Positions 1 through 54,181 of a stretch of DNA of 54,181 nucleotides are shown here, piece after piece. Under the pieces are notes generated by a model. The model saw nothing but the letters and a program-made list of their open reading frames with translations. It made no database searches and was not told the DNA's origin. Location of the stretch: contig JAAFIN010000005.1 in the NCBI GenBank assembly GCA_013297825.1, positions 1 to 54,181 of the forward strand, written 5' to 3'. Every line of letters begins with the position of its first letter. The first letter of the stretch is position 1. A program made the position numbers and the translations under genes. Source of the DNA: Cytophagales bacterium (GTDB lineage Bacteria; Bacteroidota; Bacteroidia; Cytophagales; Microscillaceae).

Positions 1-54
1 TCAGGTATCAGTTAAATAGCTAAAATACAAATATTTTTTAAACTTAAAAAAATT
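1..54. repeat. Edge of a family D heptad spacer
   Basis: The window opens with TCAGGTATCAG, the purine-sense form of heptad family D, followed by an AT-rich leader up to the first gene. By the polarity seen elsewhere, this belongs to the edge of a gene lying just left of the window. Confidence 0.5.
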
Positions 55-444
55 ATGAAAAACCAAATAATATATTGGGTAATTCGCATTATTCCTGCAT
101 TTATTTTATTGCAAACCCTTTTTTTTAAATTTACAGGTGCAGAAGAATCTGTATATATTTTTACACAATTAGGTGCAGAACCCTTTGGAAGAATTGGGTC
201 AGGCGTGATAGAACTTATCGCAGGCATTGCCATTTTAATCCCTCGTTTTTCGGTTTGGGGTGCGATTTTATCTGCTGGAACAATGTCTGGGGCAATATTT
301 TCACATTTATTGATATTGGGCATTGATATTAAAGATGATGGCGGACAACTTTTTTTGTATGCAGTTGTTACGCTTATTTGTTCGCTTTTGATAATGTTTA
401 TTGAAAGGGATAAAATTTTAAATGTAATTTTTAAAATAAAATAA
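55..444 (+). CDS. DoxX-like small integral membrane protein
   Basis: A 129-residue protein with about four hydrophobic segments (near residues 7-25, 45-65, 68-90 and 100-118), the size and spacing of the DoxX/DoxX-like family. An early phenylalanine-rich segment (FFKFTGAEE) and a glycine-rich second helix (SGVIELIAGIAIL) fit that family. DoxX-like proteins sit in the inner membrane, and some are linked to redox or quinone-dependent oxidant resistance, but no catalytic residue identifies a reaction here. The ATG follows an A-rich leader without a Shine-Dalgarno sequence, as is normal in Bacteroidota. A perfect palindrome follows the stop and may terminate transcription. The family call is fairly secure; the function is not known. 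Confidence 0.75.
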   Translation: MKNQIIYWVIRIIPAFILLQTLFFKFTGAEESVYIFTQLGAEPFGRIGSGVIELIAGIAILIPRFSVWGAILSAGTMSGAIFSHLLILGIDIKDDGGQLFLYAVVTLICSLLIMFIERDKILNVIFKIK

Positions 445-458
445 AAACCTTTCGCTAA

Positions 459-491
459 AACTTTTGGAGGGTTTTAAACCCTCCAAAAGTT
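459..491. terminator. GGAGGG-family palindrome, probable terminator
   Basis: A near-perfect inverted repeat: AACTTTTGGAGGGTTT is followed at once by its complement. It lies 15 bases after the DoxX-like stop codon. The same palindrome recurs at 4351-4384, 41807-41839 and 44404-44435, with a half copy near 54054, so it is a dispersed repeat and not only a local terminator. Confidence 0.7.
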
Positions 492-526
492 AAAATCACA
501 GAAAAACCATTTTAAAAAAAACCTTT

Positions 527-1444
527 ATGAAACTTCAAAACCTTTGTTTTTTATTACTTCTTAGCATTTCTTTGCTACACAATGCGTGTTCTCCTAAAAA
601 AAGTGATGATGTTGCACCTATTGAAATCCCTGAACGATTGGAAATTACACCCAATACAAAATCTATTTTGGTGGGTGAAAATGTAAATTTTGTGCTTAGT
701 TTTTTTGATAAAATGGGCAACAAAACCCAAACACCTTCCACAGGAATTGTGTGGAGTAGCACCAATAATAATGTGGCTTCTGTATCTCAAAATGGCACCG
801 CAACAGGTATTTCAAATGGACAAGTAACCATAAAAGCTACTTACAACAACATACAAACAACCGCTTTGCTCACAGTGGTAACTGACAACAATCAAGTGGC
901 TACCGTAACCTTAGAGGCAAGCTATGAAGTAAATCTTAATGGAAATGTTGCTTTGCAAGCAGTTGTAAAAAATAATCTTGGGCAAGTGCTTAATGGAAAA
1001 ATGGTTACCTGGCAAAGCAATAATGCTAATTTGGTAAGTGTAAATGCTTCTGGAATGGCGAATGGACTAATGTATGGCACTGCTAATGTAACCGCAATCG
1101 TAGAAGGCATACAAAGTAATGCAACAATGGTACAAGTGATAAGAACAGGAAGTTTTAGCAATAGTAGTGTAGGAATTGCCAAATTAAAAATAGAAAATGG
1201 CATCTTAAAATTATCTACAAGTAGCAATTTTGTTGTATCAGGTAATGCTCCTGACCTTAGAATTTATCTTGCTCCTAATACCAATAATATAAGCGGTGCA
1301 TTGGAAATCGCAACACTTACCCAACGCAATGGAATGCAAACTTGGAATATTCCTAATAATGTAAGCATTGCACAATACAGATATGTATTAATTTGGTGTA
1401 AACAATTTGGCGGTGTGTATGGTTTGGCTGATTTGGGTTTGTAA
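527..1444 (+). CDS. Lipoprotein with Big_2-like Ig domains and a C-terminal DM13 domain
   Basis: A 305-residue exported protein. The N-terminal signal ends in LLHNAC, a relaxed Bacteroidota lipobox, so the mature protein probably begins at Cys21 as a lipoprotein. Residues about 38-200 hold two Big_2-type (bacterial Ig-like) repeats, recognisable from VSWSSxNxxVASVxxxGxATGxxxGxxxI-type strings. The last 95 residues match a DM13 domain: the pattern PDLRIYLAPN and the ending YVLIWCKQFGGVYGLADL are characteristic, including the conserved Trp-Cys. DM13 is proposed to act in extracellular redox or hydroxylation chemistry, so a cell-surface redox role is an inference. It is followed by a beta-barrel and a YceI gene in the same direction, which may be a functional group. 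Confidence 0.8.
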   Translation: MKLQNLCFLLLLSISLLHNACSPKKSDDVAPIEIPERLEITPNTKSILVGENVNFVLSFFDKMGNKTQTPSTGIVWSSTNNNVASVSQNGTATGISNGQVTIKATYNNIQTTALLTVVTDNNQVATVTLEASYEVNLNGNVALQAVVKNNLGQVLNGKMVTWQSNNANLVSVNASGMANGLMYGTANVTAIVEGIQSNATMVQVIRTGSFSNSSVGIAKLKIENGILKLSTSSNFVVSGNAPDLRIYLAPNTNNISGALEIATLTQRNGMQTWNIPNNVSIAQYRYVLIWCKQFGGVYGLADLGL

Positions 1445-1490
1445 TTTTTAAATAATTATTAAAACTAAAAAAACTGACTATTAGATTATC

Positions 1491-1524
1491 AAACCTATAA
1501 AGTTTGTAAAAAACTTTATAGGTT
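1491..1524. terminator. CCTATAAAG-family stem-loop
   Basis: AAACCTATAAAGTTT and its reverse complement are separated by a 4-base loop, 46 bases after the DM13 gene. It probably acts as a terminator. It is a relative of the perfect palindrome at 8144-8177, which has the same CCTATAAGG-type stem. Confidence 0.65.
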
Positions 1525-1564
1525 TATTCAACTTAAAAAAAATTAAAAACTTATCAAAAATAAA

Positions 1565-2293
1565 ATGAACAACATTCAAAAAACCTTTTTTTTATTTCTA
1601 ATTTTCATCTTTTTGTTTTCTTGTAATAATATTTTTGCACAAGAAACCGAAAATCCATTACCTCCTACACGCACATTGGGCTTAGGCGTGAATTTTGGCG
1701 AAAGTTTTATGCTTGCCATTGATGCCTCCAAAGTGTATGGTGTTACCAAAAACAAAAAATTTCGCATTGGTTATGGCATACGATACTCTGGTTTATTTGC
1801 CAAAAACCAAGAATTTGTAACTGCACCTGCCAATATTACATCAGGAAAAACAGGTTTTGGGGTTTTATTTGCAGAAAATAAACCAGAAAATTTTGATACT
1901 TTGCGTTTTGCTGACACACAATTAAATGCTTTGAATGTTGCAATTTATTTGCAATATGCCTTTAATAAAAAATTTGATGTAGGTTTTAACATTGATGCGA
2001 TTGGTTTTAGTTTTGGCGAAAAACAAACAGGAATTTTTCAAGCTAATGGTTTAAAAACCACTCAAAATGCAAGCCCAACTGCATTTAACTTGCTTTTGGT
2101 AAGTGATAATGATTTGGGAAGTCTTAACTCTGAAATTTACGCAAGATATTGGCTTAATGAAAAATGGGCAATAAAAGCAGGTTTAAGTTTTGTTTTTACA
2201 GAATATAAAACCGACCAAAAACTTACTTTTGATAATAACCGTTTTAGAAATAAAGCCCTTTTATTTGAAATTGGGGGACATTTTAAATTCTAA
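1565..2293 (+). CDS. Outer-membrane beta-barrel protein, unknown role
   Basis: 242 residues. A signal peptide (about residues 1-25, ending IFAQ) is followed by alternating strand-like segments with aromatic girdles and a C-terminal phenylalanine (ending GGHFKF), the usual beta-barrel signature for BAM-dependent insertion. An SCNN string inside the signal could also be a lipobox, but AQ cleavage is more typical of secreted Bacteroidota proteins. No Pfam family is recognised by eye. It lies between the DM13 lipoprotein and the YceI gene on the same strand, so a shared envelope function is possible. Confidence 0.65.
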   Translation: MNNIQKTFFLFLIFIFLFSCNNIFAQETENPLPPTRTLGLGVNFGESFMLAIDASKVYGVTKNKKFRIGYGIRYSGLFAKNQEFVTAPANITSGKTGFGVLFAENKPENFDTLRFADTQLNALNVAIYLQYAFNKKFDVGFNIDAIGFSFGEKQTGIFQANGLKTTQNASPTAFNLLLVSDNDLGSLNSEIYARYWLNEKWAIKAGLSFVFTEYKTDQKLTFDNNRFRNKALLFEIGGHFKF

Positions 2294-2373
2294 TGGTGAA
2301 TGGTAAATTGTAAATGAAACAGCCAAATATATTTATTAAATTTTGAATCTTAAACCTTAAACCTTAAACTTTT
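2293..2373. repeat. Heptad mosaic: family B (purine sense), junction, family C (pyrimidine sense)
   Basis: Directly at the barrel gene's stop, ATGGTGA/ATGGTAA heptads run into the junction AATGAAACAGCC (2313-2324). After a short AT-rich core come CCTTAAA heptads (about 2350-2372), which end at the YceI start codon. This is the standard spacer order: purine-sense array, junction, core, pyrimidine-sense array. Confidence 0.8.
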
Positions 2374-2377
2374 TTTT

Positions 2378-2932
2378 ATGAAAAAACATCTTTTATTTTT
2401 CGTATTTATATACCTCTTTCTCCCTTTTTTGGGGTTAGGGGGCTTTTTATTTGCCCAAAAAAAATTAACTGTAACAGAATCAAAAATTGGTTTTGTGATA
2501 AAAAATGCAGGTTTTAATGTAAATGGCACTTTTTCAGGCTTTGAGGCGAATATTGAAGTGGATAAACAAGGCAATCCTTCGCTGATAGAGGCTTCTGTCC
2601 AAACCAATACCGTTAATACCAACAATAATGCAAGAGATAGGCATTTGAAAAAAGATGATTATTTTGATGCAGAAAAATACCCAAAAATTGAAATGAAAGC
2701 CAAAAAATTCAATTATATAGGCAAAAATCCAAAAACAGGCGAATATGATTATAAAGGCACTTTTGACCTTACCATAAAAGGCATTACCAAAACTTTTGAA
2801 ATTCCTTTTACTTTTTCAGGAACAGTTTTTAAAAGTGAATTTGTGATAAATAGACGTGATTTTGGAGTGGGTAGTGGAAGTTTGATTTTGGCTAATAATG
2901 TGAAAATGATTTTAATGATAAATGTTAAATAA
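2378..2932 (+). CDS. YceI family periplasmic lipid-binding protein
   Basis: 184 residues with a signal peptide ending FAQ near residue 26. The mature part follows the YceI lipocalin-like barrel: an opening ESKIGFVIKN strand, then ARDRHLKKDDYFDAEKYP, and a late IKGITKTFEIPFTF strand. YceI proteins bind polyisoprenoids in the periplasm. The family call is strong and the ligand is inferred. An oddity is that bases 2420-2445, inside the signal-peptide hydrophobic core, are a degenerate copy of the C-rich intergenic repeat also found at 33312-33336 and 9701-9724. Part of the signal peptide (around LPFLGLGGFL) is therefore repeat-derived. Confidence 0.9.
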   Translation: MKKHLLFFVFIYLFLPFLGLGGFLFAQKKLTVTESKIGFVIKNAGFNVNGTFSGFEANIEVDKQGNPSLIEASVQTNTVNTNNNARDRHLKKDDYFDAEKYPKIEMKAKKFNYIGKNPKTGEYDYKGTFDLTIKGITKTFEIPFTFSGTVFKSEFVINRRDFGVGSGSLILANNVKMILMINVK

Positions 2933-2935
2933 TTA

Positions 2936-3090
2936 AGAATTGGGAATTAGGAATTAGGAATGAAACAGCCAAATACAAAAACAGACAGATTCTTTCAGAA
3001 TGACACATTTATTTATTAAACCTTGAACTTTAAACCTTGAACTTTAAACCTTGAATTTTAAACCTTTAACTTTTTAAACCTTAAACTTTT
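2936..3090. repeat. Heptad mosaic: family A (purine sense), junction, core, family C (pyrimidine sense)
   Basis: GAATTAGGAATTAGG heptads begin 4 bases after the YceI stop and meet the junction AATGAAACAGCC (2959-2970). The core contains GATTCTTTCAGAATGACA (about 2988-3005), whose reverse complement recurs near 16245. A pyrimidine-sense family C array (about 3018-3090) then leads into the next start codon at 3105. Confidence 0.8.
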
Positions 3091-3104
3091 TAAACCTTTT
3101 TTTA

Positions 3105-3674
3105 ATGAAAACTTTATCCCAAAAAACCGAAACTTTATTAAATGAATTGCATCAATTAGTAGAAAAACTTTCTGATGAATATTTTGTAAAACAAATTCCT
3201 GAATTGCATTATGCAAGTATAGGACAACATTTGAGGCATATTCTGGAGTTTTTTCAGTGCTTAATTCAAAGCCAAGAAACCCAAAAATTGGATTATGATG
3301 CCCGCAAACGTAACCTTTTGATAGAAAATAATCGTTTGGTATGTTTGGAAGTTATCCAAGAAATTTTGGAAAATATTGCATTTGAAAATATACATCTCAC
3401 ATTGTTGCAAAGCTATAATGTGGGTGAAATAAGCGAAAAAACTGAAATTCCAAGCAATTATTTTAGAGAATGGGCATACAATTTGGAACATACTATCCAT
3501 CACCAAGCCCTTATCAAAGTAGGTATTGCATTACTCGCACCAAATATAGAAATTGCAGAAAATTTTGGGGTGGCTGATGCAACTATCAATTTTAAAAATC
3601 AACAAAAAAAACAAATACAACCTAAAAACGAAACCAAAAACGAAAATGTGTACGCTCACATATCTGCCCAATAA
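3105..3674 (+). CDS. DinB-like four-helix-bundle protein
   Basis: 189 residues, mostly helical. Histidines at positions 42 and 45 (SIGQHLRHILEFF) and a later histidine cluster in NLEHTIHHQALI are placed as in the DinB/YfiT metal-binding superfamily, where three histidines hold a divalent metal. The last 30 or so residues are Lys/Asn/Gln-rich and look disordered. This gene overlaps the following NRDE gene by 29 bases in another frame, so the two are probably translationally coupled. Substrate and reaction are unknown; bacillithiol or mycothiol transferases belong to this superfamily, but nothing here shows that activity. Confidence 0.7.
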   Translation: MKTLSQKTETLLNELHQLVEKLSDEYFVKQIPELHYASIGQHLRHILEFFQCLIQSQETQKLDYDARKRNLLIENNRLVCLEVIQEILENIAFENIHLTLLQSYNVGEISEKTEIPSNYFREWAYNLEHTIHHQALIKVGIALLAPNIEIAENFGVADATINFKNQQKKQIQPKNETKNENVYAHISAQ

Positions 3675-4368
3675 CGAAGGAAAAAACTATATTTTTACCT
3701 CCAATCGTGATGAATTTATTGGTCGCCTTGATGCTTTTGCTCCTCAAATGTATGAAATTTCAGGAAAAAAGATTTTTTGCCCTGTAGATGCACAGGCACA
3801 AGGCACGTGGATAGGGGTCAATGAAAACCAAACTTTTGTTTGTTTGTTGAATGGAGCTTTTGAGGCACATATTCGCCAGCAAAATTATCGCAAAAGTAGA
3901 GGTGCGATTGTCAAAGAAATTTTGTTGTATGAAGGTGATATTTGGGAATATTTAGAAAATTATGATTTTTTGGATATAGAACCTTTTACGTTGGTGGTGA
4001 GAGAAATTAACAACTTTTTTGAAATGCGTTGGGACGGAAAAGACAAGTTTTTTGAAATGTTAAATCCACTTTTGCCTCATATTTGGTCATCTGCTACGCT
4101 TTATCACCAACAAAAACGAGATATTAGACAATTTTGGTTTTATGAATGGTTGTTAAAACAAGAAAATAATTATACCAAAGAAAATATTTTAAAATTGCAA
4201 TTTGATAATGAAAAAGGCGAAATTGATACAAATTTTAATGTAAATATTTTGAAATATCAAGTAAAAACCGTAAGTATTACAAGTATTGAAAAAATAAATG
4301 AAACCTTTGAAATTGATTATTTTGATTTGAAAAATAAAACATCTGAAACTAACTCTTGGAGGGTTTAA
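3646..4368 (+). CDS. NRDE family (TANGO2-like) protein
   Basis: 240 residues from the ATG at 3646, which gives the canonical N-terminus MCTLTYLP with Cys2 exposed after Met removal, as in the Ntn-hydrolase-like NRDE family. A longer reading from 3553 only adds residues overlapping the DinB-like gene. The hallmark TSNRDE motif is present at about residues 18-23, followed by DAQAQGTWIGVN. The biochemical function of TANGO2/NRDE proteins is not settled; heme and lipid roles have been proposed. An oddity is that the last codons (SWRV and the stop) lie inside a GGAGGG-family palindrome (4351-4384), so the C-terminus may have been rewritten by repeat insertion. Confidence 0.85.
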   Translation: MCTLTYLPNNEGKNYIFTSNRDEFIGRLDAFAPQMYEISGKKIFCPVDAQAQGTWIGVNENQTFVCLLNGAFEAHIRQQNYRKSRGAIVKEILLYEGDIWEYLENYDFLDIEPFTLVVREINNFFEMRWDGKDKFFEMLNPLLPHIWSSATLYHQQKRDIRQFWFYEWLLKQENNYTKENILKLQFDNEKGEIDTNFNVNILKYQVKTVSITSIEKINETFEIDYFDLKNKTSETNSWRV

Positions 4369-4384
4369 AAACCTCCAAGAGTTT
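4351..4384. repeat. GGAGGG-family palindrome overlapping the NRDE stop
   Basis: AACTCTTGGAGG and its reverse complement flank a 10-base loop. The left arm encodes the last residues and stop of the NRDE gene, and the right arm lies in the 5' leader of the next gene. It can act as terminator or attenuator. Confidence 0.7.
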
Positions 4385-4400
4385 TGTAATATATAAACTT

Positions 4401-6575
4401 ATGCAAAATATTATTTGGATTTTATTGGTTTTTGTGGGAATAACTTTTTCAGGTTGCAATTCTGAATTTTCACGTGCCAATAAAGGTGTTGCAATGATAA
4501 ATGTAGAACATATCAAAAATGGCACAAAGGTAGAATTAAGTGGTGAATGGGAATTTTATTGGAAAAAATTATTAACCCCTGTGGATTTTTTGGACAAAAA
4601 AAAACGTGATGATGTTCAATGCACCAGAAGTGCAAGGTCTTGGACAGTGTTACAAAATCCCCAAAAACAACATTATCCAGCGTATGGATATGCCACTTAT
4701 CGCCTCAAAATGCAATTAAGTGATACAATTTCTACATTAGGATTTGCTATTCCCAAAATATGGTCAGCAAATAAAATTTGGATAAATGGAAAATTGGTAT
4801 CACAAAGAGGGAAAATTGCAGAAAAATTGGAAGATTATGAAAATGAAATGTTGGAAAACCTCATAAAATTTGACCTTGAAAAAAACTCCAAAAGCATTGA
4901 AATCATTGTCCAAGTCGCCAATTATGATATTTTTATTGCAGGACTTATTCAAAATTTTTTTGTAGGAGATTATAAAAATCTTTCCAAAAACAAAAGCCTT
5001 TCCAACGTGATTGATATTGCGTGGTTAGGATTTTTGTATTTTATGGTAATTTATCATATTATTTTGTGGATTTTTCATAAAGACAAAAGTACGTTGCTTT
5101 TTGGTGCAATTTGCCTCATTATTGCTACGAGAATTTTGGTTTTTGGCGAACATTATTTGTACCAATACCTCAAAGAAAGCAATAATTTGGGTTATGATGT
5201 ACAAAGCAAAATGTATTTTATTACAAGTTTTTTGTTGGTGCCTGTTGCATTGATGTATGTAGAAACGCTTTATAGCAAATATGCTAATAAAAGAATAATC
5301 AATGGCATTTTTGTAATTTTGGCAGGATATTGTATTTTTATTTTTGTTACACCGCCTCGTATTTTTACCCAAACCATCAATATTTTTGAAATAATTTCTT
5401 TAATTGCCCAATTATATTTGGTTTATATATTGATTTTAGCTAATTTTTTTAAAATAAAAGAAAAAGATGATAATAAAATAAAAGACAAAAATATCTTTTC
5501 TGATGCACTAATGCAGTTATTAGCGATTATTTTTATGGTAATTGCGAGTATCAATGACGCTCTGCACGCAGAAGAAATCAATCTTTTGGGTTTTGTGGAA
5601 CTTGTACCTACTGCTTTTGCGATTTTGATTGCTTTGCAAATCATCATTATTGCACGCAGATTTTCGCAAGCATTTACAGAAGTGGAAGAACTTTCTATAA
5701 ATTTGGAAAAAAGAGTTGAGGCACGCACACACGAATTGCAAGAGGCTAATGAACAAATAAAAATCCAAAAAATAGCAGTAGAAGAACGTAATAAACACAT
5801 CACAGACAGTATTTTGTACGCTGAACGCATACAAAAAGCGATTTTGCCACTGCACGAACATATTGCAGAATATTTCAAAGATTTTTTTATTTTGTTTGAG
5901 CCTCGTGATATTGTGTCAGGTGATTTTTATTATTTTGAAGAAATTAACCAAAAAATCATTATTGCTTCTGTGGATTGCACAGGACACGGTATTCCTGGTG
6001 CTTTGATGAGTATGCTTGGAAAAGATATTTTGGATAATATTGTTTTGGAAAAACAAATTACTGAAAGTGATAAAATCCTCAATGAACTGCATAAAGGTAT
6101 TCGCAACACTTTAAAACAGCACGAAGGAACGAATAAAGATGGTATGGATATTACATTGCTTGTGATTGACAAAGAAAATAAATTTATATCATTTTCAGGT
6201 GCAAAAAACCCTTTGATTTATGTCCAAAATGGCGAACTTACAGAAATAAAAGCCAATAGATTTTCAATAGGAGGGGAACAACAAGAAAAAGAACGCATTT
6301 TTGACAAACATATTATTCCTTTTTCTGCATTACAGAAAGATAATATGTTTTATATGTTTTCTGATGGTTATCAAGACCAATTTGGCGGAAACCAAAACAA
6401 AAAATTTATGATAAGCAATATGAAAAAACTTTTTTTGGAAATTTATACAAAAAATCCACAAGAACAACATGAAATTCTGCACAATAATATCAAAAAATGG
6501 ATGAAAGAAGGCAATGAAAAACAAATAGACGATATTTTGATAATGGGTGTGAAAATAATGATGAATGTTCAATGA
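4401..6575 (+). CDS. 7TMR-DISM receptor with C-terminal SpoIIE-type PP2C phosphatase
   Basis: 724 residues from the ATG at 4401; the 15 residues in front of it are palindrome-derived and lack a signal. The N-terminus is a lipoprotein-like signal (FSGC). Next come a 7TMR-DISMED2-type extracellular sensor (about residues 40-190), seven membrane helices (about 200-410), a coiled coil (about 420-475) and a SpoIIE/PP2C domain. Metal-binding aspartates are visible at D508 (SGDFYYF), D525 (VDCTGHG) and D655 (SDGYQDQ), so the phosphatase should be active. Such proteins dephosphorylate Ser/Thr anti-sigma-factor antagonists, often STAS proteins; a STAS-like gene lies at 37740-38147 but is not linked. 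The stop codon falls within a family B heptad array. Confidence 0.9.
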   Translation: MQNIIWILLVFVGITFSGCNSEFSRANKGVAMINVEHIKNGTKVELSGEWEFYWKKLLTPVDFLDKKKRDDVQCTRSARSWTVLQNPQKQHYPAYGYATYRLKMQLSDTISTLGFAIPKIWSANKIWINGKLVSQRGKIAEKLEDYENEMLENLIKFDLEKNSKSIEIIVQVANYDIFIAGLIQNFFVGDYKNLSKNKSLSNVIDIAWLGFLYFMVIYHIILWIFHKDKSTLLFGAICLIIATRILVFGEHYLYQYLKESNNLGYDVQSKMYFITSFLLVPVALMYVETLYSKYANKRIINGIFVILAGYCIFIFVTPPRIFTQTINIFEIISLIAQLYLVYILILANFFKIKEKDDNKIKDKNIFSDALMQLLAIIFMVIASINDALHAEEINLLGFVELVPTAFAILIALQIIIIARRFSQAFTEVEELSINLEKRVEARTHELQEANEQIKIQKIAVEERNKHITDSILYAERIQKAILPLHEHIAEYFKDFFILFEPRDIVSGDFYYFEEINQKIIIASVDCTGHGIPGALMSMLGKDILDNIVLEKQITESDKILNELHKGIRNTLKQHEGTNKDGMDITLLVIDKENKFISFSGAKNPLIYVQNGELTEIKANRFSIGGEQQEKERIFDKHIIPFSALQKDNMFYMFSDGYQDQFGGNQNKKFMISNMKKLFLEIYTKNPQEQHEILHNNIKKWMKEGNEKQIDDILIMGVKIMMNVQ

Positions 6576-6674
6576 TAAATGATGAATGAAACAGCCAAAA
6601 AAAGCTGAAAATCTTAGATTTTCAGCTTTTTTTGCTGTTCCATTCCTAATTCCTAATTCCTAATTCTTAATTCT
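6575..6674. terminator. Bidirectional terminator inside a heptad inverted repeat
   Basis: Convergent spacer. Family B purine-sense heptads and AATGAAACAGCC (6586-6597) are followed by the stem AAAGCTGAAAATC (6601-6613), loop TTA and complement (6617-6629) with T tracts on both strands. Then come GCTGTTCCATT (6634-6644) and pyrimidine-sense family A heptads to 6674. The AACAGC..GCTGTT words extend the terminator stem, so the repeat itself forms the outer helix. Confidence 0.85.
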
Positions 6675-8108
6675 CTAATATTCCACCAATGTTTTCGTAG
6701 CTTGTGTGCCTTGAATAACAGGCATTTGGTCAATATTATGCAATTTACGAGCAAAATAAGGTACTGCTTCGGTAGGATTAGCCAAAAAATTATGTAATTC
6801 TAAGGCAGTTAATTTATTATCGCCATTTTTATCAGCTATTTTGCTTTGAATACCTTTTAAGAAAAAATACGTAAATAATCCGTGTGCTTTTTCATTATAC
6901 CAACTTGAAACTTCTGCACCTTGCGAAGATGCCATTAACAAACCTTTTTGAATATTAAGAATACCTTTTGCTTTGATAACAATAGGCGAAATATTTTCAA
7001 ATAAATCTGTCCCTGAAAAACACGCATCAAGCACCACACTCACAGATTTAGCAGGAACAAGTGCAAGATTTCTGTAAAAAGTTTCGGTCAGATAACCGCC
7101 AATTTCCACATATTGAGGGTCGCAATCCACAGGCACAAAATACGCATTTTTGTCTTGCAAACCAGGCGCACCGTGTCCAGCATAAAAAATAAATACATCA
7201 CTTTTCTTAGGTTTTACTGCATTAAAAAGTTTGCCTCTTGATTGTTCTTTTGTGCCAAACATCAATTCCAAATCACTTTTGCGTGCATCTTCTATATAAA
7301 AAATATTACCTTCTTGAAAACCAAAAGTTTCTATCAAATATTTTTTCATTGCCAAAGCATCATTCAAAGCAAATTTTACAGGTTTTGTTTTTTCATAATT
7401 TGAATTGCCTATAATAACTGCTATTCCGTCAGGGTTTTTATTGCGACCTTGTGGAATATTGACATCTACATCAGAAATCAGATTTGCCACGATTTTACCG
7501 CCTTGTTTTGGATTTTCAATGATGGTTGTGGTGGTAGTAACAGGTTGTTGTCCTTTGATTTCGTTGGTAATTTGAGAACTAATTTTTTCCCACGCATTGC
7601 GTACCAAAGTACGCTTATCATCACCTGTATTGCGGTCTGATTGTGCAGACGCATAACTTATTACATCACTACTTTCAGCTTTATAAAGGCTTACATTCAA
7701 ATTCACATAAGAATTTCCTCTTGTATCTTCCAAACTACTTTCTACCACCAAATAATATTGTGCTTTACTTTCACGCAATACATTTCTAAGAATTTTATTT
7801 GGATTTTGGGTATCACAACCGCCTTTTGATTTCATATTTCGCATAATTGCGGTAAAACTCGCCCCATAAAAACCTTGTTTGCGAAGTCCTGCACTTATTT
7901 CGTCAATTGCTTCACGCTTGTAAGTAGGCATATCATCAAACGCCTCACAAAGGTCGTTAGCGTGATAAGGCAATACAATCACACTTGCACCGTTGGGTTG
8001 TCCAGAATTTTGTTGTGCAAAAGTTTTGGTAATATTTTCAAAATAAAATATGGAAGTACAAGCAATTAAAAAAATATATAATTGTTTTTTTAGGAATTTA
8101 TTTTTCAT
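6675..8108 (-). CDS. Caspase-family (peptidase C14) secreted protein
   Basis: 477 residues with a signal peptide ending TFAQQ near residue 33. The N-terminal half (about 40-190) resembles a periplasmic sensor or TolB-N-like domain. The C-terminal half is a caspase/metacaspase p20 fold: the GIAVIIGNSNY strand, catalytic His312 in YAGHG and catalytic Cys363 in DACFSG, all in correct order. Both dyad residues are intact, so a protease is expected. The signal peptide puts it in the periplasm or outside, unlike cytosolic defence caspases. No obvious partner is adjacent: it is divergent from the cytochrome lipoprotein and convergent with the DISM phosphatase. Confidence 0.9.
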   Translation of the reverse strand: MKNKFLKKQLYIFLIACTSIFYFENITKTFAQQNSGQPNGASVIVLPYHANDLCEAFDDMPTYKREAIDEISAGLRKQGFYGASFTAIMRNMKSKGGCDTQNPNKILRNVLRESKAQYYLVVESSLEDTRGNSYVNLNVSLYKAESSDVISYASAQSDRNTGDDKRTLVRNAWEKISSQITNEIKGQQPVTTTTTIIENPKQGGKIVANLISDVDVNIPQGRNKNPDGIAVIIGNSNYEKTKPVKFALNDALAMKKYLIETFGFQEGNIFYIEDARKSDLELMFGTKEQSRGKLFNAVKPKKSDVFIFYAGHGAPGLQDKNAYFVPVDCDPQYVEIGGYLTETFYRNLALVPAKSVSVVLDACFSGTDLFENISPIVIKAKGILNIQKGLLMASSQGAEVSSWYNEKAHGLFTYFFLKGIQSKIADKNGDNKLTALELHNFLANPTEAVPYFARKLHNIDQMPVIQGTQATKTLVEY

Positions 8109-8526
8109 TTTTTTAATAAAAAAAATTTGAATAGATAGTAATTAAACCTATAAGGTTTTTAAAAACCTTATAGGTTTTTTCAAAAAACTGTTAAATAGTT
8201 ACAAAATTTTTGTAAATTTATTTCATTTTTTGGAAAAAATTTTAAAAAGCGTTGTTTTTACTTTACTTTTTATTTTGTATCAATGTTACAAAAAATTTGG
8301 AAATTAACAAGTGTATTAACAAAGGTGTCAGGAGAAAGGTATCAGGAATCAGGTGTTAGTAATCGGGGAAAAACAGAAAAATCAAACTAAATTATTTTTG
8401 GCTGTTCTCATTCATCATTTAACATTTAACATTCATCATTGTTTTTAGACTAAATCAAAATTAACCTTTTCATTTGGACAAGGTAATTTTTAATTTTAAT
8501 TTTGTAAAAAATTTTTAGAAAAAATT
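8109..8526. repeat. Divergent spacer with a perfect palindrome and two heptad arrays
   Basis: 418 bases without a gene. A 34-base palindrome with no loop, AAACCTATAAGGTTTTT and its complement, occupies 8144-8177, just upstream of the caspase gene. Purine-sense family D heptads lie at about 8327-8362. GGCTGTTCTCATT plus pyrimidine-sense family B heptads lie at 8400-8441. No consensus promoter was recognised. Confidence 0.7.
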
Positions 8527-8982
8527 ATGAAAAAAAACTTTCTTTTAGTTGCGTTTATGTTGTTTTTGGGTGCAATTTTTTACCAATGCACACGCAAAAA
8601 TGCACCTTCCACAACCGACAATATCACACCTGAACAATATCCAAATGACAGTAGTGAGCTTGCAATACTAATGCGTGAAATGGACAAAGATTTTCAAAAT
8701 CTTAAAATTTTGCTTGGAAAAAAAGATGAAAAAAAGGACGTTCAAATCCCTGATTTAAGAGAAAAATTTGCAAAAATTCACACCGCAACGCCCACAGAGG
8801 CAGACAAAAAAGATGCAACTTATAAAGCAATGTCTGATGTATTTCTCAAAAATTTGGATACCTTTTACGCTGAACCTCAAAATCGCTTGGACAATTACAC
8901 AATTTTAGTAAATGCGTGTCTAAATTGCCACAAATCACTTTGTCCAGGGCCTACAGTTAGAATTAAAAAATTGCATTTTTAG
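8527..8982 (+). CDS. Cytochrome c lipoprotein with one C-terminal heme site
   Basis: 151 residues. The lipobox-like IFYQC at about residue 21 suggests a lipoprotein, followed by a Ser/Thr/Pro linker and a helical domain. The only heme-attachment motif, CLNCH, is at residues 131-135 and is followed by CPGP and a basic tail, an arrangement typical of a Bacteroidota-specific class related to cytochrome c' four-helix bundles. A role in periplasmic electron transfer or gas or heme sensing is inferred; no oxidoreductase neighbours are present. Confidence 0.8.
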   Translation: MKKNFLLVAFMLFLGAIFYQCTRKNAPSTTDNITPEQYPNDSSELAILMREMDKDFQNLKILLGKKDEKKDVQIPDLREKFAKIHTATPTEADKKDATYKAMSDVFLKNLDTFYAEPQNRLDNYTILVNACLNCHKSLCPGPTVRIKKLHF

Positions 8983-9105
8983 GTTTAAAAGTTCAAAGTT
9001 CAAGGTTCAAAAAATCCTGTTAATCTTTAAATCCTGAAATTTTGTTGAAAAAGGCTGTTGGCTGTTCCATTTATCATTTATCATTCACCATTTATCATTC
9101 ATCAT
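8983..9105. repeat. Convergent heptad spacer with family C, AATCCT and family B segments
   Basis: Purine-sense family C (about 8986-9010) runs into AATCCTGTTAATCTTTAAAT, an interspersed core also present at about 15549-15580. GGCTGTTCCATT (9060-9071) and pyrimidine-sense family B heptads follow to about 9108, supplying the end of the opposite-strand gene. Confidence 0.75.
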
Positions 9106-9969
9106 TTACTTGCAATCTCTCACGCACACACCTTTTGCATTGATACCAAACATTTTATCATCTTTTTTGACATCAGCTATGCCTTTGTGAAAACTTGTGC
9201 CATAACTATATTGTGCAGGAACAACCACATTACCTTTCATATCCACATAACCAATATTTTTGCCTAATTTTATACGTGCAATTCCCTCGTGATACACATC
9301 TAAAATATCGCAAATGTGTTCGCCTTTTTGGTTGATATAAAAAGTTTCGCCATCAATTAGGCGAGCTTTTGCAAGTCCATTGATAAATTTATCCACATAT
9401 CTATATTTCAAAGGCACTACTTCTGTACCTTCTTTGTTGATAAAACCAACTTTATCCCTAATTCTCACACGTGCATATTCTTCAATAAAATCCTCTACAA
9501 AATCATATTTTGGCGAAACAATTTCGTGTCCTTTGGCATCTACAAGCCCCATTTTGCCCTCTGATTTGGTGGTTGCTACACCTCTGTGATAAGTGCCTAT
9601 TTTTTCATAAGTAGCTTTTTTGGTAATTTCTTTTTTAGGTTCTTCTTTTTTCAATTCTGTTTTAATTTCTTTCTTAGGATTTTCATTTTGGGTATTTGTT
9701 CCCTCTTTGGGGGTTAGGGGACTTGGGCTTTTCTCCTCCTTTGAGGTCTGTGTGGCTTGGTTTTCAGGCACATCAAGCGTATTATGAGCTTCTTGTGCAT
9801 TTTCTTTGTCAGCTTGTGAAAGCGTGTCAAGTGTCCTTTTTATAGGTTTTTGTGTATTTTCGGTTGATTTTTGCATTTCTACGTGATTATCTTTTTCATC
9901 TTGTTTTTTCTCACAATTACAAAATAATATTTGTATTAAAAGAATTATAATAAAATATATTTTTTTCAT
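9106..9969 (-). CDS. WG-repeat lipoprotein
   Basis: 287 residues. The signal ends LFCNC, a relaxed lipobox near residue 20. Residues about 25-125 are a low-complexity Lys/Glu/Thr/Pro linker. From about residue 128 there are five degenerate WG (KWG) repeats of about 33 residues with the pattern G-(F/Y/L)-(I/V)-(N/D)-xxG. WG-repeat proteins are common at Bacteroidota surfaces, and their ligands are mostly unknown. An oddity is that bases 9701-9724 are a copy of the C-rich intergenic repeat read in frame, encoding SPLTPKEG in the linker. A larger relative lies at 38325-39500. Confidence 0.8.
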   Translation of the reverse strand: MKKIYFIIILLIQILFCNCEKKQDEKDNHVEMQKSTENTQKPIKRTLDTLSQADKENAQEAHNTLDVPENQATQTSKEEKSPSPLTPKEGTNTQNENPKKEIKTELKKEEPKKEITKKATYEKIGTYHRGVATTKSEGKMGLVDAKGHEIVSPKYDFVEDFIEEYARVRIRDKVGFINKEGTEVVPLKYRYVDKFINGLAKARLIDGETFYINQKGEHICDILDVYHEGIARIKLGKNIGYVDMKGNVVVPAQYSYGTSFHKGIADVKKDDKMFGINAKGVCVRDCK

Positions 9970-10065
9970 AGTATTTTTTTAAGTAATTTTAAAAAATAAA
10001 ATATTTAGGTTTTTAATAAAATTTTTCTCAAAAATAAACATAAAATAAAAATTTTGCAATAAAAT

Positions 10066-10109
10066 TCCTAATTCCTAATTTCTAATTCTTAATTAAATCA
10101 TTACCTTTG
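10066..10109. promoter_or_regulatory. Family A array and possible -7 element
   Basis: Pyrimidine-sense AATTCCT-type heptads (about 10066-10096) are followed at once by TACCTTTG (10102-10109), a match to the Bacteroidota -7 box TAnnTTTG, 74 bases before the next start codon. No TTTG lies 19 bases upstream; the heptads occupy the -33 position. Confidence 0.45.
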
Positions 10110-10182
10110 CACGTCAAAAAAATATCTAAAAATTTTACTTAAAAAATAACCAAAAATAAAACTAAAATATATCATTTTCCAA

Positions 10183-11466
10183 ATGAAAAATTTTTATCAT
10201 AAAATGTATTTTGTAGCACTTGCTACATTTATGTTTGCTTGCGGTGGTGCAGATACTCCTGCTAACAACAATAAAATAGACACTACAAAAAAAATTGTGG
10301 AGCCTCCACGCCCAAAAGCTAATCCAAAACTTACCGCAATGGCTCAAATTATGGGCGGTATTGATGTAACTTATAAAGAAGGTTTGGATAGCGTACTCAA
10401 TTCAAAAGACGTAAAACTGCACCACGAAGAATTTAACCGCCAATGGGCTAATCTTGAAACCAAATTCCTCGCTAAAATGCGTCCTTGGAGAGATAGCGAA
10501 CTCGCAGATTTCAACAGCAAAAAAGAACATACTTTGTTTTATCCATTTTCAGGCCCTGACATCTTAAATGCTTATGAATTGTTCCCTAATGCAGATAATT
10601 ATTTGATGTTTGGGCTTGAACTTGATGGCAAACTTGCAAAAGATGCTACCAAATTACCAAAAGGATATTTGGGACAACTTCGTACTGCTTTGAGTGATGT
10701 GTGTAGCAGAAATTATTTTATTACAAGCAGAATGGGTGCTTTGTATGGTGGTGGTGTGTTGCCTATTATGTCTGTTTTTGTGGTGCGTACAGGTAGCGAA
10801 GTGGTAGATGCAAAACGTTTTTATGTGGATAATGACGGAAAACCTGTTTTTGTGGAATTGGAAGATGAAAAAGCAGTTGATAAAAAAGCAGTAAAAGGGG
10901 TAATGATTGAATTTATCCACAAAGACAAAAAGAAAAGTCAAAAAGCATTCTTTATTGGTAAAGATGTTGAGGATAAAGCTATTAAAAATTATATGGAAAT
11001 GGCGAAATTTATCCAAAATTTCCCTAATAAAATTGGTTTTATTAAATCAGCTTCTTATATTCTTCACAACGCTAATTTTTCAGTTATTCGCAATCTTTTG
11101 CTTGATGAATGTTCTGCTATTTTGCAAGATGACACAGGTATTCGTTACAGCGTGTACAAAGAAAGTGGTTGGGACGTAAAACTTTATGGAAAATATGGTC
11201 GCCCAATTTCAGATTTTGGTGTTTATACTTTCCAACCTGATGTGGATAAAATCTACAAACAAGATTCTACCATCAAAAAACTTAATTTTACGTTTGGGTA
11301 TCATTGGGTAACCAAAAGCAAAACAAATGTAGATATGACAAGCGTTTTTGTGGCACGCAAACCTGAAGGTGCAAAACGCCTAACCGAAGAAGATAAAAAA
11401 GCACAAAAAGAAGAAGCTAAAAAAGTAGAGCCTAAAAAAGAAGAAAAGAAAGAAGTTAAAAAATAA
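10183..11466 (+). CDS. Large lipoprotein of unknown function
   Basis: 427 residues. The lipobox FMFAC places a lipidated cysteine at about residue 20, followed by a short Asp/Asn/Thr linker. The body (about 50-390) is a single mixed alpha/beta domain with the recognisable strings FYPFSGPDILNAYELFPNA and GVMIEFIH. This looks like an uncharacterised Bacteroidota family; I do not recognise a function. The last 35 residues are a Lys/Glu-rich tail, probably disordered. It is monocistronic, with a strong terminator after the stop. Confidence 0.8.
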   Translation: MKNFYHKMYFVALATFMFACGGADTPANNNKIDTTKKIVEPPRPKANPKLTAMAQIMGGIDVTYKEGLDSVLNSKDVKLHHEEFNRQWANLETKFLAKMRPWRDSELADFNSKKEHTLFYPFSGPDILNAYELFPNADNYLMFGLELDGKLAKDATKLPKGYLGQLRTALSDVCSRNYFITSRMGALYGGGVLPIMSVFVVRTGSEVVDAKRFYVDNDGKPVFVELEDEKAVDKKAVKGVMIEFIHKDKKKSQKAFFIGKDVEDKAIKNYMEMAKFIQNFPNKIGFIKSASYILHNANFSVIRNLLLDECSAILQDDTGIRYSVYKESGWDVKLYGKYGRPISDFGVYTFQPDVDKIYKQDSTIKKLNFTFGYHWVTKSKTNVDMTSVFVARKPEGAKRLTEEDKKAQKEEAKKVEPKKEEKKEVKK

Positions 11467-11495
11467 TTGGCTTTTTTAGAAAATAATAAAAAAAT

Positions 11496-11537
11496 CCACT
11501 CGAATTGTTAAAATAAATAATTTGAGTGGGTTTTTTG
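11496..11537 (+). terminator. Rho-independent terminator
   Basis: CCACTC (11496-11501) with adjoining bases pairs with GAGTGG (11524-11529), followed by a T tract (TTTTTTGTTTTT). It lies about 30 bases after the lipoprotein stop codon. Confidence 0.8.
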
Positions 11538-11569
11538 TTTTTCATAAGCAATAACTGTTTTATCTATTT

Positions 11570-11600
11570 TTGGCTATTTGCACATAAGTTTATATTTTTG
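11570..11600 (+). promoter_or_regulatory. Possible promoter for the PTPS-like gene
   Basis: TATTTTTG (11593-11600) matches the Bacteroidota -7 box, with a TTG (11570-11572) 20 bases upstream. It lies 105 bases before the start at 11706. Confidence 0.4.
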
Positions 11601-11705
11601 TAAAAATTTTTATTAAAAAAAACATTTAAAATTTTTTGTAGTATTTTTTCAAACCATTCCTACAAAAAATACCAATTTTATTTTTTACAAAAAAAACTAA
11701 AAAAG

Positions 11706-12125
11706 ATGGTTTATATTTCTCGTAGAGCATATTTTAATGCTGCACACAAGCTCTATAATGACGCTTGGACGCTTGAACAAAATCAAGAAGTTTATGGTGT
11801 ATGTGCCAATGAGTATTGGCACGGACATAATTTTGAGTTGATAGTAACCGTAAAAGGTGAAATTCATCCTGAAAGTCAATGGGTAATGGATATGAAAAAA
11901 TTAGGTGCTTTGGTGAAAAAAGAAGTTACCGAAAAACTTGACCACCGCAATATGAATATTGATGTGGATTTTATGAAAGGCAAAATTCCTACTTGTGAGG
12001 TACTTGTTATAGAAATTTGGAAAATATTATTTCCACTTATTCCCATTCATTCCAACAATCAAGCACAATTACACAAATTGCAATTATTTGAAACACACAA
12101 TAATTTTGTGGAATACTATGGATAA
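11706..12125 (+). CDS. queD: 6-pyruvoyl-tetrahydropterin synthase / QueD family enzyme
   Basis: 139 residues, the usual subunit length. Zinc ligands are His14 (FNAAH), His39 and His41 (HGH). Catalytic Cys33 is spaced CX5HGH, as in eukaryotic-type PTPS, rather than the CX3HGH of classical QueD. LDHRNMN and a glutamate in the PTxE position complete the active site. The family converts dihydroneopterin triphosphate to a tetrahydropterin, feeding queuosine or biopterin-like cofactor synthesis. The sequence does not show which product is made, and no queuosine genes are adjacent, so the symbol is the common annotation and not proof. Confidence 0.85.
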   Translation: MVYISRRAYFNAAHKLYNDAWTLEQNQEVYGVCANEYWHGHNFELIVTVKGEIHPESQWVMDMKKLGALVKKEVTEKLDHRNMNIDVDFMKGKIPTCEVLVIEIWKILFPLIPIHSNNQAQLHKLQLFETHNNFVEYYG

Positions 12126-12357
12126 TGGTGAATGTTAAATGTTAAATGTTAAATGAAACAGCCTTTTTAATGGTGAATGTTAAATGAAACAGCCAAAATA
12201 AAAGCAGAATTTTTAAAATTCAATACAAATTTATAGAATTATTATAAATTATTTTTTAAATAATTAAAATAAAATTTTGATAATTAAAATATTTTTACTA
12301 TAATTCTTAATTCCTAATTCCTAATTCTTAATTCTTAATTCTTAATTCTTAATTCTT
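12124..12357. repeat. Heptad mosaic with an AGCAGGATT-type core
   Basis: Purine-sense family B heptads with two junction copies (12152-12163 and 12183-12194) are followed by the core AGCCAAAATAAAAGCAG..ACAAATTTATAG..., which is homologous to the core at 26306-26360. After AT-rich DNA, pyrimidine-sense family A heptads (about 12303-12357) run directly into the rpiB start codon. No promoter consensus was found. Confidence 0.8.
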
Positions 12358-12786
12358 ATGAAAATAGCACTTGGAGCAGACCACGCAGGTTTTGCGTATA
12401 AAGAAATTATCAAAAAAATGCTTGTTGAAGCAGGACACGAAGTACAAGACTTTGGCACACATAGCGAAGAATCTGTTGATTATCCAGATTTTTCGCACCC
12501 TGTCGCAAAATCTATTACCGAAAAAGATGCTTTACTCGGTATATTATTTTGTGGAAGTGGCAACGGTGTAGCAATGGCTGCCAACAAACACCCAAATATT
12601 CGTTGTGCATTGTGTTGGAATGATACGCTTGCAGGGCTTGCACGCACGCATAATGACGCAAATGTACTCGCAATTCCTGCGAGATTTATTGATGTGCCTG
12701 CCACAGAAAATATCGTAAAAGCATTTTTGAATAATAGTTTTGAAGGCGGAAGACATCAAAAAAGAGTAGATAAAATAAGTTGTTAA
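12358..12786 (+). CDS. rpiB: Ribose-5-phosphate isomerase B
   Basis: 142 residues, full length for RpiB/LacAB family members. The N-terminus ALGADHAG, with substrate-binding Asp8 and His9, is canonical, as are catalytic Cys65 in the GILFCGSGNG loop and a later NDAN motif. It interconverts ribose 5-phosphate and ribulose 5-phosphate in the non-oxidative pentose phosphate pathway, in the cytosol. The start codon directly abuts a family A heptad array, so the array forms the whole translation-initiation leader. Neighbouring genes are not pathway-related. Confidence 0.95.
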   Translation: MKIALGADHAGFAYKEIIKKMLVEAGHEVQDFGTHSEESVDYPDFSHPVAKSITEKDALLGILFCGSGNGVAMAANKHPNIRCALCWNDTLAGLARTHNDANVLAIPARFIDVPATENIVKAFLNNSFEGGRHQKRVDKISC

Positions 12787-12886
12787 TGATGGTTTTTGAC
12801 ATAAAACTTTGTAATTTTTGATGTTTTTTTTTGTATTACAAAAACAAAAAACATTTTTTTATAAAACATTTTTAACAATAATAAAT

Positions 12887-13603
12887 ATGAAGTACAAAAA
12901 CTATTTTACACAATACGCCTTTATTTTTTGCGTAATTTTTTCATTTCTTTTTTCGGTAAATGTTGCTTATGCTCAAGACGAAAATAGCAAACCTGAGCCT
13001 TCACTATCATTTTTTTCGGAAGATGGCATACGTTTTTGGATAAGCATCAATGGCGAAAAACAAAATAAAGTGGCAAGTTCCAACGTCAAAATCCCTGCCA
13101 CACAAGATACTTGGCTTAAAGCTAAAATTATTTTTGAGAATGAAAGCCTCCCCGAAATCTCCAAAAATGTAGCAATGAGTACAAAAGGAGACGTTGTATA
13201 TAGGATAAAAAAAGCACGCAAAAAATATGTTGTGCGTATGTTTAGCTCACCTAATAGTTTGGGCACAGGCTTTGGAGATGACGAAAGTGCATCTACCAAT
13301 AACACACCTTGTTATGGTGAAATGCCATCTGGGTCGTTTTATACGTCTTTGTCAGCAGTTCAGAAAGAAACTTTTGAAGCAACAAAATTATCCACCAGCA
13401 AACAAATTGCAGATAATAATTGCCTTTCTACTGACCAAATAAAATCATTGATGAAAGCCTATCAATACGAAGCCTCACGTTTGGAATTTGCAAAATATGC
13501 CTACAAACGCTGTTATGACCCACAAAATTATCATCTCATAAATGATGCTTTTGAATATGCTGGCTCAAAATCAGAAATGGCGGATTTTGTCAAAAAGAAG
13601 TAA
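12887..13603 (+). CDS. DUF4476 domain secreted protein
   Basis: 238 residues from the ATG at 12887, chosen because the signal peptide (MKYKNY.. to AYAQ, about residue 28) begins there; an upstream in-frame ATG only adds a Phe-rich leader. Residues 30-130 form an uncharacterised N-terminal domain. Residues about 145-238 match DUF4476, with the helical pattern FxxAKxxxxxNCLSxxQIKxLMxxFxYExxRLxFAKxAYxxCYDxxNY. DUF4476 occurs in many Bacteroidota exported proteins and its function is unknown. A family D array and a terminator follow the stop. Confidence 0.85.
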   Translation: MKYKNYFTQYAFIFCVIFSFLFSVNVAYAQDENSKPEPSLSFFSEDGIRFWISINGEKQNKVASSNVKIPATQDTWLKAKIIFENESLPEISKNVAMSTKGDVVYRIKKARKKYVVRMFSSPNSLGTGFGDDESASTNNTPCYGEMPSGSFYTSLSAVQKETFEATKLSTSKQIADNNCLSTDQIKSLMKAYQYEASRLEFAKYAYKRCYDPQNYHLINDAFEYAGSKSEMADFVKKK

Positions 13604-13772
13604 TCAGGTGTCAGGAATCAGGTGTCAGGAATCAGGTGTCAGAAAATATAAAATAAAAAAACACAAGATTTTTTTCAATCTTGTGTTTTTTTATAAAAAA
13701 ATTATTGAAATAATCATCAATTAAAACTTAACAAACTTAGACTTGCAAAGTTTTAAAAAACTTAGCAAGTCT
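13604..13772. terminator. Family D array, terminator and ACTTGC-family palindrome
   Basis: Five or six purine-sense family D heptads (GTGTCAG/GAATCAG, about 13605-13642) start at the DUF4476 stop. The stem ACACAAGATT with complement and T tract (about 13656-13692) is a strong terminator. Further on, AGACTTGCAAAG and its imperfect complement (13739-13772) form a second stem-loop just before the next gene. Confidence 0.75.
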
Positions 13773-13795
13773 TTGCGTTATTTACGAAAAAATTT

Positions 13796-14287
13796 ATGAA
13801 AAAAATATTTTTAATTTTCTGTTTTTTTATTGTTAATTTTTATTTAAAGGCTCAAAATACTGTAACAGAAAAAGATTTTTTGGGTTATACTTTTGAGATT
13901 TCAAACGAAATCAACAAAAAATGGCAAAGTTTTGCAACCATAAAATTTAAAAAACATAGAATTGCAGAGCTTACGCTTTATGCAGCAGGCAGAAAAAACG
14001 AAAGAGTATTATTACCAGGAACTGCAATTTGGGAAATAACAGGCGAAAAAATAACAATTATAGGAATGGAAGAAGGTTTTAGAACATTAATTTCTGAAAA
14101 TAATATGCTTACTATGATTCCAAATCCTACCAATGTAATGTTTAATTGCTCTGTAACACGTATGGGAAAAGATTTTTTGATTATTTCGCCTCCTATAAAT
14201 TGGAATAAAATGTCAGATGCAGATTTTGAAAAAAATATTAAAAATAAATCTATTCGCTTACAAACCTATAAATTTAGAAAAATTTAA
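13796..14287 (+). CDS. Small secreted protein, tandem paralog 1
   Basis: 163 residues with a signal peptide ending LKAQ near residue 20. The mature domain appears to be a lipocalin-like or META-like small beta-barrel: an opening EKDFLGYTFEI strand, then FKKHRIAELTLYA, IWEITGEKITI and a cysteine in NCSVTRMGKD. It shares length and the motifs EKDxxGxTFEI, ISENxxL and SDAxFExxIKNK with the next gene, so the two are tandem duplicates at roughly half identity. No function is recognised. Confidence 0.75.
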   Translation: MKKIFLIFCFFIVNFYLKAQNTVTEKDFLGYTFEISNEINKKWQSFATIKFKKHRIAELTLYAAGRKNERVLLPGTAIWEITGEKITIIGMEEGFRTLISENNMLTMIPNPTNVMFNCSVTRMGKDFLIISPPINWNKMSDADFEKNIKNKSIRLQTYKFRKI

Positions 14288-14361
14288 GGTTTTATTAACT
14301 GTTTTTTTGTATTAAATTTCACATTTTATAATTTTTAAACAACATTTTTTATAACAAACTT

Positions 14362-14853
14362 ATGAAAAAATTATCATTTATCTTTTTGATGTTTTGGGTT
14401 TTTATGCTAAATTTCCAAGTAAAAGCCCAAATGCCTGTGAGTGAAAAAGACCTTGTTGGTAGCACTTTTGAAATCCAATTTGGCACTGAATCTTATTATA
14501 AAGTTACTTTCAAAAAACACAAAGTTGCAGAACTTACTATTTATGCTACTGACAAAAAAGGGAATATGGTGTATATTCCTGGTAGAGCTGTTTGGGATAT
14601 GTCAGGCGACAAAGTTACATTGGTTTCAGAATGGGAAGGTTTTAGAGGCTTGATTTCTGAAAATAGCAATCTTTCAAGATACCCAACTACAGGGCTTGTA
14701 TTGGTAGGTTGTCAGGTTACACGTGCAACAGGAAAGGATTTGACAATGACCTCACCTTATATGAACTCAGGACACGTGTCTGATGCAGAATTTGAGGCAA
14801 CCATCAAAAACAAAACTGCTTTTCGTCAAACTATGAAATTAAAGAAAATTTAA
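14362..14853 (+). CDS. Small secreted protein, tandem paralog 2
   Basis: 163 residues, the same length as its upstream paralog, with a signal peptide ending VKAQ. It has the pattern SEKDLVGSTFEI, FKKHKVAELTIYA, AVWDMSGDKVTLV, GCQVTRATGKDL and a final SDAEFEATIKNK. The core strands and the C-terminal helix are conserved between the two copies, while loops differ. The unit fits a one-domain lipocalin-like fold in the periplasm or on the surface. Ligand and partners are unknown. Confidence 0.75.
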   Translation: MKKLSFIFLMFWVFMLNFQVKAQMPVSEKDLVGSTFEIQFGTESYYKVTFKKHKVAELTIYATDKKGNMVYIPGRAVWDMSGDKVTLVSEWEGFRGLISENSNLSRYPTTGLVLVGCQVTRATGKDLTMTSPYMNSGHVSDAEFEATIKNKTAFRQTMKLKKI

Positions 14854-14879
14854 TTTTTTTTTGGATTTGTTATTTGTCA

Positions 14880-14917
14880 AAACCTTCAAAGTTTTTTAAA
14901 AAATTTTGAAGGTTTTT
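14880..14917 (+). terminator. CCTTCAAAG stem-loop terminator
   Basis: AACCTTCAAA and its complement TTTGAAGGTT enclose a self-complementary T/A stretch and end in a T tract, 27 bases after the paralog 2 stop codon. It belongs to the same class of pyrimidine-first palindromes as 1491-1524 and 8144-8177. Confidence 0.7.
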
Positions 14918-14936
14918 AAGTTAAAAAGCTAAAATA

Positions 14937-15506
14937 ATGCTGTATTTTTTTGTAATTTTTTTAGCAATAATTTTATTGCTTTTTGTGCTTTTGAATATTT
15001 TAGCATATATTTCTCACGATTATGCGTTGTTTTTTACGCAAGAAAGGATTGGAAAAAATGAAAAACCTTTTTTGATGTATAAATATAAAACTATGCAAAA
15101 TTTGTATGATACAGAAGGTAATCTTCTTCCTGATGCCCAACGCATTACTTGGATAGGTTTTTTTCTTAGAAAAACCTCTTTTGATGAACTTCCCCAACTG
15201 CTTAATATTCTCAAAGGTGATATGAATTTTGTGGGACCTCGCCCACTTCCACCGCAATATTTACCACATTATTCGCCTGAACAACGCAAACGCCATCTTG
15301 TAAAAGGTGGCATTACAGGTCTGGCACAGGTAAAAGGCGGAAATCATCTAAATTGGCAAAAAAGATTTGAGTTAGATGTTTGGTATGTAGAAAATCGTAC
15401 TTTTTGGCTTGACCTTTATATTATTTGGCTTACTTTTGGTAAATTTTTTTGGCGAAATGATGCAAATGTAGAAGTTGAACCTTTCAAGGGTAATGAAAAA
15501 GTTTAA
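14937..15506 (+). CDS. Small monotopic phosphoglycosyl transferase (bacterial sugar transferase)
   Basis: 189 residues, the minimal size of the monotopic PGT family (WcaJ C-terminal/PglC type). One hydrophobic re-entrant helix (about 1-25) is followed by the family motifs FTQERIGK, YKYKTM, RKTSFDELPQLLNILKGDM, containing the catalytic Asp-Glu pair, and VGPRP. The enzyme transfers a sugar-1-phosphate from a UDP-sugar to undecaprenyl phosphate, the first membrane step of polysaccharide or glycan assembly. It is an orphan: the nearest sugar gene is the UDP-sugar dehydrogenase at 19735, about 4 kb downstream. Confidence 0.9.
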   Translation: MLYFFVIFLAIILLLFVLLNILAYISHDYALFFTQERIGKNEKPFLMYKYKTMQNLYDTEGNLLPDAQRITWIGFFLRKTSFDELPQLLNILKGDMNFVGPRPLPPQYLPHYSPEQRKRHLVKGGITGLAQVKGGNHLNWQKRFELDVWYVENRTFWLDLYIIWLTFGKFFWRNDANVEVEPFKGNEKV

Positions 15507-15751
15507 AAAGTTCAAAGTTTAAGGTTCAAAAGTTCAAGGTTCACAAAAAATCCTGCTAATCTTTAAATCCTAAAAATCCTGCTCTTATTTGGCTGTTCCA
15601 TTAAAGTTCTTTAAATGAAACCATTTTGGAACACGGATTTTACGGATTAACACAGATTTTCACGGATTTTTTTCTTTTTTTCGTAAAATTTTGATGTTTT
15701 TTATCAATTTTTAGACTTCATTTTAAAAACTCTATTTACCATTCACCATTA
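15506..15751. repeat. Convergent spacer: family C, AGCAGGATT core, ACGGATT repeats, family B
   Basis: Purine-sense family C (about 15508-15545) is followed by an AATCCTGCTAATCTTTAAAT core ending in GGCTGTTCCATT (15591-15602). Read on the minus strand, this is GGAACAGCC plus an AAATAAGAGCAGGATTTTT core like those at 12191 and 26306. Then ACGGATT/ACAGATT direct repeats (15633-15670) and short pyrimidine-sense family B heptads (about 15736-15751) lead to the stop of the minus-strand gene. Confidence 0.75.
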
Positions 15752-16141
15752 TCAAAGTCCTACACAATCACACAATTCTGCCACAAGACTTTCCCAAAGT
15801 TCTTTGAGTTCTTTTTCGTTGGTCATTTCAGAATAGTCAATCACACGCAGAAAACTTGTATTGGTAAGTTCGCTTAATTGTATGCGAAACTCAATATAAG
15901 GTGGATTTTCTTGTTCTTTTCGGTTATTATCCAAAAACTCGTATTTGATGTGGTGATTTGTCCTAATGTGTGTAACAGTCGCAAAATGTTCTGCATTATC
16001 CCAAAAAAAATTGTAGATTTTGTTATCTTCTAAGATAACTTTTTGAGCAAACCATTCTTCCAAATTTTTGGGATTAAGCAAATAAGGAAATATTATTTTT
16101 GGCGAAATATTTAGCTCAAATTCTTGTGTGTATTTTAGCAT
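15752..16141 (-). CDS. START-like (SRPBCC fold) domain protein
   Basis: 129 residues from the ATG at 16141. An in-frame TTG nine bases earlier lies inside a family C heptad array and is rejected. The sequence has the single-domain START-like pattern of Bacteroidota: YTQEFELNISPKIIFPYLLNPKNLEEWFA at the start, central antiparallel strands and a long C-terminal helix (ELKELWESLVAELC). The fold makes a hydrophobic ligand pocket, and the ligand is unknown. It is monocistronic and convergent with the sugar transferase. Confidence 0.8.
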   Translation of the reverse strand: MLKYTQEFELNISPKIIFPYLLNPKNLEEWFAQKVILEDNKIYNFFWDNAEHFATVTHIRTNHHIKYEFLDNNRKEQENPPYIEFRIQLSELTNTSFLRVIDYSEMTNEKELKELWESLVAELCDCVGL

Positions 16142-16551
16142 AAAGTTCAAAGTTTAAGGTTCAAAGTTTAAGGTTCAAAAGTTCAAAGTTCAAGGTTTAA
16201 AGTTTAAGGTTCAAAAGTTCAAGGTTTAAAGTTCAAAAATGTGTCATTCTGAAAGAATCTGGCTGTTTGGCTGTTTTTGATGTGTATCTCTGTTATCTTT
16301 TCTTTTTGCTAATTTAGAGATTATTTTAGAAAAACTATTTTTTTAGGTTAATTATTTTTCTGACACCTTTCTCCTGACATCTGATTCCTGACTACTTTGT
16401 GTTTGAAATGTTATTTTAAAATGAATTTCTAAAAAATTTGGCTTTTTTGTGAAAAAATTTAGCATAAATATTTTTTTTTATGTAAAAGTGTTTTATTTTT
16501 GTGCAAAAATTAAAATTTTGTTCCCAAAAAATATTAATACATAAAAAAACA
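16142..16551. repeat. Divergent spacer: long family C array and family D array
   Basis: About 100 bases of purine-sense family C heptads (16142-16240) abut the minus-strand start codon. A fragment reading TGTCATTCTGAAAGAATC (about 16243-16260) is the complement of one near 2988-3005, followed by two GGCTGTT words. Pyrimidine-sense family D heptads (about 16366-16395) lie before the small ORF. TATTTTTG at 16494-16501 is a possible -7 box. Confidence 0.75.
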
Positions 16552-16794
16552 ATGAATATGAATACACAAAAAAGAAAACCCTCCGCAAAATCTACCACAA
16601 AACCAAGCCTTTTGCTTGGTGCTAAATTGGGTAGTAAAACCACAAAATCCAAAAATGTAAGTGGCATCTCACACACTTCCAAAAAACGCAAAGTTTCTCC
16701 TCAAATTGAAAAAATGGGCTATTGGTGGGGACTTGGTGGAGCTGGTGGTAGTTTTATATTGGCAACTATCGCAAAACATTTTTTTGGTGTTTGA
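16552..16794 (+). CDS. Small basic protein with C-terminal membrane segment
   Basis: 80 residues from the ATG at 16552; a GTG 51 bases earlier is in frame but gives a non-conserved-looking leader. Residues 1-50 are Lys/Ser/Thr-rich and strongly basic. Residues about 55-78 (MGYWWGLGGAGGSFILATIA) form a Gly-rich hydrophobic helix. A tail-anchored membrane protein with a positively charged cytosolic arm is likely. I recognise no family, and it could be a small lineage-specific protein. Confidence 0.5.
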   Translation: MNMNTQKRKPSAKSTTKPSLLLGAKLGSKTTKSKNVSGISHTSKKRKVSPQIEKMGYWWGLGGAGGSFILATIAKHFFGV

Positions 16795-16857
16795 AAAAAC
16801 AAAAGTCTATAAAATTTGTAGAGTAGTAAGAAATTAAGTATTTTTGCAAAAAATTAG

Positions 16858-16894
16858 AAAATGATTTTATTTTGAAAAAAAATAAAATCATTTT
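16858..16894. terminator. Inverted repeat overlapping the mtnD promoter
   Basis: AAAATGATTTTATTT (16858-16872) and its exact reverse complement (16880-16894) flank a 7-base loop. It is followed by a T tract, so it can terminate the upstream small gene. The right arm ends where the -7 box begins and the left arm covers part of the -33 box, so it could also be an operator. Confidence 0.6.
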
Positions 16895-16901
16895 ATTTTT
16901 G
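16871..16901 (+). promoter_or_regulatory. Bacteroidota-type promoter for mtnD
   Basis: TTTG (16871-16874), a 19-base spacer, then TATTTTTG (16894-16901). This is an exact match to TTTG-N19-TAnnTTTG, located 83 bases before the mtnD start. Confidence 0.75.
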
Positions 16902-16936
16902 TAGGCAAATTTTACGAATTAAATGTATTTTTCTTT

Positions 16937-16984
16937 TGAACTTTTGAGCCTTAAACTTTGAACTTTTAAACCTTAAACCTAAAT
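16937..16984. repeat. Family C array in the mtnD leader
   Basis: Pyrimidine-sense CTTTTGA/CCTTAAA heptads fill the untranslated leader between the promoter and the mtnD ATG, so they are transcribed in the mRNA. Confidence 0.75.
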
Positions 16985-17515
16985 ATGGCTGTTCTCAATA
17001 TCCCAAACCAACAATTTTCTACCAGAAACCCTACTGAAATTCAAAAATTTTTGAATGATAGAGGTGTAATTTTTGAACAATGGGAAGCTAACAAACCCCT
17101 TGAAAAAACTGCTGACCAACAAACTGTAATTGATGCTTACGCACACGTTTTGTTCCCATATATGGAAAAAAATGGTTATCAAACCGTTGATGTTATCAAT
17201 ATTAACAGTGAAACCCAAAATTATGAAGCTGTAAGAGCTAAATTTTTGAGCGAACACCGCCACACAGAGGACGAAGTAAGGTTTTTTGTAGATGGACAGG
17301 GTTATTTTTGGTTTAATTTGGAAAATGAAACGCCTGTTTTCAATGTACTTTGTGAAGCTGGTGATTTGATTTCAGTGCCAAATGGTACTGCACATTGGTT
17401 TGATGCAGGCAAAGAAAATCCACACGTCAAAGCAATACGTATGTTTATTGATACATCAGGTTGGGTGCCTCATTATACTTCGTCAGGCGTGGATTTGGGT
17501 TATAATCCAAAATAA
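16985..17515 (+). CDS. mtnD: Acireductone dioxygenase
   Basis: 176 residues, full length for ARD. The cupin metal site is complete: His91, His93 and Glu97 in the HRHTEDE motif, and His137 in GTAHWFD. The enzyme oxidises acireductone in the methionine salvage pathway: the Fe form gives the keto acid precursor of methionine and formate, and the Ni form a CO-releasing off-pathway product. It acts in the cytosol. No other salvage gene (mtnA-C, mtnN) is in the window. It is probably monocistronic with its own promoter. Confidence 0.93.
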   Translation: MAVLNIPNQQFSTRNPTEIQKFLNDRGVIFEQWEANKPLEKTADQQTVIDAYAHVLFPYMEKNGYQTVDVININSETQNYEAVRAKFLSEHRHTEDEVRFFVDGQGYFWFNLENETPVFNVLCEAGDLISVPNGTAHWFDAGKENPHVKAIRMFIDTSGWVPHYTSSGVDLGYNPK

Positions 17516-17533
17516 AATTTGGATAATTAACAG

Positions 17534-17562
17534 ACTTGCCAAGTCTTGAAGACTTGGTAAGT
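17534..17562. repeat. ACTTGCCAAGTC palindrome
   Basis: ACTTGCCAAGTC, loop TTGA-like, then a near complement GACTTGGTAAGT, 19 bases after mtnD. It lacks an immediate long T tract. It is related to the stem-loop at 13739-13772 and belongs to the dispersed palindrome class. Confidence 0.65.
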
Positions 17563-17604
17563 GTAAAAAAAAATTATAATTTTTTGATATTTTTTTGAAT
17601 AATT

Positions 17605-17635
17605 TTTGTTTTTTTGAATAAAATTTGTAATTTTG
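17605..17635 (+). promoter_or_regulatory. Bacteroidota-type promoter for the DUF3127 gene
   Basis: TTTG (17605-17608), a 19-base spacer, then TAATTTTG (17628-17635). It is an exact consensus match, 69 bases before the start codon at 17705. Confidence 0.75.
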
Positions 17636-17704
17636 TGTATTAAAAAAACATTTTTTATAATAACATTTCTCTAAAAAAGAAACAAAAAAAACACTTTTAT
17701 TTTT

Positions 17705-18145
17705 ATGGCATTAGAAATGATTGGAAAATTAATCCAAAAACTTCAAGAAGAAGGTGGCGTAGGCAAAACAGGGAATAATTGGAGAAAACAAAATTTTATT
17801 TTAGAAACATTGGACGCTCAATACCCAAAAAAAATATGTTTTGAACTTTGGGGGGACAAAATAGACGTTTTGAATAGTATTGCTGATAATACTATCATTA
17901 CTGTGTTTTTTGATGTTGAATCACGTGAATATATGGGCAAATGGTATTCTGGCATAAAAGCATACAGAATTGACATAAATGGTGCATCTGTAACAGGTGG
18001 AGGCGGACAAACCCAAAATACACAACAATACAACAATAATAACGCTCAAAATAATACTGCTGCACCACGCCAAGAACCTAAAAAATTCACGCCTGCAACA
18101 GATGAATTTGCACAAGAAACCAAAACTGATGATTTACCTTTTTAA
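17705..18145 (+). CDS. DUF3127 domain protein with an SSB-like acidic tail
   Basis: 146 residues. The N-terminal about 95 residues match DUF3127, a Bacteroidota OB-fold-like domain: GKLIQKLQEEGGVG, then NWRKQNFILET, then KICFELWGDKID and VFFDVESREY. A Gly/Gln/Asn-rich disordered linker (about 98-130) leads to an acidic tail ending DDLPF. This layout copies single-stranded DNA-binding protein (OB fold, disordered linker, acidic tip ending in Pro-Phe), which recruits repair proteins. A role in DNA transactions is therefore inferred but not shown. Confidence 0.85.
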   Translation: MALEMIGKLIQKLQEEGGVGKTGNNWRKQNFILETLDAQYPKKICFELWGDKIDVLNSIADNTIITVFFDVESREYMGKWYSGIKAYRIDINGASVTGGGGQTQNTQQYNNNNAQNNTAAPRQEPKKFTPATDEFAQETKTDDLPF

Positions 18146-18148
18146 TAA

Positions 18149-18244
18149 AGTAGTCAGGAATCAGGTGTCAGTAAAAAGATAAGAAAATATCTCTTTACAT
18201 TTAAAAAAAGCAATCTTTTTAAAAAATAGATTGCTTTTTTTTTG
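18149..18244 (+). terminator. Family D heptads and terminator
   Basis: Three purine-sense family D heptads (about 18152-18174) follow the DUF3127 stop. The stem AGCAATCT with complement AGATTGCT and a nine-base T tract (about 18203-18244) is a clear intrinsic terminator. Confidence 0.8.
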
Positions 18245-18256
18245 TTAATAATACTG

Positions 18257-18289
18257 TTTGTTTTTTGTACTGTTTTTGTGTTATTTTTG
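18257..18289 (+). promoter_or_regulatory. Possible promoter for the secreted-protein pair
   Basis: TTTG (18257-18260), a 21-base spacer and TATTTTTG (18282-18289). The spacing is two bases longer than consensus. It lies 41 bases before the start at 18331. Confidence 0.5.
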
Positions 18290-18330
18290 CAGTTGGGAAA
18301 GAAGTTTTTTAACATCAACAATGGATAAAA

Positions 18331-18948
18331 ATGAATAAAATTATACTAATAATATTTTTCTGTTTTCATTTACCTTTTTATTCATATTGTCAAGAATATG
18401 AACAGATATTTAATTTTTTGTTTCAAAAAAAAGCTAAAAAAACTGATTTACATATAAAAACAATAGAAAAAAAGACTTTTTTAAAACAAAATTATATTTA
18501 TGAAAAATTTTTTAATGATAGTTTAGTTTTACAGGATGTTGCAAAATTTGAATATGTTGGCTTTCAAAATGTATCAGAAATGGATTTTATAACATTGTCA
18601 TACAATACAGATGTTAATTCTATTTATCAACACATTCTTAATACTTTTACTACAACAAATATTAGAAGTAATATTAAACAAGATTGGGATTTATTAAAAA
18701 ATGGATTATTTATTTTTTTAGATATAAAAAGAAAAAAAATTATTTTATCAACTGCACGTTTTATGGAATTTGGGCATATTTATAGGAAAACATTTGACAA
18801 AAATTACGAAAAACTATTAAAAAATAATATTAATTTTTTAGGAGATAAATTTCTTATAATACAAAGTATGAATGAAAATTCTCCCATTACAGAAATTTTA
18901 TTTTCAGAAAAATTAATTAAAACTTGGTATTCCACAGATAGAAAATGA
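18331..18948 (+). CDS. Secreted protein of unknown function
   Basis: 205 residues with a signal peptide ending YSYCQ near residue 21; the cysteine there could also act as a lipobox. The mature part is Lys/Asn/Ile/Phe-rich, with no recognised motif. Codon use is extreme even for this genome, dominated by TTA, ATA and AAA. Together with the next gene, this suggests a recently acquired or fast-evolving pair. The spacer to the next gene is only 58 bases, so an operon is likely. Confidence 0.6.
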   Translation: MNKIILIIFFCFHLPFYSYCQEYEQIFNFLFQKKAKKTDLHIKTIEKKTFLKQNYIYEKFFNDSLVLQDVAKFEYVGFQNVSEMDFITLSYNTDVNSIYQHILNTFTTTNIRSNIKQDWDLLKNGLFIFLDIKRKKIILSTARFMEFGHIYRKTFDKNYEKLLKNNINFLGDKFLIIQSMNENSPITEILFSEKLIKTWYSTDRK

Positions 18949-19006
18949 TTTTTATTTTTATGGTTGGAAAACATTTTTTAATCTCAAACAAAAACATGAA
19001 AAGAAA

Positions 19007-19633
19007 ATGAAAAGAAACAACAAAATACAAAAAAAAATTATTCTTATTTTGTGCTTTTTAATGAATAGCTTGTGTTTATTTGCTCAAAACAATAAATTGA
19101 AAAAGAATGACAATATTAGAATAAAAAAGATTTTAACACACCTTTCTTTCATTCAAGAAATTCAAAATAAAAGTATTTTTAATTTTATATCCACACAACA
19201 AATAGATAGAAAAAAAAGGATATTTTCTTTGGAATTTGAAAGTAAAATCAACGAAAAAAGAAACTCTTTTAAACACAGAATGCAGTATGATACAAATAGT
19301 AAATTAATGGTTGAAATTAATTTTTCAAATGATGTTATAAATTCTCAATTTTGTGATTCAGTACGCATAAATAAAGATGAACTTCATAAATTGAATAATA
19401 TTTTAGAAATAAATAAATTGGTAGATGTTTATGTAGCAAAAGATGATTTTGGTACTCGCATACGAGTTGTTTATAAAGAAAGATTTATAAATTATTATTA
19501 TTATGAATTTTTTTTATTGAATACCAAAATTATGAACGAACAAGAGAATGAAATAAAAAAAAGGTTTAAAGATATGATTTGGTTAGATACACATTTAGTT
19601 GTTAATAAAGGAAAAGGCGTATTTTTAGACTAA
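19007..19633 (+). CDS. Secreted protein of unknown function, partner of the preceding gene
   Basis: 208 residues. The signal peptide has a basic start (MKRNNKIQKK), a hydrophobic core and a LFAQ cleavage site near residue 28. The mature part is charged and AT-rich in codon use like its neighbour. A short YYYYEFFLL strand and a final hydrophobic patch are visible but match nothing I know. It is probably co-transcribed with the preceding gene. Confidence 0.6.
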   Translation: MKRNNKIQKKIILILCFLMNSLCLFAQNNKLKKNDNIRIKKILTHLSFIQEIQNKSIFNFISTQQIDRKKRIFSLEFESKINEKRNSFKHRMQYDTNSKLMVEINFSNDVINSQFCDSVRINKDELHKLNNILEINKLVDVYVAKDDFGTRIRVVYKERFINYYYYEFFLLNTKIMNEQENEIKKRFKDMIWLDTHLVVNKGKGVFLD

Positions 19634-19699
19634 TTTATTTAAAACCACAATCAAAAAAACTAACAAAAACTTATCTCAATTAGCAATCAAAAACACATT

Positions 19700-19734
19700 C
19701 TTAATTCCTAATTCCCAATTCTTAATTAAATCGT
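19700..19734. repeat. Family A array in the dehydrogenase leader
   Basis: Pyrimidine-sense AATTCCT/AATTCCC/AATTCTT heptads end 10 bases before the dehydrogenase ATG, as at rpiB. Confidence 0.75.
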
Positions 19735-21024
19735 ATGTATCAACAAATTATAGAAAAAAAATATCCTGTCGCACTTGTAGGATTAGGTTATGTAGGCTTG
19801 CCTATTGCATTAGCATTTGCAAAAAAAGTAAAAGTAATAGGTTTTGACATTAGTCAGCCAAAAATTGACCTACTTAATCAACAAATTGACCCAAGTGGCG
19901 AAGTAGAAAAACACGAATTTGAAGGTTGTGATATTCTATTTTCTGCCCAAAAAGAACAACTTAAAGAAGCTCGCTTTTTTATTGTTGCAGTGCCTACGCC
20001 TATTGATGAAAGCCTTAACCCTGATTTGAAACCGCTCCTTTCTGCCTCCAAAACAGTAGGGCAAGTATTAAAAAAAGGGGATTATGTGGTGTTTGAATCT
20101 ACGGTTTATCCTGGTTGTACCGAAGAAGATTGTATTCCTGTGTTGGAAAGAGAATCTGGTTTGAAGTACAATGTGGATTTTAAAGTAGGTTATTCGCCTG
20201 AACGCATCAATCCAGGCGACAAACAACATACATTGGCATCTATTGTAAAAGTGGTGTCGGGAGGTGATGCAGAATCTGCGGAAGAAATTGCCAAAACCTA
20301 CGAGCTTGTGGTAGAGGCAGGCGTGCATAGAGCGTCTTCTATCAAAGTTGCAGAAGCTGCAAAAATCATTGAAAACACCCAAAGGGACTTAAATATTGCC
20401 CTGATGAACGAACTTTCTATGATTTTCCAGCGATTAGGCATCAATACATACGAAGTATTGGAAGCTGCAGGAACAAAATGGAATTTTTTAAAATTCACGC
20501 CTGGATTGGTTGGAGGGCATTGTATAGGTGTAGACCCTTATTACCTTACTTACAAATCCAAACAACTTGGACACAATCCTACCGTGATTTTGAGCGGTAG
20601 AAATACCAATGATGGTATGGGTGCGTATGTGGCACAACACACGATTAAGCAAATCGTAAGGGCAGGAAGGAGTTTAGAAAATCCAAAAGTTCTTGTAATG
20701 GGAATTACCTTTAAAGAAAATGTAAAAGACATTCGCAATTCAAAAGTAGTGGATATTATCAAAGAATTACAAGATTTTCGTGTAAAAGTTGATATTATTG
20801 ACCCACACGCTGATACACACGAATTGCAACACGAATATAATCTTTCGCTTGCAGAAAATATCGCAGATGATTATGATGCGGTTATTGTGGCAGTAAATCA
20901 CAAAGAATATTTGGGTTTAGATGAAAATTATTTCAAAAAAATTACCAAAGAAAATGCAATTTTGGTAGATATTAAAGGCATTTATCGCCATAATATCAAA
21001 AATATTCCTTATTGGAGTCTTTAA
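19735..21024 (+). CDS. Nucleotide-sugar dehydrogenase (UDP-HexNAc/UDP-glucose 6-dehydrogenase type)
   Basis: 429 residues. The N-terminal Rossmann motif GLGYVGLPIALAFA (about residues 16-29), the central dimerisation domain and the C-terminal UDP-binding domain are all present. The nucleophile is Cys263 in GGHCIGVDPYYL. The sequence GITFKENVKDIRNSKV marks the C-terminal half. The overall pattern is closest to the TviB/WbpO/WbpA branch, which oxidises UDP-N-acetylhexosamines to uronic acids for capsule or LPS, but UDP-glucose cannot be excluded by eye. A link with the sugar transferase at 14937 is possible; no glycosyltransferases adjoin it. Confidence 0.88.
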   Translation: MYQQIIEKKYPVALVGLGYVGLPIALAFAKKVKVIGFDISQPKIDLLNQQIDPSGEVEKHEFEGCDILFSAQKEQLKEARFFIVAVPTPIDESLNPDLKPLLSASKTVGQVLKKGDYVVFESTVYPGCTEEDCIPVLERESGLKYNVDFKVGYSPERINPGDKQHTLASIVKVVSGGDAESAEEIAKTYELVVEAGVHRASSIKVAEAAKIIENTQRDLNIALMNELSMIFQRLGINTYEVLEAAGTKWNFLKFTPGLVGGHCIGVDPYYLTYKSKQLGHNPTVILSGRNTNDGMGAYVAQHTIKQIVRAGRSLENPKVLVMGITFKENVKDIRNSKVVDIIKELQDFRVKVDIIDPHADTHELQHEYNLSLAENIADDYDAVIVAVNHKEYLGLDENYFKKITKENAILVDIKGIYRHNIKNIPYWSL

Positions 21025-21457
21025 AAGTTGAAGGTTCAAAGTTTAAGGTTCAAAAGTCAAAGTTTAAATTTTATTTTAAACTTTGACTTTTTTGTTTTTT
21101 TTGTAAGAGTTCTATTGGACTTAATAAGTATAAATTGTATCTATTTTTGCGGATAAATTTTGAAAACTGACACCTTTTCCCTTATACCTTATTCCTGACA
21201 CCTTTCCCCTTTCCCCTTTCCCTTTCTCCTGACACCTTTCCCCTTATTATTTCCCCTTTTTCTAAAAATAAAATAAAATTCTAATTTTGGGAAAAAAGTA
21301 AGTGTATAAACCAAATAAAAAAATAAAAAAGCATTGATTATCAATGCGTTATATAAATTGGTGTAATTGTAGCACTTCATTTTAACATAAAAATAACATA
21401 AAATTTTTAATTTCAAAAATAATAATTTTTCAAAAATAATATATTCAATTACCTACT
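21025..21457. repeat. Spacer with family C, family D and a GCATTGAT palindrome
   Basis: 433 bases without a gene. Purine-sense family C heptads (about 21028-21064) overlap a TTTAAACTTTGAC complement, forming a stem. Pyrimidine-sense family D heptads mixed with CTTTCCC units occupy about 21168-21250. A 17-base palindrome, GCATTGATTATCAATGC, lies at 21331-21347, and an identical one follows the next gene. Confidence 0.75.
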
Positions 21458-21904
21458 ATGACCGCAGAATATATACAAAAATGGGAAGACTATGCAAAAA
21501 ATTCCCTTTCACAATATTATACCAACCCAAAAAAATTACACAATTTTAGATTTTTGGTGGTTGAAGATAATGAACTTTATCAACTCCTTACAAAACAAGT
21601 CCTTGAAGCGTGGGGCGGTGAAGTGATTTTGGCTGATGATGGACAAAAATGTCTTGATATTCTCAAACAACAAAAAATAGACCTTGTACTAATGGATATG
21701 CAAATGCCTGTTCTTTCAGGTTGGGAAGCTACAAAACAAATTCGCCAAAATATGCAAATGGATTTGCCTATTATCGCCCTCACTGCAAGCAAAACAGCAG
21801 AAGAAGAAGCTCGCGGATTGGAAAGTGGTGTGAATTTCTATCTCAATAAACCTTTTGATAGACAAGACCTTTGGCAAAAAATTACGTATTTGCTTGTGAA
21901 ATAA
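21458..21904 (+). CDS. Stand-alone response regulator receiver protein
   Basis: 148 residues. After an N-terminal helix of about 30 residues comes a complete receiver domain: the acidic pair in VVEDNE, phospho-acceptor Asp in LVLMDMQMP, Thr in ALTAS and Lys in LNKPF. There is no output domain, so it likely acts as a phosphorelay or protein-interaction (CheY/Spo0F-like) module; sequence style (DMQMP, SGWEATKQIR) resembles receiver domains of hybrid kinases. No kinase adjoins; the nearest is the DISM/PAS kinase at 29344. The gene sits between two identical 17-base palindromes. Confidence 0.88.
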   Translation: MTAEYIQKWEDYAKNSLSQYYTNPKKLHNFRFLVVEDNELYQLLTKQVLEAWGGEVILADDGQKCLDILKQQKIDLVLMDMQMPVLSGWEATKQIRQNMQMDLPIIALTASKTAEEEARGLESGVNFYLNKPFDRQDLWQKITYLLVK

Positions 21905-21908
21905 ATAC

Positions 21909-22330
21909 CAACAGACTTCAGTCTATTGTATAATAAAAACCCAATAATTTTTTTAAAATTTATTGGGTTTTTTGTTTTTTTTCATAAAATTTTATTATTC
22001 AAAAATACATTTCTAATCCTTTTAGAAAAAGGTTTTTCCAAATAATATTTGGTAAATAATTTTTATTTTTTAATTTTAAGAAAACTTAACAAAAACTTAA
22101 TATTGGCTAACGCATTGATTATCAATGCATTAAGATAAAAAAAAGTCATATTTTGGCATTTTTGTATTATTTCAAAAATAAATATTTGGTAGTAATAAGG
22201 TTTGTAATTTAATTTTACAAAAAAAAAGTCTTGTAATTGTTTTTTTAAGGAAAAAAAACATAAAAAAATACCATTACAAAATTTTTTATCAAATCAATAA
22301 AAATTATAAACCTAACACATATCCCATTTT
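21909..22330. terminator. Terminator and palindromes in a 426-base spacer
   Basis: AGACTTCAGTCT (a small palindrome) follows the receiver gene. The stem AAACCCAATAA with its complement and T tract (21936-21973) is a clear terminator. The 17-base palindrome GCATTGATTATCAATGC recurs at 22112-22128. The remainder to the PiT start is AT-rich, with no recognised feature. Confidence 0.75.
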
Positions 22331-23755
22331 ATGTTTGGATTGGAAATAGGTCTTGCATCACTTTTGGTGCTTTGTTTGGTAGCGGTATTCGCTTTTGAAT
22401 TTATCAACGGTTTTCACGATACCGCCAACGCAGTCGCAACTGTCATATACACCAATTCTTTGCCTGCTCGCTGGGCGGTGTTATTATCAGGTTTTCTAAA
22501 CTTTTTAGGGGTACTCACAGGAGGAATAGGCGTAGCAATGAGTGTGGTATATCTCTTGCCTTCTGACGCAATTATGGATAGCAATATGGCTCAAAGCGTT
22601 GCTATGATTTTAGCACTTTTATTTACTGCTATTGCTTGGAATTTGGGAACGTGGTATTATGGCATACCTTGTTCAAGTTCGCATACATTGATAGGGTCTA
22701 TTTTGGGTGTTGGTTTGGCTTACAGTTTTATGAAAGGTGATATAAGCAGTATGAATTGGGGCAAAGCCTCTGAAATAGGAATTTCACTTTTGGTTTCGCC
22801 TGTGGTTGGTTTTTTACTTACTTTCTTTTTGGTTTATTTATTAAAACAACTTGTAGTAAGTTATGGCAAAAGGATAGAAGCTAATATTTTATTCACAGAA
22901 CCAGACAAAAAAACACCTCCGCCATTTTTTATACGTGCTTTATTGGTGCTTACGTGTTCAGGCGTGAGTTTTTCACACGGTTCTAATGATGGACAAAAAG
23001 GCGTTGGGCTTGTAATGTTAGTTTTGATATGTTTTGCTCCTGCGTATTTTGCACTTCAAAATAACAACAATCCGCATATTATTCACAATGACGTGGTAAA
23101 AGTCGCAACTATTATCAATACATTGGACGAAAATAAAATCAAAGACCAAAAAAACAAAAAACTACTTTTGGATTGCAGGGAAAAAATAACACAAACTGCA
23201 GTAATTTTGACCAATTCTTTTGCAAAATCAAATATTGCTGAAAATGACAGACTTGTTGTAAGAAAAAATATTTTGATGTTGAATAAATTAGAAAAAAATA
23301 TTGATAGTTTTGAAATATCAAAAAATGATAAATCTTCCCTCAAAAAAAATATAAAGGCTATCAAATCGCATATTGAATATGCGCCTATGTGGGTTATTAT
23401 GATGATTTCTTTGGCTTTGGGCATTGGAACTACAATCGGTTGGAAAAGAATTGTGGAAACAATAGGCGAAAAAATTGGTAAAAACCACCTTACTTATGCA
23501 CAAGGTGCTTCCTCTGAATTGGTTGCTGCGAGTACAATAACGATTAGTACGCTTATTAGCTTGCCTGTGAGTACAACGCATATTTTGTCGTCAGGTATTG
23601 CTGGTAGTATGGTGGCACAAGGCGGTATCAATAACCTTCAAAGCAAAACCCTCAAAAATATCTTGCTTGCGTGGGTGCTTACATTGCCTGTATGTATTGT
23701 GGGTGCTGCGAGTTTGTTTTTTGCGATAAAACAATTACTTGAAAATATTTTGTAA
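22331..23755 (+). CDS. pit: Inorganic phosphate transporter, PiT family
   Basis: 474 residues with about ten to twelve membrane helices in two inverted halves. The two PiT signature loops are present: GFHDTANAVAT near residue 28 and SHGSNDGQKGVG near residue 218. A central soluble loop (about 245-345, rich in Lys/Asn) interrupts the membrane domain and is longer than in small PiT proteins. The family imports phosphate as a metal-phosphate complex driven by protons or sodium. No PhoU-like partner (DUF47) is adjacent, which is unusual because they often pair. Confidence 0.92.
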   Translation: MFGLEIGLASLLVLCLVAVFAFEFINGFHDTANAVATVIYTNSLPARWAVLLSGFLNFLGVLTGGIGVAMSVVYLLPSDAIMDSNMAQSVAMILALLFTAIAWNLGTWYYGIPCSSSHTLIGSILGVGLAYSFMKGDISSMNWGKASEIGISLLVSPVVGFLLTFFLVYLLKQLVVSYGKRIEANILFTEPDKKTPPPFFIRALLVLTCSGVSFSHGSNDGQKGVGLVMLVLICFAPAYFALQNNNNPHIIHNDVVKVATIINTLDENKIKDQKNKKLLLDCREKITQTAVILTNSFAKSNIAENDRLVVRKNILMLNKLEKNIDSFEISKNDKSSLKKNIKAIKSHIEYAPMWVIMMISLALGIGTTIGWKRIVETIGEKIGKNHLTYAQGASSELVAASTITISTLISLPVSTTHILSSGIAGSMVAQGGINNLQSKTLKNILLAWVLTLPVCIVGAASLFFAIKQLLENIL

Positions 23756-23849
23756 AAAGTAGAAAGTAATCAGTAGAAAGTAATCAGGTATCAGTACAAA
23801 ATTAAAATAAAAAAAACCTTTAAAATACTTAAATTTTAAAGGTTTTTTT
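23756..23849 (+). terminator. Family D heptads and terminator after pit
   Basis: Degenerate purine-sense family D heptads (about 23760-23797) are followed by the stem AAACCTTTAAAAT, loop ACTTA, complement and a T tract (23811-23849). Confidence 0.8.
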
Positions 23850-23878
23850 GTTTTTTAGGAAAAATGGTTGTTTATTTT

Positions 23879-23886
23879 TATTTTTG
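23879..23886 (+). promoter_or_regulatory. Possible -7 element for the AAA/DUF3226 pair
   Basis: TATTTTTG lies 28 bases before the ATPase start codon and matches TAnnTTTG. No TTTG is found at the right distance upstream, so support is limited. Confidence 0.4.
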
Positions 23887-23914
23887 TAAAAAAAACAATT
23901 TTTAAGAATAAATT

Positions 23915-24910
23915 ATGGAAAATCATTTTTTGAATTTTACAGTAAAAAATTTTAAAGGTTTTAAAGAACTAAAATTAGAAAATTTAGGGCTTTTTAATTT
24001 TATTGTAGGTGATAATAACGTTGGGAAAACCTCGCTTTTGGAGGCGTTGCTTTTTGATGAGGATAAAAAGAGATTTTTAGGAAGATTGAATAATTTGATA
24101 ATTGGGCAAAGAAAATTAAATGTAAGTGGTTTAAGAATAGAATATTTAATTAACAGAAATCTAAAAACACCTTTTGAAAATGGTGAAAACCTTACTTTTG
24201 AAGCTAATTTTGTTGAAGGGAAAAAAATAAATATTTGGGTGGAGAAAATAAATAATAATTTATTCTTATGTGAAAAAGAAATTGATACAAAACAGGCAGA
24301 AAATATTGTAGATAATTCTTATTATGGTCAGAATAATTTACCCTACATTCCCATCAACAAAACTTACGACAATGACCTCACAGAACTTTATGGCAAATAC
24401 ACACAAAAAAGTCGTTCAGAAAAAGAAAAATTAAACCAAAATCTCAAATGTTTAATTCCTAATATTGAAAGTGTAGAAGCATCTACAATATTAGATGGTG
24501 GAGGTGTAACTCTAATCATTGGACAATCACATCAAGACGCTCTTATTCCTTTGGGGCTTTTTGGTGATGGTGTGATAAAATTGTTCAGGCTTATAATGGA
24601 AATTATGCAGTGGAGCGGGCAAAGGTTGATGATTGATGAAGTGGAAAATGGCTTACATCACAGCAAAATGAAAGATTTTTTGGAAACTATTTTGCACACC
24701 GCCAAAAACCAAAATACGCAACTTTTTGCTACCACACACAACTTGGAATGTCTGCAAAAACTCAAAGAAGTATTAGAAGCAAACCCTGAATTTCAGGAAC
24801 ATACAAGGATTATTCGTATGGCTGATACCACAAAATTTGGTATTAGAGCATATACTTATAATTACAATCAATTTGAATTTGCAATGGAAAATGAAAATGA
24901 ATTAAGATAA
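23915..24910 (+). CDS. AAA/RecF-like ATPase, defence-type, gene 1 of ATPase+TOPRIM pair
   Basis: 331 residues of ABC/SMC-like AAA_15/AAA_21 ATPase. The N-terminus VKNFKGFKELKLENL is the RecF/OLD-like strand. Walker A is GDNNVGKT at residues 32-39 and Walker B is MIDEVENG with Asp241-Glu242; the switch histidine is in TTHNLECL. It lacks a fused nuclease. The nuclease-like TOPRIM protein follows 14 bases later, so together they form a split analogue of OLD-family or PARIS-like systems. Cytosolic ATP-dependent sensing or nuclease control is inferred. Both Walker motifs are intact. Confidence 0.85.
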   Translation: MENHFLNFTVKNFKGFKELKLENLGLFNFIVGDNNVGKTSLLEALLFDEDKKRFLGRLNNLIIGQRKLNVSGLRIEYLINRNLKTPFENGENLTFEANFVEGKKINIWVEKINNNLFLCEKEIDTKQAENIVDNSYYGQNNLPYIPINKTYDNDLTELYGKYTQKSRSEKEKLNQNLKCLIPNIESVEASTILDGGGVTLIIGQSHQDALIPLGLFGDGVIKLFRLIMEIMQWSGQRLMIDEVENGLHHSKMKDFLETILHTAKNQNTQLFATTHNLECLQKLKEVLEANPEFQEHTRIIRMADTTKFGIRAYTYNYNQFEFAMENENELR

Positions 24911-24924
24911 AATTTAAAAAAATT

Positions 24925-25530
24925 ATGCAAAAATACATACAACTTTTTGTGGAAGGAATCACAGACCGCAATTTTTTACAATATTTTATCAAACAAAAAT
25001 TTCCCCAACATTGGCAACATTTCAAATATAAAATAACAAATGGCAAATATAATATTGCTAATGAAAATATAAAAAATGAGTTGAGGGAAGTTTTTGATAA
25101 TGATGATATTATCTTATTTGTTTTTGATGCTGACGCTGATGCAGAAAAAGCAAAAAATGATATTTTAAGCAAAATGGCAAATGATATGTTGCCTGACATC
25201 TTTTTATTTCCAAATAATCAAGATATTGGAGTATTAGAAAATTTATTAGAAAAAATAATTTCAGAAGAAAACAAAGAATTTTATCATAATTGTTGGACTA
25301 ATTTTTATGATTGCGTTGAAAAATTATCAAACAAACAAAATGATATTCATTTAAAAACACGTTTTAAGTGTTATTGTGAGATTTTTTTAAAAGGAAATAC
25401 AGAAGCACTTTTAAAAGATGCAAAAATAGATTATACTGACACAGAAGTTTGGAATTTACACCACGAATCACTCACACCTCTGTATAATTTTTTGAATACG
25501 AATTTACAAATATTCCTTCAAAACCCATAA
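24925..25530 (+). CDS. DUF3226/TOPRIM-like protein, gene 2 of ATPase+TOPRIM pair
   Basis: 201 residues. The TOPRIM pattern is clear: Glu10 in FVEGITD at the end of the first strand, and Asp68-x-Asp70 in VFDADADAE after a hydrophobic strand. This is the metal-binding core shared by OLD nucleases, topoisomerases and primases. The rest matches DUF3226-type proteins that accompany AAA ATPases. It is probably a nuclease or nuclease-like effector controlled by the upstream ATPase. It ends in a bidirectional terminator. Nucleic-acid target and trigger are unknown. Confidence 0.82.
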   Translation: MQKYIQLFVEGITDRNFLQYFIKQKFPQHWQHFKYKITNGKYNIANENIKNELREVFDNDDIILFVFDADADAEKAKNDILSKMANDMLPDIFLFPNNQDIGVLENLLEKIISEENKEFYHNCWTNFYDCVEKLSNKQNDIHLKTRFKCYCEIFLKGNTEALLKDAKIDYTDTEVWNLHHESLTPLYNFLNTNLQIFLQNP

Positions 25531-25532
25531 AA

Positions 25533-25576
25533 AAACTTTATTCAATAAAAAATAATTTTCTATTGAATAAAGTTTT
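25533..25576. terminator. Bidirectional terminator
   Basis: AAACTTTATTCAATA (left arm, from about 25533) and its complement at 25561-25576 surround a 13-base AT loop between convergent genes, with T and A tracts on either side. Confidence 0.8.
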
Positions 25577-25604
25577 GAATTTTTTGAGAAAAACGAATTT
25601 TATA

Positions 25605-26084
25605 TTAAAATTTCTCAATCACAAGCACTGTACAAGTAAAATCAGTATCTTCTACTTCTACCATTTTTCCATCAACCATTCTAAAAGAATTTGTAACAGG
25701 GTATTGTGAAAAAGGGTCTTGTGGTTTTGGGATTTTGCGAGTTTGTTCAAAACCTGTGATAGTTACTGTTTTTTCGTGGTATTTTTTCAAATCAACACCT
25801 GATTTGTTATCAATTACCCATTCTTCGTCTTGTACTTTAAGTACGAAATATTCACTACCTTGCGCACAATAACTTTGAGTGCTTTTAGTCCAAGGTTTTT
25901 CTAAAATAATTCCTGTGTAGGATTTACTTTTTGTAGAAGATATAATTTCCATTTTATTTTTTTTGGATTTTTTAGTTTTTTTGGTTGCTTCAATTTTTTT
26001 GGTACTATTTTCACTACCTTTCACTTGTGCATTGGATAATGATAAAGTCATCAAATATACAACAATAAACAAAATATATCGCAT
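25605..26084 (-). CDS. Small secreted protein, unknown function
   Basis: 159 residues with a signal peptide (MRYILFIVVYLMTL.. ending SNAQ, about residue 20) and a Lys/Thr/Ser-rich linker (about 25-55). The C-terminal domain (about 58-159) has the pattern GIILEKPWTKSTQSYCAQGSEYFVL, then KKYHEKTVTITG and a final CTVLVIEKF, suggesting a small OB-like beta-barrel with two cysteines. No function is recognised. It is convergent with the DUF3226 gene and divergent from the ADP-ribosylglycohydrolase. Confidence 0.7.
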   Translation of the reverse strand: MRYILFIVVYLMTLSLSNAQVKGSENSTKKIEATKKTKKSKKNKMEIISSTKSKSYTGIILEKPWTKSTQSYCAQGSEYFVLKVQDEEWVIDNKSGVDLKKYHEKTVTITGFEQTRKIPKPQDPFSQYPVTNSFRMVDGKMVEVEDTDFTCTVLVIEKF

Positions 26085-26450
26085 AGGTTTATTTTTTGGT
26101 TAATTTTTTTTTGAAAAAATTTTATTTGGAAAGAATGAATTATTTGAAATGTTTTGATAAAAAAAATAAAAAGTAAATAATTTTTTATAGCTTTACCTAA
26201 TTTTTAAAGACAAATTACAGCTTTTATTTAAAATAAAAAAAAATAAATATAGATTAACAAAACGTTATGAATGGTAAATGTTGAATGGTAAATGGTGAAT
26301 GAAACAGCTAAATAAGAGCAGGATTTTTTGGATTAAATACAAATTTATAGGATTAAAATACGAAAATTAAGTTTTAAAATAGCAAAGACTATTCTGTTAG
26401 TTGTTTCATTTACCATTCAACATTTACCATTTAACATTAAAAAAAAAAAT
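26085..26450. repeat. MITE-like heptad element with inverted junctions
   Basis: 366 bases without a gene. Purine-sense family B heptads (about 26267-26300) run into AATGAAACAGCT (26299-26310). The core AAATAAGAGCAGGATTTTTT..ACAAATTTATAGGATT (to about 26355) resembles that at 12191-12245. GTTGTTTCATT (26400-26410) and pyrimidine-sense family B heptads then lead to the next gene. The two ends are inverted copies, so the unit of about 175 bases looks like a small non-autonomous element. Confidence 0.75.
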
Positions 26451-27236
26451 ATGTGGGGCGGTATTCTTGGAGATGTAATAGGCTCTGTATATGAAAATTT
26501 AGGAAAAAAAACAATGAATTTTCCACTTTTTCAAAAAATGTCTAATTTTACTGATGATACAGTAATGAATATGGCAACTATTGATGTGTTGTTAAATGGT
26601 TTGCCTTATGCTGAAACCTACAAAATGTATGGTCAAAATTATCCTAATAGAGGTTATGGCAGGGCATTTAGGGCGTGGCTTGATAGCCACGAACTTACAC
26701 CTTACAATAGTTTTGGCAATGGCTCTGCTATGCGTGTGCTTGGAATTGGATATGCGTTTGAAAACCTTTATGAGGTGCTTGCAGAGGCGAAATTTAGTGC
26801 GGAAGTTACGCACAATCACCCAGAAGGCATCAAAGGTGCGGAAGCTGTCGCAAGTGCGGTGTTTTTAGCCCGCAAAGGCAAGTCAAAAGCTGATATTAGG
26901 GAATATCTAAGGGCTAATTTTGGGTATGATATGTATAGAACCATTGACGAAATTCGCCCTGATTACAAATTTAGTGCATATTGTCAAACTTCTGTTCCAG
27001 AGGCAATTATTGCATTTTTGGATAGTAAAAATTGGCTTGATAGCATCAAATTAGCCATTTCGTTGGGCGGTGATGCTGACACACAGGCGTGTATCGCAGG
27101 GGGAATCGCAGAAGCATTTTATAAGGAAATTCCTTATGATACATTTTTTATAGGCAAACAACCTGTTCCCAAAGTTTTTAGAAATTTATTGGAACAATTT
27201 TATGATAAATATGAAATAGAAACGAATTTTATTTAA
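26451..27236 (+). CDS. ADP-ribosylglycohydrolase (DraG/ARH-like) family protein
   Basis: 261 residues. The DraG-fold metal sites are present: GDVIGSVYE at the start, TDDTVMNMATIDVLL at about residues 28-42, and GGDADTQACIAGGIAEAFY near residue 205. It should remove ADP-ribose from a protein or small molecule in the cytosol. This short version often appears as a stand-alone housekeeping or antitoxin-type enzyme. It ends 10 bases before the end of the convergent methyltransferase gene, inside a defence-type patch. No ADP-ribosyltransferase partner is visible. Confidence 0.88.
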   Translation: MWGGILGDVIGSVYENLGKKTMNFPLFQKMSNFTDDTVMNMATIDVLLNGLPYAETYKMYGQNYPNRGYGRAFRAWLDSHELTPYNSFGNGSAMRVLGIGYAFENLYEVLAEAKFSAEVTHNHPEGIKGAEAVASAVFLARKGKSKADIREYLRANFGYDMYRTIDEIRPDYKFSAYCQTSVPEAIIAFLDSKNWLDSIKLAISLGGDADTQACIAGGIAEAFYKEIPYDTFFIGKQPVPKVFRNLLEQFYDKYEIETNFI

Positions 27237-27245
27237 AATAAAAAA

Positions 27246-28397
27246 TTAAAATAACGAAGTTTTTTGAGCATATTCTTCAAAATTTTCAGGTAAAAGGCAA
27301 TTTTCCAAACTTTTTTGAGAAAATATAAACCTTCCATCACACACAAAACCCAATTCGTCCCAACGTACTTGGTTTAATTTTTCACATAAATTTTCAACAT
27401 CAAGATTCTGATTTTTTGGAAAAATTGCCAAAACTGCCCCATCATAATCTTTGCAGTTATGCACAAAAAAAGGTTCTTTTTGCCTTGTTTTTGCATTTAC
27501 ATAAATTCTTTTTTGGTTGGAAATATGATGTACTCGTCCCCATTGCCACCAATTTGTTTCGTCAAAATCTTTGATTTTTCTTTTTAATAAAATTTCTTTG
27601 TAAGGCACTAAAAAATCGTTTTTTTCATTAAAAATCATTTTTTTTGTTTCGCCTGTTTTACGTGTATTTGAACAAACAAAATCTTTATTTCCGTGTTCTT
27701 CATTTGCAAAAATTGCATCATTTCCGCTTACTGCACCTACTTTTACAAAAAAAATATCTTTAAAATCTACGCTATAATGTGTGTCTGTAAATAATAATTG
27801 TCCATTAGCACACAAAAATTCTTTGCTTACATTGGTTTTTCTTGAAAAATTATCTTTTTCAAAACGCCAAATTACACAATTAGGACTAAATCCTGGAAAT
27901 ACTTTTTTATCACCCAAATCTATAATATGTGTAATAGTGCCATTTTTATAAATAAATTCATTCAATTTTATGCTTGATGTTGCTTTGAGAAAATCTCTTG
28001 GCGTTATAAAAATAAGTTCGCCTTTTGGCAAAAGATGATTGATACATTTTTCTATAAAAAACAAATATAAATTACTTCTTTCATCAAAAAGTGTAGATAA
28101 AAGTTTGGTTTTGGTAGAAGCTAAAATATCTTGATAACGCACATAAGGTGGATTACCAATAATTGTTTCAAATTTTTCGGTGGTAGGGTAATCAAAAAAA
28201 TCCATATTCAAAGAATGTGTATTGGAATGTCTGCTGTCCAATTCTATACCTACACAATTTGGAATATTTTTTACAAAAACACCTGCACCACTTGAAGGCT
28301 CTAATATTCGCCCTTGATTTTGGCGAAGTTGTAACATTTCTGCTACGATATATTGAGGCGTAAAAACTTGTCCATATTGCTCAACGTTATTTTTCAT
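27246..28397 (-). CDS. Type II N6-adenine DNA methyltransferase (Eco57I/TaqI-like)
   Basis: 383 residues from the ATG at 28397, which starts at MKNNVEQYGQVFTPQ; five extra codons upstream are possible. The class gamma order is visible: GQVFTP, the AdoMet motif ILEPSSGAGVF (about residues 29-39) and catalytic NPPYVRY (about 80-86). The C-terminal half is a TaqI-like target-recognition region ending in GRFIFSQKSLENCLLP. It methylates adenine in a specific duplex site, which cannot be read from sequence alone. The REase-like gene lies just upstream on the same strand, 75 bases away, making a two-gene R-M operon. Confidence 0.9.
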   Translation of the reverse strand: MKNNVEQYGQVFTPQYIVAEMLQLRQNQGRILEPSSGAGVFVKNIPNCVGIELDSRHSNTHSLNMDFFDYPTTEKFETIIGNPPYVRYQDILASTKTKLLSTLFDERSNLYLFFIEKCINHLLPKGELIFITPRDFLKATSSIKLNEFIYKNGTITHIIDLGDKKVFPGFSPNCVIWRFEKDNFSRKTNVSKEFLCANGQLLFTDTHYSVDFKDIFFVKVGAVSGNDAIFANEEHGNKDFVCSNTRKTGETKKMIFNEKNDFLVPYKEILLKRKIKDFDETNWWQWGRVHHISNQKRIYVNAKTRQKEPFFVHNCKDYDGAVLAIFPKNQNLDVENLCEKLNQVRWDELGFVCDGRFIFSQKSLENCLLPENFEEYAQKTSLF

Positions 28398-28472
28398 AAT
28401 TTTTTTCCACAATTTTTTTATCAGAAATTTTAAAATTAAACTTTTGAACCTTAAACTTTAAACTTTGAACTT
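28398..28472. repeat. Family C heptads between REase and methyltransferase
   Basis: CTTTTGAACCTTAAACTT-type heptads (about 28438-28470) fill the gap between the two R-M genes. On the coding (minus) strand they are purine sense and start directly after the REase stop, as after other genes. Confidence 0.7.
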
Positions 28473-29138
28473 TTACTCTTTGTCATATTCCGAAAAATGT
28501 GTTTGAAAATGAAAATAAGTAGAAGCACTTAATTTTATAGATTTTGCAAAAGTTTCCATAATAAAATTTTTGGCTTCTTCAAAAGTACGTGATACAGGCA
28601 CACGATTAATGTCCCATTTGCATTGAAAAGGTAAATTATTACCATTTGCAACCAATTTTTCTAAATGTTTTAAAGTATTACAAAAAATATCATTTGTATC
28701 TTCTTTATTTACCACCAAAAAATAATAATCTTTATTTTTTTCTTTTTCAAAATTTTCTTTTAATTTTTTAAAATAATTTTCCCAATTTATTTCATTTGCA
28801 AAATCAGGAAAAATCCCTGTCAAAGCATAATAAATTCCCAATTTACAACTCAAATTATCTGCATTTTTGGTGTCTGTGATTTTGATGTTGATGGGATAAA
28901 AATCAGTGTCTATTTCTATCGCAAAATCATACCAAGCCCTGCTTTTTGGAATTTGGATATTGGGAAATTTCTTTTTGATTCTTTTCAAAAGTTCATCTTC
29001 ATTGATAGAGGCATTCAAACGTCCATCTTGGTGTTTTTTTGAAAATTGTAGGTTTTCATCTTTTAAAAAATCTACAATTTCTTGGATAACTTGCGGAATA
29101 ATCATATATGAATAATTATTTTTTGGTGTTTTTCTCAC
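28473..29138 (-). CDS. Probable type II restriction endonuclease partner, divergent PD-(D/E)XK
   Basis: 221 residues, a typical REase size. No known family is recognised outright. The sequence WYDFAIEID (Asp71) followed by FYPINIKITDT (Asn84-Ile85-Lys86) fits a PD-(D/E)XK core with Asn in place of the usual acidic residue. A later stretch, FLVVNKEDTNDIFCNTLKHLEKL, and the SRTFEEAKNFIMETF helix are consistent with REases that recognise short palindromes. Function is inferred mainly from position 5' to the methyltransferase on the same strand. Start is 29138; ATG at 29105 (MIIPQ) is an alternative. AT-rich codon use suggests transfer. Confidence 0.65.
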   Translation of the reverse strand: MRKTPKNNYSYMIIPQVIQEIVDFLKDENLQFSKKHQDGRLNASINEDELLKRIKKKFPNIQIPKSRAWYDFAIEIDTDFYPINIKITDTKNADNLSCKLGIYYALTGIFPDFANEINWENYFKKLKENFEKEKNKDYYFLVVNKEDTNDIFCNTLKHLEKLVANGNNLPFQCKWDINRVPVSRTFEEAKNFIMETFAKSIKLSASTYFHFQTHFSEYDKE

Positions 29139-29227
29139 AAAATTACCAAAAAAAAATTATTTTTTAGAAAAAACATTTTTTATCTTAAAAACATTTTTTA
29201 TAAAATTAAAAGAGTTACAAAAAAATA

Positions 29228-29258
29228 TTTGCAAAAATGGATTTTTGGGTTAATTTTG
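29228..29258 (+). promoter_or_regulatory. Bacteroidota-type promoter for the DISM/PAS kinase
   Basis: TTTG (29228-29231), a 19-base spacer, then TAATTTTG (29251-29258). It is an exact consensus match 85 bases before the start codon. Confidence 0.75.
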
Positions 29259-29343
29259 TAAAATTATACTGTTCTCTATCTTCTTTGGTTTTGCCCAAAA
29301 AATCTTTTTTTAATATCTTTCTAAAAAAATCTCAAAATATAAA

Positions 29344-32300
29344 ATGTTTTCAAAATGCTTAAAAAATACAATATATTTTTTCTTATATTTCTTAATATGT
29401 AATGTTTATTTATTTGGAAATATCTTGTTTGGACAAGATACCATAAAACTTAATAACAATGGAAAAATACATGAAATAGGGCATCAAACCGCTTTTTTGG
29501 AAGATGAAAATAATAAATTAGTTTTTGAAGATGTGGAAAAAAAACCTTTTCAAAAATTAAAAGGACGTGTTTTTGAACATAAAATCACATCTTCGCCTGT
29601 GTGGTTTAGAATGATAGTGCATAACGCTACCAACGAACCAAGAGAATGGATATTAGATTTTCAAAAAAGCGAAATTCAAGAAGCACATTTATATTACAGG
29701 GATAGTGAAGGCAAAAAACACGATTTTGTTTCTGGACTTCATTATTATCCTTCCGAAAAAGCCCATTCAAGCGTAGGAATTTGTTTTCCATTGGAATTTC
29801 CTCCAAAATCTACACGTATTTTGTATGTGCGTTTGGTCAATCATTCATTTTTGACGTATATTCCTACTTTAACGCCTCAAAAATTATACGAAAAAAATTT
29901 GTATCATTTTTATTTGAGTATGGGCGTTTTTTATGGGTTGTTTTTGGTGGTATTTTTTTATAATATCATCAATTATTTTAATACCCAAAAAGTATTTTAT
30001 TTGTATTTTGTGGGTTTTATGATGTCATTTATGGTGCTTACAGGTGGATATGATGGTATTATTTTTAATATTTTCCCACAAATTGCCATTATAACAGGAG
30101 GTTTTCAAACGTTGGTATTTGCAGGGTTATTTTGCATTACATTCTCAAAATTTTTAGAAAAATATCTTGAACCTTCCGAAAAATTATTCCAAAGGAGCAT
30201 AAAAGGATTTTTTATGTTGGGTTTTGGATATTTATTTTTGGGGCTTTTAAGGCTAACATTTGGGTTTAGACTTTTGATGTTTGGGTTGCCTTTTGCTGGT
30301 TTTGTGTTTTATCAGGTTTTGGTGTTTATTTGGAAAAATAAAAGTTATGTAGAAAGATTGTTTTTCTTTGTGGCATTTGGGGTGCTTTTCTTTTCAATAT
30401 GTGTGTCAATACTCGCCAATGAGCATTTTATTCCTGTAAGTTATGTTACACGTTCTGCGTTGCATTGGGGTTTTGTGGGATTTGTATTTTCAATTTTGTT
30501 GGGTTTGCAATATCAAATTCGTGAAAAAGATATTAAAATAAGGGCACAAGAACTTATCAACCAGGAATTTATTAAAAATAAAAATATTGAACTTCAACAA
30601 GAAGTAGATGCTCGCACCCAAGAACTTGCTCAAAAAGAATTGAATATTAGAGGTGTGATAGAAAGTACCCACGATTTGATTTATGCCTTAGACAAAGATT
30701 TTAATATATTAGTTTTTAATTCCGCAGCACGTAATAATGCCAAAACATTATACAATATAAAACTTGAACCAGGTCAAAATTATTTGGCAATAATGCCTTC
30801 TGATATTCAAAAATTGATGGAAAAATCGCTTTTGGAAGTATTAAACAAGAAAAAACCTGTTTTTACGCAACAACAAGCTACAATGCACGGAAGAAAAATT
30901 TATCGTGATATTTTTCTAAATCCTATTTTTGATGATTATAACCAAATTGTAGGGCTTTCTGTGTTTTCAAAAGACGTTACGCAATCCTCGCATACACGCA
31001 AAGAATTGCAATATAGCCAAATATTTTTGCAAACAATTTTTGATAATTCGCCTGATGCGTTGTTTTTGATAAGCCAAAATAATTATGTGGTAGAAAAATG
31101 CAATGAAACCGCAATTAAGATGTTTGAGGCTAATTCTGCACACGATTTATTGGGCAATAAAGGTGGAATTTTTCATTATAATAATCTTTCAGAAGAAGAA
31201 AACCAACTTATTTTAAAATCCATTAAGCAAACAGGACATTGGGAAGGCGAATATTATTACACCACACAAAAAGGAAATCATTTTTGGGGAAATATTATTT
31301 TGACAACTTTTGAATTGCAAAATAAAGCCTATCAACTTGCTCGTATCACTGATATTACCCAAAAAAAACGAATAGAACAAGACCTCAAAAATATTAACCA
31401 CGAAATTATGAGCAAACAAGCAAATCTTACCGCTTTGCTTGAAAATAACGATTTTGCGATTTGGTTGGTTGATGATAAAGGGCAACTTGTAGATGGAAAT
31501 TTTTTGTATAAAAAACTGTATTTTGATTGTTATGGCTACGAAAGTCCAAAAAGTGAAAGCCTTGCTTTTAGGTTTGGGAGGGCTGAAAAAATTGCTTGGA
31601 CACATAGATTTATTTCGGTTTTGCAGGGAAATGAAGGCGTTTATTTGGAAAAAAGGAAAATAAAAGGTAAAATACATCATTTTAGCATAAAAGCATTTCC
31701 TGTAAAACAAAATAATAAAATCATTGGAGCGTCTTTTTTTGCACAAGATATTTCAAAAAATATAGAAGCTGACCGCAAACTCAAACGCAGAAATAAATCA
31801 CTCAAAAAAGTGAATTTGGAGCTTGATAAATTCGTTTATCGTGCTTCACACGATTTGAGGGCACCGCTTTCGTCAATGCTTGGGCTTGTAAAATTGCTTG
31901 AATTGGAAGATTTATCGCCAAAAAACACAGAATACTTATCATTTATCAAAAAAAGTATCAATAAATTAGATAATTTTATTGCCCAAATTGTGGATTATTC
32001 ACGTAATTCACGCATTGCGATTGCTCCTGAATTGGTGGATTTGGAAGAAATGTTACAAAAAACATTTGAAAATTTGCAATTTATGCCACAGGCTTCACGC
32101 ATACAACAAGAGGTTAATATCCAACTCCCTAACAAAAAAATGGTAGTTGATGTATTTCGTTTGGAAATTATTTTGAATAATTTGATTTCTAATGCTTTTC
32201 GTTATGCAAATACTTCACAAGAAGTGCCTTTTGTTTCGGTAAATATTTTTTTAGAAAATAATTATTTGGTTTTTGAAATAAAAGACAATGGACAAGGTAT

Positions 32301-32481
32301 TGAAGAAAAACATTTCCCCAAAATTTTTGATATGTTTTACCGAGCAACTGACCAAAATACAGGTTCAGGACTTGGACTTTATATCGTAAAAGAAGCAGTT
32401 GATACCCTCAAAGGCAGTATTCAACTTACTTCTACCTACCGAAAAGGTACAACTTTTGTGGTGAAAATTCCAAGAAATTAA
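29344..32481 (+). CDS. 7TMR-DISM receptor histidine kinase with PAS domains
   Basis: 1045 residues. Order: signal peptide (about 1-28), DISMED2 sensor (about 35-165), seven membrane helices (about 190-390), coiled coil, three PAS-like domains (about 425-550, 555-675 and 695-825), a HisKA dimerisation helix with phospho-acceptor His836 in RASHDLRAPLSS, then HATPase_c with the N box (NLISNAF), DNGQGI and GSGLGLYIV. No receiver domain is fused. A DISM receptor senses an external ligand, possibly a carbohydrate, and the kinase phosphorylates a separate response regulator, conceivably the orphan at 21458, but there is no adjacency to support that. Confidence 0.92.
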   Translation: MFSKCLKNTIYFFLYFLICNVYLFGNILFGQDTIKLNNNGKIHEIGHQTAFLEDENNKLVFEDVEKKPFQKLKGRVFEHKITSSPVWFRMIVHNATNEPREWILDFQKSEIQEAHLYYRDSEGKKHDFVSGLHYYPSEKAHSSVGICFPLEFPPKSTRILYVRLVNHSFLTYIPTLTPQKLYEKNLYHFYLSMGVFYGLFLVVFFYNIINYFNTQKVFYLYFVGFMMSFMVLTGGYDGIIFNIFPQIAIITGGFQTLVFAGLFCITFSKFLEKYLEPSEKLFQRSIKGFFMLGFGYLFLGLLRLTFGFRLLMFGLPFAGFVFYQVLVFIWKNKSYVERLFFFVAFGVLFFSICVSILANEHFIPVSYVTRSALHWGFVGFVFSILLGLQYQIREKDIKIRAQELINQEFIKNKNIELQQEVDARTQELAQKELNIRGVIESTHDLIYALDKDFNILVFNSAARNNAKTLYNIKLEPGQNYLAIMPSDIQKLMEKSLLEVLNKKKPVFTQQQATMHGRKIYRDIFLNPIFDDYNQIVGLSVFSKDVTQSSHTRKELQYSQIFLQTIFDNSPDALFLISQNNYVVEKCNETAIKMFEANSAHDLLGNKGGIFHYNNLSEEENQLILKSIKQTGHWEGEYYYTTQKGNHFWGNIILTTFELQNKAYQLARITDITQKKRIEQDLKNINHEIMSKQANLTALLENNDFAIWLVDDKGQLVDGNFLYKKLYFDCYGYESPKSESLAFRFGRAEKIAWTHRFISVLQGNEGVYLEKRKIKGKIHHFSIKAFPVKQNNKIIGASFFAQDISKNIEADRKLKRRNKSLKKVNLELDKFVYRASHDLRAPLSSMLGLVKLLELEDLSPKNTEYLSFIKKSINKLDNFIAQIVDYSRNSRIAIAPELVDLEEMLQKTFENLQFMPQASRIQQEVNIQLPNKKMVVDVFRLEIILNNLISNAFRYANTSQEVPFVSVNIFLENNYLVFEIKDNGQGIEEKHFPKIFDMFYRATDQNTGSGLGLYIVKEAVDTLKGSIQLTSTYRKGTTFVVKIPRN

Positions 32482-32813
32482 AATTCAAGGTTCAAAAAGT
32501 TCAAGGTTCAAAAAGTTTAAGGTTCAAAGTTTAAGGTTCAAAAAGTTTAAGGTTCAAAAAGTTCAAGGTTCAAAGTTCAAGGTTCAAAAAGTTCAAGGTT
32601 CAAAAAGTTCAAGGTTCAAAGTTTAAAAAAAAAATTCTGCTAAAAATTTTGGAAACCCTAATTTAGGCTGTTGGCTGTTTCATTTACCATTCACCATTAA
32701 ATTTGGCTGTTTCATTTACCATTCACAATTTACCATTCACAATTAAATTTGGCTGTTTCATTTATCATTCAACATTTATCATTCATCATTAAAAAAAATA
32801 ATTTTCATTTTTT
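32482..32813. repeat. Largest heptad array: family C, then triple junction/family B units
   Basis: About 145 bases of purine-sense family C heptads (32482-32626) begin at the kinase stop codon. After a 45-base gap come three successive units, each GGCTGTTTCATT plus CATTTAC-type heptads (junctions at 32673, 32704 and 32751), ending near 32790. All three junctions point the same way. Confidence 0.85.
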
Positions 32814-32844
32814 TTTGAAAGTTCTGAAAAATAAATTATCTTTG
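32814..32844 (+). promoter_or_regulatory. Bacteroidota-type promoter for the small membrane protein
   Basis: TTTG (32814-32817), a 19-base spacer, then TATCTTTG (32837-32844). It is an exact consensus match, 41 bases before the start codon and immediately after the repeat array. Confidence 0.78.
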
Positions 32845-32885
32845 TGCAAAAGCGAAAAAAATAAACTAAAATTCCTTTTAATTTT

Positions 32886-33305
32886 ATGAAAATTAGCACA
32901 TTTCAACTTTTATCTTGGGATTATGACATACAACATTTTTTGATGTTAATCAATGTAATAATGTTGTGTTTGTGTATTTTTTTACCTGTATCATTATTTT
33001 ATCTGGCTTTATACCAAATAATTTTTGGATTTTATCAATTAATGATAAGTAGTAATGTATTGCTTACAAGCAAAATATTATCAGAACAAATAAAATTTTT
33101 TAGAAAACTTCACGTTGCAAGTGCGTGGATATATGTTTTATTTGTGGTATTTTTTTATGCTTATATTTCAAATGATTTTTTAGAAAAAATCGTATTTTTT
33201 GTCATTCCTCAGATATTTGTAACATTATATTATCTCCTCACACGCCAGGAACTCAAATCACGCAAAAGATATTTTGAAATGCGTCCAATGGTGTTTGTGA
33301 AGTAA
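32886..33305 (+). CDS. Small integral membrane protein, unknown function
   Basis: 139 residues with four probable membrane helices (about 15-35, 38-60, 75-97 and 100-120). The C-terminal tail LTRQELKSRKRYFEMRPMVFVK is basic and cytosolic by the positive-inside rule. It has no recognised signature. A large C-rich stem-loop separates it from the GbsR-type gene 118 bases later, so they are probably not simply co-transcribed. Confidence 0.65.
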   Translation: MKISTFQLLSWDYDIQHFLMLINVIMLCLCIFLPVSLFYLALYQIIFGFYQLMISSNVLLTSKILSEQIKFFRKLHVASAWIYVLFVVFFYAYISNDFLEKIVFFVIPQIFVTLYYLLTRQELKSRKRYFEMRPMVFVK

Positions 33306-33311
33306 AAAAAG

Positions 33312-33420
33312 AAGCCCCCTAACCCCCAAAGGGGAACTTTTAATAAGTTTTTTTAATCTAAAAATTCTTTTAGATTTATTTTTTTATTCGCTCCCCCTTT
33401 GGGGGCTGGGGGGCTTCTTT
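33312..33420. terminator. Large C-rich/G-rich inverted repeat
   Basis: AAGCCCCCTAACCCCCAAAG (from 33312) pairs with a G-rich arm (33390-33417) reading CTTTGGGGGCTGGGGGG. The inner part, TAATCTAAAA..TTTTAGATTA, makes its own hairpin. The right arm ends in CTTCTTTTTT directly at the GbsR-type start codon. It is the GC-richest DNA in the window, and related copies sit inside two genes (2420-2445 and 9701-9724). Confidence 0.8.
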
Positions 33421-33423
33421 TTT

Positions 33424-33921
33424 ATGGAAACAGAAGAACAATTTATAAATATTTGGGGAACATTAGGCACAAATTGGGGTATCAACCGCACAATGGCTCA
33501 AATTCACGCATTATTGCTCATAAAACCCAATGCACTTAGTACAGAGGAAATTATGGAACGCCTACAAGTTTCTCGTGGAAATGTAAATATGAATGTGCGT
33601 GAGCTTATTGCGTGGGGACTTGTGTATAGAGAACTCAAACAAGGCGACCGAAAAGAATATTTTACTGCTCACAAAGATATGTGGGAAGTGGCACAATGTA
33701 TCACAAGAGAACGCAAAAAGCGTGAATTTGACCCATTGCGAAAGGCAATTCAAGAGCTTAATTCTACCAAATTTGACCAGGATACACCTGAAACTCAAAA
33801 TTACAAACACGTTCTTAGCGAACTTGACCAACTTACGCTTCAACTTGATAGAATGTTGGACAAAGCAAGTACATTGGATAAAAATGGTTTTACTAAGAAA
33901 ATTTTGCAGTGGTTTGTGTAA
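33424..33921 (+). CDS. GbsR/MarR-type winged-helix transcriptional regulator
   Basis: 165 residues. A winged-helix DNA-binding domain lies at about 20-95: MAQIHALLLIKPNALSTEEIMERLQVSRGNVNMNVRELIAWGLVYRELKQGDRKEYF. The recognition helix is SRGNVNMNVRELI. The C-terminal about 60 residues form a coiled coil for dimerisation. This matches the GbsR branch of MarR regulators, which often control osmoprotectant or transporter genes. No osmolyte genes are adjacent; the nearest transporter is the convergent EamA gene. Its ATG lies 4 bases after the G-rich stem, which may restrict its translation. Confidence 0.88.
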   Translation: METEEQFINIWGTLGTNWGINRTMAQIHALLLIKPNALSTEEIMERLQVSRGNVNMNVRELIAWGLVYRELKQGDRKEYFTAHKDMWEVAQCITRERKKREFDPLRKAIQELNSTKFDQDTPETQNYKHVLSELDQLTLQLDRMLDKASTLDKNGFTKKILQWFV

Positions 33922-34003
33922 AATAAAGGTGTCAGGAGAAAGGTGTCAGGAATCAGGAAAACAGCCAAAATACAATTAAATTGCATTTTGGTTGTTTCAT
34001 TTA
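33922..34003. repeat. Convergent heptad inverted repeat
   Basis: Purine-sense family D heptads (about 33925-33955) lead into AAACAGCCAAAATACAATT, which pairs with AATTGCATTTTGGTTGTTT before pyrimidine-sense family B heptads (about 34000-34016). The stem can terminate both convergent genes. The family B heptads encode the last residues (GNDK) and stop of the EamA gene. Confidence 0.78.
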
Positions 34004-34912
34004 TCATTTATCATTCCCTTTTTTATTCATCAAAAAAAGCCCTCCAAGTACGCACAACATAGAAATATATTGCCCTATTGTAAAAAATTCGCCATCACCC
34101 AAGCCCCACATTAAGGCAACTATTGGAATAAGATATGTAACTGTGCTTGCAAATAAAGGTGAAACTTTTTGTATCAAAAAATTAAAAATTGTGGTTGCTA
34201 TTGCAGTAGAACCTACCGAAAGCGTAATAATATACACACAAGCCCAATTAAAATTTTCTTTTTGGAAAGAAGAAGGCAAATCTACAAATGTCAATCCCAC
34301 CAAAGAACACAACCCACCAAACCACAAAGCCATACTTGTAAGTACCACAGGAGGCACATCAGAAAGATATTTTTTGACCAAATGCACATTGATTGCATAA
34401 CAAATCGTAGCCAAAAATATCAAAACCACATAAATATTCAATCCTGCATTGCCTGATATTCCTGTCAATGACAATAAAATTGCCCCACAAAATGCAACCA
34501 AAAGCCCTATAATTTGCCATTGGGTAGTTTTTTGTTTGAAAAACCAAAAACCTATCAACAAGGTACAAAGTGGTGTAAGTCCATTTAATATACCTGCAAT
34601 GCCACTATCCAAATGTTTTTGGGCAATGGCAAACAATATCGCAGGAATTGCCATACCAAGCAAGCCAGATAAGGCGAAAATTCCTAATTTTTTGGAAGAA
34701 AATTTGGTAAAATTAACAATTATCAAAGGCAAAAATACCAAAAATGACACACTTACACGCAAAAATGCCATTTGTAAGGAAGAAAAAACCATCAGACTTT
34801 TTTTCATTAAAATAAACGAACTTCCCCATATCAAAGCTAAAACTATCAAAATGCCCCAAGCTGAAAGCATTGATATTTTTGGTGTGGAAAGTGTTGCGGT
34901 TTGTGTTTTCAT
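34004..34912 (-). CDS. EamA/DMT family drug/metabolite exporter
   Basis: 302 residues with ten predicted membrane helices in two EamA repeats. Family motifs are WGSSFILMKKSL near residue 28 and TVTYLIPIVALMWGLGDGE near the end of the second repeat, a typical conserved segment. The transporter probably exports a metabolite or amino acid at the inner membrane; the substrate cannot be read. The C-terminus (GNDK and stop) is encoded by a family B heptad array, so it was probably altered by repeat spread. Confidence 0.92.
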   Translation of the reverse strand: MKTQTATLSTPKISMLSAWGILIVLALIWGSSFILMKKSLMVFSSLQMAFLRVSVSFLVFLPLIIVNFTKFSSKKLGIFALSGLLGMAIPAILFAIAQKHLDSGIAGILNGLTPLCTLLIGFWFFKQKTTQWQIIGLLVAFCGAILLSLTGISGNAGLNIYVVLIFLATICYAINVHLVKKYLSDVPPVVLTSMALWFGGLCSLVGLTFVDLPSSFQKENFNWACVYIITLSVGSTAIATTIFNFLIQKVSPLFASTVTYLIPIVALMWGLGDGEFFTIGQYISMLCVLGGLFLMNKKGNDK

Positions 34913-35205
34913 AAAAAAAAGTTCAAAAGGCTTGAAAGTTCAAAAAAGAGGTTCAAAAGATTAAAATGCAAAAAAATCAAAAAAGGTTCAAAAAACAATA
35001 TTTGATTTTTGAACCTTAAACTTTTGAACTTTGAACTTTTAAATCTTTGAACTTTTTAAACCTGTATTGTTTTTTGGCTGTTTCATTCAACATTTATCAT
35101 TCAACATTGAATTTGGCTGTTTCATTCAACATTTATCATTTATCATTCAACATTGAATTTGGCTGTTTCATTCAACATTTAACATTTATCATTCAACATT
35201 AAATT
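34913..35205. repeat. Heptad mosaic: inverted family C arrays and three family B units
   Basis: Purine-sense family C (about 34918-34962) and pyrimidine-sense family C (about 35008-35063) face each other and can form a long hairpin. Three direct copies of GGCTGTTTCATT plus CAACATTTATCATT heptads follow (junctions at 35076, 35114 and 35161), ending at the DUF349 stop. Confidence 0.85.
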
Positions 35206-36558
35206 TTAGTATCTTCTCGCAGGTTTTAGGCTTCTGAGCGTATCCTCCATAGTTTTGAGAATAGCTTTTTTGATAACCACTTTTCTTTTTTGGATTAGAA
35301 GATTAGTAGAAAGTTGACGAGTTTCACGAGTCATTATAGGCTCGCTTGCTTGCACTTTGGCAAAATTGGCTTCACCAATAAGGATTTCGCTTTCATCTCT
35401 GCGAATAAGCTCACGCATAAAACTTGTTTTGATGCGAAGTTGGTCTTCTTGTGGTTTTTGTTCTATGTCAGTGTATTTGCGTCTTACTACACGCATCAAA
35501 TAGCTAAATTCAAAGATTTTATCACAAGCAGTTCTAAATTTCTCGCCTGTTTCGTTTTCAAGTTGGCGAAATACATTGCCTAATTTTTTCCATTCTACCA
35601 AAAGTTCTTTGGCACGTTCGGTTTTATCGTTGTCATCAACATCAAAATTAACTAATTTTTCAGCTTCTTCTAAGTAAGCATTTTGGTATTTGTCTTTGAT
35701 TTCTTGGGCAGAAAGTTCAGGGTTTTCACCTTTGATAAGTTTAAAATTTTTGTACCTTGTAAAGAAATAATCGTTGATTTGTTTGAATTTCTCCCAAAGT
35801 TCGGTAGCTTTTTTGTGCGGAACTTTTCCGCCTGTTTTCCAATATTGTTGCAATTCTCTAAATTCTGCAAATATTTCATCAAAATCATCAGAATTGCGTA
35901 TTTCTTCTGCTCTTGCAATGATACTGCGGTAGTAATTGATGCGTTCTTTGGCTTGTTTTGATTTTTCTTTGATGACATATTTTCTATTTTCAAAGAAAGT
36001 TTGATAATATTCTTCAAAAGAATTTTCAATATCTCTCTGCATATCCACCACCACTGCACCTGTTTTAATCCACTTTTGTTTGATTTCTTTCATTTGGTCA
36101 GAAAACGCAAGAATTGTAACAGGGTCAGCTTCGCCTTGTTGGTCAAGGATTGATTTTGCCTCTGCCAAAAGGGCTTGTTTTATCTCCAAATTTTTTACAC
36201 GATTTACAGCAACACCACCGTTGAGTTCTGCAATCATCTCATCAAGAGAAGTTTCCAACGCAATAAAATCACCCAATCCATTGTAATCGTTAAGCGATTC
36301 TTTGAGGTGAATGAGTTTCATAAGGAAAGTACCTTTATTTACCGCTTCTTCAATGGCTTTGTTAAGTTCTTTTACTTTGTCAGTAAGTTGTTCAAATCTT
36401 TTTTCAAAATATTCAAGGGAGGCTTGCGGTGTGGTTTTTACAATACCGATTTTTCGGTCATTTTTGTCAGAATATGCTTTCAGAAAAACATCATTTTCAG
36501 CAGTTACATAACCAAAGGCATTTTCAGCAATTTTTGAAGAATTATTAGAGGAAGTCAT
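35206..36558 (-). CDS. DUF349 repeat protein
   Basis: 450 residues, almost entirely helical, with three or so copies of the DUF349 three-helix unit (about residues 165-235, 240-305 and 310-380). Typical strings are IKQKWIKTGAV, ELQQYWKTGGKVPHKKATELWEKFKQINDYFF and LVEWKKLGNVF. The N-terminal 50 residues are less conserved. DUF349 proteins are widespread in Bacteroidota and Actinobacteria, are cytosolic, and have no established function. It is monocistronic. Confidence 0.88.
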   Translation of the reverse strand: MTSSNNSSKIAENAFGYVTAENDVFLKAYSDKNDRKIGIVKTTPQASLEYFEKRFEQLTDKVKELNKAIEEAVNKGTFLMKLIHLKESLNDYNGLGDFIALETSLDEMIAELNGGVAVNRVKNLEIKQALLAEAKSILDQQGEADPVTILAFSDQMKEIKQKWIKTGAVVVDMQRDIENSFEEYYQTFFENRKYVIKEKSKQAKERINYYRSIIARAEEIRNSDDFDEIFAEFRELQQYWKTGGKVPHKKATELWEKFKQINDYFFTRYKNFKLIKGENPELSAQEIKDKYQNAYLEEAEKLVNFDVDDNDKTERAKELLVEWKKLGNVFRQLENETGEKFRTACDKIFEFSYLMRVVRRKYTDIEQKPQEDQLRIKTSFMRELIRRDESEILIGEANFAKVQASEPIMTRETRQLSTNLLIQKRKVVIKKAILKTMEDTLRSLKPARRY

Positions 36559-36853
36559 ATAAATTTTTGTTCACAAAAAGTTTAGAAAGAATAAAAAATG
36601 TAAAGCACGCAAAAACAAAATTTGTTTTTGGTTGCTCAGTTTTTTGTAAGTTCAATTTTAAAAGGATTTTTTATAAAAAACAAATTTTTTGCCATTAAAA
36701 ATAAAAAATCATTTTTTTTTATAAAATTTTATGGAATTTTTTTAAAAATTCTTATGTTTTTAATAAATTGGTAACATTTTGATAATATTAAATTAACATT
36801 AAAGTAATTTAATGCCATCATTTGATATTATTTATTTTTCCGTCTTAAAATTT
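36559..36853. other. Divergent spacer without recognised feature
   Basis: 295 AT-rich bases between the DUF349 and DUF2490 starts. I found no heptads, no junction word, no clear promoter match and no stem-loop of note. It is one of the few spacers without heptad arrays. Confidence 0.6.
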
Positions 36854-37603
36854 ATGAAAAAGATTTTTTTTAATAATCCTTTTTTTTCCATTTTTTTAAT
36901 ATTTTTTTATCTTAATTTTTTTCAAAATAATAAAATATTAGCCCAAGAAAATGATTTGGGTACGTGGAATATTTATAATGCACGTTTTGAGGTTAATTCA
37001 AAATGGAGTTTGTTTTTTGAGCCTCAACTAAGAAGTGTAAGTTTTTACAAAAATTTTCATTATTACGAGATAAAAGGCGGTATAAATTATCGCCTCAACA
37101 AAAATTTTGGTTTTTCGGTGGGAGGTGGTGATTATAATACATTTAGAATAGGTGAAGGCGATTTTATTATTCCTATTCAAAACAAAGAATTTCGTACTTG
37201 GGTGCAGGTAAATATGTATAATTATTTGGAAAAATTAAAAATAGAACACCGATATAGGGCAGAACAGCGTTTTGGTGCAAATAAATATTCCAATAGATTT
37301 AGGTACAGATTAGCATTTACATTGCCTATTTTTAAAAATGTAGTTGAAAAAAATACGCTTTATGCTACAATGTCCAATGAATTATTCTTGACTGATGAAG
37401 CTCCTTTTTTTCAAAGAAATCGTTTTTTTGTGGGAATTGGTTATGAATTTACACCTTTTTTGGCAGTACAAACAGGTTTTATGAATCAATTTGATTATAA
37501 AATAGATGACGAAACAGGCAAAAACTTTTTGCAAATTTCTATCCTAATGGATTTTAAAGCATTGCGTAGGAATAAAGAAAGTGTGCCAAGCACGGAGAAT
37601 TAG
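36854..37603 (+). CDS. DUF2490 outer-membrane beta-barrel protein
   Basis: 249 residues from the ATG at 36854, chosen for the signal peptide (MKKIFFNN.. ending ILAQ, about residue 33); an earlier ATG adds 14 unlikely residues. The mature protein matches DUF2490: an opening DLGTWNIYNARFEVNSKWSLF strand, then EHRYRAEQRF, RFRYRLAFTLP and a closing NFLQISILMDF strand. The family forms small outer-membrane barrels of unknown function. A family A array starts within the last codons or directly after the stop. Confidence 0.88.
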   Translation: MKKIFFNNPFFSIFLIFFYLNFFQNNKILAQENDLGTWNIYNARFEVNSKWSLFFEPQLRSVSFYKNFHYYEIKGGINYRLNKNFGFSVGGGDYNTFRIGEGDFIIPIQNKEFRTWVQVNMYNYLEKLKIEHRYRAEQRFGANKYSNRFRYRLAFTLPIFKNVVEKNTLYATMSNELFLTDEAPFFQRNRFFVGIGYEFTPFLAVQTGFMNQFDYKIDDETGKNFLQISILMDFKALRRNKESVPSTEN

Positions 37604-37692
37604 GAATTAAGAATTAGGAATTAAGAATTAGGAATTAGGAATGAAACAGCCAAATACAATATCATTTTTTGATAATGTTTTTGGCTGTTTTA
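37595..37692. repeat. Family A array with a hairpin of inverted junctions
   Basis: Six purine-sense family A heptads (AATTAGG/AATTAAG, about 37600-37638) run into AATGAAACAGCC (37640-37651). AAACAGCCAAA and TTTGGCTGTTT flank a loop holding ATATCA..TTGATA, making a perfect arm of 11 bases. It sits between convergent genes, so it is likely a bidirectional terminator. Confidence 0.8.
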
Positions 37693-37739
37693 TGCTTTTT
37701 ATTTACATCTTATTCCTGTACTTTCTATTTCTTTTATTT

Positions 37740-38147
37740 TTAAGAAAAAAGCCATTTTTCAGCTTCTTCTTGCGTAGCAAATATGCCATTAGGAATAATG
37801 CTGGTTTCGTCAATAAGTTGTTCAATGGCAACTTGCGAAAAAAAATCTTTGCTCATCAATAATGCCATTTTGCGAATACCATTTTCATAATGTGGCTTAA
37901 AAACATTATCAACCAGCCAAAGCTGTTCGTCAGGTGTGATAATATAATTAAATTCTTGGCTTAATGATAATAAGTATGTTGGTTTATAATTAGCAACTAC
38001 ACTAACAATGTTTTTATTTTCATTTTGGAAATCTTCTGTTTTCCAAGTGTTGGTTACTGCTGACCAATGCAATGTCATCAATGCTTTTTCTTGGTCAAAT
38101 AAAATGGTGTAGGAGGGACACTCATAAACTGTTTGGTTTTTTGTCAT
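37740..38147 (-). CDS. STAS/SpoIIAA-like domain protein
   Basis: 135 residues. The alternating strands and helices, and the last segment FATQEEAEKWLFS, fit the SpoIIAA-like/STAS-like family seen in many Bacteroidota (the C-terminal F-x-x-EEAxxWL is typical). No conserved phosphorylatable serine is obvious at the usual STAS position, so regulation by phosphorylation is doubtful. It is a candidate partner for SpoIIE-type phosphatases only in a general sense. It is monocistronic. Confidence 0.6.
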   Translation of the reverse strand: MTKNQTVYECPSYTILFDQEKALMTLHWSAVTNTWKTEDFQNENKNIVSVVANYKPTYLLSLSQEFNYIITPDEQLWLVDNVFKPHYENGIRKMALLMSKDFFSQVAIEQLIDETSIIPNGIFATQEEAEKWLFS

Positions 38148-38324
38148 AGACTTGAAAGAATGAAATGAATTAATTTAACAAATAACAATGTGAATGACAA
38201 ACATAAAAATTTTATTTTAATTTATCAAATCATAGCATACAAAATTATTTGTTTTTTGTTTTTTTCATTCCTAATTAAATTTGGCTGTTTCATTCCCAAT
38301 TCCTAATTCTTAATTCCTAATTTT
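38148..38324. repeat. Junction and family A spacer
   Basis: After AT-rich DNA, a GGCTGTTTCATT junction (38283-38294) is followed by pyrimidine-sense family A heptads (AATTCCT/AATTCTT) to about 38320, ending at the WG gene stop. On the minus coding strand it is purine sense after the stop. Confidence 0.78.
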
Positions 38325-39500
38325 TCATTCTTCCTTAAAATACTCTTTCCCATCTTTGTCAATATAGCCCATTTTATTTTGGCTAATAAAAACCTTTGCA
38401 ACGCCATTTTTAAAATTTTCTACTTTGTCGTATTTGATTTTTACCACAAGTTTTCCGTCTGTATTCATAAAACCCCATTTTCCATAACGTTCCACTGCAA
38501 CGAGATTTTCCGAAAAATCCTCAACAGTATTATATTCTGCAGGAATTATTTCACGACCTTGCACATCAATATAACCCCACATATTGCCACGTCTGATTTT
38601 GGCAAGACCATTTTTAAAACTTCCTGCAAAACCGTATTTTAAACCAATCGCAAAACTTCCTACTGCATCAATATAACCCCAATTTCCATTTTTGGAAACT
38701 GCCCCAAGCCCTCCACTAAAACTAACTACTGCATCAAAATCTTGGGCAATTACTCTGCCTTTTTTATCAATAAAACCCCATTTTCCGTTCATTTCTACAC
38801 GTGCATAACCCTCAAAAAAACTTTCTACTGCATAATATTGGTGTGGAATAAGCAATTCGTCTTTTGCATTGATGTAACCCCATTTTCCGCCAATTTTTAC
38901 ACCTCCCATTCCATCTCTAAAAGGGAGTGCAAAATCGTATTTTATGCGGACTATTTCGTGGTTGTATTTGTCAATGTAACCCCATTTTTTGCCTTGTCTG
39001 ATAGCAGCAATGCCTTCGTTAAAATTGCTTGTGTCATCATACACCAAAGAAATAACGATTTTGCCTTCTGTGTTGATAAAACCGTGTTTTTTGTTGATTT
39101 TTACTTTTGCGAGTCCATCTCTAAATTCGCCTATTTCTTCGTATTCAATGGGTGTAATTTCTTTGCCTTGTGTGTTGATAAGTCCCCAACGTCCATTAAA
39201 ATATACTTTTGCAACGCCTTCCGCAAAATCTGATGCCATAAAATACTTACAAGGGGCGATTTCTTGCCATTCAGGATTGATAAATCCATACGTATCACCA
39301 CGTTTTACACGTGCTAAGTTGTACGAAAATCGTCCTACTTCGTCATAATCCAATATCATTGCAATACCACGTTCTACGTGTGCATAACCCCATTTGTCGC
39401 CTTTGCGATAAGGAATATACGTTTGTGCAAATATTATTTGGTGTGAAAAAAGGAATAAAAAACAAAAGACTGATAGAGAAAGTATGTTAAAATAAGGCAT
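38325..39500 (-). CDS. Secreted WG-repeat protein with 11 repeats
   Basis: 391 residues with a signal peptide ending IFAQ near residue 26, followed by eleven WG (KWG) repeats of about 33-35 residues that fill the whole mature protein. Each has the core (K/R/N)-W-G-(Y/F)-(I/M)-(N/D), a turn, then a hydrophobic strand ending in Y-D or Y-E and a F-x-(E/D/N)-G-(L/V)-A segment. This is probably a beta-propeller or solenoid surface protein with a binding role. It has the same type of repeat as the shorter lipoprotein at 9106-9969, but no linker or lipobox. Confidence 0.88.
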   Translation of the reverse strand: MPYFNILSLSVFCFLFLFSHQIIFAQTYIPYRKGDKWGYAHVERGIAMILDYDEVGRFSYNLARVKRGDTYGFINPEWQEIAPCKYFMASDFAEGVAKVYFNGRWGLINTQGKEITPIEYEEIGEFRDGLAKVKINKKHGFINTEGKIVISLVYDDTSNFNEGIAAIRQGKKWGYIDKYNHEIVRIKYDFALPFRDGMGGVKIGGKWGYINAKDELLIPHQYYAVESFFEGYARVEMNGKWGFIDKKGRVIAQDFDAVVSFSGGLGAVSKNGNWGYIDAVGSFAIGLKYGFAGSFKNGLAKIRRGNMWGYIDVQGREIIPAEYNTVEDFSENLVAVERYGKWGFMNTDGKLVVKIKYDKVENFKNGVAKVFISQNKMGYIDKDGKEYFKEE

Positions 39501-39732
39501 TTTTTCAAGAATAAAATAAAATCAATTTGGTGTGTATATTAAAAAAAATACAAAAATACATTTTAATTTTTGTATTGATACTATTTTTATGTGATTTTTG
39601 GGTTTAAATGTATCAAAATGTATATTTTGAGAGATTTTCTCAAAAAGTGTAAAATAAATTATGATATTAAAATATTTATCATATAAATTTGTGAAAAATT
39701 CTCATTTTTTTAAATAAAAATATATAAAACAA
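39501..39732. promoter_or_regulatory. Divergent spacer with possible -7 elements
   Basis: AT-rich, no heptads. TAAATTTG (39684-39691) matches the -7 box 41 bases before the RloA-like start, without a -33 partner. CAAAAATA (39551-39558) is a -7 match on the minus strand for the WG gene. Confidence 0.4.
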
Positions 39733-41019
39733 ATGGTATTAGAATTTACAGTTGGTAATTTTCTTTCTTTTCACGAAAGAAAAACCATCAGTTTTGAAGC
39801 GCAAAGTATTTCAGAATTAAAAGACAATGTTATCAATGCAGAAAAACACAAAATTTTGCGTTCTTTGGTCATATATGGTGCTAATTCAAGTGGGAAAAGT
39901 AATATTTTAACTGCTTTTGGTGAAATGAAGCATAATGTTTTAAATTCTGTTAAACTAAATGATGGTGATGAATTGGATTATAAACCTTTTTTGCTTGCAG
40001 AAGAAAGCGAAAAAAAACCTACTTTTTTTGAAATTATTTTTTTTATCAAAGAAAAAAAATATAGGTATGGTTTTGAATACAATCAAACCAAAATTATAAA
40101 TGAATGGCTTTTTGTCAATAAAACACTCAAAACTGAAATTCCGCTTTTTGTGAGAACAGAGGAAGGAATAGGCGTATCTGAAAGTTTTGAGGAAGGAAAA
40201 GGGAAAGAAAAATCAACAAATGACAACAGGTTATTTATTTCGTTGGTGGCACAATTAAGTGGAAAAATATCAAAAGAAATTATAAATTTTTTTAAATTTT
40301 ATAATTTAATCTCTGGTATTGATAGTGCGAGATATGAAACATTTTCAATAAAAATGTTGCTGGAAAAAAAATATGTTTGTGAGAATATGTTACATTTTTT
40401 TCAAAATTTAGAATTAGGTTTTGAAAATATTGAAACTATTGAAGAAGAATTTAACCCTGCTGAAGCTTCTAATAATCCGCTAAAAAACCTTAAATCAAAA
40501 ATAGTAAAGGAATTAACAGGAAAGAATATGATTTCTTTGAAAACCACACACAAAAAATATGACGAAAAAGGGAACATAATTGGTAAAGTTTTATTTGACA
40601 AAGACAAAAATGAATCTGCTGGAACACGAAAAATCATTGATTTGTCAGGTATTATTTTTGATACTTTGTTTTGTGGTAATTTATTGATTGTTGATGAATT
40701 GGATTCAAAACTTCACCCTTTGATAACCGCTCATATTATTAACCTTTTTAATAATCCAAAAACAAACCCTAATAATGCACAACTTTTGTTTAATACACAC
40801 GATATTAACTTATTGAATGGAGATTTTTTTAGGAGAGACCAGATTTGGTTTACCGAAAAAGACAATACAGAACAAACTGATTTGTATTCACTTACAGATA
40901 TAAATTTGCCTGATGGTTCTAAAATTAGAAATGACGCTAATTTGGAGAAAAATTATATTAGGGGACGATTTGGTGCAATTCCATTTATCAAAAATAATTC
41001 ACCACTAAAATCAAAATAA
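39733..41019 (+). CDS. RloA-like AAA ATPase, gene 1 of ATPase+TOPRIM pair
   Basis: 428 residues of AAA_15-type ABC ATPase. The N-terminus LEFTVGNFLSFHERKTISFEA is typical of RloA/abortive-infection ATPases. Walker A is GANSSGKS (residues 49-56), Walker B is LLIVDELDS with Asp321-Glu322, and the H-loop is in FNTHDINLL. The RloB-like gene begins one base after its stop, so the two are translationally coupled. By analogy to RloA/RloB and AbiL-type pairs it is an anti-phage or stress-response ATPase controlling a TOPRIM effector. Both motifs are intact. Confidence 0.88.
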   Translation: MVLEFTVGNFLSFHERKTISFEAQSISELKDNVINAEKHKILRSLVIYGANSSGKSNILTAFGEMKHNVLNSVKLNDGDELDYKPFLLAEESEKKPTFFEIIFFIKEKKYRYGFEYNQTKIINEWLFVNKTLKTEIPLFVRTEEGIGVSESFEEGKGKEKSTNDNRLFISLVAQLSGKISKEIINFFKFYNLISGIDSARYETFSIKMLLEKKYVCENMLHFFQNLELGFENIETIEEEFNPAEASNNPLKNLKSKIVKELTGKNMISLKTTHKKYDEKGNIIGKVLFDKDKNESAGTRKIIDLSGIIFDTLFCGNLLIVDELDSKLHPLITAHIINLFNNPKTNPNNAQLLFNTHDINLLNGDFFRRDQIWFTEKDNTEQTDLYSLTDINLPDGSKIRNDANLEKNYIRGRFGAIPFIKNNSPLKSK

Positions 41020-41020
41020 A

Positions 41021-41767
41021 ATGGCGAGAAAAATAAAAATAGATAATGCAATCCAAAAACGTTTTTCTCAAAAAAGTCAGAAAAAACAAAAAAACAGAGG
41101 CATTATTGCTTACATTTTGATTGTGTGTGAAGGCGAAAAAACAGAGCCAAACTATTTTAAATCATTCCCAAAACAACAAGGAACTACCATTTATGATATT
41201 AGTTTTGGAGGCGGTGCAATCAATACAATAGAAGTAGCAGAAGAAGCTATCAAACTTAGAGATGAATCTCCTCAAAAGTATGACAGCGTTTGGGCGGTTT
41301 TTGATAAAGATAGTTTTCCTGATGAAAAATTTAATAATGCAATTTTTAAAGCTAAAGCAAATGATATAAATTGTGCTTGGAGCAATGAAGCATTTGAATT
41401 GTGGTATTTATTGCATTTTCAGAACAGAACTACGCCAATGAGTAGAAAAGATTATCAAAATGCCATAGAAACCGCCATAGAAAATGTGCTAAAAAATAAT
41501 TCAGGACACAAAAAAGCAAAGAAAAACACACAAAAAATAACTTTTGAATACAAAAAAAATAGCCTTGAAATGTTTGAAATATTGGAAAAATATGGCAGTC
41601 AAGCACAAGCTATTATTTGGGCTAAACAACAATGTGGTAGTTTCCCAAATGAAGATTTTGCAACACACAATCCTGCGACCAAAGTATATGAATTGGTAGA
41701 ACAACTCACAGGAAAATCAGATGAATTTAATCAAAAAATTATAGAAAAATTTGAAAATGGAGAGTGA
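41021..41767 (+). CDS. RloB-like TOPRIM protein, gene 2 of ATPase+TOPRIM pair
   Basis: 248 residues. A basic N-terminus is followed by the TOPRIM-like core: ILIVCEGEKTEPNYF (Glu37, Glu39) and AVFDKDSFPD (Asp95-x-Asp97). The sequence CAWSNEAFELWYLLHF after it is diagnostic of RloB family proteins. It is a probable metal-dependent nuclease or RNase-like effector, whose target is not known from the sequence. Only 11 bases after its stop begins DNA that resembles the 3' end of the downstream LRR genes. Confidence 0.88.
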   Translation: MARKIKIDNAIQKRFSQKSQKKQKNRGIIAYILIVCEGEKTEPNYFKSFPKQQGTTIYDISFGGGAINTIEVAEEAIKLRDESPQKYDSVWAVFDKDSFPDEKFNNAIFKAKANDINCAWSNEAFELWYLLHFQNRTTPMSRKDYQNAIETAIENVLKNNSGHKKAKKNTQKITFEYKKNSLEMFEILEKYGSQAQAIIWAKQQCGSFPNEDFATHNPATKVYELVEQLTGKSDEFNQKIIEKFENGE

Positions 41768-41777
41768 TTTTTTTTTC

Positions 41778-41889
41778 AAAAAATAATGAAATAACAAGCC
41801 AACAGAAACTTTTGGAGGATTTCAAACCCTCCAAAAGTTAAAAATCGCAAAAAAAACCACATCAAAAACTTGATTTTAAATTCCCTTTT
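41778..41889. repeat. LRR-unit boundary repeat, GGAGG palindrome and leader
   Basis: Bases 41778-41803 (ATAATGAAATAACAAGCC) match the 3' ends of both LRR genes (44378-44398 and 46989-47015). A GGAGG palindrome (41807-41839) and about 48 bases of leader follow. The same order, almost base for base, precedes the second LRR gene at 44399-44485, so this is the start of a tandemly duplicated unit. Confidence 0.8.
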
Positions 41890-44394
41890 ATGAAAAAATC
41901 CTTTCCTTTCTACATTATTTTTCTAAATATTTTGTTGGTATTGTTTTCTGCAATGCTTGTAATGTGTGTTTTTGTGGGCGTATTGGTGTTTGTGCAGGAG
42001 GAAAAAAAAGAAGAAAATACAAAAAATGATGAAATGCAGAGAGAAATAGACATAAAATTTACATCAAAAAAAATTTGGGGTAGAGAAGAAAAAGGCAAAA
42101 AATATAGTATTGAGGATAATTTAAAAGAAATTAAGCAAGAAGATATAGAAATATTTGTATTGCAGAATAATATTTATTTAACCAAAAATAAAAAATTTAA
42201 AATTTCTGATATTTCAAATTTCAAAAACCTTAAAAGACTTGAAATATATGGATTTCCATTAGAAGATATTGTTCCTCATATCAAAAAACTTCCAAAACTT
42301 ATTTCCATTGTTGTTGGTGGTCAGGGTCATCAATTAGATATTCCCAAAGAATTATTTGAATTGACTCAATTAAAATATTTGTATCTTGGAGATTTGGAAT
42401 TGTTAGCACTTCCCACAGATATTGGAAAACTCAAAAACCTTGTTCATTTGGAATTGAATAATAATGAAATTATAAAAATTCCTAAAGAAATACAGGAATT
42501 AAAAAAATTAGAATACCTAAATATTTCAAAAAATGGCATCAAAGAATTACCTGAAGAAATTGGAAATTTGAAGAATTTAAAATATATTTATTTCTCAAAT
42601 AATAAAATTAAAACATTGCCTAAAAGCATTGAAAACTTGAAAAATATAAAAAATGCAGATTTTGAAAATAATAAAATCCAAGAATTGCCCAAAGAAATCG
42701 GAAATTGGACAAAAATAACAAGTGTAAATTTTGAAAATAATAAAATTCAAACATTGCCCAAAGAAATTGGAAATTGGACAAAAATACAAGGCATTAATTT
42801 TTCGAATAATAAAATCCAAGAATTACCCAAAGAAATTGGAAATTGGATAAAAATAAAAAGAATAAATTTTTCGAATAATAAAATCCAAGAATTACCCAAA
42901 GAAATAGAAAATTGGAAAGAAATTATGATGTTTTCTGTGGCAAATAATCAACTTATTGCAATTCCAAAAGAAATTGAAATTTTGAAAAATTTTCGTGAGT
43001 TAAATTTTGAAAACAATCAACTTACTACAATTCCAAAAGAAATTGAAAAAATAGAAAATTTGGAAAATCTCAATCTTTCTAACAATAAAATTAGAATTTT
43101 ACCAAATGAAATTTGTAATTTGAAATATTTGAAAAGATTAACATTAAAAAAAAATAAACTTAAAAATCTACCAAAAAACTTTTCAAAACTTAAAAGTTTA
43201 GAAAAATTGGATTTTGAAGATAATCAATTTGATGAAATTCCAGATGAAGTTACAAAACTTAAAATGCTTGAAGAACTTGATTTTTCTAAAAACAACCTCA
43301 AAAATTTCCCGTTTTCATCTGATAGTGCCTTTTATAATTTGCAGAAATTATATCTTTCACATAATAAATTTATCACAATACCAAATAAATTGTATGGATT
43401 ATTACATCTAAAAAACTTAGATATTTCACACAATCAAATCACAAATATTCAAGATATTTGGAAATTAAAATCAATAACATCTGTGAATATTTCACACAAT
43501 CAAATCACAAAATTACCACAAGGTTTTAAAAAAGAATGTAACCGTTTTGATATTTCATATAACCAAATTAGAGAAATTCCTAACGTTTTTTATAATATTT
43601 CATTTGATACATTTTTTAGCGAGAAAATTATTATTTTGGATAATAATTTTATAGAAAATCTTCCTGAATCGTTAAAAACTGAAAATATACAACGAATTTC
43701 ATTAGAAAATAATCCACTCAAAAATATTCCTTTTGACACCATTATTAACAGTGAAAAACTAACTTCGCCAAAATATTTAGATTTTTGGATAAAACAACCA
43801 AATTATGAGTTTGCAATGATTGTTAGGGGAAGGATAATTTTTCCCTCATCTTCATACAAAAAAAGATTTTTTGATACAATTTATTTTAATCCAAATGGAA
43901 AATTAATTTACCAGCATTTTCTCAAAAATCATAAAAGATTAGCAGAAATAAATTTTTATGAAAATTTTGCACTAATTAAACATCGTCATACATATACAAC
44001 AAGAAATAAATATTTCAATCAAATTGGTAAAATAAAACATTTAATTGAAATTGATTTGTATGGTGCTTTTTGGCATATTCAAAACAAAGACTTTATTACT
44101 GCAAAAGACATTTTAGAAAAAATAAAAACGCAAATGAAAGTTTTTGAGCCAACTACTCAACAACTTGATATAATTTCTTTGATACAAGAGCATGAAGAAA
44201 ATCCAAAATCAAAAAGGTTTTATTCAAAAATTATGGAAATACCTATTTTGAAAAAAATCAACTCAGAAAAATCAAAAGAAGAACAAATAACTTTATTAAA
44301 TATAGAAACATTTGATTGGGAAATTTTAAATACTTTACACGAATTGTATGGTTTTTATGAAGACATCAAAATCTTAGAAAAAATGATGAAATAA
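41890..44394 (+). CDS. Membrane-anchored LRR protein, tandem copy 1
   Basis: 834 residues. A single N-terminal membrane helix (about 8-32) anchors it; no cleavage site is evident. After a variable charged linker (33-75), about 22 leucine-rich repeats of 23 residues run to about residue 620, with the pattern LPKEIGNWxxIxxINFxNNKIQE. A conserved C-terminal domain (about 640-834) carries FNPNGKLIYQ, IDLYGAFWHIQNKDFITAK and FYEDIKILEKMMK. Repeats 8-12 are nearly identical to each other, showing recent internal expansion. It is probably a protein-binding receptor facing the periplasm, or the cytosol if the helix is reversed. Confidence 0.85.
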   Translation: MKKSFPFYIIFLNILLVLFSAMLVMCVFVGVLVFVQEEKKEENTKNDEMQREIDIKFTSKKIWGREEKGKKYSIEDNLKEIKQEDIEIFVLQNNIYLTKNKKFKISDISNFKNLKRLEIYGFPLEDIVPHIKKLPKLISIVVGGQGHQLDIPKELFELTQLKYLYLGDLELLALPTDIGKLKNLVHLELNNNEIIKIPKEIQELKKLEYLNISKNGIKELPEEIGNLKNLKYIYFSNNKIKTLPKSIENLKNIKNADFENNKIQELPKEIGNWTKITSVNFENNKIQTLPKEIGNWTKIQGINFSNNKIQELPKEIGNWIKIKRINFSNNKIQELPKEIENWKEIMMFSVANNQLIAIPKEIEILKNFRELNFENNQLTTIPKEIEKIENLENLNLSNNKIRILPNEICNLKYLKRLTLKKNKLKNLPKNFSKLKSLEKLDFEDNQFDEIPDEVTKLKMLEELDFSKNNLKNFPFSSDSAFYNLQKLYLSHNKFITIPNKLYGLLHLKNLDISHNQITNIQDIWKLKSITSVNISHNQITKLPQGFKKECNRFDISYNQIREIPNVFYNISFDTFFSEKIIILDNNFIENLPESLKTENIQRISLENNPLKNIPFDTIINSEKLTSPKYLDFWIKQPNYEFAMIVRGRIIFPSSSYKKRFFDTIYFNPNGKLIYQHFLKNHKRLAEINFYENFALIKHRHTYTTRNKYFNQIGKIKHLIEIDLYGAFWHIQNKDFITAKDILEKIKTQMKVFEPTTQQLDIISLIQEHEENPKSKRFYSKIMEIPILKKINSEKSKEEQITLLNIETFDWEILNTLHELYGFYEDIKILEKMMK

Positions 44395-44398
44395 CAAA

Positions 44399-44485
44399 CA
44401 AAAATTTTTGGAGGATTTCAAGCCCTCCAAAAGTTAAAAATCGCAAAAAAAACCACATCAAAACCTTGATTTTAAATTCCCTTTT
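44399..44485. repeat. Second GGAGG palindrome and duplicated leader
   Basis: TTTTTGGAGG..CCTCCAAAAGTT (44404-44435) and the following leader are nearly identical to 41807-41889. It provides the terminator of copy 1 and the promoter-leader of copy 2. Confidence 0.75.
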
Positions 44486-47005
44486 ATGAAAAAATCCTTT
44501 CCTTTCTACATTATTTTTTTAAATATTTTGTTGGTATTGTTTTCTGCAATGCTTGTAATGTGTGTTTTTGTGGGTGTTTTGGTGTTTGTGCAGGAGCCAG
44601 ATTATTTTTCTGAAAGCAAAACAGAAGAAACAAAAAATAATAACACAAAATCGTATAAAAATTATGGTTATGTGGATAATGCAATCACAAAAGATACAGA
44701 ATCAGAAAAAGAATATTCAAGTGGAATGATTGATGAAACCTTAAAAATTTTTGATGATGTAAAAAGTTTTAGATTAGACCATTTTCAAAGTTCTTCATTT
44801 AGTTATTCGCTTATGGCGAAATTCAAAAATTTAAAAAGATTATATATTCATAATTGCGATATTGAAGAAATATTGCCTCACATAAAAAACCTTCCAAATC
44901 TTATTGAAATTAATTTTGATTATGCCATTCAACTTGATATTCCCAAAGAATTATTTGAATTGACACAACTCGAATATTTGAGATTTAATAACGTGGAATT
45001 GTTGGGATTGCCTGCGGAAATAAAAAACTTAAAAAATCTTGTTAGTTTGGATTTATCAGGTAATCACATAAGCAGTTTGCCTAAAGAAATAGGAGAATTA
45101 AAAAACCTTGAATTTTTAAAAATAGAAAATAATAATCTGCTTTCTTTGCCAGAAGAAATTGGAAATTTGGAGAAATTAAAAAATATTTACTTTTCAAAAA
45201 ATAAAATAAAGTTTTTGCCTAAAAGCATTGGAAACTTAAAAAACATAAAAATTGCAGAATTTGATGATAATAAAATAGAAGAATTGCCCAAAGAAATCAG
45301 AAATTGGAAAGAAGCAAGTATAATAAATTTTAATAATAATCAAATTCAAAAATTACCATACGAAATTGGAAATTGGGCAAAAGCAACATATATAAATTTT
45401 GAAAATAATAAAATCCAAGAATTACCAAATAAAATTGGGAATTGGACAAAAATAAAATATGTGAATTTTGGGAATAATCAAATCCAAAAACTACCAAAAG
45501 AAATAGAAAGTTGGAAAAAAATAGAGGAATTTTATGCAAATAATAACCAACTTACACAAATTCCAAAGGAGATTATGTATTTTGAGCATTTAGAAAAATT
45601 GGATTTTTCAAAAAATCAACTTTCACAAATTCCAAAAGGAATAGAAAAACTAAAAAAATTAGAAGATTTAAGTTTTTCTAACAATAAAATTACATTTTTA
45701 CCAAATGAAATTTGTAATTTGAGTAATTTAAAAAATCTTTCTATAGACACAAATCAACTTACATATTTACCAAAATATTTCTTTAAACTAAAAAATTTAG
45801 AAAATTTAAGCTGTAAAAATAATCAGATTTATTATGTTTCTAATGCAGTTTCTGCCCTCAAAAATCTCCAGAAACTTAATTTTTCCTACAATAAATTTGC
45901 GTATTTACCTTCCAAATTTGAAAGATTATCAAATTTGGAAGAATTAAATTTATCGCACAATGTTTTTGAAGATTTCCCAAATCAATTATATAAATTAAAA
46001 TTTTTGAGAAAATTGTATCTTTCACACAACCAAATCAAAGACATTACAAATATTTGGGATTTGAAAAAAATATATCTGCTTGATATTTCACACAATCAAA
46101 TTCAAAAATTACCTGAAAAATTTGGAAAAGAATGTATGTATTTTGATGCTTCGCACAACAAAATAAAAACGCTTTCTATATTTTATTTTAAAGATGTTTT
46201 TAAAGACCGAAATGACCCAAATATTATTTTAACTGACAATCTCATTGAAAATTTGCCTTTGGAATTAAATGATTATAATAGTTTGTATCATTTATATTTG
46301 TCAAATAATCCCATTAAAAATGTACCTTTTAATCAAAGTATCAACGACAAAAAAATTACTTCTATGGATTGGTTTTATTTTTTGAGGAATAAAAAAGTGG
46401 TTGATATAGAAGATTTAGAAATAAAACGTAAAGAAAAAATTTTCAGTTCAAGACCTGTTTTTCCTGCTGACAGATACAATAAAAAATTTGTTGATTCACT
46501 TTATTTTAATCCAAATGGAAAATTAATTTACCAGTATTTTCTCAAAAATCACCAAGTAATGCAAGAAATTGGTTTTTATGCAAAGGAAAAGTATACCAGC
46601 ATTTATCAAGGTTTTCTTTCTCAAACACAAGATTTAATAGATATTGAATTGTATGGTGCTTTTTGGCACATTCAAAACAAGGATTTTATAACTGCAAAAA
46701 ATATTTTGAAAAAAGTAAAAAAAATGTTGGCAGACTTTGAGCCTAATGGTCAAAAACCTGAAATTACATTTATGATACAAGAAAGCGAACAATATGGAGA
46801 ATCTTCTGAACAACTGTCTTCAAAAATTATGGAAATTCCCATTATCAAAAAAATGTATCTCGCACAACTCGAAATAAAAAAAAATAATCCAAACGCTCAA
46901 CAAGAAGAAAAAAACAAAATTTCAAATCATAGCGTTATGTCTTTTTTGTATGAATTATTTGTTTTTTATGAAGACATCAAAACCTTAGAAAAAATGATGA
47001 AATAA
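44486..47005 (+). CDS. Membrane-anchored LRR protein, tandem copy 2
   Basis: 839 residues, same architecture as copy 1. Residues 1-37, including the membrane helix, are identical to copy 1, even at most silent positions, then the linker is unrelated for about 60 residues. The LRR region follows the same 23-residue LPxEIxNWxxxxxINFxNNxIQ pattern but is clearly diverged, and the C-terminal domain (FNPNGKLIYQYFLKNH, IELYGAFWHIQNKDFITAK, FYEDIKTLEKMMK) is conserved. The pair therefore has fixed ends and a variable middle, as in variable binding proteins. No immune function is demonstrated. Confidence 0.85.
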   Translation: MKKSFPFYIIFLNILLVLFSAMLVMCVFVGVLVFVQEPDYFSESKTEETKNNNTKSYKNYGYVDNAITKDTESEKEYSSGMIDETLKIFDDVKSFRLDHFQSSSFSYSLMAKFKNLKRLYIHNCDIEEILPHIKNLPNLIEINFDYAIQLDIPKELFELTQLEYLRFNNVELLGLPAEIKNLKNLVSLDLSGNHISSLPKEIGELKNLEFLKIENNNLLSLPEEIGNLEKLKNIYFSKNKIKFLPKSIGNLKNIKIAEFDDNKIEELPKEIRNWKEASIINFNNNQIQKLPYEIGNWAKATYINFENNKIQELPNKIGNWTKIKYVNFGNNQIQKLPKEIESWKKIEEFYANNNQLTQIPKEIMYFEHLEKLDFSKNQLSQIPKGIEKLKKLEDLSFSNNKITFLPNEICNLSNLKNLSIDTNQLTYLPKYFFKLKNLENLSCKNNQIYYVSNAVSALKNLQKLNFSYNKFAYLPSKFERLSNLEELNLSHNVFEDFPNQLYKLKFLRKLYLSHNQIKDITNIWDLKKIYLLDISHNQIQKLPEKFGKECMYFDASHNKIKTLSIFYFKDVFKDRNDPNIILTDNLIENLPLELNDYNSLYHLYLSNNPIKNVPFNQSINDKKITSMDWFYFLRNKKVVDIEDLEIKRKEKIFSSRPVFPADRYNKKFVDSLYFNPNGKLIYQYFLKNHQVMQEIGFYAKEKYTSIYQGFLSQTQDLIDIELYGAFWHIQNKDFITAKNILKKVKKMLADFEPNGQKPEITFMIQESEQYGESSEQLSSKIMEIPIIKKMYLAQLEIKKNNPNAQQEEKNKISNHSVMSFLYELFVFYEDIKTLEKMMK

Positions 47006-47030
47006 CAAGCCAACAAAAATTTATGGAATA

Positions 47031-47067
47031 AAAAAAGGTCAATATCTTGCAATATTGACCTTTTTTT
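47031..47067. terminator. Bidirectional terminator
   Basis: AAAAAAGGTCAATAT (47031-47045), a short loop, then AATATTGACCTTTTTTT (47051-47067), between convergent genes. Confidence 0.88.
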
Positions 47068-47091
47068 ATTTTTAAGAAATTTAGAAAAACC

Positions 47092-50000
47092 TTAATCTTT
47101 CATTCTCGCAAGGAAATTTTCTAATGTTTTTTCCATTTCAGCAGATTTTTTTTCTTTGCCATACATTTTATAAATGTTACGCAATTCGTCCAAAGTGCTT
47201 AAAGCATATTGCAGACGGTCAGAACTTTTTTCATTGATATAAAAATTCGCTTGTTCCATACTTACCTTTTCAATTTGCTCACAAAAAGCATCAGCTTTTT
47301 TGTCATCACCAAGTCTGTACATAATGTCAGCAAACAAAGGCGAAGTATAATCGTGTTCTATGACGTGATAAGGCATTTTTTTCATCACAAAATCCAACGC
47401 TTTTTTAGCTTTATCCGCTTTTTCTTCCTGAATAAGTTGTCTTAACAAACGCACAAATGACATACGCAAATTGATGGTAAGACGCATATAATTTTCATCG
47501 TGATACACTTTTGGATTGTCAAGGCTTCTATAATGGAATTTTTCCATAAGATTTTTATACATCAAATCCGTATTTACACTGCCTTCTTTGGAGGTTTTGA
47601 AAGGCATAAGTCTATTGGCAAGTCCTTCGGTTTGCATATAGGCTTTTAGGTCAAGGTTACTTGAACCGCCCAACGTAGAAGAAAAATACATTGGTCTTTT
47701 CCATTCATTTTGAGCAATCATATCCAAAATAATAAGGTCAGGTTTTGAAATTTCGCTTTTTTTCAATTCCCAAGCAATATAATTTCCCAAAAGACTATCT
47801 TTGTCAGCAGGCACAATGCCAAGTTTTTTTACATTTTCCCTGTTAAATTTATAAATAAGTTTTTTGGAAGGTAAAATTGTAAATTTCTCATCAGAACCCT
47901 GTATAGAGCCTTCTACTGATTTACTATTTTCATTTACAAGTTTAATGTATGATGCCAAATCCATACCTTTTTGAGCCATTTCTTTAAGCCTTGCTTCTGA
48001 AAAATTAGTCATAATTCCCCATTCCAAAGGATATAATATTTGCTCATTTTTGCCTGTGATGTATGCTTCATAATTCAAAGAAATTGGCAAAGCATCTGAT
48101 TTATACGCTGGGCGTTTCATTTGGTTAATGTACCAATCTGTTCCCAAAAGGCTTAAATTACAAACCCTTATATCTGTTCTAAATCCTTCTACTTCTTGCA
48201 AATACCACAAAGGAAAAGTATCATTATCGCCACCTGTGAATAAAATTGCATTTGGGGCGCAAGATTCCAAAAGATTTTTTGCGGAATCAATAGAATGCCA
48301 ACGATTATCTCGGTTGTGGTCATCATAATTTTGATGTAACATAATGCCAACCACCAAAGCACCAAAAATACTGCCTATAATATGTCCTATAAATTTTACT
48401 CTTTTTTGTAGTGAGTCAAGCAAGAAAAATGTGAATGTACCCAAAAGTCCAAACATTCTGTTTACAATTCCGCTTACTACTAATGTTTCCACTGCTCCAG
48501 GTTTTTTTTGTGCTACAATAAGTTGCGGAAATGCCATTGCACCAAAACCTATCCAAATCGCAAAAGCGTAAAAAGAACCTACATAAATATAATCACGCTC
48601 ACGTGGCTCAGTTGGAGGTGAATTAAGATAAAGCACCAACGCCAAACCCGTAAGGAAAAATAACATTGTGGTAATAAAAAAGGTTTTTGGTGACCTTAAT
48701 GCACAAAATATAAATCCAATCAAACCCAATAAAAATGGTAATGCAAAATATTGATTGCGAGCTTTGTTATTTTTGTATTCTTTTGGGGCATTTTCAATAT
48801 CTTTTCCTACAAATAATGTATTTGCACCTTCAAAATCATTTTCACGCCCAATAAAATTCCAACCAAAATAACGGAAATACATATAACCAAATTGATACCC
48901 AAGCAAAAATTTCATATTATCAGATTGCGTTGGTTTGTATTCTTTTGGCATTTCTGAACCTATGCCCAAGCGTTGAGCATACAAATTGCGGTGTTGTGGG
49001 TCTCTGCTGTGCAAACGAGGCAAAAACATATTATCGTTATAAACGTAAGATTTGCGTTCATCATATACTTCGTATGTACTCAATTCTTTACGCATACGAT
49101 ACAATTTTCCTTTTATAACGGTTTCAGGTGCGCCTGTTTCATCACGTTTTACTTCTGATGCGAAGCTGGGCCCAAACATCAAAGGTCTATCACCATATTG
49201 TTCCCTTTTGAGATAAGACACAAATTTAATAATATCACTTGGGTCATTTTCATTGATAGGTGGATTGTAATTAGCACGCACAAGAGCAATGCCATAAGTT
49301 GCATAACCAATTAGAATAAATGTTGTGCTTAATAATGCAGTATTTAAAAGCACATTTTTGGTTTTGTAACTATGAATAAATCCATACACAATTCCACCAA
49401 TTACCATTCCCACAAACAACAAAATACCTGTTCCAAAAGGCAAACCAAAACTATTTACCATAAAAATCTCCACATTGCCCGCAAGTGAAGGAAGTCCTGT
49501 AATCACACCTTCCAAAATCAATATCACCATTGCCCCAGCAATCGCCAAAGATGCAAAAACGCCTAATGGTGTAGGATTTTTGTATTTTTTGTAATAATAA
49601 ATCAAACCCAAAGCTGGCAAAGTAACCAAATTTAATAAATGGACACCAATAGACAAGCCTATGGTGTAAGCAGTAAGCACCAACCAACGATTAGCGTCTG
49701 CTTCGTCCTCTATACGTTCCCATTTGAGCAATGCCCACACCACAAAAGCAGTAAAAAATGACGACAACGCATAAACCTCTGCCTCAACCGCAGAAAACCA
49801 AAAAGAATCAGAAAAAGCATACGCCAATGCACCCACAACACCACCAATCCACAAAGTAATTGCTTCAGTAGCATTAACTTCTTCTAAATTTTTTGGGGTA
49901 GATAATAATTTTGCACCAAATAATACAATCGTCCAATATAAAAACAAAATCGTAAAACCACTCGCAAATACTGACATCATATTCACCCAAAATGCCACTT

Positions 50001-50247
50001 GTGTAACATCAGTAGCCATCAACGAAAACATACGTCCCAGTAATAGAAAGAAGGGCGCACCAGGAGGGTGTGGAACCTGTAATTTGTAGGCACACGCTAT
50101 AAATTCGCCACAATCCCAAAAACTTGCAGTACGTTCTACGGTAAGGGTATAAATAATGGTGGAAATGGCAAAAACTGCCCACCCAATAATGTTGTTGTAA
50201 AAAGAAAAACGAATATTAGAATTTCCTTTTTGTTCAAGATTTTGCAT
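47092..50247 (-). CDS. DUF2723 multi-spanning membrane protein, glycosyltransferase-like
   Basis: 1051 residues. The N-terminal domain (about 20-190) carries the DUF2723/PMT-like signature FWDCGEFIACAYKLQVPHPPGAPFFLLLGRMF, with an acidic pair in a loop as in GT-C enzymes. About twelve to fourteen membrane helices occupy residues 15-660, with a large soluble segment at about 340-510. The C-terminal about 380 residues are soluble, including the FTGGDNDTFPLWYLQEVEGFR motif and a late TPR-like helical region. DUF2723 proteins are probably lipid-linked GT-C transferases acting on periplasmic proteins or lipids; the substrate is unknown. It is long but matches the usual family length. Confidence 0.88.
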   Translation of the reverse strand: MQNLEQKGNSNIRFSFYNNIIGWAVFAISTIIYTLTVERTASFWDCGEFIACAYKLQVPHPPGAPFFLLLGRMFSLMATDVTQVAFWVNMMSVFASGFTILFLYWTIVLFGAKLLSTPKNLEEVNATEAITLWIGGVVGALAYAFSDSFWFSAVEAEVYALSSFFTAFVVWALLKWERIEDEADANRWLVLTAYTIGLSIGVHLLNLVTLPALGLIYYYKKYKNPTPLGVFASLAIAGAMVILILEGVITGLPSLAGNVEIFMVNSFGLPFGTGILLFVGMVIGGIVYGFIHSYKTKNVLLNTALLSTTFILIGYATYGIALVRANYNPPINENDPSDIIKFVSYLKREQYGDRPLMFGPSFASEVKRDETGAPETVIKGKLYRMRKELSTYEVYDERKSYVYNDNMFLPRLHSRDPQHRNLYAQRLGIGSEMPKEYKPTQSDNMKFLLGYQFGYMYFRYFGWNFIGRENDFEGANTLFVGKDIENAPKEYKNNKARNQYFALPFLLGLIGFIFCALRSPKTFFITTMLFFLTGLALVLYLNSPPTEPRERDYIYVGSFYAFAIWIGFGAMAFPQLIVAQKKPGAVETLVVSGIVNRMFGLLGTFTFFLLDSLQKRVKFIGHIIGSIFGALVVGIMLHQNYDDHNRDNRWHSIDSAKNLLESCAPNAILFTGGDNDTFPLWYLQEVEGFRTDIRVCNLSLLGTDWYINQMKRPAYKSDALPISLNYEAYITGKNEQILYPLEWGIMTNFSEARLKEMAQKGMDLASYIKLVNENSKSVEGSIQGSDEKFTILPSKKLIYKFNRENVKKLGIVPADKDSLLGNYIAWELKKSEISKPDLIILDMIAQNEWKRPMYFSSTLGGSSNLDLKAYMQTEGLANRLMPFKTSKEGSVNTDLMYKNLMEKFHYRSLDNPKVYHDENYMRLTINLRMSFVRLLRQLIQEEKADKAKKALDFVMKKMPYHVIEHDYTSPLFADIMYRLGDDKKADAFCEQIEKVSMEQANFYINEKSSDRLQYALSTLDELRNIYKMYGKEKKSAEMEKTLENFLARMKD

Positions 50248-50284
50248 AATAATATTTTTAACAATATTTTTTTATACGATATTT

Positions 50285-50893
50285 TTATTTTAATAATTCT
50301 TTGTAATAATCAATAATCACCTGAAAAACACCCAAAATATTTTCAATTTCATTCAAATAATAAATTTTTGTGTCTATAAAAATAGTGTTATTTTCCAAAA
50401 CCATAAAAATCCATTCATTCCCAACAGTAACACAACCATATATTTTAGGTAAAATTACACCTTTTGCTTCATTGAAAAATTTTGCACCTACAAGTTGTGC
50501 AGCACATTGTGGTATTCCGATTTCAATATCATTTTTTTTTGCTTCTACAATCTGAATAATGGGGTAATTGAGGTCAAAAGTGCCTATATCTTTCGCTAAA
50601 ATAAAATCACATTCACCTTTTAATCCACTCTTTTCATCACCATTAAGGGTATCACCTGAATAAATGGTAAAAAAATTATTATTATTATTTCTTAATTCTG
50701 TCAAAATAGGTGCAACAATCCATTCAGACTTTGCTTTTTCGCTTCTTATAGGCAAAGTAGAGGCATTTTCTAAGGATTTTTTTAAAAAATCAGAAATATT
50801 CACAGGTTTTACAGATGTAAAAAGTAATTTTATTTTGTTGCCAATGTTAAATTTTTGTGCAATATCACTTAAAGAAAATTCTGTGTAAGCCAT
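50285..50893 (-). CDS. Orphan PD-(D/E)XK nuclease-fold protein
   Basis: 202 residues. The core is readable: Glu57 (SEWIVAPILTEL), Glu94-x-Asp96 (GECDFIL) and Glu117-x-Lys119 (IVEAKK) after a hydrophobic strand, followed by a QCAAQLVGAKFF helix. This is the arrangement of a PD-(D/E)XK nuclease fold. The C-terminal part (EWIFMVLENNTIFIDTKIYYL) resembles a protein family that I associate with cyanobacteria, where it is also uncharacterised. No methyltransferase or ATPase adjoins it, so it is an orphan. It is probably co-directional with the DUF2723 gene but separated by 37 bases. Confidence 0.65.
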   Translation of the reverse strand: MAYTEFSLSDIAQKFNIGNKIKLLFTSVKPVNISDFLKKSLENASTLPIRSEKAKSEWIVAPILTELRNNNNNFFTIYSGDTLNGDEKSGLKGECDFILAKDIGTFDLNYPIIQIVEAKKNDIEIGIPQCAAQLVGAKFFNEAKGVILPKIYGCVTVGNEWIFMVLENNTIFIDTKIYYLNEIENILGVFQVIIDYYKELLK

Positions 50894-51095
50894 AGTTTTA
50901 TGATTTTATTTTATACAATTTCTTTCAAAATAATTTTTTGGATTATGCTCAGATATTTTTCTGTAAAATTAAGCCTAAAATCAAATAACTTCTATTTTTT
51001 GAGCTATTCACTCAAATAATTTAACCTTATTTAACGAAATAAAATGCGAAAATAAGGCAAATTTTCCCTTTTTTCACATTTTTTTAGAAATTTTT
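50894..51095. other. Spacer without recognised feature
   Basis: 202 AT-rich bases between two minus-strand genes. I see no heptads, junction word or strong stem-loop here. Confidence 0.5.
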
Positions 51096-52412
51096 TCAAA
51101 AATCAATTTCCAAATCTCCATTTTCATCAATATCTTCATACAAGTTTTGGATTTGCGTTTCTGCATTTGTTAGAGGATTTCCTACCAAATGTAAATCACG
51201 CAATGATGTTGTATTTTGAAAAGCAGAAATGTCTGTAATTTGGTTATTTTCCAAAAATAAAGAACGAATTTTTGGAAGTTCTGACAAAGACAAAACATCT
51301 TTGATTTGATTATTTGCCAAATATAATTCTTTTAATTTGGTAAGATTTTTTAAATTGCCAAGATTTGAAATTTTATTTTGTTGCAAATGCAAAATTTTTA
51401 AGTTTGTTAAATTTCCCAAAGAAAAAATATTTTCAATTTGGTTATTGTTCAAATATAATTCTGTAAGTTTTTTAAGATTTTTCAAAGGAGAAATATTTTC
51501 AATTTTGTTGTTGTTAAAATTGATATTTTCAATTTCTGTAAAATTTTCCAACACAGAAATATCCACAATTTGGTTGTCATAAATTTCTAATTTCTTAATT
51601 TTAGAAAGGTTTTTTAATGGATTTAAGTCTTTTATTTGATTTTCTTGCAAATAAAGTTCTTCCAAAGCAGGCAAATTTTCAAAATCTGAAAGTTCTTTGA
51701 TTTCATTGTGATTTAACCCAATAATAGATAGTTTTTCAAGATTTTTTAGGGCATTTGTATCTTTAATTTTATTAAAATAAATCCAAAAAATTTCTAAATT
51801 TTTGAGATTTTCCAAAATAGAAATATCCTCAATTTGATTGTGTTGCAGATTTATTTCTTTCAAATTTACAAGATTTTGCAAAGGCGAAATATTAGAAATT
51901 TTACAAGCGTGTGCCACTATTTTTTCAAGTTTTGTAAGTCCTGAAAGTGGGGTAATATCACTTACAGGCGTTTCACAAATCCATAATTCTTTCAAATTTA
52001 TAAGATTTTTTAAGGGTGAAATGTCTGTAAATTTATTGTAACACGAAATCCATTGCCTTGTGTTAGAAACATACAAAGAAGTCAAATTTGTAAGATTTTG
52101 CAAAGGCGAAAGGTCAGTAATTAGATTATTATAAAGCCACAATTCTTGCAGATTTTTCATATCAGCAAGAGGCGAAAGGTCTGTTATTTCGTTGTAATGC
52201 AGTTTTAGAGAAATCAAATTTTTGAAAGGCAAAAGTGGTTCAAGGTCATAAATCTGTTTTCCGCCTAAATCCAATTCGGTAATTTCTGATAATTTTTGTA
52301 AATCTTCTTGCCCAAAAGTTACATTTTGAGGCATTTTGAGAGATTCTTTAAATAAATTTTGCCATTTGGTAGTGAGTTCTTCCCACCAAATTATTGTAAA
52401 ATGCTCGTTCAT
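51096..52412 (-). CDS. Internalin-like leucine-rich-repeat protein, cytosolic
   Basis: 438 residues without signal peptide or membrane segment. Residues about 45-425 are approximately 17 repeats of 22 residues in the internalin/SDS22 style: L-x-N-L-x-x-L-x-x-L-x-L-x-x-N-x-I-x-D-(I/L)-x-x-L. They form a curved solenoid with one repeat per coil. This repeat class differs from the LPxEI class of the two membrane LRR proteins at 41890-47005, so the genes are not recent paralogs. The first 40 residues are a separate helical cap. It is a protein-interaction scaffold with no obvious partner nearby. Confidence 0.85.
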   Translation of the reverse strand: MNEHFTIIWWEELTTKWQNLFKESLKMPQNVTFGQEDLQKLSEITELDLGGKQIYDLEPLLPFKNLISLKLHYNEITDLSPLADMKNLQELWLYNNLITDLSPLQNLTNLTSLYVSNTRQWISCYNKFTDISPLKNLINLKELWICETPVSDITPLSGLTKLEKIVAHACKISNISPLQNLVNLKEINLQHNQIEDISILENLKNLEIFWIYFNKIKDTNALKNLEKLSIIGLNHNEIKELSDFENLPALEELYLQENQIKDLNPLKNLSKIKKLEIYDNQIVDISVLENFTEIENINFNNNKIENISPLKNLKKLTELYLNNNQIENIFSLGNLTNLKILHLQQNKISNLGNLKNLTKLKELYLANNQIKDVLSLSELPKIRSLFLENNQITDISAFQNTTSLRDLHLVGNPLTNAETQIQNLYEDIDENGDLEIDF

Positions 52413-52721
52413 AGTTTTTTGGAAATTTTTTTGAAAAAATGCTTTTTTTATGATATAAGGAATGAATTAAAAATAAAATGGATACTTTTAAAAATAGGCA
52501 TAAATGCCTATTCTATAAATATTTTTGTATTTTTATGTATAGCACAGGCATTTATGCCTGTGAAACGTCAAACATATCCAAATTAGGATTTATTCATTCC
52601 TAAATTTATAAAAATTAAAACATTTTTCCAAAATTCCCCAACTTTAAAAAAGATTGTAATTTTACACCTATTAAAAATACATATCAAAACAAAAACATTT
52701 TATAAAAAAATATAAAAAATA
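52413..52721. repeat. Divergent spacer with two GGCATAAATGCC palindromes
   Basis: 309 bases. AATAGGCATAAATGCCTATT (52493-52512) and CACAGGCATTTATGCCTGTG (52543-52562) share the same 12-base palindromic core but have different complementary flanks. They are 50 bases apart, centre to centre. The rest is AT-rich, without a clear promoter match. Confidence 0.75.
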
Positions 52722-53990
52722 ATGTTCAAAAAAATATTCTTTTTCTTGCATCAAATCTTTGAAAGCGTAGCTTTTGCATTACAAGCCCTCAAATCCAACC
52801 TTTTGCGTACTACATTATCACTTTTGGGCGTTACGATAGGGATTTTTGCGATAATTGCAGTTTATACGATTGTGGATTCCTTAGAACGAACCATTAGAGA
52901 AGATATGTCTTTTATAGGTGATGATGTGATGTATGTCCAAAAATTTCCTTGGAAATTTGGAGGTTCTGATGAATATCCTTGGTGGAAATATTTTAATCGC
53001 CCTACCAATTCAGTAAATGATTTTCGTTTTTTGGACAAAAATGTCCAAAATGCCAAAGCTGTGGCTATCATTGCCAGCAAACGCAATCTAAACGCAAAAT
53101 CAGATTACAACAGTATGGGCGGAACGGTTTTTATGGGGGTTTCACACGGTTATAATAAAATTACAGATTTTACCATAGATTATGGCAGATATTTTACCCC
53201 ACAAGAAATAGAAACTGCACGTGATGTGATGGTCATAGGTGCTAATATTGCTGATAAATTATTTGGAAAACAATCACCACTCAATAAAACAATTCGTATC
53301 AAAGGCAAGAGTTTTATGGTGATAGGTGTAATGAGGAAAGAAGGTGCTAATATTTTTGGCGAAAGTTTTTTAGATGAGCGTATGCTTGTGCCTTATACTG
53401 CTTTTAGCAAAATGTATTTGATTGGTAACAAAGGAATTGACCCAATGATAGCCATAAAAGGTTATCAAGAAGATAAAGAATTGATGGAATTGGAGGGCGA
53501 ACTTAGGGGCTTGCTTCGCACACGTAGAGGCTTAAAACCTTATCAAGAAGATAATTTTGCATTAAACCGTACTGAATTATTTGCACAAGCTATTACAGGA
53601 CTTTTTGGGGTAATTGGGCTTGCAGGAGGCGTAATAGGTAGTTTTTCAATATTGGTAGGTGGTTTTGGGATTGCAAATATTATGTTTGTATCAGTAAAAG
53701 AACGCACCAATTTGATAGGTATTCAAAAAGCACTTGGGGCAAGAAATTATTTTATTTTGTGCCAATTTTTATTTGAAGCAATGTTTTTGAGTTTGATAGG
53801 CGGATTATTTGGGTTATTGTTTGTTTATTTGCTTACTTTTGTGCCATTGGGAAGTTTGACCATTACGCTTACTTTCAAAAATGTATTTACAGGTCTGTTT
53901 ATTTCATCTTTTGTGGGCATTGTTTCAGGCGTAATTCCTGCGTATTCTGCTTCACGCCTTGACCCTGTGGAAGCTATGAGGTCAAAATAA
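52722..53990 (+). CDS. MacB-type ABC transporter permease
   Basis: 422 residues. The first membrane helix is at about 25-48 (FALQALKSNLLRTTLSLLGVTIGIFAII, the MacB signature). A large periplasmic MacB_PCD domain spans about 50-270, and three C-terminal membrane helices (about 285-420) carry the FtsX motif, ending SGVIPAYSASRLDPVEAMRSK. The ATP-binding subunit is not in the window on either side. It probably works in a MacB-like mechanotransmission or efflux complex. The C-terminal coupling motif is intact. Confidence 0.92.
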   Translation: MFKKIFFFLHQIFESVAFALQALKSNLLRTTLSLLGVTIGIFAIIAVYTIVDSLERTIREDMSFIGDDVMYVQKFPWKFGGSDEYPWWKYFNRPTNSVNDFRFLDKNVQNAKAVAIIASKRNLNAKSDYNSMGGTVFMGVSHGYNKITDFTIDYGRYFTPQEIETARDVMVIGANIADKLFGKQSPLNKTIRIKGKSFMVIGVMRKEGANIFGESFLDERMLVPYTAFSKMYLIGNKGIDPMIAIKGYQEDKELMELEGELRGLLRTRRGLKPYQEDNFALNRTELFAQAITGLFGVIGLAGGVIGSFSILVGGFGIANIMFVSVKERTNLIGIQKALGARNYFILCQFLFEAMFLSLIGGLFGLLFVYLLTFVPLGSLTITLTFKNVFTGLFISSFVGIVSGVIPAYSASRLDPVEAMRSK

Positions 53991-54181
53991 AATAAAGGTG
54001 TTAGGGGGAAGGTGTCAGGCAGGGGCGATTGTTTCTGTTTCTCTGTCTAAACGCTTGGAGGGTTTCAAACTAAGGGTGTAAGGAAGATATTTAGTTAGTT
54101 CAAATATATAAATTATATTTTTATAATTTATATATTAGGATTACTTAAATATTATTTTATTAAAATAACTAATGAATAATT
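53991..54181. repeat. Window-end spacer: family D heptads and half palindrome
   Basis: GGTGTTAGGGGGAAGGTGTC (53997-54016) is a purine-sense family D array after the permease stop. GCTTGGAGGGTTTCAAACTA (54054-54073) is one arm of the GGAGGG palindrome without its complement. The rest is AT-rich. Confidence 0.6.

Follow-up and report, generated by a model that had tools for sequence, protein, structure and literature searches.

A short palindromic repeat of two sister types, resembling REP and REPIN sequences and mostly arranged head-to-head, appears to have been amplified in the lineage of this Cytophagales bacterium, with tolerated copies retained and the reading frame of those within genes set by their context; we give this joint reading a probability of about 0.8. 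The copy number, uniformity and pairing of the repeat can be read directly from the genome, and the amplification would have proceeded by copying or transposition, perhaps recently. The repeat would land widely, and purifying selection would retain the least harmful copies, that is, those between genes, often beside gene ends, and those in frame within tolerant protein segments. In the latter, the landing site may decide which frame survives: linkers and tails would keep hydrophilic readings of the SPLTPKGG type, and signal peptides the hydrophobic readings of the antisense strand.

The window (the whole stretch of 54,181 nucleotides that was analysed) contains the copies listed in Table 1. 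A preliminary description of this DNA had placed the repeat in frame in the linker of a WG-repeat lipoprotein and had counted a second in-frame copy in the window, and both placements were borne out. The 20-mer AGTCCCCTAACCCCCAAAGA matches exactly at 9704-9723 on the minus strand; with three mismatches allowed, it was found at three places in the window as compared to none in 100 shuffles. Around the repeat copy, the WG ORF reads ...SPSPLTPKEGTNTQ... in frame, the linker stretch of the protein also being given as ...KSPSPLTPKEGTNTQ.... Judged by eye from its N-terminus (...ILFCNC), the WG-repeat protein is a putative lipoprotein, and the copy at 2420-2445 falls within the apparent signal peptide of the YceI-like protein. 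The WG-gene copy alone folds no better than its own shuffles, pointing to decay; it is a decayed singleton in the linker that is now part of the protein, and we found no evidence that it serves a function itself. For a genome in which 82 of 271 examined copies are genic, finding two genic copies within 54 kb is unremarkable. The A and B copies at 33312 and 33391 constitute an intergenic inverted pair (33312-33416) that forms a single hairpin.

Table 1. Repeat copies in the window, the genes that hold them, and tracts of a separate repeat class.
Feature	Position	Strand	Description
Type A repeat copy	9699..9724	(-)	2 mismatches to the 26-nt consensus; in-frame reading (P)SPLTPKEG
WG-repeat protein gene, 287 aa	9106..9969	(-)	Pfam WG_beta_rep PF14903, E 1.2e-29; repeat copy at ~residue 82, in a low-complexity linker
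Type A repeat copy	2420..2445	(-)	4 mismatches over 26 nt; opposite-strand reading LPFLGLGG
YceI-like protein gene, 184 aa	2378..2932	(+)	PF04264, E 4.7e-31; repeat copy in the N-terminal hydrophobic segment ahead of FAQ
Type A repeat copy	33312..33336	(+)	Minus one G; directly past the stop of ORF 32886-33305
Type B repeat copy	33391..33416	(-)	Inverted mate of the 33312 copy; directly ahead of ATG 33424
ATTTAACATTCATC/AATTCCTAATTC-type tracts	2285-2330, 6557-6602, 32703-32802, 35113-35212, others		Short near-tandem units, intergenic

Type A has the 26-nt palindromic consensus AAGCCCCCTAACCCCCAAAGGGGGAA and type B, its sister type, the consensus AAGCCCCCCARCCCCCRAAGGGGGAG; all six frames are open in type B, and type A has stops in two. 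In the genome, a draft of 362 contigs, the 16-mer core of type A has 296 matches at no more than one mismatch, versus none for its reversed control. Exact cores number 314 (182 of the A 16-mer and 132 of B, the two patterns being mutually exclusive), and the exact A 23-mer occurs 154 times. When 102 copies were aligned, the information fell to about background beyond a unit of ~26-31 nt (positions 0 to ~30), the left flank being mildly A-rich. Our main scan was gapless, tolerated at most 4 mismatches in 22 nt, and covered 161 stretches (857,284 bases including overlap), most of which had been picked for holding copies; it gave 271 unique copies (122 B and 149 A). It replaced an earlier fuzzy scan allowing indels (116 copies, 31 of them genic), which had not called the window pair a doublet. 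We also surveyed 57 genomes, namely that of the window and 56 relatives (none of them congeneric), for the A core only: each relative had between 0 and 7 exact cores, and only four had any (1, 1, 4 and 7). Among 295 genomes sampled from the class, 18, the window's genome included, contained a looser motif, and because it numbers 180 here versus 17 and 16 in the next highest, the repeat is best regarded as a thinly scattered motif that expanded in this lineage. Neither the SPLTPKG peptide nor the DNA words of the repeat were found described in the literature that we searched.

The copies are strongly ordered with respect to one another. Among the 74 neighbour pairs in the 271-copy set lying less than 200 nt apart, 61 are head-to-head and 13 tandem, and none is tail-to-tail (p = 5e-25 against one in four). 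When the scan of a smaller set was relaxed to 5 mismatches and distances below 300 nt, a threshold at which the reversed control matches too, it yielded 41 pairs, of which 35 were head-to-head, 5 tandem and a single one tail-to-tail. The 61 head-to-head pairs comprise 43 AB, 9 AA and 9 BB, so that AB pairs exceed expectation (p = 0.002), and 12 head-to-head pairs lie whole inside a single gene. Gaps within pairs range from 9 to 173 nt, and no common spacer sequence was seen by eye when 35 spacers were compared. The two pairs that were folded as DNA, the 33312/33391 pair of the window and a pair in the OstA gene, gave hairpins with z of -4.9 and -4.6, respectively. This organization is that of REPINs, which are described in the available part of PMC3116915 as head-to-head doublets with a variable spacer that form hairpins, REPs being described there as extragenic: the short palindromic unit, high copy number, inverted doublets, variable spacer and hairpins are all shared. 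Unlike what would be expected of REPINs as that part presents them, no flanking RAYT was found, the two sister types are paired with each other above expectation, and doublets are no more conserved than singlets (mean mismatches 0.30 in 122 copies vs 0.36 in 149; p = 0.74). As to the extragenic placement of REPs, 189 of the 271 copies lie outside predicted genes and 82 inside.

Given this architecture of short palindromes, inverted pairs and hairpins, one might suppose that the A/B repeat is a true REPIN family moved in trans by the RAYT of the genome, which does possess a RAYT-family gene whose frame is open (L034; NCBIfam NF047646, 83.1 bits against a cut-off of 80) and a shorter RAYT-like ORF (L033; 67.9 bits, below the RAYT cut-off). 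We consider this unlikely. The genome has four Y1_Tnp genes, the other two scoring one over and one just under the IS200 cut-off, and none of the four loci (2.2-3.3 kb) contains the A/B repeat, whereas REPINs flank their RAYT. Neither a GTAG nor a CGTC tag is present in the A/B consensus, and the palindrome on the flank of the L034 RAYT is another one, of GTAG type, GTAGCACACACTTTTAGTGTGTG, which has 62 genome matches at up to one mismatch and, by reading of the list, 13 head-to-head pairs. Pairing of the A/B repeat with a RAYT was therefore rejected, the four Y1_Tnp loci being without the repeat and the one RAYT over the cut-off having its own. L034 and its GTAG palindromes look like a classic RAYT-REPIN system; our method thus does detect a RAYT with its own repeat, and the A/B repeat is not that repeat. 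The two families also behave differently toward genes, as none of 17 GTAG-type copies in the examined stretches is genic versus 82 of 271 for the A/B repeat (p = 0.004).

The RAYT gene occupies L034:255-929 (G000:C325), with the cluster of GTAG-tagged palindromes at ~939-1290. A recurrent neighbouring transposase was likewise looked for and discarded, none being evident in the 12 largest clusters of 444 neighbour proteins, with one sequence judged in each. An exception among these clusters comprises three short proteins recalling an Rpn/PDDEXK nuclease tail, for which Pfam gave no family up to E 0.1, and one host gene (L012) has a weak PDDEXK_2 "transposase" match.

Although 75% of the scanned sequence is coding, only 82 of the 271 copies are genic (in 59 distinct predicted genes) and 189 lie outside, and we therefore conclude that the repeat avoids genes strongly but incompletely. 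Seven stretches totalling 60.6 kb, selected independently of the repeat, contained 5 copies, 2 of them genic. The gene calls are our own simple predictions, and in some cases the true start may be downstream of an N-terminal match. Type B is genic more often than type A (45 of 122 vs 37 of 149; p = 0.034), and genic copies carry a mean of 0.51 mismatches vs 0.25 for intergenic ones (p = 0.07).

Between genes, copies crowd toward gene ends. No more than 15 nt separates 54 of the 189 intergenic copies from the 3' end of a gene, as compared to ~5% of placements, and such an excess, together with the strong folding of two pairs, could mean that selection keeps the copies for a function in RNA or DNA, as terminators, mRNA stabilisers or protein-binding sites, the genic copies being by-products. 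Yet 40 of the 189 lie equally close to a 5' end, also versus ~5% of placements. Co-directional, divergent and convergent gaps hold 113, 33 and 22 copies (21 more are at stretch edges), about in proportion to their 90,717, 35,741 and 24,515 intergenic bases; because the spread of copies thus matches that of intergenic sequence, with no preference for convergent gaps, a terminator role is not favoured. The genic share of 82 in 271 and the relatives with few or no A cores speak against selected elements as well, and we regard this explanation as improbable.

The frames and positions of the genic copies accord with the reading that we prefer, in which tolerated copies are retained. Thirty of the 37 genic A copies are read in the SPLTPKGG frame, a few of them with changed residues (p = 1e-12 against one in four), the others giving PPLGVRGL (4), FPLWGLGG (2) and KPPNPQRG (1). 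The 45 genic B copies are spread over two sense frames (7 and 8 copies) and three antisense frames (8, 11 and 11). Sense copies supply SPLTPKGG-type linkers and tails, and antisense copies (LPLWGLGG, PPLGVRGL) are concentrated in N-termini: 21 of 36 antisense copies fall within the first 60 residues vs 4 of 46 sense copies (p = 1.7e-6), and FAQ follows within ~15 residues downstream in 12 of the 36 and in none of the 46. Copies in the FPLWGLGG/LPLWGLGG frame are in the first 60 residues in 12 of 13 cases and, by our reading, sit in hydrophobic signal peptides, 7 of the 13 being accepted by an automatic signal-peptide rule. Over all genic copies, a hydrophobicity cut called 9 of the 36 antisense and none of the 46 sense copies, and a second rule 10 and none; because both rules are stricter than reading by eye, we used position within 60 residues as the main count. 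At the other end of proteins, 11 of the 82 genic copies lie within 16 residues of the C-terminus, all of them sense, and in 6 of these 11 the stop falls within one residue of the repeat's peptide.

Pfam searches with 20 of the 59 host proteins (best stretches only, tallied by eye) placed the copy outside the domain match in 16 and inside it in 2 (UvrD_C and a weak PDDEXK_2 match); one protein had no domain, and in the remaining one, Sortilin, the position was ambiguous. One gene of the CusA/CzcA family of RND efflux pumps, at L193:2981-6148(-), contains three in-frame copies, two of them paired in an internal loop and the third at the C-terminus, and this pump is ~22 residues longer than ZneA around the pair.

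According to the preliminary description, the repeat invades coding DNA and persists there wherever translation turns it into a Pro-rich segment. This is supported by the 37 of 82 genic copies in the SPLTPKGG/SPPTPKGG frame, by the DNA that encodes the peptide and by the WG orthologs (both below), but it is incomplete, since other frames persist too, the antisense ones as hydrophobic N-terminal segments, and since 11 of the 82 are C-terminal; that the repeat spreads is something we infer from the sequence. It had also proposed looking genome-wide for such peptides coded by the DNA word and comparing them with orthologs. In 630 predicted proteins (202,249 aa), S[PL][LP]TP[KE][GER] occurs 30 times, each time encoded by DNA that differs from the repeat at no more than 3 of 21 nt, and we conclude from this use of the repeat's DNA word that the SPLTPKGG-type peptide exists because of the DNA repeat. 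The recurrence of one octapeptide across many unrelated proteins might otherwise have suggested a selected protein motif, such as a ligand or a processing site, that evolved in many linkers. This codon identity led us to reject the idea, which we hold to be scarcely credible: the repeat's DNA is also translated in other frames and from the opposite strand, 189 of 271 copies lie outside predicted genes, and none of seven WG orthologs carries the peptide. Nor did these seven reveal the peptide encoded by different codons, the finding that the preliminary description had named as its refutation. It is also doubtful that the repeat is itself tuned to be harmless, or even useful, in translation, with one strand giving a linker peptide and the other a signal-peptide core, an idea suggested by the six open frames of type B and its more frequent placement in genes; if that were true, a mobile 26-mer would be a portable protein module, usable in both directions, by which secretion signals, linkers and C-termini are remodelled proteome-wide.

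No empty site was seen at the nucleotide level in the genomes searched, which include no other member of the genus, so that insertion was inferred from protein alignments. In the WG family, where the SPLTPKEG-type peptide is absent from all seven orthologs, 6 of the 7 have the linker within the aligned ORF, and linker variability precludes a clean gap. Of the YceI orthologs, 9 of the 10 aligned have a gap of 4-5 residues at the copy, between the start and FAQ, the tenth (L251) having none; this alignment comprises 10 of 14 ortholog loci, leaving out L242 (the best match, with an internal stop) and L253-L255. In OstA/LptD, the repeat pair encodes 28 residues after the signal peptide, a full counterpart of which was found in none of 14 orthologs; three of these (L142, L147 and L148) have lysine-/proline-rich extensions of their own at this place, and their genomes contain no exact A core. 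For Sortilin-Vps10, 10 of 14 ortholog rows span the region, each of them shorter at this place; the remaining rows are cut. UvrD was tried as a clean empty site and rejected, as 13 of its 14 orthologs span a variable loop with no clean gap.

Several dispersed repeats are natural comparisons. Cyanobacterial small dispersed repeats are very short and seemingly mobile, and the Rickettsia palindromic elements (RPEs) belong to another phylum. In the accessible part of a review (PMC10969869), RPEs are elements of ~150 bp found in frame in many unrelated genes; the A/B repeat is likewise palindromic and in frame in many unrelated genes (82 copies in 59 predicted genes), but its unit is 26 nt and its pairs are ~60-225 nt. 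For GTAG- and CGTC-tagged REPs, the sections of PMC3733652 that we saw report REPs and REP dimers inside genes, in-frame REPs, ORF stop codons supplied by REPs, and intragenic copies at the N- and C-terminal ends of ORFs. The A/B repeat has neither tag, and sorting of frames between linkers and signal peptides was not found in those sections. Among the ERIC/RU elements of enterobacteria, RU forms part of a signal peptide, although these units, as given in the portion of PMC2759123 available, are 103-168 bp long and concern few loci, as compared to a 26-nt unit with 12 antisense copies just before FAQ. In-frame REPs, RPEs and ERIC/RU are thus already published, and the A/B repeat is a strongly frame-sorted variant rather than a new category. 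What we did not find described in the literature seen, which was partial, is context-dependent frame sorting at this scale, A/B pairing unaccompanied by a RAYT, and the difference from the resident GTAG family.

The repeat amounts to a natural saturation experiment, in which one DNA word placed in dozens of proteins indicates which segments and peptide chemistries tolerate insertion. The GTAG-type and A/B populations, with their opposite coding behaviour, can moreover be compared within one cell. For annotation, segments resembling SPLTPKGG or LPLWGLGG in such genomes should be taken as the mark of a DNA repeat and not of protein homology.

The window holds other repeats as well. Short near-tandem units (ATTTAACATTCATC-like and AATTCCTAATTC-like; Table 1) make up intergenic tracts, each ending in GGCTGTTTCATT or its complement, and the pattern GGCTGTT[TC]CATT has 15 matches over both strands. 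Arrays of AAGTTCAAGGTTCAAA-like units, also intergenic (16128-16237, 32464-32642 and 3016-3118), make up a second low-complexity family common to several gene gaps. Another dispersed palindrome, CTTTTGGAGGGTTT..AAACCCTCCAAAAG-like, has four copies in the window, at 458-495, 4350-4387, 41806-41843 and 44402-44439. Finally, the adjacent ORFs of 834 and 839 aa at 41801-47005, which contain internal repeats of 69 nt and share 97% identity over their 200-nt leaders, are probably a tandem duplication.

Follow-up and report, generated by a model that had tools for sequence, protein, structure and literature searches.

A tandem pair of leucine-rich repeat genes with near-identical 5′ ends and diverged repeats in a Cytophagales bacterium

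Two leucine-rich repeat (LRR) genes of a Cytophagales bacterium lie in tandem and begin with a sharply bounded, near-identical tract, outside which they have diverged. The evidence makes an exchange of 5′ ends between the two copies in recent times most likely, though it does not prove it, and we consider it rather probable that the genes are tandem paralogs for LRR binding proteins, whose units were duplicated, whose 5′ ends were exchanged by recombination, and whose remaining parts diverged. All coordinates are those of the 54,181-nt stretch that was analysed (JAAFIN010000005.1, forward strand), which we refer to as the window. The two genes, and the repeat units compared between them, are as follows.

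41890–44394, + strand: LRR gene 1, an open reading frame of 834 aa (Pfam LRR_14, 1.4e-47)
44486–47005, + strand: LRR gene 2, 839 aa, with the architecture of gene 1 (Pfam LRR_14, 3.6e-45)
42340–43305, + strand: 14 consecutive 69-nt LRR units of copy 1, including 42685–42891
44939–45904, + strand: 14 consecutive 69-nt LRR units of copy 2, in register with copy 1 (diagonal identity 58–87%)

Both reading frames start with a hydrophobic N-terminal segment, after which come a linker of low complexity, some 19 LRRs (23 residues each), and a C-terminal domain that is helical; in gene 1 these parts are the anchor (residues 1–37), the linker (about 38–102), the LRRs to about residue 615, and the C-terminal domain (about 650–834). 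The products are 23-residue bacterial LRR proteins, with tandem LPxEIGxLxxLxxLxLxxNxL units that form a solenoid. An AlphaFold2 model of the gene 1 product has a helix at residues 7–34 and the LRR solenoid, with many blocks above 90 pLDDT, and its confidence is low for the C-terminal domain. Pfam finds LRRs alone in both proteins (LRR_14, LRR_4 and LRR_8, far above cut-off) together with one sub-threshold hit, and the fold matches are to Leptospira LRR proteins, SHOC2, and internalin A. The Leptospira interrogans proteins (PDB 4u08, 4u09, and 4u06) have LRRs of the same 23-residue type and match at 30–36% identity; these matches span the solenoid, whereas the proteins described here add a C-terminal domain for which a sequence search of the PDB found nothing. 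Because of the N-terminal anchor, the LRRs probably sit outside the cytoplasm, in membrane-anchored proteins that are probably periplasmic or exported, and ligand binding is their putative function.

No relatives were found among GTDB contigs searched with the whole LRR protein, and an Rfam search gave no match. A defence role was dropped since PADLOC has no match to the LRR proteins, and a name as type III effector or internalin was rejected because every NCBIfam score is under its cut-off and covers the LRR part alone (for the XopAC, XopL, and SspH2 effector families the best is 260 bits against a cut-off of 450). The genome carries dozens of LRR genes, with 104 matches when gene 2 is the query; a further one lies in the window at 51096–52412 (− strand), with SDS22/internalin-like LRR_4 repeats. 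Other neighbours are a protein with nine WG repeats (38325–39500, − strand) and a TMEM260-like protein O-mannosyltransferase (PF11028; 47092–50247, − strand) that is convergent to the LRR array.

The near-identical tract runs from 41778 to 42000 in copy 1 and from 44378 to 44597 in copy 2, a local alignment of 223 nt that is about 96% identical, with eight substitutions and one 4-nt gap; over the 200 nt of 41801–42000 and 44397–44596 the identity is 97%. It comprises the junction, a palindrome, the leader, and 37 codons, the last three of which are placed as follows.

41807–41839, + strand: REP-like palindrome, copy 1, a stem-loop (fold z = −3.86)
44403–44435, + strand: REP-like palindrome, copy 2, from alignment to copy 1
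41840–41889, + strand: leader, copy 1, differing from copy 2 at one of 50 nt
44436–44485, + strand: leader, copy 2, from alignment to copy 1
41890–42000, + strand: signal-anchor coding segment, copy 1, with 37 of 37 amino acids and 31 of 34 silent codons identical to copy 2

At 42000 the identity drops sharply from 97%, and the sequences beyond can barely be aligned; in the middle of the genes it is 67% at the nucleotide level. The tract is thus bounded sharply and low in both silent and non-coding divergence, as gene conversion would leave it; the evidence is strong in the non-coding leader, where a single position in 50 differs outside the palindrome compared with about 48% silent divergence elsewhere, and modest at silent sites. 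Identical silent codons are more frequent in the anchor (31/34) than in the middle of the genes (272/373; one-sided p = 0.011, the region having been picked with the data already in view). Significance is not reached when the best silent run is sought blindly (p = 0.38). A Nei–Gojobori (NG86) contrast of silent differences, 3/23 against 200/418, gives p = 0.0009, a value inflated by codons with several changes, and none of 1000 codon shuffles reaches such a tract, a result that would fit either constraint or conversion. Silent sites alone therefore support a 5′ exchange only modestly, and it is the leader, together with the complete identity of the anchor, that makes a recent exchange likely. 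No other convincing match to the anchor occurs in the genome, and both the anchor and the leader are unique to the window pair. The sequence-only reading had described about 110 bases as near-identical, silent sites included; the near-identity stands, in a tract that is longer than supposed and with a weaker contribution from silent sites.

The palindrome, of sequence AACTTTTGGAGGRTTTNAAACCCTCCAAAAGTT, is a REP-like repeat dispersed over 52 places of the 5.06-Mb genome, in which the reversed control has no match. Its presence in both copies is therefore ordinary and in itself no evidence of conversion; what stands out is the variant GGATTT that the two LRR-copy palindromes have in common, and the unique leader that follows each. 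It is absent from 14 other genomes of the family, and the exact pattern was found elsewhere on three contigs, from a Chitinophagales MAG and Roseivirga seohaensis. It is intergenic in 26 of 27 cases examined, without clear strand preference, and a role as a gene-specific regulatory signal was rejected in view of this distribution. We note a further copy in the window at 458–518, and some copies elsewhere carry longer conserved flanks (TTCCAAAAAAATCCTTGTTAAAAAC ... GAAATCGCAGAAAAACCAATTTAGGAATGG); the palindrome with its flanks is perhaps a small non-autonomous element.

Comparison of the 3′ ends and unit borders involves the following segments.

39733–41767, + strand: AbiL-type pair, AbiLi AAA ATPase and AbiLii/RloB (PADLOC AbiLi 9e-90, AbiLii 1.1e-29; Pfam RloB 3.3e-44)
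41778–41808, + strand: putative remnant of the 3′ end of an LRR unit once present upstream, translating to K-I-M-K-stop in the frame of the LRR genes, with AACAAGCCAACA
44378–44402, + strand: 3′ end of gene 1 with the following junction; homologous to the remnant upstream, with a 4-nt deletion
46989–47022, + strand: gene 2 3′ end and apparent broken left arm of a third palindrome (AAAAATTTATGGA), from alignment to the junction after gene 1

The last 16 codons of the two genes are 92% identical in nucleotides, and 10 of 11 silent codons are identical, which is not significantly more than in the middle (p = 0.16); the 3′ ends are thus similar, though not demonstrably homogenised. Gene conversion of both ends had been proposed from the sequence, and the present data favour it at the 5′ end, with its tract, leader, and anchor, and do not extend it to the 3′ end. 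The AbiL-type pair ends 10 nt upstream of the remnant, which follows directly after the RloB gene and differs from the 3′ end of gene 2 (46989–47019) at two positions. With up to three mismatches these are the only two such places in the 5.06-Mb genome (reversed control 0), and in a shuffled window the expected number is 0. Because the remnant matches the end of gene 2, an upstream unit has probably been lost, or a unit border duplicated, and this suggests that the array once held another, upstream unit. The AAAAATTTATGGA that follows gene 2 looks like half of a third palindrome. The assembly is a draft of 362 contigs, and the number of units in the array may therefore be under-assembled.

Outside the anchor the two proteins are about 50% identical (53% overall). 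Their linkers are barely alignable and their C-terminal domains 51–54% identical in amino acids, bearing out the earlier view of unrelated linkers and similar C-terminal domains. Three genes clearly carry this C-terminal domain, and all belong to this genome: the two window genes and a third paralog. The domain has no significant Pfam match, and a search of 390 genomes of the order gives marginal matches alone (E about 1e-3 to 1e-2). The third paralog is apparently split between the end of one contig (C220, L066) and the start of another (C29, L065), the translations of which overlap by 41 residues. Its N-terminus is quite different, a cleavable-looking signal peptide ending ..KIAFAQ in place of the anchor, and its LRRs are collinear with those of the window pair except where there are small gaps and where one stretch, ahead of the C-terminal domain, is shorter.

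The LRRs have diverged, as had been noted, and the units are equal in number and collinear in order between the two copies. Units 5–7 of copy 1 (42685–42891), which had been taken for near-identical repeats and a substrate for recombination, are 81, 83, and 91% identical to each other. Silent differences between units 6 and 7 of copy 1 (2.5/12) are not below those between the unit 7 sequences of the two copies (2.5/11.8), so recent internal recombination among the copy 1 LRRs is not supported, in a comparison of low power. Over the LRR segments dN/dS is 0.39–0.44 (Nei–Gojobori, two sequences), so that selection on the repeats is on average purifying. By LRR position it is 0.14 for the scaffold, 0.59 for loops and the convex face, and 0.98 for the concave strand, where the 95% confidence interval of pN − pS (−0.14 to 0.13) includes 0; with two sequences and low power, dN/dS does not exceed 1 on the ligand face. 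Change is more frequent at concave positions than at the other exposed ones (permutation p = 0.0002), yet not faster than at silent sites, which suggests a binding face that is free to change or is mildly selected. The idea of diversifying selection on the repeats is thus not upheld, no region having a ratio above 1, and what remains of it is the elevation of the concave positions over the other exposed ones.

Further examination of tandem LRR genes reveals similar 5′ ends elsewhere, including these arrays.

L108, 1648–4456: C290, a tandem LRR pair with a recombined 110-codon 5′ tract and the same 3′ end, followed downstream by a third start that is truncated
L070, 2447–6217: C334, four LRR genes (233 to 417 aa) with a common N-terminal segment
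L158, 3237–6614: G014 C129, three tandem LRR genes (254, 280, and 530 aa) in a genome of the same bacterial family

The C290 pair (448 and 483 aa), in the same genome, is a clearer case of 5′ exchange than the window pair: 96 of 103 silent codons are identical over the 110-codon tract (0/5000 shuffles), silent codons are identical at 33/33 against 133/198 (p = 7e-6), the middle is mostly 50–70% identical in nucleotides, and at the 3′ end 16 of 16 codons are identical, with the identity continuing into the flank. In C334 the 5′ affinities conflict, with genes a and c and genes b and d paired over codons 1–37, and c and d over codons 38–60, which we interpret as a sign of recombination. The first 37 codons of G014 C129 are 95–96% identical, a weaker version of the conserved 5′ end is seen in C71, and in the G001 C314 array of a related genome there is no 5′ excess at silent sites. 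The number of LRRs varies between paralogs in C290, C334, and G014 C129. Silent identity is higher at the start than in the middle in 13 of 15 pairs; the pairs are non-independent, and the relatives were picked for adjacent LRR matches, so that this is not a rate. The protein class is itself ordinary, and the likely 5′-end exchange in the array is part of a repeated pattern.

In the account that we prefer, units would arise by tandem duplication, and the 5′ end (palindrome, leader, and anchor codons) would later be exchanged between copies by homologous recombination, whether gene conversion or a crossover of equivalent effect. Divergence would meanwhile continue in the linker, LRRs, and C-terminal domain, with the scaffold kept by purifying selection and the concave, ligand-facing positions changing at an approximately neutral rate under drift or relaxed selection, and the copies may drift to, or be selected for, different ligands. 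It is also conceivable, though unlikely, that one gene lost its own start and took the palindrome, leader, and anchor of its neighbour in one recent crossover, with no ongoing conversion; the different N-terminus of the third paralog, the collapse of identity at 42000, and the restriction of the anchor to the window pair would all fit such an event, but the remnant at 41778–41808 indicates a homologous unit border on both sides, and since conserved 5′ ends recur in other arrays, the process seems to be a repeated one. Somewhat less likely again is that the leader and anchor have been kept for expression and localisation by functional constraint alone, without recombination. The blind silent-run result agrees with this, as do the last 3′ codons, conserved in protein without demonstrable silent excess; against it stand the nearly invariant non-coding leader, the recombined tract of C290, and the anchor with its full identity and shared silent codons, hydrophobic anchors usually being free to drift in sequence. 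We thus infer conversion over capture or constraint, and a constrained leader or anchor could still be a partial cause of the 5′ identity.

It seems very improbable that the genes form a dedicated variable-receptor system that diversifies binding by reshuffling LRR cassettes between ends that stay conserved. The combination of conserved ends and differing LRR numbers in C290, C334, and G014 C129 is what such a system would produce, and the concave dN/dS near 1, above that of other exposed positions, points the same way. Lamprey variable lymphocyte receptors, for example, have a variable concave face between conserved ends, but the window pair differs from them in having no sign of cassette assembly. 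Its units, compared within a single genome of the genus, are equal and collinear, and nearly so in the third paralog, which contradicts the earlier suggestion of a variable receptor for this pair; dN/dS is not above 1, and in the LRR loci that were read no cassette could be recognised as a silent donor.

The exchange inferred for the window pair can be compared with the local homogenisation inside diverged bacterial paralogs, such as RF1 and RF2, described in one report (PMC4530459), with the difference that here the leader and start of a receptor-like gene are affected. Consecutive LRR genes are known in another member of the Bacteroidota, Flavobacterium psychrophilum, in which, according to passages of a second report, one region holds 16 to 23 LRR ORFs depending on the isolate, implying gain and loss in the array (PMC8400371). 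The likeness is one of arrangement, the F. psychrophilum arrays are much larger, and those passages make no mention of 5′-end homogenisation; apart from this one, no direct precedent for gene conversion of LRR genes in Bacteroidetes emerged from a literature search.

We regard it as a tentative possibility, on the unlikely side, that receptor diversification occurs across the family, with shared 5′ (sometimes 3′) ends serving as recombination anchors, LRR blocks varying in number and binding face, and units gained and lost. LRR-rich Bacteroidota hold dozens of LRR genes, among which the arrays of interest are C308, C290, C334, and G014 C129. If the preferred account is true, tandem copies with recombined starts and a binding face evolving at a neutral rate would point to binding specificity as what changes.
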